A stretch of 33,271 bases of DNA, from positions 1 to 33,271 of the forward strand of contig CACYSQ010000024.1 of the NCBI GenBank assembly GCA_902777125.1. Direction: 5' to 3'. Positions 1 to 33,271 of this stretch are shown piece by piece. The notes beneath the pieces were generated by a model that saw only the letters and a program-made list of their open reading frames with translations, ran no database searches and was not told where the DNA came from. The stretch's first letter is position 1, and each line of letters begins with the position of its first letter. The translations under genes were made by a program, and so were the position numbers. Source of the stretch: Ruminococcus flavefaciens. GTDB taxonomy: Bacteria > Bacillota > Clostridia > Oscillospirales > Ruminococcaceae.

Positions 1-49
1 GACTCACTCTTACCTTCAGGTACAGATCACGCTTGTTCTCGTCTTTCAT
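1..49 (-). CDS. Partial 5' end of a MobC-like mobilization gene
   Basis: Only the first 16 codons lie in the window, reading MKDENKRDLYLKVRVS and running off the left edge. A purine-rich stretch (GAAAAGAGAAT) precedes the ATG. A short charged N-terminus followed by a KVRVS-type strand is typical of ribbon-helix-helix relaxosome proteins (MobC) and of some antitoxins. The position next to a hairpin-rich region and upstream of TnpW/TnpX genes favours a MobC-like accessory of a mobilizable element. The call rests on very few residues and is inference. Confidence 0.4.
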   Translation of the reverse strand, partial: MKDENKRDLYLKVRVS

Positions 50-90
50 ATTCTCTTTTCGTCCTCTCTTTGTTTTTATAAATTCGGGGT

Positions 91-230
91 CGTAGGGGCG
101 CGCCCTCTGCCAAGCCTTGTGAAGTGTGTGTAGTCGCATTTTGCGCCCACACTTCACCGTGCTTGCTGGAAGAGTTTCGCCCCTGTGGAGCGAATGTCAT
201 TTCCGAGCCTTTCGGCTCGGTCTTTTTTTC
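91..230. other. Hairpin-rich region, candidate origin of transfer (oriT)
   Basis: Four dyad symmetries lie in 130 bp. They are the 10-bp palindrome GGGCGCGCCC (96-105); a perfect 10-bp inverted repeat GTGAAGTGTG/CACACTTCAC (119-128 and 148-157, 19-nt spacer); TTCGCCCC/GGAGCGAA with one mismatch (176-183 and 187-194); and a 7-bp GC stem with a T tract (203-230). Dense dyads directly upstream of a divergent MobC-like start are the usual setting of an oriT. No nic motif was identified with certainty, so the assignment is inference. Confidence 0.35.
203..230 (+). terminator. Rho-independent terminator
   Basis: Stem CCGAGCC (203-209), loop TTTC, stem GGCTCGG (214-220), followed by TCTTTTTTT. The hairpin and T tract are textbook for the plus strand. 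No plus-strand gene precedes it inside the window, so it probably ends a transcript coming from the transfer region or insulates the genes that follow. Confidence 0.7.
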
Positions 231-577
231 TCGATTCCGAGAATTGGAGCTGTGCGACTTTCTCTATTTCGTCGCTCCCCATAATCAATATAGCGCACTT
301 TCCCGATCACGTCAATTATAAATTTCGGATTTTTTATGTTCGCTCAAAATTGCTTCGTCAAAATGCCCGGATAGCGTAAACGGCGTAATAGCGTGATTTC
401 ATTTTTTTGAATCGCAAAATTCCCCGGTTAATTGTTAATAGATCGTGAACAAAAGTTTGTGCGCATTGCGGCTTGTTTTGATACAGCAGTGCGCGCTATA
501 ATGTGATCGTGGTCAGATGATGTGACCGCAAAAAATCGTTTCATAAATATGTTGAAACGGAAAGTGAGGTGAATACG
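231..577. other. Non-coding stretch upstream of the recombinase gene group
   Basis: No convincing gene is seen on either strand. The sequence is AT-richer than the neighbouring core genes. It ends in the promoter at 473-502 and an inverted repeat GGTCA (511-515) / TGACC (523-527) just downstream of the -10 box. That repeat would lie at the transcript start and could be a small operator. Short reading frames here have no ribosome-binding site and no recognisable product. Confidence 0.5.
473..502 (+). promoter_or_regulatory. Promoter upstream of the coiled-coil gene
   Basis: A -35 TTGTTT (473-478) and a perfect -10 TATAAT (497-502) are spaced 18 bp apart. The sequence around the -10 (GTGCGCGCTATAATG) resembles that around the -10 in front of the recombinase gene at 1335-1340, and both promoters are preceded by GCGCATTG. 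This suggests shared or duplicated control. Confidence 0.6.
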
Positions 578-924
578 ATGGGGCTGTATCTTGAAAAGAT
601 CGAGGAGAACGAGAAGAAGATCAAGAAGCGAAGACGACGATCGAGACCAGCAAGGCAAAGCTCAAAAAGCTGGTGGACGAGAATGCTCATCTGAGCTATC
701 TTGAAATCAAGGCAGAATACAACTGCGAAGGTCGTGAGCTGCTGGAAGTTCTTGCAAGAGAGCGTGAGCAGTCGGAAAAGCTGAAAGCCAACGGTCTGAC
801 CGATTCGGATATTGCTGTTGCTTCGGAGTCCGCTGATGATAAAATCAGCGATACCGATAACAGCGATGATGAGGTCGGTCATCAGATGAGCTTTACGGAT
901 AAGAAAAATCCTTACGAGGACTAA
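578..924 (+). pseudogene. Frameshifted small coiled-coil protein of the mobile element
   Basis: The ATG at 578 has a good ribosome-binding site (GTGAGGTG, 571 and upstream) and starts MGLYLEKIEENEKKIKK, but this frame soon degenerates into Arg/Ser/Trp codons and stops near 694. From about 625 another frame continues the same charged helical pattern: EAKTTIETSKAKLKKLVDENAHLSYLEIKAEYNCEG and on to ...KKNPYED, stopping at 924. The second frame has no ATG and no ribosome-binding site before a GTG at 673. The simplest reading is a single gene with a one-base loss near 625-635; the intact product would be about 115 residues, mostly coiled coil with an acidic C-terminus. The family is not recognised. 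It could be a real decay event, a sequencing error, or programmed frameshifting. Confidence 0.6.
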
Positions 925-1074
925 CATATATCCGACAACAGAACGATAGCTGTGAGAGGGGCGGCAGCGATGCCGTTCCACATGGCTATATCGAAAACAG
1001 AAAGAGGGGCAGATAGAGAAAGCGATCCCCTCGCTCTAAAAGTATAGAGAAAGAGAAGCTAAGGAGTACAAGCT

Positions 1075-2979
<1,905 letters not shown>

Positions 2980-3002
2980 ACCTTATCTTCAAATCATAAA
3001 AA

Positions 3003-3028
3003 CTTCTTTACGAGTACCCTTCTTTACG
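3003..3028. repeat. Short direct repeat near the element end
   Basis: CTTCTTTACG occurs at 3003-3012 and again at 3019-3028, separated by AGTACC. It lies between the recombinase gene and the first core gene, in the 160-bp stretch that should contain the element boundary. It may be a recombinase-binding or attachment-site component, but no target duplication can be tested because the other end is outside the window. Confidence 0.35.
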
Positions 3029-3124
3029 CTTCCGGTAATTTTTTACTATTGCAAAATCAGGATCAGAATAAAAGTTTTCCCTAATTAGACTGATATAAGT
3101 GCCGCGGACAAGCCGTCCTTTGGA

Positions 3125-3637
3125 TCACTTATCTTCCTTTTCGTCGCCTTCCTCTTCCTCGTCGGACTCCTCAAAGTCCTCGATAGTGAGGTCATCGTAA
3201 TCGAACTCAAGAAGCTCGTTGCAATTGGGACAGTTGATAGAGCCTTCCTCGATCATGCCGTCATCAAGGAGTATGGTATCTCCGCAGGTCGGACAGGTCA
3301 CTTCATAAAGCTCGTCATCGTCGTCGTCCCAATCGTCGTCTTCATCGTCCCAATCCTCATCGTCGTCATCTTCATCGCAGGTGTCGCAGTCTCCGTCGCA
3401 GTCGCCGCACTCGTCGTCCTCATAGAGGTCGTCCTCTACGGAACCGAGATCCTCGTCAAGGATATCGCAGAGCTCTGTAAGCTCATCTACCTGTGACTGG
3501 AGGTCCTCAACGTACATAACGAGCTCGTGCATGACCTCGGACATCTGGAGCAGAGCCTTGCCCTCCTTGGTGGAATTGTCTATTTCCATACCGTCAAGAA
3601 GACCCTGAAGGTAGGACATTTTCTCAGTAAGCTTCAT
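3125..3637 (-). CDS. CD1247-type acidic zinc-ribbon protein
   Basis: 170 residues. The N-terminal helical domain (MKLTEKMSYLQGLLDGMEID..., about 1-65) matches the CD1247 N-terminal domain found beside efp in Clostridia. Next is a Cys/Asp-rich stretch (CGDCDGDCDTCDEDDDD) and a run of Asp and Trp, then a zinc ribbon CPTCGDTILLDD...CPNCNELLEF, and an acidic tail. Function is unknown; the zinc ribbon and charge suggest a nucleic-acid or ribosome-associated role, which is speculation. It is the last gene of the rpsU-efp cluster, 33 bp after efp, with an AGGAGG-type ribosome-binding site. No clear terminator follows it before the mobile element. Confidence 0.8.
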   Translation of the reverse strand: MKLTEKMSYLQGLLDGMEIDNSTKEGKALLQMSEVMHELVMYVEDLQSQVDELTELCDILDEDLGSVEDDLYEDDECGDCDGDCDTCDEDDDDEDWDDEDDDWDDDDDELYEVTCPTCGDTILLDDGMIEEGSINCPNCNELLEFDYDDLTIEDFEESDEEEEGDEKEDK

Positions 3638-3670
3638 AATAGCTCCTCCTTTCAGATGAATGTCAGAGAC

Positions 3671-4228
3671 TTATGCTCTGGACATATACTCGCCGGTTCT
3701 TGTATCGACCTGGATCTTCTCGCCCTCGTTGATGAAGAGCGGAACCTTGATCTCTGCGCCTGTCTCAAGGGTTGCAGGCTTTGTAGCGTTGGTAGCTGTA
3801 TCGCCCTTGAAGCCGGGATCGGTCTGGGTAACAACGAGCTCAACAAAGTTGGGTGGCTCAACGCCGAAAACGCTGCCCTTATAGGAGAGGACCTTGCAGA
3901 TCATCTCTTCCTTGACGAACTTGAAGCTGTCGCCGAGCTTGTCTGCGCTGATCGGAACCTGCTCATAGGACTCAAGATCCATGAAGTAGTAAAGATCGCC
4001 GTCATTGTAGCTGTACTGCATATCCTTTCTCTCAACGAAAGCTGTGGGGAACTTAGCAGTGGGGTTAAAAGAAGTTTCAACCACTGAGCCAGTGATAACG
4101 TTCTTGTATTTTGTTCTTACAAAAGCGGCTCCCTTACCGGGCTTAACGTGCTGGAACTCAACGACCTGAACTACCTGACCGTCGAGCTCAAAGGTAACGC
4201 CGTTTCTGAAATCTCCTGCTGAAATCAT
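3671..4228 (-). CDS. efp: Elongation factor P
   Basis: 185 residues, full length. EF-P binds between the P and E sites and rescues ribosomes stalled at polyproline stretches. The N-terminal KOW-like domain begins [18 protein letters not shown]. The loop KPGKGAA carries Lys32, the residue modified in other species (5-aminopentanol in Bacillus subtilis). The end ...[17 protein letters not shown] is the conserved EF-P C-terminus. The ribosome-binding site is ACGGAGG. Its own promoter lies about 40 bp upstream, so it need not depend on pepP transcription. Pairing with an M24 peptidase upstream is a common Firmicutes arrangement. Confidence 0.97.
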
Positions 4229-4266
4229 ATTGATAACCTCCGTAAATTGTTCATAGTGGATATCTT

Positions 4267-4295
4267 ATTTTACCACATTTCAAGAGATTTTGCAA
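4267..4295 (-). promoter_or_regulatory. Internal promoter in front of efp
   Basis: On the minus strand, -35 TTGCAA (4295-4290) and -10 TAAAAT (4272-4267) are 17 bp apart. It lies in the 83-bp gap between pepP and efp. It would allow efp and the CD1247-type gene to be expressed more strongly than the rest of the cluster. Confidence 0.6.
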
Positions 4296-4311
4296 TACCC
4301 TGAGTGATAAA

Positions 4312-5376
4312 TTATAAAGATATGAGATTTTTTTCAAAATTTGTCAAATTCTCGCAGCCTTCATTGTTCAAAACAACGAAATCTTCGATGCGGACACCGA
4401 ACTTCCCTGCTATGTAAATGCCCGGCTCGACCGTCACGACTGATCCTTCGCTGAGAGCTATCCTGTAATTCGGTGAGGCATTCGGACGTTCATGTATCTC
4501 CAGACCGACGCCGTGACCGAGAGAATGTCCGAAGCATTCTCCGTAGCCCGCAGCCTCGATGATATCACGGCTGACCTTATCGAGCTCACAGCCCATAATA
4601 CCTGCCTTTGCAGCCTCGATGCCGGCAAGCTGAGCCTCCAGCACGATATCGTACACCTTCCGCATCTCGTCAGAGGGCTCCCCAACACAGACGGTACGGG
4701 TCATGTCGCTGTGGTAGCCGTTCCACACAGCGCCGAAGTCCATGAGGACGAATTCGCCGTTCTCAATGACCTTATCGGAGGGAACTCCGTGCGGCATTGA
4801 CGTATTTGTACCGGAGAGGACTATCGTCTCAAAGGACAGATCCTCCGCACCTTTCTCGAACATCAGACGGTTCAGTTCAAGCGCAAGACCGCGTTCTGTT
4901 GCACCGGGTCTTATCTGCGGCAGAAGCTCCTTGAGAGCGTCCTCCGCAATTTTCTGAGCCTTTCTGATACACTCGAGCTCGTCCGCGTCCTTGACCGAAC
5001 GCATAGCCGAAATTGCATTGCTGAGTGCGTCGGAATCGTCTATCGTCATTTTCGGGAAGAATAGCCGGTAGGTGTTCAGCTCCCTGACCGTCATTGTCTC
5101 GGACTCTATCGCAAAGGACTTCGCACCGTGGCGTTCAAGAAGCTCGTTAATCTGCGGATAGAGGCGCTTCTGCTCGATGACCTCGGCGTCCATGACAGTC
5201 GCCCTCGCCTTTTCGATATAGCGGAAATCTATCAGAAGGTAAGCCTTGTCCGGAAAAGCAACGACCGTTCCGGCTGAGGACTTCATGCCCGTGAAGTACC
5301 GGCGGTTCACATCGGAGGTTATAACAGCGCAGTCCGCCCCATTATAGCCCTCAAACAGTCTTTCAAGTCTGCTCAC
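4312..5376 (-). CDS. pepP: Xaa-Pro aminopeptidase, M24 family
   Basis: 354 residues from GTG 5376, chosen because GAGGT sits 7 nt upstream and the open frame above it only overlaps aroQ. It has a creatinase-like N-domain (1-125) and a pita-bread M24 domain. Metal ligands are visible as D213 (MDFGAVWNG), D224 (YHSDMTRT), H288 (GHSLGHGVG), E317 (VTVEPGIY) and E331 (VRIEDFVV). It is predicted to remove N-terminal residues that precede proline in cytosolic peptides. It starts 10 bp after the aroQ stop. The pepP-efp neighbourhood is conserved, linking proline-peptide turnover with the factor that helps make proline-rich proteins. The exact substrate is inferred from the family. Confidence 0.92.
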   Translation of the reverse strand: MSRLERLFEGYNGADCAVITSDVNRRYFTGMKSSAGTVVAFPDKAYLLIDFRYIEKARATVMDAEVIEQKRLYPQINELLERHGAKSFAIESETMTVRELNTYRLFFPKMTIDDSDALSNAISAMRSVKDADELECIRKAQKIAEDALKELLPQIRPGATERGLALELNRLMFEKGAEDLSFETIVLSGTNTSMPHGVPSDKVIENGEFVLMDFGAVWNGYHSDMTRTVCVGEPSDEMRKVYDIVLEAQLAGIEAAKAGIMGCELDKVSRDIIEAAGYGECFGHSLGHGVGLEIHERPNASPNYRIALSEGSVVTVEPGIYIAGKFGVRIEDFVVLNNEGCENLTNFEKNLISL

Positions 5377-5386
5377 GGCTGTCACC

Positions 5387-5818
5387 TCAGAGCTCTGCCA
5401 TTGCCTGAACAGCGAGATAGTAGCTGCCGAAGCCAAAGCCGCATATGCTGCCCTTGCAGACCGGTGCAATGACCGATTTAGCGCGGAATTCGTCCCTTGC
5501 AAAGACGTTGCTGATATGCACCTCGATGCACGGTATCTTTATCGCGGCGATAGCGTCGCGGATAGCGTAGCTGTAGTGCGTGTAGGCACCGGCATTTATG
5601 ATAACACCGTCGAACTTCTCCCTTGCGGCGTGGAGCTTGTCGATGATAGCTCCCTCGTGGTTGGACTGGAATATCTCGCACTTCAAGCCCTGTTCCTTTG
5701 CACGGTCGATGATGCTGCTGTTGAGGCTGTCTATCGAAGCCTCGCCGTAGATGCCCGGCTCACGCTCGCCGAGAAGGTTGAGGTTCGGACCGTGTATAAC
5801 AAGTATATTTTTTACCAT
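5387..5818 (-). CDS. aroQ: Type II 3-dehydroquinate dehydratase
   Basis: 143 residues, the usual length. It converts 3-dehydroquinate to 3-dehydroshikimate in the shikimate pathway as a dodecameric cytosolic enzyme. Recognisable blocks are IHGPNLNLLGEREPGIYG with the catalytic tyrosine, QSNHEGAIIDKLHAA, INAGAYTHYSYAIRDAI, and VHISNVFARDEFRAKSVIAPVCKGSICGFG, which hold the active-site Arg and His. It begins 5 bp after the yqeG stop and is followed 10 bp later by pepP. It is the only shikimate gene in the window. Confidence 0.96.
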   Translation of the reverse strand: MVKNILVIHGPNLNLLGEREPGIYGEASIDSLNSSIIDRAKEQGLKCEIFQSNHEGAIIDKLHAAREKFDGVIINAGAYTHYSYAIRDAIAAIKIPCIEVHISNVFARDEFRAKSVIAPVCKGSICGFGFGSYYLAVQAMAEL

Positions 5819-5823
5819 AGCTT

Positions 5824-6345
5824 TTACCTTTCATATTGGAATTCGTCCGGAAGGAAGGGCTTTTCGAGCACCCGCTTGAAACGTATGAAGCGTTCCTTTT
5901 TACCCTCCGGCTCTATCGGGGAAACGTATATCGAGGTTATCCCCGCAAAATTTGCTCCCCATATATCGGTGAAGAGCTGATCTCCGACAGCGGCAGTCTC
6001 GCAGGGCTGGAGCTCCATGCGTTTCATCGCCCTGACATAGCCTTTTTTCAGCGGCTTTGCCCCCTTGCTCACGAAGGGCAGTCCGAGCAGCTCCGCGAAC
6101 GGCTTTACGCGCTCTTTCACATTGTTTGAAACTATCATGAGCCTGATGCCGCAGCGTTTCATCACACCTATCCAATCCATAACGCCCTCTGCCGGAGCCG
6201 GGTGATCGTGGGTGGTGAGGGTATTGTCAACATCGAGGATAAGTCCCTTTATACCGTGGCTGCGGAGAAATCCGGGAGTTATCTGCGATACCCTCCTGAA
6301 AGCGAAATCCGCCCCTGTTCCTGTCAGTTTATGCCGTAATTTCAT
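5824..6345 (-). CDS. yqeG: YqeG family HAD phosphatase
   Basis: 173 residues from ATG 6345 (MKLRHKLTGTGADFAFRRV); the frame is open further upstream but that extension would overlap a terminator. HAD motif I is LILDVDNTLT with nucleophile D38 and acid D40. Motif II is MIVSNN, a motif III lysine lies near KGAKPLKKG, and motif IV is GDQLFTDIWGA. The IIIA subgroup includes phosphatidylglycerophosphate phosphatases (Arabidopsis PGPP1, yeast Gep4), so a lipid phosphatase role is possible; the bacterial substrate is not settled. The possible ribosome-binding site GGAG is rather far upstream (12 nt). It follows rpsU across a terminator. Confidence 0.88.
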   Translation of the reverse strand: MKLRHKLTGTGADFAFRRVSQITPGFLRSHGIKGLILDVDNTLTTHDHPAPAEGVMDWIGVMKRCGIRLMIVSNNVKERVKPFAELLGLPFVSKGAKPLKKGYVRAMKRMELQPCETAAVGDQLFTDIWGANFAGITSIYVSPIEPEGKKERFIRFKRVLEKPFLPDEFQYER

Positions 6346-6373
6346 AGAAAATGTCAACTCCGTTGCACAAATG

Positions 6374-6399
6374 AAAAAGCGAACCCAAAGGCCCGCTTT
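6374..6399 (-). terminator. Terminator between rpsU and yqeG
   Basis: On the minus strand AAAGCGGGCC (6399-6390), loop TTTG, GGTTCGCTTT (6385-6376), continuing into a run of five T. This gives a 10-bp stem with two G-T pairs. It should cut a share of transcripts after rpsU, lowering expression of yqeG-aroQ-pepP relative to the ribosomal protein. Confidence 0.65.
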
Positions 6400-6425
6400 T
6401 ATCAACATTAATTGTTACCGTAAGA

Positions 6426-6599
6426 TCAATACTTACGCTTACGAGCTGCCTCAGACTTCTTCTTACGCTTTACCGAAGGCTTCTCGTAGTGTTCTCTCTT
6501 ACGAACCTCAGCAATGACGCCATCCTTTGCACATGATCTCTTAAATCTCTTGAGAGCTGTATCCAAGGATTCGTTTTTGCCAACACGAACTTCTGCCAC
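6426..6599 (-). CDS. rpsU: 30S ribosomal protein S21
   Basis: 57 residues from GTG 6599: [57 protein letters not shown], the full family length with the basic C-terminal tail. The GTG is chosen because AGGGAGGG precedes it at good spacing and homologues start at this AEVRV segment; the longer frame from 6644 covers only leader sequence. S21 sits near the mRNA platform of the 30S subunit and affects initiation. It has its own strong promoter and is followed by a terminator. Confidence 0.95.
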
Positions 6600-6640
6600 T
6601 TCTTTCCCTCCCTTATTCAGAGGTTGCCCGGAATTACCGG

Positions 6641-6673
6641 ACATCTATACTAACCGTCCATAAGGACGTCAGT
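6641..6673 (-). promoter_or_regulatory. Hairpins in the rpsU leader
   Basis: The roughly 120-nt leader contains a bulged stem ACTGACGTCC / GGACGGTTAGT (6673-6649) and just after it a small CCGG-taatt-CCGG hairpin ending above the ribosome-binding site. No T tract follows, so these are not terminators. They could be a site for translational autoregulation, which is inference only. Confidence 0.35.
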
Positions 6674-6728
6674 CAGCAATACTCTGAGATAAAAAGCAGA
6701 TATAATACTGAATGTAATTTATAATATA

Positions 6729-6757
6729 ATTTTATCACAAACCGACCTGCTTGTCAA
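6729..6757 (-). promoter_or_regulatory. Promoter of the rpsU-efp cluster
   Basis: Perfect -35 TTGACA (6757-6752), 17-bp spacer, and -10 TAAAAT (6734-6729), in an AT-rich gap downstream of leuS. It is one of the two closest matches to the housekeeping sigma consensus in the window, as expected for a ribosomal protein gene. Confidence 0.8.
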
Positions 6758-6784
6758 GCATTTTTATGAAGGTTTAAAAATTCG

Positions 6785-9217
6785 TTATTTTGCAACAATA
6801 TTAACAAGTTTATTTGGTACATATATCTGCTTAACAATATTTTTGCCCTCAACAGCCTCGCTCACCTTTGCATCGGACATCGCCATTGCTATGACCTCGT
6901 CCTGCGGAGCACCTACCGCAACGTTGAGCTTTGCCTTGATCTTGTCGTTGACCTGAACAACGATCTCAACGGTATTCTCGACAAGGTGAGCCTCGTCGTA
7001 GGACGGCCAGCTCTCATAGGCGATAGTCTCGCTGTGACCGAGAACGCTCCATATCTCCTCGCAGACATGAGGTGTTATAGGCGAAAGCAGCTTGATAAGA
7101 CCCTCGGCGTATTCGCGCGGACACTTGCCGTTCTTGTAGACCTCGTTGACGAATATCATCATCTGACTGATAGCAGTATTGAAAGCAAGGCTCTCGAAGT
7201 CGTTGGTGACCTTCTTGACGGTCTGGTGGTAGACCTTTGTGAGCGCACCGTCGTTGTCGTCAGTGAGATTTTCGGGAACAGTGAAGAAGTTCCACACTCT
7301 CTGAACAAACCTCTTTGCGCCCTCAACACCGCTCTTGCTCCACGGCTTGCTGACCTCGAGAGGTCCCATGAACATCTCGTAGAGACGGAGGGTATCGGCG
7401 CCGTAATCCCTTACGATATCGGAGGGATTTACTACGAATTCAGGGAAACGCTTGCCCATTTTGATGCCGTTTTCGCCGAGGATCATGCCCTGATGAACGA
7501 GCTTCTTGAAAGGCTCCTTTGTAGGCGCAAGACCCTTGTCGTAGAGGTATCTGTTCCATATACGGGAGTACATAAGGTGTCCGACAGCGTGCTCGGGACC
7601 GCCGATGTAGAGGTCTACCGGCATCCAGTGCTTCAGAAGCTCCTGATTTGCGAATTCCTTGTCGTTGTGGGGGTCGATATATCTGAAATAGTACCAGCTC
7701 GAACCGGCGCTTCCGGGCATAGTTGAGGTCTCGCGTGTACCCTTTACGCCGTTCTTGTCGTACTTCTTCCACTCGGTCGCATTTTCAAGCGGAGCCTTGC
7801 CGTTCTTGCCCTTGTAGTCGTCGAGCTCAGGAAGAATGAGCGGCAGCTCGGAGTCGTCCAGAACGTGTATCTGACCGTCCTCGCCGTGAACTACCGGAAC
7901 AGGCTCGCCCCAGTAGCGCTGACGGGCAAATATCCACTCGCGGAAGTGGTAGTTGACAGTCCTCTTTGCTCTGCCCATAGCTTCGAGCTTCTGAGTTATA
8001 GCCTCCTTAGCCTCCTCAACGGTGAGGCCCGTGAACTCCTCGGAATTTATGAGCTTGTAGCCCTTGCCGAGGTACTCGGTCTTTTCCATTGCAGCTTCGG
8101 AAACGTCAATGTGACCGTCCTTGCCGTCGATGACCTGTATCATGTCTATATTGTGAGCAACAGCGTACTCGAAGTCACGCTGGTCGTGGCTCGGAACAGC
8201 CATAACTGCACCTGTTCCGTAGCTTGCAAGTACGAAATCGCCGATGAACATACGGACTTCCTTGCCGTTAACGGGGTTGATGCAGGTAACGCCCTTGAGC
8301 TCGCAGCCGGACTTGGTCTTGTTGAGCTCGGTACGGTCCATATCGTTCTTCTTCTTGGTCTCAGCGATGTAAGCCTCAACCTCAGCCCTGTTCTGTACGC
8401 GGTCGAGAAGGCTCTCAGTGATAGCTCCGTCGGGAGCGAGAACCATGAAAGTGATACCGTAGATAGTCTCGATGCAGGTTGTGAATATGGAGAACTTTCC
8501 GCCGCCAACGATATCGAATTCGACCTCGACGCCGGTGGACTTGCCTATCCAGTTGCGCTGCATAGCCTTTGTGGACTCCGGCCAGTCTATCTCGTCAAGT
8601 CCCTCAAGGAGCTTCTCAGCAAACGCAGGCTGGTCGATGACCCACTGCTTCATGTTCTTGCGGACTACCGGATAGCCGCCGCGCTCGGACTTGCCGTCGA
8701 TGACCTCGTCGTTCGAGAGAACGGTTCCGAGCTCCTCGCACCAGTTTACGGGCATATCTATGTACTTTGCATAGCCGTCAAGATAGAGCTGCTTGAATAT
8801 CCACTGTGTCCACTTGTAGAACTCAGGGTCGGAGGTAGCTATCATCTTTGACCAGTCGTAGTCGAAGCCGAGCTCGCGGAGCTGCTTCGAGAAGGTCTTG
8901 ATGTTCTCCTGTGTGAAGCCGTTGGGGTGATTGCCGGTGGTGACAGCGTACTGCTCTGCGGGCAGACCGAATGAGTCGTAGCCCATGGGGTGGAGCACGT
9001 TGTAGCCCTGCATACGCTTCATTCTTGAAACGATATCAGTTGCGGTATAGCCCTCGGGGTGACCTGCGTGGAGACCTACTCCCGAAGGGTAAGGGAACAT
9101 ATCGAGCGCGTAGAACTTGGGCTTGCTGAAATCCCAGACATCGGTCTTGAAGGTCTCGTGCTCCTCCCAGTATTTTTGCCATTTAGCCTCAATAGCCTTA
9201 TGGTCGTATCTTGCCAT
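6785..9217 (-). CDS. leuS: Leucyl-tRNA synthetase
   Basis: 810 residues from ATG 9217, which has AAGGA 9 nt upstream; an earlier in-frame ATG at 9226 abuts the ribosome-binding site. It charges tRNA-Leu. The class I signature is HAGH (50-53, PYPSGVGLHAGHPEG), the CP1 editing domain spans about 225-420, and GTGAVMAVPSHDQRDFEYA keeps the conserved editing Asp. WYYFRY and the anticodon-binding C-domain are intact. Two signatures depart from the textbook form: the second ATP motif reads KMGKR instead of KMSKS, and the editing threonine-rich segment reads FTTCIETIYG (about 245-254) instead of FTTRPDTLFG. The length and all other blocks argue for a working synthetase; whether editing is altered is open. 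Confidence 0.96.
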   Translation of the reverse strand: MARYDHKAIEAKWQKYWEEHETFKTDVWDFSKPKFYALDMFPYPSGVGLHAGHPEGYTATDIVSRMKRMQGYNVLHPMGYDSFGLPAEQYAVTTGNHPNGFTQENIKTFSKQLRELGFDYDWSKMIATSDPEFYKWTQWIFKQLYLDGYAKYIDMPVNWCEELGTVLSNDEVIDGKSERGGYPVVRKNMKQWVIDQPAFAEKLLEGLDEIDWPESTKAMQRNWIGKSTGVEVEFDIVGGGKFSIFTTCIETIYGITFMVLAPDGAITESLLDRVQNRAEVEAYIAETKKKNDMDRTELNKTKSGCELKGVTCINPVNGKEVRMFIGDFVLASYGTGAVMAVPSHDQRDFEYAVAHNIDMIQVIDGKDGHIDVSEAAMEKTEYLGKGYKLINSEEFTGLTVEEAKEAITQKLEAMGRAKRTVNYHFREWIFARQRYWGEPVPVVHGEDGQIHVLDDSELPLILPELDDYKGKNGKAPLENATEWKKYDKNGVKGTRETSTMPGSAGSSWYYFRYIDPHNDKEFANQELLKHWMPVDLYIGGPEHAVGHLMYSRIWNRYLYDKGLAPTKEPFKKLVHQGMILGENGIKMGKRFPEFVVNPSDIVRDYGADTLRLYEMFMGPLEVSKPWSKSGVEGAKRFVQRVWNFFTVPENLTDDNDGALTKVYHQTVKKVTNDFESLAFNTAISQMMIFVNEVYKNGKCPREYAEGLIKLLSPITPHVCEEIWSVLGHSETIAYESWPSYDEAHLVENTVEIVVQVNDKIKAKLNVAVGAPQDEVIAMAMSDAKVSEAVEGKNIVKQIYVPNKLVNIVAK

Positions 9218-9235
9218 TGTTATCATTCCTTTTAC

Positions 9236-9619
9236 TTAGTTTTTCATTGATTCAAAAAGCTCCGGGAGCTCGTCCCACCTGTTGGTGAAATGCTCCTTTA
9301 TCTCCGCACGCAAACAAAGCAGTGCAGCACAGCCGAGGTCGATGAAGCCCTCGAGAAGATACAGCCAATTGCTGCCGATATTCTTGATATTGGTCGGGAG
9401 ACAGATCAGCACAACGAATGCCAGATATGCTGCTGTGAGGTAGTTCATGTACTGCAGGCCTGTGAAAAGCACTGCAAGTATGAATATTCCAACGATGATA
9501 TTGCCGAAGCCGCCGCCAAGTATCAGATTGAGGATAGCCTTTACTATGCAGTAGATGCCTATGCAGATGCAGTAAAGTCTGCCTGTTTCATTGTTTGTTT
9601 TCATGTTCATTACGTTCAT
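9236..9619 (-). CDS. Small integral membrane protein, unknown
   Basis: 127 residues from ATG 9619, preceded by AAAGGAG at 9 nt. After a polar start (MNVMNMKTNNETGR) there are about four hydrophobic segments: LYCICIGIYCIVKAILNLIL, IIVGIFILAVLFTGL, YLTAAYLAFVVLICL, and a last one around LYLLEGFIDLGCAALLCL. A charged cytosolic-type tail (RAEIKEHFTNRWDELPELFESMKN) follows. No family is recognised and no catalytic motif is seen. It is 6 bp after rsfS and 18 bp before leuS, so it is cotranscribed with translation genes. It is a candidate lineage-specific insertion in this operon. Confidence 0.75.
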   Translation of the reverse strand: MNVMNMKTNNETGRLYCICIGIYCIVKAILNLILGGGFGNIIVGIFILAVLFTGLQYMNYLTAAYLAFVVLICLPTNIKNIGSNWLYLLEGFIDLGCAALLCLRAEIKEHFTNRWDELPELFESMKN

Positions 9620-9625
9620 TTTCTA

Positions 9626-9985
9626 TTACTCCTTTGTTAAATATCCGCTTATATCTATCTGTTCGCCGTCAGCCCACAAGCCCTCGAGCTTGTAGAAGCT
9701 GCGTGTTTCCTTGTAGAAAACGTGTACGATTATGTCGCCGTAGTCGAGGATTATCCATGTATTTCCGGTATCTGACTCCCTGCGGAGGGGCTCTATGCCC
9801 TTCTGCGAGAGCTGGAACTCGACTTCGTCCGCAAGGGTACGGCTGTGGGTATTGCTGGTACCGTTGACGATAACGAAATAATCCGCAAGTATAGTGAGGT
9901 CGGATATTTTAAGCGCCTGTATATCCTCGCCTCTCTTGCTGTCAAGTGTCTTAACGATGAGTTCGAGTTTTTCCTTCTCGTTCAT
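9626..9985 (-). CDS. rsfS: Ribosomal silencing factor RsfS
   Basis: 119 residues, full length, with AAGGAG before the ATG. RsfS binds ribosomal protein L14 and blocks subunit joining in starvation. Family blocks seen are EDIQALKISDLTILADYFVIVNGTSNTHSRTLADEVE, DTGNTWIILDYGDIIVHVFYKETRSFYKLEGLWADG. It follows nadD and yqeK, with the LCP gene in between. The nadD-yqeK-rsfS association is conserved in Firmicutes. Confidence 0.95.
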   Translation of the reverse strand: MNEKEKLELIVKTLDSKRGEDIQALKISDLTILADYFVIVNGTSNTHSRTLADEVEFQLSQKGIEPLRRESDTGNTWIILDYGDIIVHVFYKETRSFYKLEGLWADGEQIDISGYLTKE

Positions 9986-10005
9986 ATACTACTCCTTTTC
10001 GTTGG

Positions 10006-11472
10006 TCAGGGGTTTCTCGGCGGTTCAGTCGAGCCCTCGAGTTCGGCAAGGCTCGCGTTTGTATCATCGTAGATAGAATAAGCGTGATCTGTTATAAGCT
10101 CGGTCATAGTCGTCATCGAATCCGTCATCTTGACCTGATAGGGACGGAAATACTTGTTGAGCATATCTATCGCTGCCTGCTTGTGTATCGAATATATCGA
10201 ATACTTATTGCCGTCCGGTCCGACATAGAGATTTTCGTTCGGAGTTCCCTCGCCCGGCACCATGTTCACGCGGACGTTCTCCATTGCGAGAGTTCCGGCA
10301 AAGTCTCCGAGCTTTGTGAGGTCGCCGACCGACATATCGGTAGCTATCCACTCATGCTTGTATATCTCCATGAGGTACTTGTAAAGCGTTGTGTGACCCT
10401 CGCCGCCGCTCATTATGTCGATGAGCTTTCTCATAGCCGCAGCCATGAAGCGTCTCTGGTTCTTGACACGGCCGATATCACCCTCGAGCCAGTCGTGGCG
10501 GAAGCGTATGAACCACTCAGCCTGCTGACCGTTGAGGACTATATCTCCGGCGGGAATGACCTTTCCGCCCTCGTAGACGATCTCCTCGTCGAGGTGCATC
10601 GGGATACCTCCGATGAGGTCTACCATGTGGACGATATCCGTGCAGAGCGTTGTAACATAGGCATCTATCGGGATACCGAAGTTCTGCTCGACAGCGTCAA
10701 CTACACGCTGGATAGGAGTATCGTCCTGTCTGCCGAGGATATAAACGCTGTTTATCCTGCCGCTTGCAGATCCGGTATAGTCCGGAGTAAAGGTGTCACG
10801 CGGTATCTGGAGGATATTCAGCATACCTCCGCGGATATCGAATTCGAGTATCCACATTACGTCAGTATTCGTGACAAGCTCATCAAAGCCGAGCATGAGA
10901 ATCGTGAACTGACCCTCGACTTTCTGCGGAAGGTCAAGACCGTCATTGTAGTCGGGCTCAACTATGTCAGTATTTATCTCAGGGTCGTTTCTCTTCTTGT
11001 CGATATTTCCCTCGATATGGCCGAGGAACTGCTCGTTTTTGAGGTAGTAGAGTATCGAAACGTTCTTCCTTGTACCGTTTCGCTTGTCATTGAACCATAT
11101 TATCGGCATCGTCAGTATCATGACCGCTATAATGACAAGGCTCGCGGTTATCGCAACGAATTTTACGATGAAGTCCTTCCATGAGAACTTCTTCTTTCCG
11201 CTGGTTTTCTCGTCCTCCTCAGGCGGGGCCTCATGCAGTCCGTGGTAATTCCGGAGGTGCTCCTCCTCTTCCTTATCGGGAAGCTCGTGGGAGGGCGGAG
11301 CCTCATGCAGTCCGTGATAGACCGGCGGCTCCTCATGATGCCTGTGAGCACGGCTCGGTTCGAGCTTTTTCAGCTTCCTCAGAGGCTTCGGTGCAGGCGG
11401 TATCTCAACGTCAATAGAGCTGTCAGCTTCGGACTCACCGCCGAATCCTTCCTTTATCTCTTCATCGTTCAT
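10006..11472 (-). CDS. LCP family (LytR-CpsA-Psr) cell-wall glycopolymer transferase
   Basis: 488 residues. A 100-residue cytosolic tail rich in Glu, His and Pro is followed by one membrane segment (about 103-127, FVAITASLVIIAVMILTMPIIWF) and an extracellular LCP domain (about 185-345). The domain shows the expected motifs: FTILMLGFDE, TDVMWILEFD, LNILQIPRDTFTPD, GRINSVYILG, VHMVDLIGGIPMHLDEEI and RFRHDWLEGDIGRVKNQRRFMAA. LCP enzymes move glycopolymers from lipid carriers to peptidoglycan. The cytosolic tail carries YHGLHEAPP twice (52-60, 76-84), mirrored by a DNA repeat. The start overlaps the yqeK stop as ATGA. The acceptor polymer cannot be told from sequence. Confidence 0.9.
   Translation of the reverse strand: MNDEEIKEGFGGESEADSSIDVEIPPAPKPLRKLKKLEPSRAHRHHEEPPVYHGLHEAPPSHELPDKEEEEHLRNYHGLHEAPPEEDEKTSGKKKFSWKDFIVKFVAITASLVIIAVMILTMPIIWFNDKRNGTRKNVSILYYLKNEQFLGHIEGNIDKKRNDPEINTDIVEPDYNDGLDLPQKVEGQFTILMLGFDELVTNTDVMWILEFDIRGGMLNILQIPRDTFTPDYTGSASGRINSVYILGRQDDTPIQRVVDAVEQNFGIPIDAYVTTLCTDIVHMVDLIGGIPMHLDEEIVYEGGKVIPAGDIVLNGQQAEWFIRFRHDWLEGDIGRVKNQRRFMAAAMRKLIDIMSGGEGHTTLYKYLMEIYKHEWIATDMSVGDLTKLGDFAGTLAMENVRVNMVPGEGTPNENLYVGPDGNKYSIYSIHKQAAIDMLNKYFRPYQVKMTDSMTTMTELITDHAYSIYDDTNASLAELEGSTEPPRNP
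11221..11319 (-). repeat. Duplicated YHGLHEAPP coding segment in the LCP gene
   Basis: GCCTCATGCAGTCCGTG occurs at 11228-11244 and again at 11300-11316, 72 bp apart, so the spacing keeps the frame. It encodes the two YHGLHEAPP copies in the cytosolic tail. Its role is unknown. Confidence 0.7.
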
Positions 11473-12080
11473 ATTATTCCTCTTTTCCCGTTCGTACTGC
11501 TCTTTTCATCTCTTTGCAGCCTTGTATAGAAATTGTAGCCCTCGACGGTGCATACCGGTATGAGACCGCCTTTCTTGACCACAGATTTTATCGAAAACAG
11601 AAACGCCTCCAGCATAGCCTCGTCAAGGCTCATATAGGCGAGTTTTCGCATTTTGTCAACGTCCTTGTAGTCCCTGTCCGCTGATATGAGGTCGCCGAGA
11701 TAGACTATCTCCTCAAGCCTCGACATACCTGCTCTTCCGACAGTATGAAATCTTATCGCATTGAGGATATCAATGTCCTCGATGCCGAATTTGTCCCTGA
11801 CAAGCCCTGCACCTGCAATGGCGTGCCACAGCGAACGTGTTTCGAGCTCCTCGCGGCTGTAGGTGAAGCCGCTGTGGATAACGAGCTCCCGCTGTATATC
11901 ATCGGGAAGCTCCTTGCATATATCGTGCAGCAATCCGGCGAAATAAGCCTTTTCAGTATCCTCTCCGAACTTCTCAGCGAGCTTTCTGCATTCAGCGGCA
12001 ACATTCAGGGAATGTGCATAGCGCTTGGCTGAGAGCTGTTCCTTGAGGAACTTCTTTTTATTTTCCGGGTCGTAAAGCAA
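11469..12080 (-). CDS. yqeK: YqeK HD-domain phosphohydrolase
   Basis: The HD-domain motif is H23 (KRYAHSLNVAAECRKLAEKFG), H52-D53 (AGLLHDICKELPDD), with later His in SLWHAIAG and RFHTVG and an Asp in ISADRDYKDVDKMR. YqeK proteins are symmetrical diadenosine tetraphosphate hydrolases that act with NadD and RsfS neighbours. The start is unclear: TTG 12080 has GAGGGG 8 nt upstream, giving 203 residues; GTG 12089 would give 206 but abuts the same GAGGGG. The stop overlaps the LCP start (ATGA). Confidence 0.88.
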   Translation of the reverse strand: MLYDPENKKKFLKEQLSAKRYAHSLNVAAECRKLAEKFGEDTEKAYFAGLLHDICKELPDDIQRELVIHSGFTYSREELETRSLWHAIAGAGLVRDKFGIEDIDILNAIRFHTVGRAGMSRLEEIVYLGDLISADRDYKDVDKMRKLAYMSLDEAMLEAFLFSIKSVVKKGGLIPVCTVEGYNFYTRLQRDEKSSTNGKRGII

Positions 12081-12113
12081 TCCATTCACCCCTCAAAGAA
12101 GTCTGCCTCTGTA

Positions 12114-12734
12114 TCATTCGTTTTCAGGAAGGGTGTCAAGAGGCTGATACAATCCCTTCAATCTTATATATTGTACTACATTTTCGTCAAGATAGCAAGT
12201 GAAATTCTCATTTTTTGCAATTTTTTTTCTGACATCAGTCGAGGATATCTCAAGCGGCTCACTGCTGCTGATGACGATATTGCCGTATTTACGAAGGTTC
12301 TCAGCCTTTTTCTCAAGCTTTTCCCCGTCGTCCTCATACCTTGACGTTACAAAGAGCGATGCAAGCGAAAGTATCTCCTCGAACCGGTACCATGTCTCGA
12401 AGCTCATTAGCATATCGGTCCCGACAAGCAGGAAAAGCTCCGCCTCCGGGTAAAGCTCCCGGAAATGCTCTATCGTGTAGATAGTGTAGCTCACGCGGTC
12501 AGACCTCAGCTCGAAATCGCTCGCTCTGAGCCTCCGGTCGCACTTGCAGGCGAGCCTCAGCATCGCGAGCCTGTCCTCACCGGAAGCGTACTCGTTCATG
12601 GAACGGTGCGGCGATATCCGAGAGGGTATGAGGTATACCCTGTCAAGCGAGAGCTCGTCCGCTGCCGAAACAGCGAGGTGTATATGTCCGTTGTGAACGG
12701 GATTGAAGCTCCCGCCGTAAATTCCGATACGCAT
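12114..12734 (-). CDS. nadD: Nicotinate-nucleotide adenylyltransferase
   Basis: 206 residues with GGAGG before the ATG. It forms nicotinate adenine dinucleotide from nicotinate mononucleotide and ATP in NAD synthesis. The nucleotidyltransferase motif GGSFNPVHNGHIHLA (H14, H17) is intact, as are FLLVGTDMLMSFETWYRFEEIL and the second ATP motif ISSTDVRKKI. It lies 12 bp after the flavoprotein gene and 33 bp before the predicted yqeK start. Confidence 0.96.
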   Translation of the reverse strand: MRIGIYGGSFNPVHNGHIHLAVSAADELSLDRVYLIPSRISPHRSMNEYASGEDRLAMLRLACKCDRRLRASDFELRSDRVSYTIYTIEHFRELYPEAELFLLVGTDMLMSFETWYRFEEILSLASLFVTSRYEDDGEKLEKKAENLRKYGNIVISSSEPLEISSTDVRKKIAKNENFTCYLDENVVQYIRLKGLYQPLDTLPENE

Positions 12735-12746
12735 AGTTACCTCCGA

Positions 12747-13445
12747 TCATTTCCACGGACGCTTTTTGCCGAGCCAGCCCTTTGCCTCCCAGTAATCGTG
12801 GTCGGTATGGCTCAGGGCATCCGTGCGCTGGAGCATTCTCATTATCGAAAAGAACCCTTTTGTTTTAAGTCCCGGACGCACTTTTCCGTGCTTTTTTCTG
12901 ATCTTCCTTGCAAGAGCATCGGTCTTCTTTTCGAGAGCCTGCTTTATCTTCGGCGAAACGTCGTTCCAGTTCACCTGATGAACAGCCTTTCCGAGCCGAT
13001 AGGTCTTGGGTATGCCCCAGAAGAAGCAGCTGTCCGCCATATCCTTGAGGGTGGACTTCATGCCTGCACCGGCGGCAGTCGCTACCACGACCGCCTGCTT
13101 GCGGAACATCTTCTCCTCCGGACGGTGGACCATCCAGCGCCAGCCGTAATGGTCAAGGAGAGCCTTCATCTGTCCCGTGCAGTGGTAAACGTACACAGGC
13201 GATGTCAGGATAATGAGGTCCGAGCTGTCTATCGTTTCGGTTATCGGACGCAGCTTTTCATAGTGCGGACACTTATCCGCACCCTTACCGAAGCAATTCT
13301 TGCAGCTGCAGCAGAACTCCCCGAAATCACGCGGCAGAAAGAACTCGCTGATATTCTCCGGAGATGTCACCTTTTCCGCAAGCATACGTCCTGTGCTGTA
13401 GGTCGAGCCCTTGTGGTCAGTGCCGCTTATCAGAACTACCTTCAT
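12747..13445 (-). CDS. Flavodoxin-fold NAD(P)H-dependent oxidoreductase
   Basis: 232 residues from ATG 13445 (MKVVLISGTDHKGSTY); GAAGG is 10 nt upstream, while the GTG at 13451 overlaps the yhbY stop and is too close. The phosphate-binding loop SGTDHKGST binds FMN. A Cys-rich insertion FCCSCKNCFGKGADKCPHY follows a Rossmann strand, as in iron-sulfur flavoproteins and related reductases. SSDLIILTSPVYVYHCTGQMKALLDHYG is the family block that closes the flavin site. The C-terminal 70 residues are basic (KKHGKVRPGLKTKG) and may touch nucleic acid or membrane. It sits between yhbY and nadD, which usually adjoin more closely. The substrate is unknown. Confidence 0.82.
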   Translation of the reverse strand: MKVVLISGTDHKGSTYSTGRMLAEKVTSPENISEFFLPRDFGEFCCSCKNCFGKGADKCPHYEKLRPITETIDSSDLIILTSPVYVYHCTGQMKALLDHYGWRWMVHRPEEKMFRKQAVVVATAAGAGMKSTLKDMADSCFFWGIPKTYRLGKAVHQVNWNDVSPKIKQALEKKTDALARKIRKKHGKVRPGLKTKGFFSIMRMLQRTDALSHTDHDYWEAKGWLGKKRPWK

Positions 13446-13447
13446 AT

Positions 13448-13750
13448 TCACTTAGCCTTCGGGATATTCTCGATGACCGGCTCCTTTTCATTGCGCTTGA
13501 ACAGAACGAACTTGCTGCCAATCACCTGAACTACTTCTGAGCCTGTCGCGGAGGCTATCTCCTCTGCCGCCTCACGGGCTGTATATCCGGAGTTTTCGAG
13601 CACTCTGAGCTTTATGAGCTCCCTTTTTGTAATGGCTGCGGAGATATCCTTGCACATCGCCTCTGTAACTCCGCCCTTCCCTATCTGGAAGATGGTCTCA
13701 TATGTTGAAGCTATACCGCGAAGGTAAGCCCTTTGTTTGCTTGTAAGCAT
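13448..13750 (-). CDS. yhbY: YhbY/CRS1 domain RNA-binding protein
   Basis: 100 residues from ATG 13750 (MLTSKQRAYLRGIAS), the usual start of the family; an ATG 21 bp earlier lies inside rdgB. The conserved IGKGGVTE loop and KRELIKLRVLENSGYTAREAAEEIASATGSEVVQVIGSKFVLFKRN block are present. Bacterial members bind pre-50S particles and assist ribosome assembly. It starts 1 bp after the rdgB stop. Confidence 0.93.
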   Translation of the reverse strand: MLTSKQRAYLRGIASTYETIFQIGKGGVTEAMCKDISAAITKRELIKLRVLENSGYTAREAAEEIASATGSEVVQVIGSKFVLFKRNEKEPVIENIPKAK

Positions 13751-13751
13751 A

Positions 13752-14333
13752 TCATTCACCGTTTCCTTCATTCAGATAAGCGCAAAGCTCTCTCAGAGCC
13801 GCGCCTCTGTGGCTTATACTGTTCTTTTCGTCTGCGGAAAGCTCCGCCATTGTGCGGTCGCCGACCATGAAGACCGGGTCGTAGCCGAAGCCGTTGGAAC
13901 CTCTCTGCTCATAGCCGATGCTGCCCTCGCACCTGCCCTCAAAAACAGCGCTTCCGCTGTCCGTCATGAGGACAACATTGCACACGAACCTTGCCGTGCG
14001 CTCGTTTCCGGGGATATTTTCAAGCTCGGAAAGAAGCTTCGCGCACTCCTGTCCCTTCGGCGCATACCTTGCGGAATGCACTCCCGGACGTCCGCCGAGG
14101 GCGTCCACGCACAGACCGCTGTCGTCCGCGATGACCGGGAGACCGCAGGCTTCATACACTGCCCTTGCCTTTATCATGGCATTTTCCGCAAAGGTGCTGC
14201 CGTTCTCATCAGGGTCGCAGCTAACGCCTGCCTCCTGCTGGGAAAGCACCTGAATGCCCAGCGGACTGAGTATCTCCCTTGCCTCGCGGAGCTTGTTGGC
14301 ATTGTTTGTCGCCATAACGAGCTTATTCATCAT
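13752..14333 (-). CDS. rdgB: RdgB/HAM1 non-canonical purine NTP pyrophosphatase
   Basis: 193 residues from ATG 14333 (MMNKLVMATNNANKLREAREIL), with GAGGAG 7 nt upstream inside the end of ftsY. It removes ITP, dITP and XTP from the nucleotide pool. The motifs are TNNANK, the metal site GLPVIADDSGLCVDALGGRPGVHSARYA, GYEQRGSNGFGYDPVF, and the SHRGAALREL end. It overlaps ftsY by 11 nt, so translation is probably coupled. The longer open frame above 14333 reads antisense-like Arg/Ser text in the ftsY acidic tail and is not part of the gene. Confidence 0.95.
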   Translation of the reverse strand: MMNKLVMATNNANKLREAREILSPLGIQVLSQQEAGVSCDPDENGSTFAENAMIKARAVYEACGLPVIADDSGLCVDALGGRPGVHSARYAPKGQECAKLLSELENIPGNERTARFVCNVVLMTDSGSAVFEGRCEGSIGYEQRGSNGFGYDPVFMVGDRTMAELSADEKNSISHRGAALRELCAYLNEGNGE

Positions 14334-15792
14334 ATTCGTTCTCCTCGTCGGTATCGGCTTCCGTGTCCTCATCGGAGGCTTCGCCGTCTTCATCATCGGA
14401 CTGCTCCTCCTCTTCTTCCTCGTACTTCTTTCTGCCGAAAAGTCTGCTGAAGAATCCGCGCTTTTTCTTCTTTTCAGGCTCAGGCTGCGGCTCTTCCTCA
14501 GCTTCAGCCTCAGTCTCAGCGCTCTCAGACTCGTCATCGTCCTCAGAGGCATCTTCACCGCTCCAGTTCTCCATGTAATTCTCGTTGTAGACATAGCCTG
14601 TCTCGGAGGTCATGGTCTCGCCGTTGTCGGCAGGCTCGGCTGTATCAGCCTCAGAGCCGTTGTCCTGAGCGTAGGCTGTCTCGTAATCGGTATGACCGGT
14701 ATAGCTGATCTCACTGATAGTTTCAGGCTCATACGGAGCTTCGGATTCTTCCTCGTCCTCAGCTTCGTCTTCATCGTACTCGTCAGCGGCTTCGTCCTCG
14801 CCGTCCTCATAGCCTTCCTCGCCGGGTTCTTCCTCATCGAAGCCCTCTGTCTCCTCAGCCTCGTCCTCATCGCTGTCGGTATCGACATCGCTGAACAGCG
14901 CGTCAACGAAGGTGCGGCTGTCGAAGGGCTGGAGGTCGTCTATCTTCTCGCCCACGCCTATGAGCTTAACCGGAATGCCCAGCTCGTTCTTTATCGAGAT
15001 CACGATACCGCCCTTTGCAGTACCGTCGAGCTTTGTCAGGACGATACCCGTGATCGGCGCTGTTTCGCTGAAAAGCTTCGCCTGATTTACCGCATTCTGA
15101 CCTGTGGTAGCGTCAAGGACGAGCAGCACCTCGCGGGAACAGTCCTCCGCCTTTGAGTCGATGATACGGTTTATCTTCGCAAGCTCGTCCATGAGGTTCT
15201 TCTTGTTGTGGAGACGTCCTGCGGTATCAATTATAACGACGTCGCATTCACGCGCCTTTGCGGCTTCAAGGGCATCGTACACAACAGCGCCCGGATCAGA
15301 GCCCTCGGCGTGTTTAACTATGTCAACTCCGGCTCTCTGCGTCCATACCTCAAGCTGGTCTATAGCCGCAGCTCGGAAGGTATCTGCTGCCGCTACGATG
15401 ACTTTCTTGCCCTCCTGCTTGAACTGGTGGCAGAGCTTTCCGATAGTTGTGGTCTTGCCTGCGCCGTTTACGCCGATGACCATTATAACTGCCGGTGAGA
15501 GCGAGAGGTCGAGGCCTGTATCGTCGCCCATGATCTCGCCGATGACCTCATGGATAAGCTCCATTATCTCGCCGGGATCAGTTATGCCGCGCTCCTTGAT
15601 CTTCTTGCGGAGCCGGTCGCATATCTCCTCGGAGGTCTCAACTCCGATATCGCTCATTATCATTGCCTCCTCGATCTCCTCGAAAAGCTCCTCGTCGATC
15701 TTGGTGAAGGAGTTTGTTATCCTTCTGAGACGGTTGATGAATGAGTCCTTCGTCTTACGCAGTCCTGCTGCGATCTTAGCAAAAATTCCCAT
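14323..15792 (-). CDS. ftsY: Signal recognition particle receptor FtsY with C-terminal acidic/basic extension
   Basis: 489 residues from ATG 15792 (AGGAG 5 nt upstream). The NG GTPase domain is at the N-terminus: MGIFAKIAAGLRKTKDSF resembles the membrane-targeting helix before the N domain, G1 is GVNGAGKTTT (107-116), G3 is DTAGR (189-193), G4 is TKLDGTAKGG (253-262), and the catalytic core ends near residue 300. FtsY docks ribosome-SRP complexes at the membrane. Unlike the usual layout, in which an acidic domain precedes NG, there is nothing before NG. Residues 301-489 form an acidic tail with a basic, aromatic patch KKKKRGFFSRLFGRKKY (441-457) followed by more Glu/Asp. The tail is in the same frame, and its end overlaps rdgB. 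Confidence 0.95.
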   Translation of the reverse strand: MGIFAKIAAGLRKTKDSFINRLRRITNSFTKIDEELFEEIEEAMIMSDIGVETSEEICDRLRKKIKERGITDPGEIMELIHEVIGEIMGDDTGLDLSLSPAVIMVIGVNGAGKTTTIGKLCHQFKQEGKKVIVAAADTFRAAAIDQLEVWTQRAGVDIVKHAEGSDPGAVVYDALEAAKARECDVVIIDTAGRLHNKKNLMDELAKINRIIDSKAEDCSREVLLVLDATTGQNAVNQAKLFSETAPITGIVLTKLDGTAKGGIVISIKNELGIPVKLIGVGEKIDDLQPFDSRTFVDALFSDVDTDSDEDEAEETEGFDEEEPGEEGYEDGEDEAADEYDEDEAEDEEESEAPYEPETISEISYTGHTDYETAYAQDNGSEADTAEPADNGETMTSETGYVYNENYMENWSGEDASEDDDESESAETEAEAEEEPQPEPEKKKKRGFFSRLFGRKKYEEEEEEQSDDEDGEASDEDTEADTDEENEYDE

Positions 15793-15860
15793 AAATTCTC
15801 CTGTCTGCCGCAAGGCGGCATATATCATATATTCGCACGGTCAGCCGGAATGCGACAGGC

Positions 15861-18800
15861 TCACTGAGCAGCCTCCGCTTCCTCCTGAAAATCCACCTGC
15901 TCCATTTTCAGCAGCTTGGATATGCCGTCCTCCTGCATGGTGACGCCGTAGAGGACGTTCGCCTCCTCCATAGCGCTTCTTCTGTGGGTAACGAGCACGA
16001 ACTGTGTCGTGTCGGTAAAGTTCTTGAGGTACTGCGCGTACTTCCTGACGTTGACCTCGTCGAGCGCCGCATCTATCTCGTCAAGGATACAGAACGGTGC
16101 AGGTCTGAGCCGGAGTATCGCGAAGTATATCGCTATTGCAACGAACGACTGCTCGCCTCCCGAGAGTGAGATGAGGTTCTTGATGACCTTTCCGGGAGGT
16201 GCAACGCTTATCTCAATGCCGGATTCAAGAACGTTCTCCGGGTCTGAGAGTATGAGCTCCGCCTTTCCTCCGCCGAAGAGCTCAACGAATATCTCCTTGA
16301 AGTTGGAGTTGATTATTGCGAAGCTCTCGGAGAATATCCTGCACATCTCGTTGGTGAGCTCACTGATTATGCCCTCGAGCTCTGCCTTTGAGCGCTGGAT
16401 ATCCGCGATCTGTGCGGACATGAACTCGTACCTCTCGGATACCTCCTTGTACTCCTCGATAGCGTCAACGTTGACGCTTCCAAGGGCACGGATAGACTTC
16501 TTTATCTCGCCGAGCCTGCGCTGTGCCTCGTTGACATCGTCGAGCTTTTCCGCAAGCTGTACCGCCTCTGAACGGTTCAGCTCATAGACCTCGCGCAGCT
16601 GGTTGATTATGTGGTCGGAATCACGGCATACAGCCTCTTTCCTGTCCTCGAGACGGGTTATGTCTCCGGAGAGCCTCTCCTTCGCCTCGTTGAACTGCTT
16701 CAAGCCCTTGTTGATCTCATTGACGAGCCTGTTCTGCTCGGTGTGCATCTCCTGATACCGCTTGATATCGGCAAGGTAGGCGTCCGTATTGCTCTTGAAG
16801 CTGCCGAGCTTCTCGTTGAGCTCGTCGATGCCGCGCTGCTTCTCGGAGATCGTCATTTCCTGACGCGAGATCTCCTCCTCGAACCTCCTGCTGCCTGATC
16901 TAAGCTCGTCAAGACTGTCCTCGATGCGCTTTATTTCGAGTTCCTGTGCCTGAACGTCCTTTGAGAGCTCGATGCCCCGCATCTTCATCTGCGAGAGCTT
17001 TTCGGAAAGCGCCTCGCGTTCACGGCGAAGTCCTTCCTTAGCCTCCTGTCCCTGCGAGAGCTCCTGTTCAGCCTTTGCTATGAGCTCCTCCGTTTCGGCG
17101 AGAGAACGTTCAGCCTCCGCGATATTTGCCCTTTCGTCAGCTATTTTCTGCTCTGCCGCAGCTATGAGCCGGACGGAATTGTCCGCCTGAGCGTTCATCT
17201 GCTCGATGAGCGAACGCAGGCTTGATGCCTCCGCGCCGATACGTACCTTATCCGCCTCGCATTCGGTCAGCTCAGCCTTTGCCGCCTCGGAATCGTAGCG
17301 CAGCTTTTCAGCCTCGGCACGGAGCTTTTCGGTATTCGCCATGAGCGTACCGCGCTGCTGTTCGAGCTTTTCGATATCGCTGTCGAGAGTGTCCATCTCG
17401 TTGCGGCGTGTGATGATGCCTCCGGACTTCTGTGCCGAGCCTCCCGTGAAGGAACCTCCGGCATTGATGACCTGTCCGTCGAGGGTTACTATCTTGAATT
17501 TGTAGCCGTACCTTTTGGCTATATTCGCGGCGGAGTCGATGTCCTCCGCGATGACTATGCGTCCGAGCAGCGAGGCGATTATCCCGCTGAATTTCTGGTC
17601 GCAGGTTATTATCGAGCTTGCAACGGCGATGTAGCCCTCGCAGGAATCAAGCCCCTGCTCGGTGAGCTCCCTGCCCCTGACCGAGGTTATCGGCAGGAAG
17701 GTCGCGCGTCCGCCCTTCTGTTCTTTCAGGAAGCGTATGCACCTCTTGGCAATGTCCTCGTTCTCGACGATGATGTTCTGCATCGCACCGCCGAGTGCTG
17801 TCTCGACCGCGACCGCGTACTCCTGTTCAACGCCTATATTCTGGGCAACGGTACCGAAAATACCGCCGATGCGTCCCTGCTTCGAGGCCTTGAGCACCTG
17901 CTTGACGCTTCCTGCAAAGCCCTCCATATTGTTTTCGAGGTCATTGAGTATCTTGCGGCGCTGCTGACGGTCCTTGAGGTCGTAGAGCAGCCGCTCGAAG
18001 TCCTCCTTAGCCTTATCGAAGCCCTCACGCCTTGACTTGTAGAGCCTTTCCAGTCCCGCAAGACGGTTTTTCAGCTCCTCATGCTTACGGTCGTTTTCAG
18101 CCTCGTCAGCCGCGGACTGTTCGAGCTTCTGCTTATAGTCCGCGATAGTAGCCGCAAAATCGTTCTCGCTGCCGCGGAGTTCGCCCAGACGCTTTTCCTC
18201 CTCGGCAATAGCCGCCTTAGAGGACTCAATCGCGAATTTATGCTCGCTCTGCTTTATATAGAGGCTGTTTATCTCGCCGCTCGCCTTGTCAACGCTGTCC
18301 CCGAGCTGGGAGCTGTCCGCCTCGACCCTTGCGAAGCTCTCCTCCGCCTCGGCAATGCCAGCCTCAACCGACTTTATCTCCTCGCCGAGTGCCGCAAGCT
18401 TTTCGTCAGCAGCCTTTTTCTGCCTGAGAAGCTCCTCCCTTGCCTCGCCGGAGCTGTCGATATTCCTCTGCGCGGCGGCAATAGCCTCCCGGCAGTGCTT
18501 TATGTCGTTTTCGAAGACGGCGATGCCCGACTTCATATCCGAAGCCTCCTGCTCCTCCTCGATCATTTTCCGGCGCAGTTCATCGGAACGCAGAGTGCTC
18601 TCCTGCATTTTGCGGTAGCCGTCCTGCATTTTCTGTTCCTCGCGCTGGATATCGTTCTCGATGTTCTCGTATTCGCTCTTGCTGACGAGTATTTTTTCCT
18701 CAATGCCGTCGAGCTTGACCTTCAGTTCATCGAGCCTGTGCATCCATACCGATATTTCGAGCTGCTTCTGATCGGCGGCAAGCTTTATGAACTTCTGCGC

Positions 18801-19433
18801 CTTTTCGGACTGTATCCTCAGCGGTTCGACACGTCCCTCCAGCTCGGAGAGGATATCCGTGAGACGGACTAAATTCTCCTGTGCCGCCGAGAGCTTTCTC
18901 TCTGCCTCGAGCTTCTTGTAGCGGAATTTCGAGATGCCGGCAGCTTCCTCGAAGATGTCGCGGCGTTCACTGCTCTTTGCGCCGACTATCTCAGCGATAC
19001 GTCCCTGTCCGATAATGGAGTAGCCGTCCCTGCCGAGACCGGTGTCCATGAACAGCTCGTTTATGTCCTTCAGACGGCACTGTCTGCCGTTTATGAGGTA
19101 TTCGCTCTCACCGCTGCGGTAGAGCTTTCTCGTTACCGCTACCTCGTCTGCCATATCCGCGAGAGTGCGGTCGGAATTGTCTATATTCAGCGTAACTGCG
19201 GCAAAGCCCATAGGCTTCCTTGCAACAGTACCGGAAAAAATAACGTCCTCCATTTTGTTTCCTCTGAGCGTCTTGGTGGACTGCTCGCCGAGAACCCAGC
19301 GAACCGAATCGCCGATATTACTTTTTCCGCTGCCGTTGGGACCTACGACAGCCGTCAGTCCCTTGTCAAAGGTAAGGCTTATCTTGTCCGGAAAGGACTT
19401 GAAGCCCTGTATTTCGAGTGATTTAAGGTACAA
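15861..19433 (-). CDS. smc: Chromosome segregation protein SMC
   Basis: 1190 residues from TTG 19433, which has GAGGAGGTG 6 nt upstream. SMC dimers with ScpA and ScpB extrude DNA loops and help arrange replicated chromosomes. Walker A is GPNGSGKSN (31-39), long coiled coils run about 170-500 and 680-1010, the hinge lies near 510-670 (GRIGGIFGTVAQNIGVEQEYAVAVETALGG...GGSFTGGSAQKSGGI), the ABC signature is LSGGEQSFVAIAIYFA and Walker B is FCILDEIDAALDE. It is 68 bp before ftsY. scpA and scpB are not in this window. Confidence 0.98.
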   Translation of the reverse strand: MYLKSLEIQGFKSFPDKISLTFDKGLTAVVGPNGSGKSNIGDSVRWVLGEQSTKTLRGNKMEDVIFSGTVARKPMGFAAVTLNIDNSDRTLADMADEVAVTRKLYRSGESEYLINGRQCRLKDINELFMDTGLGRDGYSIIGQGRIAEIVGAKSSERRDIFEEAAGISKFRYKKLEAERKLSAAQENLVRLTDILSELEGRVEPLRIQSEKAQKFIKLAADQKQLEISVWMHRLDELKVKLDGIEEKILVSKSEYENIENDIQREEQKMQDGYRKMQESTLRSDELRRKMIEEEQEASDMKSGIAVFENDIKHCREAIAAAQRNIDSSGEAREELLRQKKAADEKLAALGEEIKSVEAGIAEAEESFARVEADSSQLGDSVDKASGEINSLYIKQSEHKFAIESSKAAIAEEEKRLGELRGSENDFAATIADYKQKLEQSAADEAENDRKHEELKNRLAGLERLYKSRREGFDKAKEDFERLLYDLKDRQQRRKILNDLENNMEGFAGSVKQVLKASKQGRIGGIFGTVAQNIGVEQEYAVAVETALGGAMQNIIVENEDIAKRCIRFLKEQKGGRATFLPITSVRGRELTEQGLDSCEGYIAVASSIITCDQKFSGIIASLLGRIVIAEDIDSAANIAKRYGYKFKIVTLDGQVINAGGSFTGGSAQKSGGIITRRNEMDTLDSDIEKLEQQRGTLMANTEKLRAEAEKLRYDSEAAKAELTECEADKVRIGAEASSLRSLIEQMNAQADNSVRLIAAAEQKIADERANIAEAERSLAETEELIAKAEQELSQGQEAKEGLRREREALSEKLSQMKMRGIELSKDVQAQELEIKRIEDSLDELRSGSRRFEEEISRQEMTISEKQRGIDELNEKLGSFKSNTDAYLADIKRYQEMHTEQNRLVNEINKGLKQFNEAKERLSGDITRLEDRKEAVCRDSDHIINQLREVYELNRSEAVQLAEKLDDVNEAQRRLGEIKKSIRALGSVNVDAIEEYKEVSERYEFMSAQIADIQRSKAELEGIISELTNEMCRIFSESFAIINSNFKEIFVELFGGGKAELILSDPENVLESGIEISVAPPGKVIKNLISLSGGEQSFVAIAIYFAILRLRPAPFCILDEIDAALDEVNVRKYAQYLKNFTDTTQFVLVTHRRSAMEEANVLYGVTMQEDGISKLLKMEQVDFQEEAEAAQ

Positions 19434-19437
19434 TAGC

Positions 19438-20430
19438 TCACCTCCTCAGTACGCATTCATACACGGGGATATCCTCCTCCCCGACAACGGAAACGTCAAA
19501 ACCGCGTTCCCTGAAATAAATGATATTCGCCTTTTTCTGACCGACAGCCTTACTGATGTGCCTGCTGCCGACCGCTATCCTGAAGCCTCCGGGAGACATT
19601 CCCGCCAGAAGCTCCGATATCCTTTTCCTGTAAATGTGCATCTCGCAGATCTCCCGGAAAGCCGGGTGGTAATAGCCTGCGACCATGTCCTGCTCGACGA
19701 ACTCGCTTGCGTGGAGACCGCACTTTATTACACTTATCCCAGCGTTCGTGAACGCCTCCATGAGCTCAGCACAGAGCTCCGTCATACCGTCAAACGGAAC
19801 CGGACGGTAAACGCCCTCCGCATAAAGCTCCGCGAGCCTTGTGCCTTTCAGGACGACTACCGGGTAGATACGGACCGTGTCCGGGTGTATCGCGATGATC
19901 TCCGCTGCGGAAGCTCTGTCCCTTTCAGGCGTACTGCCGTAGAGACCCGTCATCATCTGCAAGCCAAGCTCAAAGCCGTTCTCACGGATAAGGGAACTCG
20001 CCTGTCTTACGTCCTCCGCGGTATGTCCGCGCTCGTTTGCTGCGAGGACTTCATCGCACATGGACTGTGCTCCGAGCTCTATCGCGGTAACTCCGTACTC
20101 CTTCAGTATGCCGAGCACCTCGCTGTCTATGCAGTCCGGACGCGTCGAGCACCTTATGCCGCGGAATTTCCCCTCGCCCACGAAACCGTGCGCTGCTTCG
20201 AGAAGCTCCAGCATATAATCACGCGGTATAGCCGTGAAGCTTCCGCCGAAAAAGGCTATCTCCGCATTCTCCGGAGACTTCACCTCGCTGAGAGCCCTCC
20301 CGCATATCTCCCTGACCTCATTGCCGTCCGGGAGGTGCTGTGCGCCGCTTATCGTCCTCTGGTCGCAGAATGAACACATATGCGGACAGCCGACGTGGGG
20401 TATGAATATCGAGATGTTACTGTGCTTCAT
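19438..20430 (-). CDS. Elp3-like radical SAM protein without acetyltransferase domain
   Basis: 330 residues. The radical SAM cluster motif is CPHMCSFC (C15, C19, C22), followed by IAFFGGSFTAIP, the GIRCSTRPDCID block and ELGAQSMCDEVLAANERGHTAEDV, all typical of Elp3-like/oxygen-independent families. Elp3 proper modifies wobble uridine and carries a GNAT domain; here the chain ends at about residue 330 without one. A gene of this type between rnc and smc is common in Clostridia. The substrate is unknown; tRNA is plausible. The start overlaps the last 14 nt of rnc and the stop lies 4 bp before the smc TTG, so coupling is likely. Confidence 0.85.
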   Translation of the reverse strand: MKHSNISIFIPHVGCPHMCSFCDQRTISGAQHLPDGNEVREICGRALSEVKSPENAEIAFFGGSFTAIPRDYMLELLEAAHGFVGEGKFRGIRCSTRPDCIDSEVLGILKEYGVTAIELGAQSMCDEVLAANERGHTAEDVRQASSLIRENGFELGLQMMTGLYGSTPERDRASAAEIIAIHPDTVRIYPVVVLKGTRLAELYAEGVYRPVPFDGMTELCAELMEAFTNAGISVIKCGLHASEFVEQDMVAGYYHPAFREICEMHIYRKRISELLAGMSPGGFRIAVGSRHISKAVGQKKANIIYFRERGFDVSVVGEEDIPVYECVLRR

Positions 20431-21106
20431 AGCCCATAAGCTCTAAAGCTTCCTTTGCGGCAAGCTGTTCGGCTTCCTTTTTGCTCCTGCCCTTGCCCTT
20501 GCCGATGACCTGACCGTTCAGACAGACCTCGACTACGAAGCGCTTGTTGTGGTCGGGACCCTCCTCGCCGATGAGGACGTACTCGACCTTTTCCTCCGGA
20601 TTTTTCTGTACTATCTCCTGCAAGACCGTCTTGAAATCGCTGAACGCAGGCTTTCCGGCGTGTCTGAGATCGTCCGGCATGAAACGGAGGATATGCTTTG
20701 CGGCAGGCTCCATACCGCCGTCGAGGTAGATAGCGGCAATGACTGCTTCAAAGGCGTCCGCAAGTATCGAGGGACGCTCCCTGCCGCCGGTATTTTCCTC
20801 TCCCCTGCCGAGGAGGAGGAATTCTCCGAGACCTATCCTCTGAGCGAAGATGTGGAGGGATTTTTCGCATACGAGCGAGGCCCTGAGCTTTGTCAGCTCG
20901 CCCTCTGCAACGTTGAGGTTCTTGTAGAGATAATCGGAGACCACTATCGAGAGGACGCTGTCGCCCAGAAACTCAAGGCGCTCGTTGCTCCCGGACGGAA
21001 GCTTCTTCTCGTTGGCATAGGAAGAATGCGCGAGAGCCTGCTTCAGAAGCTCCGGTCGCTTGAAGTTATATCCGATTATTTCCTGTAGTCTATCAATATT
21101 TTCCAT
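20417..21106 (-). CDS. rnc: Ribonuclease III
   Basis: 229 residues from ATG 21106 (MENIDRLQEIIGYNFKRPEL), placed 7 nt after GGAG; an ATG at 21112 overlaps the plsX stop. It cuts double-stranded RNA such as rRNA precursors. The signature ERLEFLGDSVLS (42-53) has the catalytic acidic residues, with a second Asp/Glu pair in ILADAFEAVIAAIYLDGG. The dsRNA-binding domain follows at about 155-225 (DFKTVLQEIVQK...GKGKGRSKKEAEQLAAKEALELMG). Confidence 0.97.
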   Translation of the reverse strand: MENIDRLQEIIGYNFKRPELLKQALAHSSYANEKKLPSGSNERLEFLGDSVLSIVVSDYLYKNLNVAEGELTKLRASLVCEKSLHIFAQRIGLGEFLLLGRGEENTGGRERPSILADAFEAVIAAIYLDGGMEPAAKHILRFMPDDLRHAGKPAFSDFKTVLQEIVQKNPEEKVEYVLIGEEGPDHNKRFVVEVCLNGQVIGKGKGRSKKEAEQLAAKEALELMGYEAQ

Positions 21107-21108
21107 TG

Positions 21109-22113
21109 TCATTCTCCTTCGGAGGCTGAAAGCTTCGCAACATAGCTCTCTATCTCGCCGCAGACGTTTTCTGCGACAATCTTTTCAGCCTGACGCACTG
21201 CATTGAAGAAGGCTTTGCCGTCGGAGCTGCCGTGAGCCTTTATGACAGGTCTTCTTACTCCGAGAAGTGCCGAGCCGCCGACCTCCTTGTAATCCATCTG
21301 CTTTCTGAATTCCTTTATCTTGCCGAGAGACAGCAGAGCTCCGGCTTTTCCGAGACCTGAGAATATCCATTTGAGCTTGTCACGGAAGAATGCACCCATG
21401 CCCTCATAGAGCTTCAGTGCGACATTTCCGGTGAAGCCGTCGGTGACAACGACCTGCACCTCGCCCTTCGGCATATCTCTTGCCTCGATATTTCCGACAA
21501 AATTGAGACCGGACTTGCTGAGCAGCTTGTAGGCTTCGAGCTCGAGCTCCCTGCCTTTTGTCTCCTCAGCACCGATGTTCAGCAGGGCGACCTTCGGGTT
21601 CTTAACGCCCATTACCTTTTCCATGTAGGCGCTGCCCATTGCCGCGAACTGTACGAGCATATCCGGACGGCACTCGATATTTGCACCTGCGTCAACGAGC
21701 ATGAAGCTGCCCTTATCCGCCGGAAGTATCGGTGAGGGCGCGATGCGTCTTATGCCCCTGATACGCTTGACGATGAGCGATGAGCCCATGACGAGTGCAC
21801 CTGTGCTGCCGGCTGAAACGAAAGCATCGCCCTTCCCCTCTGAGAGGAGCCTCAGACCGAGAGCCATTGAGGTATTCTTTCCGGATTTGGTTATCTCACG
21901 CGGTTCTTCGTGGATATCGAAGACCTCGTCAGTGTGTGCTATCTTCATGCCTCTGAGCTTAATTCCGTTCTCAGCGGCGCATTTCTTTATCTTTTCGGAG
22001 CTGCCGGTCAGGATTATCTCCGAGCCGAGCTCCCTGACTGCCATTTCGCAGCCTTTCAGCACTTCAAGGGGAGCGTTGTCACCCCCGAATGCGTCAACTA
22101 TTATCTTCGCCAT
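21109..22113 (-). CDS. plsX: Phosphate acyltransferase PlsX
   Basis: 334 residues from ATG 22113 (MAKIIVDAFGGDNAP), with AAAGGAT upstream; the frame above belongs to the end of trmFO. It makes acyl-phosphate from acyl-ACP, the first step of phospholipid synthesis with PlsY. The motifs DAFGGDNAP, GSTGALVMGSSLIVKRIRGI, LVDAGANIECRPDMLVQFA and GFTGNVALKLYEG are intact. It overlaps trmFO by 20 nt. fabD, acpP and fapR, often near plsX, are absent here. Confidence 0.96.
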   Translation of the reverse strand: MAKIIVDAFGGDNAPLEVLKGCEMAVRELGSEIILTGSSEKIKKCAAENGIKLRGMKIAHTDEVFDIHEEPREITKSGKNTSMALGLRLLSEGKGDAFVSAGSTGALVMGSSLIVKRIRGIRRIAPSPILPADKGSFMLVDAGANIECRPDMLVQFAAMGSAYMEKVMGVKNPKVALLNIGAEETKGRELELEAYKLLSKSGLNFVGNIEARDMPKGEVQVVVTDGFTGNVALKLYEGMGAFFRDKLKWIFSGLGKAGALLSLGKIKEFRKQMDYKEVGGSALLGVRRPVIKAHGSSDGKAFFNAVRQAEKIVAENVCGEIESYVAKLSASEGE

Positions 22114-23425
22114 AACCGATCCTTTCAAGTTCATTTTTCAGTGATCTCACGGCACGTTCAGCATATGCGCCGTAGCGTTCCTTTTTGTCCTTGATACGTC
22201 TGCCGATATCGGGAAGTATACCCATATTCGCGCCCATTGGCTGGAATTTTCCGCTGTTGAAGGGGTCGCTCACATATGCCGAGAGCGCACCTGTCATGGT
22301 ATCGGACGGGAGCCTGAGCGGTTCGAGTCCCCTTATCCTCCTTGCGGCAGCGATGCCTGCGATAAGACCGCTTGCAGCCGATTCCATGTAGCCCTCAACG
22401 CCTGTCATCTGTCCGGCGAAGAATATCTCCGGTCTCTCACGCATGGAGAAGTCGGCATTGAGCAGCTCGGGGCTGTTTATGAAGGTGTTCCTGTGCATTA
22501 CTCCGAACCGCATGAATTCGGCATTTTCAAGTCCCGGTATCATCGAGAATACCCTTTTCTGCTCGCCGAATTTAAGGTTGGTCTGGAAGCCCACAAGGTT
22601 GAAAAGCGTACCCTCACGGTTCTCGCGTCTCAGCTGGACTACCGCATACGGACGTCTTCCGGTCTTAGGATCGTCGATGCCGACCGGCTTCATAGGACCG
22701 AAACGCATGGTGTCCACACCTCGCCTTGCAAGCTCCTCGATAGGCATACAGCCCTCGTAAACACTGAATGAGTGGGCCTCGAAGTCCTTGAGCTGCACTC
22801 TTTCGGCATTTATCAGCTCGCTGTGGAATGCAAGGTACTCCTCCTTGTTCATGGGACAGTTGATATAATCCGCATCGCCTCTGTCATAGCGTGAGGCGAA
22901 GAATACTCTTTCACGGTCAAGGCTGTCATAGTTCACGATAGGTGCAGCCGCGTCATAGAAACTCAGACCGTCGCCGCAGAGCTCTCTTATGACGTCAGCC
23001 ATTTTTCCGGCTGTGAGAGGACCTGTCGCGATTATCGTCATGCCCTCCGGAAGCTCGGTTACCTCGCCCGCGATGACTTCGATGAGCTCATGGGAGCGTA
23101 TTTTTTCGGTAACGGCATCGGAGAAGCGTTCCCGGTCAACCGCGAGAGCTCCGCCTGCCTCGACCGAATTTGCCTTAGCGCACGGGACCGTCAGTGAGCC
23201 GAGCATTTCCATCTCGTATTTGAGCAGACCTGCCGCTGACTCCAGCCTTTCGGCTTTCAGGGAGTTCGAGCATACCAGCTCGGCAAAGCCGCTGTACTTG
23301 TGCGCGGGTGTGAACTTCTCCGGCTTCATCTCGAAAAGCCTTACATTTATGCCGTTCTGAGCCAGTATCCACGCCGCCTCGCAGCCTGCGAGCCCTGCAC
23401 CGATAACGTTTACGACAGCGCTCAT
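22094..23425 (-). CDS. trmFO: Folate/FAD-dependent tRNA m5U54 methyltransferase
   Basis: 443 residues. It methylates U54 of tRNA (T loop) with methylenetetrahydrofolate and reduced FAD. The N-terminal FAD-binding motif VIGAGLAGCEAAW (7-19) is followed by the family-specific MKPEKFTPAHKYSGFAELVCSNSLKAERLESAAGLLKYEM with its catalytic cysteine, and later GCMPIEELARRGVDTMRFGPMKPVG and FFAGQMTGVEGYMESAASGL. The start overlaps the topA stop as ATGA. The topA-trmFO pair is common in Firmicutes. Confidence 0.97.
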   Translation of the reverse strand: MSAVVNVIGAGLAGCEAAWILAQNGINVRLFEMKPEKFTPAHKYSGFAELVCSNSLKAERLESAAGLLKYEMEMLGSLTVPCAKANSVEAGGALAVDRERFSDAVTEKIRSHELIEVIAGEVTELPEGMTIIATGPLTAGKMADVIRELCGDGLSFYDAAAPIVNYDSLDRERVFFASRYDRGDADYINCPMNKEEYLAFHSELINAERVQLKDFEAHSFSVYEGCMPIEELARRGVDTMRFGPMKPVGIDDPKTGRRPYAVVQLRRENREGTLFNLVGFQTNLKFGEQKRVFSMIPGLENAEFMRFGVMHRNTFINSPELLNADFSMRERPEIFFAGQMTGVEGYMESAASGLIAGIAAARRIRGLEPLRLPSDTMTGALSAYVSDPFNSGKFQPMGANMGILPDIGRRIKDKKERYGAYAERAVRSLKNELERIGYGEDNS

Positions 23426-25503
23426 TTTTTCAGCTCTCTTTCATATCCGCAGCCCTCGTTCTCGCAGATGAGCCTTCCTGCTCTTCCGCCCTTGATGAAG
23501 AGGGTCTTTCCGCACTGGGGACATACCTCAGCGCTCGGCACGTTCCATGTCATGAAATTGCAGTCCGGATAGCCCTCACAGCCGTAGAAGCTCCTGCCCT
23601 TCTTGGACTTTTTCAGGAGCATCTTCCTGCCGCATCGAGGACAGCTTCCGTCCGATTCGGTGACTATCTTCTTGGTGTTCCTGCACTCCGGGAAGCCCGG
23701 ACACGCAAGGAATTTGCCGTACTTGCTGTACTTTATGACCATATTTCTTCCGCAGTTCTCGCAGACGACATCGGTCTCCTCGTCCGGGACCTTTACACGC
23801 TTGCCGTCCATAGCCTCCTCAGCCTTTTTGAGGGTCTTGGTGAAGTCGTCGTAGAAATCGTGGAGGGTGCTGACCCAGTTCTTGCTGCCGTTCTCGACCT
23901 CGTCGAGGTTATTCTCCATTTCGGCAGTGAATTTGGCGTCAACTATCTTCTTGAAGTGATCCTTCATCAGCTCGGTTATGACCTCGCCGAGGTTGGTAGG
24001 CTTGAGCGCCTTTCCGTCATGCTCGACGTAGCGGCGGGAGGTTATCGTGGTAATGGTGGGCGCGTAGGTACTCGGTCTGCCGATGCCGTTCTCCTCGAGC
24101 GCCTTGATGAGTGAAGCCTCGGTATACCGCGGAGGCGGCTGGGTAAAGTGCTGGTTGCCGTCTATGGATTTCAGCTTGAGCTTGTCGCCGTTTTTGAGCT
24201 CCGGGAGCATCTTCTTGTTCTCGTCGGCAGAATCAGTTGACTCCACATAAAGCGTCATGAAGCCGTCGAACTTCACCGAGTAGCCGGAAGCCCTGAATGT
24301 GCAGCCGTTCGCCTCGATATCAGCCGATACCGTATCGAGGAGGGCATTTGCCATCTGGCTCGCGATGAACCTCTCCCATATGAGCTTGTAGAGCTTATAC
24401 TGGTCGGAGGTAAGGCTCTCCTTTACCCTTGCAGGCGTGAGGTCGGGAGTTGAGGGACGTATAGCCTCATGCGCGTCCTGAGCATTGCTCTTGGACTTGT
24501 ATGTTCTCGGCGAATCCGGGAGGTAGTCCTTGCCGTAGATTGTCTCGATGTACTGCGCTGCGGCAGCCTTCGCCTCGTCAGAGATACGGAGACTGTCGGT
24601 TCTCATGTAGGTGATAAGTCCGACAGCGCCTACTCCGGCAACGTCAACGCCTTCGTAGAGCTCCTGTGCAGCCTTCATGGTGCGCTTTGCACTGAATCCT
24701 AGCTTACGCGAAGCCTCCTGCTGGAGGGTGGAGGTGATGAAAGGCGGTGCGGGCTGCTTTTTCGTTACCCTTTTCTTGACGGAGGCTACCGAATAATCGG
24801 CATTCTCGAGCCTTGAAAGCAGTCCGTTCGCGGCTGCTTCGTTAGGTATCTCTAGCTTTTCGCCGTCAACTGCAACGAGCGATGCCTCAAAGACCTTTCT
24901 CGACGAGGGAGCCGTGAATTTCGCGTCTATCGACCAGTATTCCTTCGGTACGAATTTCCTTATCTCGTTCTCGCGGTCAACAACGAGCCTTACCGCAACA
25001 GACTGTACTCTGCCGGCGGAAAGTCCGCGCTTTACCTTCTTCCAGAGGAAGGGACTGAGCTCATAGCCCACGAGCCTGTCAAGGATACGCCTTGCCTGCT
25101 GTGCATTGACGAGGTCAACGTCTATCCTGTGCGGATTGCTCATGCCGTTCTTTACTCCGGACTTTGTTATCTCGTTGAAGGCAACGCGGTTGTTGTCGTT
25201 CATATCGAGCTTCAGCATCTGTGCGATATGCCATGATATCGCCTCACCCTCGCGGTCAGGGTCGGTCGCGAGGTATACTTTTCCGCACTTCTTCGCGCGT
25301 TTTTTCAGTTCCTTGATGACGTCCTCCTTGCCCTTCATATCCGTGTACTGCGGCTCAAAGTCGTGCTCGGTATCGACGCCCATCTTTGATTTCGGAAGAT
25401 CTCTGATATGTCCCATCGAGGCTATGACCTCGTAACCCGGACCGAGATACTTCTGTATGGTTTTCGCCTTTGCAGGCGACTCAACTATTACTAAATCCGA
25501 CAT
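23422..25503 (-). CDS. topA: DNA topoisomerase I
   Basis: 693 residues. It relaxes negative supercoils by transient cutting of one strand. A TOPRIM domain (MSDLVIVESPAKAKTIQKYLG...ATDPDREGEAISWH) leads, the active tyrosine is Y299 in GLITYMRTDSLR, and three Cys4 zinc fingers close the chain: CENCGRN...CPGFPEC, CPRCGRK...CEGYPDC, CPQCGKT...CENEGC. It lies 15 bp after dprA and overlaps trmFO. Confidence 0.98.
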   Translation of the reverse strand: MSDLVIVESPAKAKTIQKYLGPGYEVIASMGHIRDLPKSKMGVDTEHDFEPQYTDMKGKEDVIKELKKRAKKCGKVYLATDPDREGEAISWHIAQMLKLDMNDNNRVAFNEITKSGVKNGMSNPHRIDVDLVNAQQARRILDRLVGYELSPFLWKKVKRGLSAGRVQSVAVRLVVDRENEIRKFVPKEYWSIDAKFTAPSSRKVFEASLVAVDGEKLEIPNEAAANGLLSRLENADYSVASVKKRVTKKQPAPPFITSTLQQEASRKLGFSAKRTMKAAQELYEGVDVAGVGAVGLITYMRTDSLRISDEAKAAAAQYIETIYGKDYLPDSPRTYKSKSNAQDAHEAIRPSTPDLTPARVKESLTSDQYKLYKLIWERFIASQMANALLDTVSADIEANGCTFRASGYSVKFDGFMTLYVESTDSADENKKMLPELKNGDKLKLKSIDGNQHFTQPPPRYTEASLIKALEENGIGRPSTYAPTITTITSRRYVEHDGKALKPTNLGEVITELMKDHFKKIVDAKFTAEMENNLDEVENGSKNWVSTLHDFYDDFTKTLKKAEEAMDGKRVKVPDEETDVVCENCGRNMVIKYSKYGKFLACPGFPECRNTKKIVTESDGSCPRCGRKMLLKKSKKGRSFYGCEGYPDCNFMTWNVPSAEVCPQCGKTLFIKGGRAGRLICENEGCGYERELKK

Positions 25504-25518
25504 CTGTATGTCTCCCTA

Positions 25519-26817
25519 TCAGTATAATTCAAACATTTTTCCGGGCAGTGAACGTATAATGCCCTCTATCTCCATTTCCGTCAGCTCGACCATGAGCTCT
25601 GCGGCGTCCGAGCCGAGGCTCTGGGCGATGAAGTCCGCATGGACAGCGCCGTCAGCCATAAGCTCCGCGATATCCTTCCTGATACCGCTGAGTTCCGGCA
25701 GTTCACGCCTTACCGTACTCTGTACAGCCACAGCTTCCTTCTCGGCAAAATCCACAGCTTCGCTCTCAGCGGAGGTCTCCTCAGAAGCTGCGCGTTTTAT
25801 CTCCGATGCGCTCACCATGTCGAGCTTGCCGAGCATTTTCTCCCTTATGAGCCTCTGCCGTTCAGCGGAGGTCACAGAGGAAACGGCTGCCGGTGCTTCA
25901 TTGAGCTCCTGTCTAATCTCGCGGTCATTAGCACCGCCTATGCGGAAGCAGTCGAGGATATCCCGTGCTCCGAGCAGAGGTATCGCGCCCTGTCTCAGAA
26001 GCAGGGAATTGCCCGAACAGGCATTGCTCATTATATCGTAGGGAGGCAGACAGAACAGCTCCCTGCCCTGATCCGCAGCAAGATTAGCCGTTATGAGCGA
26101 GCCGCTCTTCACGGAGGCTTCAAACACGACTGCTGCCCTTCCGAGGGCGGCGAGTATCCTGTTGCGGAATGGGAAATTCTGAGAATGCGGAGGTGTTCCC
26201 GGAGGATATTCCGAGACGAAAACGCCTCCTGTTTCAAGTATATGCTCGCGGTACTGAACATTTCCGCGCGGATAGTCGATATCTATGCCGCAGCCGAGAA
26301 CACACGCGGAGGGTCTGCCGCTGTCGGCAGCAGCAAGCTGAGCCGTTATGTCAGTACCCAACGCAAATCCGCTCACGATCACGATGCCTGCACAGGCAAG
26401 CTCGCGGCATATCTCACGGGTAACTCTTATACCATACTCGGAGGCGTTTCTCGTGCCGACCGCAGAAACGGTTCGCGTACCCTTGAGGCAGCCGATGTTT
26501 CCCCTGTAGTAGAGAACAGCCGGGGGATCGGCGATATGTCTGAGCTGAGGCGGATACTCCGGACTGCTGTAGCCGGCCAGAGCAATGCCCTTGTTCTCAC
26601 AGTGTTCAATGATCTGTTCAGCGGCAGATATATCGCTGTCAGCCGCATTCTTCATCTCCTGAGCGGAAAGTCTCAGCTCGGCAGAGCCGCTTTTTATCGC
26701 GTGATAAGCCTCCTGCGGCGAGCTGAAAAGGCACATTGCCTCCCATATGCGTCTGCTCCCGACCCCGAATACCATCGTGAGCCAGAGCCAGTATTTTGTT
26801 TCGTTCAATTCGATCAT
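25519..26817 (-). CDS. dprA: DNA-processing protein DprA
   Basis: 432 residues, longer than minimal DprA because it has an N-terminal helical segment and an extended C-terminus. The Rossmann-like core shows RTVSAVGTRNASEYG, IVSGFALGTDITAQLAAA, VLGCGIDIDYP, SEYPPGTPP and FPFRNRILAALGRAAVVFEA, the ssDNA and RecA loading fold. A variable linker (about 320-370) precedes a winged-helix C-domain (IAELMADGAVHADFIAQSLGSDAAELMVELTEMEIEGIIRSLPGKMFELY). DprA protects incoming DNA in transformation but is also kept by non-competent bacteria. ATG 26817 overlaps the upstream stop; TTG 26808 has AAAGG at better spacing and may be the true start. Confidence 0.94.
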   Translation of the reverse strand: MIELNETKYWLWLTMVFGVGSRRIWEAMCLFSSPQEAYHAIKSGSAELRLSAQEMKNAADSDISAAEQIIEHCENKGIALAGYSSPEYPPQLRHIADPPAVLYYRGNIGCLKGTRTVSAVGTRNASEYGIRVTREICRELACAGIVIVSGFALGTDITAQLAAADSGRPSACVLGCGIDIDYPRGNVQYREHILETGGVFVSEYPPGTPPHSQNFPFRNRILAALGRAAVVFEASVKSGSLITANLAADQGRELFCLPPYDIMSNACSGNSLLLRQGAIPLLGARDILDCFRIGGANDREIRQELNEAPAAVSSVTSAERQRLIREKMLGKLDMVSASEIKRAASEETSAESEAVDFAEKEAVAVQSTVRRELPELSGIRKDIAELMADGAVHADFIAQSLGSDAAELMVELTEMEIEGIIRSLPGKMFELY

Positions 26818-27611
26818 CCTTTGCTATTGCTGCGTCTTAGCTCCCACATGAGTATCCCTGCTGCCATTGCGGCATTCAGGGAGTTGATATTCCCCTGCAT
26901 CGGGATAATCACCTTTGAATCGCACCTCGAAGCTATCTCCGGCGGAAGTCCGTTGCCCTCGTTGCCGATGAACACAGCCTCGCTTCCGGAAAAGCTTCGC
27001 TCTGTGACCGGGACAGCATCGCTGTCTATGACCGCAGCAGATGTCCTGACGCCGTTCTCCTCAAAGAGCCGGAAGAGCTCGTCTGCGTCGTTTACGACGT
27101 GGATATCCGCACGGAATACTGATCCCATAGTCGAGCGTATCACCTTCGGACTGTATAGCTCACAGCTTCCGGAGAGGAAGACGCCGTCCATGCCGAGAGC
27201 ATCGGCTGTACGGATTATCATGCCGACGTTTCCGGGATCCTGCAAGCCGAAAAGGACGATATACCGCCCGTTTTCAGCGAATACCGGAGCCTTTGCGGCG
27301 GGAATGCGGCATACAGCGAAAACTCCCTGAGTCTTTTCGGTCGAGGCTATCCTGTTTCCAAGTTCATTTGAAATTACCAATGTCCTTGTATCTCTCAAAT
27401 CAGCCTGAAAAAGCTCACTGCCGTACCTTTCGTAAGCGGAGGCAGTCAGGATAAGGTGTGTCAGCGGAGCCTCCTCGCGGAGAGCGTCCTCCACGATACG
27501 GAGCCCTTCCAACACGAATAAGCCGTACTCGAACCTTTCTTTTTTTGAGGAAGAAAGCTTCTGATACAGCTTGATGACAGGATTATCCTTTGATGTGATG
27601 ATGTTTTCCAA
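26814..27611 (-). CDS. TrmH/SpoU family RNA 2'-O-methyltransferase
   Basis: 265 residues from TTG 27611; a GTG at 27623 directly touches GGAGG, so the TTG 11 nt further is preferred. The N-terminal substrate-binding domain begins around ITSKDNPVIKLYQKLSSSKKERFEYGLFVLEG. The SPOUT knot has all three motifs: LFGLQDPGNVGMIIRTADALG (motif 1), FIGNEGNGLPPEI (motif 2) and IPMQGNINSLNAAMAAGILMWEL (motif 3). It 2'-O-methylates rRNA or tRNA; the exact position is unknown. Often placed next to rplT in Clostridia. It overlaps dprA by ATGA. Confidence 0.93.
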   Translation of the reverse strand: MENIITSKDNPVIKLYQKLSSSKKERFEYGLFVLEGLRIVEDALREEAPLTHLILTASAYERYGSELFQADLRDTRTLVISNELGNRIASTEKTQGVFAVCRIPAAKAPVFAENGRYIVLFGLQDPGNVGMIIRTADALGMDGVFLSGSCELYSPKVIRSTMGSVFRADIHVVNDADELFRLFEENGVRTSAAVIDSDAVPVTERSFSGSEAVFIGNEGNGLPPEIASRCDSKVIIPMQGNINSLNAAMAAGILMWELRRSNSKG

Positions 27612-27647
27612 TAATATCTGCACCTCCGTTCAGAGGCAGGTATGAGG

Positions 27648-27668
27648 GGGCAGGGATAAGCCCTGCCC
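27648..27668. repeat. Perfect 8-bp inverted repeat between rplT and the methyltransferase gene
   Basis: GGGCAGGG (27648-27655), loop ATAAG, CCCTGCCC (27661-27668). On the minus strand it follows the rplT terminator and no T tract follows it. It may be a second transcript-end hairpin or mRNA-stability element. Confidence 0.5.
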
Positions 27669-27671
27669 TTT

Positions 27672-27708
27672 ACAAGAAAACACGCCCCTAAAGAATTAAG
27701 AAGCGTGT
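27672..27708 (-). terminator. Terminator after rplT
   Basis: On the minus strand ACACGC (27708-27703) pairs with GCGTGT (27685-27680) across a loop, followed by TTTCTTGT. It lies 11 bp after the rplT stop and would end the infC-rpmI-rplT transcript. The stem is short, so read-through into the methyltransferase gene is possible, and no other promoter was found for that gene. Confidence 0.6.
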
Positions 27709-27718
27709 CTTTTCTGCA

Positions 27719-28072
27719 TTAAAGAGCTGCCTTTGCCTTCTCAGCGATAGCTGTGAAGCCAACTGCATCGTTGATAGCGATCTCGGAGAGCATCTTTCTG
27801 TTGAGAGTGATGCCAGCCTTCTTGCAGCCGTTCATGAAAGTTGAATAGTTGAGACCGTTGAGCTTAGCAGCAGCGGAAATTCTTGTGATCCAGAGCTGTC
27901 TGAACTGTCTCTTCTTCTGCTTTCTTCCGATATAAGCGTAGTTGCCGGACTTCATAACGGCCTGCTTAGCCATCTTGAAGTGCTTGCTCTTTGCGCCGAA
28001 ATATCCCTTAGCAAGCTTTAAAGTCTTATTTCTTCTCTTGCGAGTCATCATTGCACCTTTAATACGTGCCAT
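27719..28072 (-). CDS. rplT: 50S ribosomal protein L20
   Basis: 117 residues, full length: [26 protein letters not shown], then [76 protein letters not shown]20 is an early assembly protein of the large subunit and in Firmicutes represses its own operon through the leader RNA. GGAGG precedes the ATG. It is 52 bp after rpmI. Confidence 0.98.
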
Positions 28073-28124
28073 AGTCTTGTACCTCCAATATTAAAATTAC
28101 GAAAAAACGGTTTGCTCCTGAAAA

Positions 28125-28328
28125 TCAAAGATAGGGAACGAGCTTCTTGATTGTAGGTGCGTTTGTTACGTCAGCAACACCAGCGTTGCGAGCGATTCTC
28201 TTGCGCTTGGTATCCTTCTGAGTAAGTCTGTGTCTCTTGTTGGTGTGCTGGTACTTAACCTTACCGCTTCCTGTAATCTTAAAACGCTTCTTAGCGCCAG
28301 AGTGAGTTTTTACCTTTACCTTTGCCAT
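28125..28328 (-). CDS. rpmI: 50S ribosomal protein L35
   Basis: 67 residues, very basic: [44 protein letters not shown]. The [11 protein letters not shown] start and the KRHRLTQK block are diagnostic. It starts 12 bp after infC in the standard infC-rpmI-rplT order, with GGAGG upstream. Confidence 0.98.
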
Positions 28329-28340
28329 TTTATATCCTCC

Positions 28341-28859
28341 TTACTTGGCAGCCTTTGGTGAGACGAACATAACTAAGCTGCGCCCCTCCATTTTGGCTGG
28401 CTTTTCAACAGTGCCGACAGCCGAAACTGCTTCCTTGAAACGGTCGAGAAGTTCGTTTCCGAGCTCCGGGTGAGCAATAGCTCTCTTGCGGAATCTGACC
28501 GATACCTTGAGCTTGTCACCGCCCTGAAGGAATTTCACAGCCTGATTGACCTTTGTTTCAAAATCGTGGGTATCTATCATAGAGAACATTCTGATCTCCT
28601 TGATAGCAACGACCTTCTGATTTTTTCTTGCTTCCTTTTCGCGCTTCTGCTGCTCAAAGCAATACTTTCCGTAATCCATGATACGGCATACGGGCGGTGT
28701 TGCCTGGGGAGCGATCTTAACAAGGTCGAGCTCCTGATCGTAAGCGATCTGCTGAGCCTCCTTGGCTGATAATACGCCGAGCTTTTTTCCCTCAGCGTCG
28801 ATAACGAGGATTTCCTTATCCCGTATCTCTTCGTTGATCTGCAGTTCCTGTTTGCTAAT
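28341..28859 (-). CDS. infC: Translation initiation factor IF-3, probable AUU start
   Basis: 172 residues if translation starts at ATT 28859, which gives SKQELQINEEIRDKEILVIDAEGKKLG. GGAGG lies 9 nt upstream of this ATT. The only other near option, TTG 28865, is just 3 nt from GGAGG, too close. AUU starts are known for infC, where IF-3 itself rejects its own non-standard start and so limits its level. The N-domain contains KIAPQATPPVCRIMDYGKYCFEQQKREKEARKNQK, the C-domain VAIKEIRMFSMIDTHDFETKVNQAVKFLQGGDKLKVSVRFRKRAIAHPELG. The length is normal. Confidence 0.96.
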   Translation of the reverse strand: MSKQELQINEEIRDKEILVIDAEGKKLGVLSAKEAQQIAYDQELDLVKIAPQATPPVCRIMDYGKYCFEQQKREKEARKNQKVVAIKEIRMFSMIDTHDFETKVNQAVKFLQGGDKLKVSVRFRKRAIAHPELGNELLDRFKEAVSAVGTVEKPAKMEGRSLVMFVSPKAAK

Positions 28860-28865
28860 CGTCAA

Positions 28866-29026
28866 GCACCTCCAGTTAATAGATTAAAACAAAATGAGTG
28901 CAGAAATTATCCGCACTCATACAATACCTGACAAACAGCGGCAGCCTGTAACGCGCCGCGCTCATACCAATATTGACCGTTCAAGCCAAGCCTCACGGTG
29001 AGAACGCATAGTTCTGCTTTGTTTAC
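28866..29026 (-). promoter_or_regulatory. Leader RNA of the infC operon, L20-leader-like
   Basis: About 160 nt separates the predicted transcript start from infC. Minus-strand structure includes a stem around ACCGT...ACGGT (29000-28977), GCGGC...GCCGC (28959-28938), and a final terminator hairpin. Firmicutes infC operons carry an L20-binding leader that acts by attenuation (Rfam L20_leader), and the layout fits it. Sequence-level homology could not be verified. Confidence 0.6.
28882..28920 (-). terminator. Attenuator hairpin before infC
   Basis: Minus strand ATGAGTGC (28920-28913) and GCACTCAT (28901-28894) form a perfect 8-bp stem followed by TTTTGTTTT (28893-28885). It lies 35 nt before the infC start and inside its transcript, so it must be conditional: an attenuator. 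Confidence 0.72.
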
Positions 29027-29032
29027 TTAAAT

Positions 29033-29061
29033 ATGATACTACAAATTTCCACCGATGTCAA
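29033..29061 (-). promoter_or_regulatory. Promoter of infC-rpmI-rplT
   Basis: Perfect -35 TTGACA (29061-29056), 17-bp spacer, -10 TATCAT (29038-29033), just after the spoIIR stop codon. It matches the housekeeping consensus at 11 of 12 positions. Confidence 0.8.
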
Positions 29062-29093
29062 GTAAAAACTCATATTTTGTCACATTGCACAAT

Positions 29094-29720
29094 TCATCGC
29101 CTGAACCAGCTCCTCATTTTGTCCCATAAAGCAAATCTTACACGGTACTTTTTCGGCTTCCTGAGGATATCGAGCTCGCTTCGGCTGAAATATACGTCCT
29201 CCGCGTCCTTGTCGTCCGTGACGCCGCAGGCAGCCGGTATGCAGAGCGGAGGGTACATCACGCACCACCAGTTGTGTCCCTTCGCCTCCCCTATCGTCAC
29301 CCTCAGCGCTCGGTAAGTACCGGCAGGCATCGTTATATCACCGTATGTCCTCTCGTCAAATTCGACGTCCGCTATCTCCGCACGGACGCTGTCACGGCAG
29401 CCCTCCGCACGAAGCGTTTCCTCCGCTATCCTGACTATCTCCGGAAGCTTCTCCTCCGCAGCAAGCTCAGCCTCCGCAAGACTGCCGGCCTCTCCGAATA
29501 TCTCCTCCTCGTTCGCAAGGAGTGCGTCCCGGACGCAGAGCTTCAACCGCTGGTCCTCTTCGCTGTCGGAATTGGCAATGATGTGCAGCCGAAGCACGCT
29601 TCCGCGGAGACGTTCAAGCCTCATTCCGTCCCCGATGAAGCTGCCGATATTCGACAGGATAACGGCAATGATAAGTCCCAATGGTACGACCATTCGCAGT
29701 GTTTTTTCGCTTATTTTCAT
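29094..29720 (-). CDS. spoIIR: Stage II sporulation protein R
   Basis: 208 residues from ATG 29720 (MKISEKTLRMVVPLG), with GAGGT 7 nt upstream; the 48 bp above it in frame have no ribosome-binding site. One N-terminal hydrophobic segment (8-28, VVPLGLIIAVILSNIGSFI) acts as signal or anchor. The family blocks VLRLHIIANSDSEEDQRLKLCVRDALL and VTIGEAKGHNWWCVMYPPLCIP are present. SpoIIR made in the forespore triggers SpoIIGA to process pro-sigma E in the mother cell. Its presence suggests an endospore-forming ancestor or organism. No sigma-F promoter could be assigned with confidence. Confidence 0.94.
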   Translation of the reverse strand: MKISEKTLRMVVPLGLIIAVILSNIGSFIGDGMRLERLRGSVLRLHIIANSDSEEDQRLKLCVRDALLANEEEIFGEAGSLAEAELAAEEKLPEIVRIAEETLRAEGCRDSVRAEIADVEFDERTYGDITMPAGTYRALRVTIGEAKGHNWWCVMYPPLCIPAACGVTDDKDAEDVYFSRSELDILRKPKKYRVRFALWDKMRSWFRR

Positions 29721-29865
29721 CGTTTTCACCTCGTTCAGATTATTGTCAGTTCCCGAAACTTTATTCAAATGTTGTCCGTTTTGTTCAAACCGTCAATAAC
29801 CGCCTGCAAAAATTATTTAAACCGCTGAAATTACGCTTGCATAGGCACAAAATTCGCTTTCAGGG

Positions 29866-29894
29866 TTTCATTTCCTTAAATAATGTGTTATAAT
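29866..29894 (+). promoter_or_regulatory. Promoter of the adhesin gene
   Basis: -10 TATAAT (29889-29894) preceded by TGT (extended -10) and a weak -35 TTTCAT (29866-29871) 17 bp upstream. It gives a leader of about 114 nt. Confidence 0.65.
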
Positions 29895-29940
29895 AGTATA
29901 AAGTATATAGTGAAGGTATTTATTTACTCAGACACAGTAT

Positions 29941-29989
29941 GCTTACGACATAAGCCCTGCCGTATGCGCCGTAGGCTGCGTATCCGGCA
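29941..29989 (+). promoter_or_regulatory. Two hairpins in the adhesin 5' leader
   Basis: GCTTA-cgaca-TAAGC (29941-29955), then TGCCGTATGCGC / GCGTATCCGGCA (29958-29969 and 29978-29989; one mismatch, one G-T pair). The second ends 6 nt before the purine-rich ribosome-binding site (29996-30004). No T tract follows. They may control mRNA stability or translation; no known riboswitch was recognised. Confidence 0.45.
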
Positions 29990-30014
29990 ATGTTAAAGGA
30001 AGGGATTTAAAACT

Positions 30015-33000
30015 ATGGAGAAAACGAAAAAGCTCCGTGTCAGAACGACATGGAAGCAGCGACTCCTCGGGAGCACTGCCGCCGCTGCGATTGCGGCAAC
30101 GAGCGTGCTTTCGTCGGTTCCGTTGAGTGCCGGCGCCGATGATATCGGCAAGGACGGGCTGCCAAACCTCAAAACGCCATATGAGGAATCCATATGGTAC
30201 CGTGGAAATCCACTCGGCGTCGCCGGCGATTTCCACATCTTTGCATTCGACTCATTCACTGACACCAACCACGTCAACGGTAACGTTGCTACCCCGCACC
30301 TGATAATCCAACCCGGTGCAAAGGGACCTTCACCGAACCAGTACGTCGGACGTCTTGTAAACGTCATATCCGAAGAACTTGATGTCCCCGACGGAGAGTT
30401 CAATATGGCGAAGATCCCTGATATCGTTCTCCCGCAGGACTATGAGCTCTATTCCTCCACCGGAAACAAGCTCAACTACCCCACGAACGTTTACAGCATG
30501 AAGGCTTATAAGGGCGCAAAAGACGATGAAACTGAAAATTTCGTCCTGACCCTCAATTCAAGCCTGCGTCAGGATCCTCTCAATATCCAGTCCCATTATG
30601 GTCACTACGCTGAGACCTTCCTGGATTTCGAGAAGATCAAGAAGGACTACGAGAAAAAGTCAGAAGAGTTCTCACACCTCGATGAAAGGGTAAAAACCAA
30701 GACGTACTCGCCTTCCGAGTACAACACAACGCTTGATATCGTGCTCGAGGACGAGGGTGAAAACGTTATAAACCTCAATATCAGCGACATCTGCAACCCT
30801 CAAGATATTATCAATCCTGATACCGGTGAGCTCACCCATGTCGGCGATACCACTATCAATATCAGGAACATCAATGCCGACAAGGTATCATTCAATGATT
30901 ATCAGGGCAACCCGGTCGACGGATACCGCTACAACGATGACCAGCACCTTATCCTCAATATCGACCTCGAAGGCCTGCCTGCCGCTGCTTTCGCCCCCTC
31001 GCACATCAACTACTACACCAAGGACGGCGTCGCTATCGAGATTGGCGGAGAGGAAATGCTCTACATCGGTTCAAACATTATCCTCAACTTCTACCACGGA
31101 AACGAATCCGCTGACACCCACCTCTGGCTGAACGAGCACGTTCTCGCCTCCGTTATCGCTCCTAACACTGACCTCCGCCTCAATGCCTCAAACGGTACCT
31201 TCATTGCGGATACTATCACAACCGTAAGAGAGACCCACATGGCTTACTTCATGGAGCCTATGAGCGATACAGATGTTACGGACGTCACAGTCAAGAAGAT
31301 CTGGGACGACGACGGAAAGGATCACTCGGAAGATAAGGTATCAGTTTCACTCTACCGTGCTATCAGAGGCGATATTGAGCCCGATGAGCTCGAAGCTCTC
31401 GCTAAGGAAGCCGATGAAAAGTACAAGGCTGACGTTATCTCCGAGAACGCCCGCTTCAGGGCTGAGAGCGAGGCTCTCCTGAATGCTTACGATTCGAGCA
31501 TTCCGTGGGACGATTTCGTATTCAGACCCGGTCAGCCTATGGCTCAGCTTGAGATCACAGATGAGGACGATCACGGTGCAGGCTTCGCTATTGCCGATGC
31601 TCCTTCGCACACCCTCCGCAGAACATGGGGTCAGGACAATGACGCTTTCATGATCAAGGAGGACGGTACGCTCTCGACTTCACTCTCGACAGGTCTCTAC
31701 AAGCTCAATAAGGTTACTTTCAACTTTGACTGGACTCAGAACCGCGAAACGCTTATCACCTTCTCCGTTCAGAAGGGTAAGGTCGTTCAGATCAACGACA
31801 TCTCCGCTGCTCCTGCCCATGCTCCTGCCCGCCAGGTAGAGCTTATCGACACTCAGACGCTCGATCAGGCCGGCAGCTGGGCTTATAAGTGGTCCAATCT
31901 CAAGCGTTTCAACGACGATAACTTCGTTACATATTACTATGTTCACGAAAATGATCCCCCCGCAGGCTACACTGTTTCATATGAAGGAAACGGTACAACA
32001 AGTATCAATCCTACTATCGAGATAACAAACTCCAAGGACGATACAACTACAACTACTACGACCACAACTACTACTACAACTACCACCACCACAACTACTA
32101 CTACCACTACCGTTATCACGACAGCAAAGATCAGGATAGACAAGCGCGATCTCCTCGGCAATGAGGTTGAAGGCGCTGAGCTCATTCTCACAGGCGTTGA
32201 TTCTGACGGCAAGGCTATCAACTTTGAAGCAGGCTGTCTCGAACTTGACGCTGACGCAATGCTGGTAAGCAATCACGGTCCCGAACTCAGATGGTACTCA
32301 GGAAAGGGTCCGTCAACAGTTACTCTCGGCGACGGTACATATACCCTCCACGAGGAAACTGCTCCTGTCGGCTATGAAGTAGCCACAGATATGATCTTCG
32401 TCATTGAAGACGGCAAGCTCACAACCGTAAATACCAAACCGGTTGAATCCGACGATGTTGTAATGATAGACAAGTCAGCTACAACAACGACGACCACTAC
32501 GACAACCACTACAACTACAACTACAACAACTACCACTACGACAACCACGACCACCACTACTACTACCACCACTACAACGACGACAACTACCACGACAACT
32601 ACTACCACTACTACAACGACGACAACAACTACTACGACCACCACGACTACGACAACCACTACTTCAACTACTACCACGACCACCACTACAACAACGACTA
32701 CGACGACAACTACCACTACTACCACAACGGCAACCGCCAAAATCAAGATCGACAAGCGCGATATCCTCGATAACGAGGTAGTCGGTGCAGAGCTCATTCT
32801 CAAGGGCGTTGACAAGGACAACAATCCTATCACTTTTGAGGAAGGCTGCATCGAGGTCGGAACAGGCGCTGAACTCGAATCAGGTCTGAACTCGAATCAG
32901 GTTCCGGTACCGAGCTCAAATGGAAGTCCGGTACATCTCCCACAGTTATCACTCTCACGGACGGTATCTATACCCTCCACGAGGAAGCTGCTCCCTCCGG

Positions 33001-33053
33001 TTACGAAAAGGCCACCGACATGGTATTCACCATCGAGGGCGGCAAGCTCGTAA
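30015..33053 (+). CDS. Secreted Thr-rich adhesin: choice-of-anchor A, Cna_B and SpaA-like repeats (frame broken)
   Basis: The literal reading frame is 1012 residues. A signal peptide (basic 1-18, hydrophobic 19-38, cut near SAGA-DD, 38-42) leads. Residues about 66-413 look like a choice-of-anchor A domain: GDFHIFAFDSFTDTNHVNGNVA and LASVIAPNTDLRLNASNGTFIADTI. A Cna_B domain starts at VTVKKIWDDDGKDHSEDKVSVSLYR (424-448) and ends with YYVHENDPPAGYTVSYEGNG...IEITNS (641-673). Between these parts sits an unusual 170-residue insert. Thr runs (677-699, 823-905) flank the first SpaA-like repeat (AKIRIDKRD...GTYTLHEETAPVGYE), likely an isopeptide-bonded stalk. From residue 958 the frame is wrong: a 17-bp duplication makes it end in Pro/Ser text at 33053. 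The anchor lies outside the window. Confidence 0.85.
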   Translation: MEKTKKLRVRTTWKQRLLGSTAAAAIAATSVLSSVPLSAGADDIGKDGLPNLKTPYEESIWYRGNPLGVAGDFHIFAFDSFTDTNHVNGNVATPHLIIQPGAKGPSPNQYVGRLVNVISEELDVPDGEFNMAKIPDIVLPQDYELYSSTGNKLNYPTNVYSMKAYKGAKDDETENFVLTLNSSLRQDPLNIQSHYGHYAETFLDFEKIKKDYEKKSEEFSHLDERVKTKTYSPSEYNTTLDIVLEDEGENVINLNISDICNPQDIINPDTGELTHVGDTTINIRNINADKVSFNDYQGNPVDGYRYNDDQHLILNIDLEGLPAAAFAPSHINYYTKDGVAIEIGGEEMLYIGSNIILNFYHGNESADTHLWLNEHVLASVIAPNTDLRLNASNGTFIADTITTVRETHMAYFMEPMSDTDVTDVTVKKIWDDDGKDHSEDKVSVSLYRAIRGDIEPDELEALAKEADEKYKADVISENARFRAESEALLNAYDSSIPWDDFVFRPGQPMAQLEITDEDDHGAGFAIADAPSHTLRRTWGQDNDAFMIKEDGTLSTSLSTGLYKLNKVTFNFDWTQNRETLITFSVQKGKVVQINDISAAPAHAPARQVELIDTQTLDQAGSWAYKWSNLKRFNDDNFVTYYYVHENDPPAGYTVSYEGNGTTSINPTIEITNSKDDTTTTTTTTTTTTTTTTTTTTTTTVITTAKIRIDKRDLLGNEVEGAELILTGVDSDGKAINFEAGCLELDADAMLVSNHGPELRWYSGKGPSTVTLGDGTYTLHEETAPVGYEVATDMIFVIEDGKLTTVNTKPVESDDVVMIDKSATTTTTTTTTTTTTTTTTTTTTTTTTTTTTTTTTTTTTTTTTTTTTTTTTTTTTTTTTTTTTSTTTTTTTTTTTTTTTTTTTTTATAKIKIDKRDILDNEVVGAELILKGVDKDNNPITFEEGCIEVGTGAELESGLNSNQVPVPSSNGSPVHLPQLSLSRTVSIPSTRKLLPPVTKRPPTWYSPSRAASS
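32043..32111 (+). repeat. Threonine run 1 (23 codons)
   Basis: Twenty-three consecutive Thr codons using ACA, ACT, ACC and ACG in no fixed order. It links the Cna_B domain to the first SpaA-like unit. Such linkers are often O-glycosylated, which is inference here. Confidence 0.9.
32124..32225 (+). repeat. SpaA-like repeat unit 1, first 102 nt
   Basis: Encodes AKIRIDKRDLLGNEVEGAEL and the residues after it. It aligns with units at 32736 and 33170 over the same 102 nt without gaps but is clearly more diverged than those two are from each other. Confidence 0.85.
32481..32729 (+). repeat. Threonine run 2 (82 Thr and one Ser)
   Basis: Eighty-three codons, all Thr except TCA (Ser) at 32664-32666. 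All four Thr codons are mixed along the run. The reverse strand shows a Val-rich open frame that is only a shadow of this run. Confidence 0.92.
32736..32837 (+). repeat. SpaA-like repeat unit 2, first 102 nt
   Basis: Encodes AKIKIDKRDILDNEVVGAEL and what follows. It differs from unit 3 at only three positions in 102, all silent (AAA/AAG, GAT/GAC, GGT/GGC). Confidence 0.9.
32869..32902 (+). repeat. 17-bp exact tandem duplication causing a frameshift
   Basis: CTGAACTCGAATCAGGT occurs at 32869-32885 and again at 32886-32902 with no gap. Removing one copy restores the reading ...AELESGSGTELKWKSGTSPTVITL..., which matches unit 1. With both copies the frame shifts and the protein stops at 33053. 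Confidence 0.93.
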
Positions 33054-33271
33054 GCGTGGACGAAGTTCCTGCTGAGTCGGACGATGTTGTAATGATTGAC
33101 GACACAGCTACTACAACGACCACGACTACGACAACTACTACCACGACTACAACAACGACAACCGCAACTGCCAAGATCAAGATCGACAAGCGCGATATCC
33201 TCGACAACGAGGTAGTCGGCGCAGAGCTCATTCTCAAGGGCGTTGACAAGGACAACAATCCTATCACTTTT
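32903..33271 (+). CDS. Out-of-frame continuation of the adhesin gene, runs off the window
   Basis: After the duplication this frame reads GTELKWKSGTSPTVITLTDG, then IYTLHEEAAPSGYEKATDMVFTIEGGKLVSVDE, VPAESDDVVMIDD, an 18-Thr run and a third SpaA-like unit ending at the window edge (NNPITF). No stop appears. It is the original C-terminal part of the gene at 30015, separated by the 17-bp duplication. It has no start codon or ribosome-binding site of its own. It may be translated only in cells or copies lacking the duplication. Confidence 0.85.
33110..33163 (+). repeat. Threonine run 3 (18 codons)
   Basis: Eighteen mixed Thr codons in the downstream (shifted) frame, joining repeat units 2 and 3. 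Confidence 0.88.
33170..33271 (+). repeat. SpaA-like repeat unit 3, cut by window end
   Basis: The first 102 nt of the third unit, 99 of 102 identical to unit 2. The repeat array evidently continues to the right. Confidence 0.9.

Follow-up and report, generated by a model that had tools for sequence, protein, structure and literature searches.

The FtsY protein encoded in the window, the whole stretch of 33,271 nt of Ruminococcus flavefaciens DNA that was analyzed, consists of an NG GTPase followed by a long acidic C-terminal tail, near the end of which lies a short basic-aromatic module that is conserved in the genus. This is the mirror image of a known arrangement, real and conserved, and apparently undescribed. 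The basic-aromatic end, the acidic disordered stretch and the N-terminal helix are all present, with their order alone differing from that of E. coli FtsY, and for this reason we take the tail to be a mirrored A-domain working by the same two-step logic, in which the N-terminal helix would be the stable anchor and the C-terminal module, held on an acidic leash, would make the first membrane contact (probability about 0.7). FtsY would then have membrane-binding helices at both ends. An earlier note made from the sequence had proposed such an arrangement, and its interpretation is supported overall; its division of the protein into an NG domain from residue 1 and an acidic tail at residues 301–489, with KKKKRGFFSRLFGRKKY at 441–457, was borne out when the protein was read (Table 1).

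Table 1. Features of the ftsY gene; positions are those of the window.
Feature	Position	Strand	Remarks
ftsY, 489 aa	14323..15792	minus	stop codon 14323–14325; first residues MGIFAKIAAG
N-terminal helix, residues 1–28, MGIFAKIAAGLRKTKDSFINRLRRITNS	15709..15792	minus	counterpart of the alphaN1 membrane helix
NG GTPase domain, residues 1–300	14893..15792	minus	Pfam SRP54_N and SRP54; NCBIfam TIGR00064
Acidic linker, hypervariable, predicted disordered, residues 301–440	14473..14892	minus	pLDDT 31–47 (AlphaFold2 block means); pN/pS 0.424
Basic-aromatic module KKKKRGFFSRLFGRKKY, conserved, residues 441–457	14422..14472	minus	46/53 same-genus FtsYs; pN/pS 0.127; helix 448–452
Additional acidic C-terminal extension after the module, residues 458–489	14326..14421	minus	>20 residues from the module's first glycine to the end in 3/63 sequences

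The protein matches the NCBIfam ftsY model at 366.3 bits (cut-off 260.7) over residues 31–300 and is the only FtsY found in the assembly, a second match of 34% identity being an Ffh-like protein by its C-terminal part. An alternative ATG in the same frame at 15828 would add 12 residues upstream. Aspartate and glutamate make up 45% of residues 301–489, and no Pfam or NCBIfam family naming the tail was found among the best 25 of 43 and best 25 of 54 matches, respectively; scans for tandem repeats and promoters added nothing. A helix of the alphaN1 type precedes the N domain, spanning residues 3–28 in the AlphaFold2 model with modest confidence at its start (block mean pLDDT 50 and 62 in residues 1–20); it is amphipathic by hydrophobic moment, with AKIAAGLRKTK as its best-scoring basic amphipathic 11-mer, and it starts with methionine in all 62 full-length module-bearing FtsYs. 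A lipid role for this helix is suggested by homology to E. coli FtsY, as characterized in the available part of PMC5533587. The rarity of a Phe-Phe pair in the N-terminal helix of tailed FtsYs (2/62, against 28/48 in short ones) was considered as a compensation for the tail and discarded, since it tracks the tree too closely. The end of ftsY overlaps the start of the next gene, presumably encoding inosine/xanthosine triphosphatase from its start MNKLVMATNNANKL, by about 8–11 bases (14323–14333), and the codons GAC GAG GAG of the acidic end could act as the ribosome-binding site of that gene. Elsewhere in the window (30015–33053) an open frame of 1012 aa contains very long runs of threonine resembling the linkers of secreted surface proteins.

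Searches of 59 genomes of the same genus gave an FtsY match in 53, all of which were read, and the module was counted by pattern within the last 60 residues. A complete tail with the module near its end is present in 46 of the 53, four others (L013, L015, L026 and L119) end inside the tail at a contig end, and three (L129, L133 and L136) have a short acidic tail without the module. One of the six genomes with no FtsY match (G005) has an FtsY-type tail piece, terminating in EKKKKRGFFSRLFGRKDEDDD, at the end of a contig stretch. An alignment of 63 distinct module sequences was drawn from same-genus and named loci (63 of the 64 qualifying sequences fitted the pattern, L061 being the exception). 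K-3, K-2 and F+2 are present in 63/63, and the remaining columns are G0 (60), F+1 (62), S+3 (55), R+4 (55), L+5 (58), F+6 (62) and G+7 (58). In 60/63 sequences, 20 residues or fewer separate the module's first glycine from the C-terminus; in the window FtsY the distance is 44 residues, making this protein one of the three with a longer acidic stretch behind the module. Linker length between NG and module ranges from 82 to 259 residues (62 sequences).

Among 29 non-overlapping pairs of relatives, which took in 58 of 62 sequences, pN/pS was 0.054 for NG, 0.424 for the linker and 0.127 for the module, the last value being inflated by one pair (L058-L059) that seems misaligned at the module (identity 0.46). 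The corresponding pS values were 0.52, 0.63 and 0.49, so that about half of the synonymous sites had changed. A low module pN/pS at high pS indicates that selection acts on the peptide and not on the DNA, and the module is under purifying selection at the protein level; constraint on the DNA itself was rejected as the cause of conservation, as third positions vary (GGC/GGA/GGT, CTT/CTG, AGA/CGT). Close relatives keep the C-terminal segment while the linker around it drifts, an outcome that speaks for the earlier note, which would have been refuted had they lost the segment. In 20,000 shuffles of the window tail, neither the motif nor an equally high-scoring basic amphipathic 11-mer appeared once.

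The best 11-mers of the 63 module sequences have a mean hydrophobic moment of 0.46, compared with 0.41 for the C-terminal helix of E. coli MinD and 0.42 for the N-terminus of E. coli FtsY, and those of the window module carry a net charge of +4 to +6. AlphaFold2 places a five-residue helix (448–452) in the window module, at a block mean pLDDT of 57 versus 31–47 in the other tail blocks, and pLDDT is below 50 nearly throughout residues 302–435 and 453–485. Hydrophobic moment and charge fit an amphipathic membrane-targeting segment, but the helix covers five residues at modest pLDDT and helicity is weakly predicted. The module, which ends 32 residues before the end of the protein, is probably membrane-binding through contact with lipid.

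A profile of this module, here called type A, was run on 13 genomes, nine of them of the same genus. In those nine, all matches below E 0.26 are FtsY or the FtsY-type tail piece of G005, and no match was found in G003, where FtsY is cut by a contig end. Use of the module as a general tag by this organism was rejected, as the next match in G000 reaches an E of only 1.57, in a 14-aa frame; nor does the genus share it with its best MinD-like ATPase, which in nine genus genomes (the present one included) ends without such a helix. E. coli FtsY matches the profile at residues 3–11 (KEKKRGFFS) with 13.8 bits (E 0.008 if scaled to 4300 proteins, FtsY and MinD being the two that were run), while the C-terminus of E. 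coli MinD, KKGFLKRLFGG, scores an insignificant 0.6 bits.

Across 392 Clostridia genomes, 16 have a profile match at E ≤0.01, the window among them, and about four of the 15 outside matches would be expected by chance at this threshold per genome. Two are FtsY N-termini, one with MATEKKKGFFSRLKEGLF, an acidic linker and NG (L231) and one with the module directly before NG (L233), and the profile of a C-terminal module thus detects the N-termini of FtsYs elsewhere, in line with the claim that the same type of module is found at the other end. Another is the C-terminus of an FtsA, KKKGFFGRLFGN, in another clostridium, and one is the C-terminus of a SecA-family protein, behind an acidic linker. 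The others are the C-termini of two MerR-like proteins (one scanned), a polyphosphate kinase and a DnaJ, and the N-terminus of a DUF4428 protein, for none of which do we know of a membrane anchor; the remaining six are internal or in short frames (three internal to glycosidase-like proteins, one of them scanned, one other internal match and two short frames). The SecA-family protein (L229), from a genome of the same family (G163), ends in an acidic stretch and PAKKGFFAKLFGKKD, the same type of end on another translocon partner; at 310 aa, the FtsY frame of this genome leaves no room for a tail. The MerR-type proteins (L228 and L234, same class) are 219 aa long and end in NKKRSLFSRLF(G/K)R. RacA is a DNA-binding protein anchored at the membrane, and by analogy this end might anchor a DNA-binding protein there.

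Among the closest known systems is the A-domain of E. coli FtsY, a poorly conserved, acidic stretch that adjoins NG and is capped by KEKKRGFFS-like basic-aromatic residues (PMC5533587, available part). The E. coli N-terminus had been given correctly in the earlier note, as the MG1655 record has MAKEKKRGFFSWLGFGQKEQ, and the window FtsY has a basic-aromatic end motif like KEKKRGFFSW. In E. coli, however, the A-domain is N-terminal and joined to NG via alphaN1, whereas the acidic disordered segment of the window FtsY lies on the C-terminal side of NG and its two membrane elements sit at opposite ends of the protein. FtsYs with N-terminal extensions show the same basic-aromatic start, acidic linker and NG in the reverse order to the window protein (L231, L198 and L199 outside the order, L245 within it, L150 and L251 within the family). 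In the accessible text of PMC7987157, extended FtsY N-termini are given several independent origins and no conservation, and that text contains no description of a C-terminal module. No description of a C-terminal FtsY tail was found in the literature searched, the reach of which left out most subscription papers. FtsA and MinD, both cytoplasmic nucleotide-binding proteins, also carry a short C-terminal helix that is basic and amphipathic; they are different proteins with different jobs and have no long acidic linker. The C-terminal helix of FtsA is a membrane anchor (PMC3384640, available part), and mCherry fusions of this helix and of the FtsY amphipathic helix both bound supported membranes (PMC6158289, available part).

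Different modules occupy the same end of FtsY in other clades, and some tails hold several modules, neither of which was foreseen in the earlier note. The type A module is KKKK(R/K)GFFSRLFGRK. Type B, GKFGFLFKEITFGKKKK, is found in other genera of the same family and is near-invariant across 12 aligned sequences, and type C, KRGFFGLFNRHS, in another family of the order; both resemble type A mainly in basic and aromatic character. The alpha-helical hydrophobic moment of type B is low (0.15–0.19), with no confident AlphaFold2 fold, and lipid contact would need another binding mode. In two tails (L210 and L212), a B-like stretch comes first and the end is A-like, KKK(K)SWFSFGKK, a possible link between types A and B, and the tails of L061 and L138 end in KKKRKWWQFGRKK and KKKRRFWPFGRE, respectively. 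By pattern count, 34/46 type A tails have one copy of the module, 11/46 two and 1/46 four, so that 12/46 genus members have two or more, and a looser window scan gives five in L120. In L120, L118, L125–L128, L130 and L132, the acidic linker bears several basic-aromatic modules along its length; the sequences found in multi-module tails are of at least three types (KKQGFFSKLF, RKQRFFSKFAI and RRKERINRFFREKK), and L120 holds three near-identical copies. Such tails may point to FtsY as a multivalent tether, an unlikely idea in which strings of stickers would concentrate translating ribosomes and SRP receptors in zones of the membrane, with the number of stickers tuned by lineage, perhaps to secretion load.

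Beyond the genus, an FtsY match was found in 156 of the 158 genomes of the family sample, and the 20 longest listed frames beyond those already in the set were fetched, 14 of which end in a C-terminal module and six of which are tail-less. At least 18/156 therefore have a C-terminal module (these 14, the window, two other genus members and G336), and most FtsYs among the matches listed have frames too short for such a tail. In the order sample (FtsY match in 292/297 genomes), 26 frames from beyond the genus were fetched out of the longer ones listed, in sets of 16 and 10: seven of the first 16 have a basic-aromatic end module, two (L139 and L145) a long tail without one and seven no such tail, and none of the further 10 has a C-terminal module. 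All genomes of the phylum sample gave a match (299/299), and 20 frames other than that of the window were taken from among the longest listed. None of them has a C-terminal tail; such tails are not general in long FtsYs of the phylum, all 20 being long through an N-terminal extension or upstream frame, and many of them show the mirror layout at the N-terminus. The module is not needed for SRP targeting in general, as 3/53 genus FtsYs have no module and most listed family frames are too short.

In NG trees, type C forms a distant clade (100/90), with numerous tail-less lineages separating it from types A and B, which suggests at least two gains of a C-terminal module, with repeated loss as an alternative; types A and B may share one origin, as hinted by the two tails that combine them. 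Left out of the NG tree were L148, sequences truncated at a contig end and four copies (L209, L217, L222 and L223), with type A thinned from 65 to 31 rows, and L242–L252 are in no tree. The 'tail' tally of the tree set is too low, as the pattern classes miss some modules (L067, L218, L061 and L138, tagged 'other', have basic-aromatic ends by eye). On whether the module had moved from the N-terminus or arisen anew, the two possibilities left side by side in the earlier note, the relatives lean towards a fresh gain at the C-terminus as the simpler reading, since 49 of the 50 tail-less relatives read lack an N-terminal extension of at least 30 residues; none of 62 full-length type A proteins has one. 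The exception is L150, which the NG tree places in neither the A nor the B group. It and its genus mate L251, of the same family, start with MGLFDRWKKKN and MGLFSRKKN, respectively, followed by a mixed-charge stretch before NG, and L245 (G316, same order) starts with MAFLGKLFGKKKK, after which come a long acidic repeat and NG, so that both mirror forms are present within one order. A move is the less simple reading, made conceivable by these N-terminal versions nearby. Linkers drift too fast for comparison.

A mechanism for the mirrored A-domain can be outlined from single-molecule work on E. coli FtsY (PMC5533587, available part), where the first 14 residues (alphaA1) give a Dynamic membrane mode, the alphaN1 helix at the A/NG junction gives a Stable mode, and the acidic A-domain hinders the Stable mode, the switch being driven by SRP. 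In the window FtsY, the C-terminal module would do the job of alphaA1, a first and quickly reversible contact with anionic lipid, and the acidic linker would keep the free receptor from settling on the membrane; SRP binding would then let the N-terminal helix insert, giving the stable, active state. The module would act from the other end of the chain than in E. coli, tethered by a leash of about 80–260 residues, and a tail with two to five modules would have tighter binding or form a bridge. Counting against this reading, the match to E. coli FtsY spans nine residues and the predicted helix five, some FtsYs of the genus have no module, several outside profile matches fall in proteins with no anchor known to us, and type B has a low helical moment.

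A different reading takes the module as a short linear motif that binds a membrane protein, such as SecYEG, YidC or another translocon part, with the linker as a spacer for finding the translocon. The near-invariant K-3, K-2 and F+2 (63/63) exceed what lipid binding alone needs, the profile match to a SecA-family protein in a family genome with a tail-less FtsY would fit, and the layout of a globular domain, variable linker and conserved C-terminal peptide (the layout alone being compared) is that of FtsZ, whose C-terminal peptide binds proteins. However, other clades carry unlike sequences at the same end (FLFKEITFGKKKK; GFFGLFNRHS), alike just in basic and aromatic character, a pattern more easily reconciled with a lipid surface than with a single protein pocket, and this makes a protein-binding motif rather unlikely. 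The opposite charges in one chain, a tail rich in acidic residues and one strongly basic patch, could also be taken for electrostatic self-inhibition, in which the module would fold onto the linker or NG and block SRP until the membrane or ribosome competes, and the E. coli A-domain is described as shielding the SRP site in the available part of a review (PMC8082313). This is very unlikely, as it leaves the conserved phenylalanines and leucine unexplained and two AlphaFold2 models give no confident docking of the tail on NG, which is weak evidence given that the tail is almost entirely below pLDDT 50 except for the type A module. That the module is a functionless basic amphipathic stretch of a slippage-prone charged tail, the caution attached to the earlier note, is hardly credible in view of the shuffles, the low module pN/pS and its retention in 46/53 genus members, even if some tails are repetitive and their lengths vary widely.

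FtsY brings protein-making ribosomes to the cell membrane, and in rumen and gut Ruminococcus it carries a conserved tag at its rear end that has a front-end look-alike in E. coli. With the mirrored arrangement, nature has run an experiment on a universal targeting machine, in the part of it that is understood least: if an A-domain may lie before or behind the GTPase, then it is the weak, leashed membrane contact and the acidic repulsion that matter, and not a fixed geometry beside alphaN1. The two membrane-binding steps, located at one end of the protein in E. coli, are separated here and hence individually testable. That unlike basic-aromatic modules occupy the same end in different clades, and that the family and the order also contain N-terminal versions, points to repeated selection for a leashed membrane contact.
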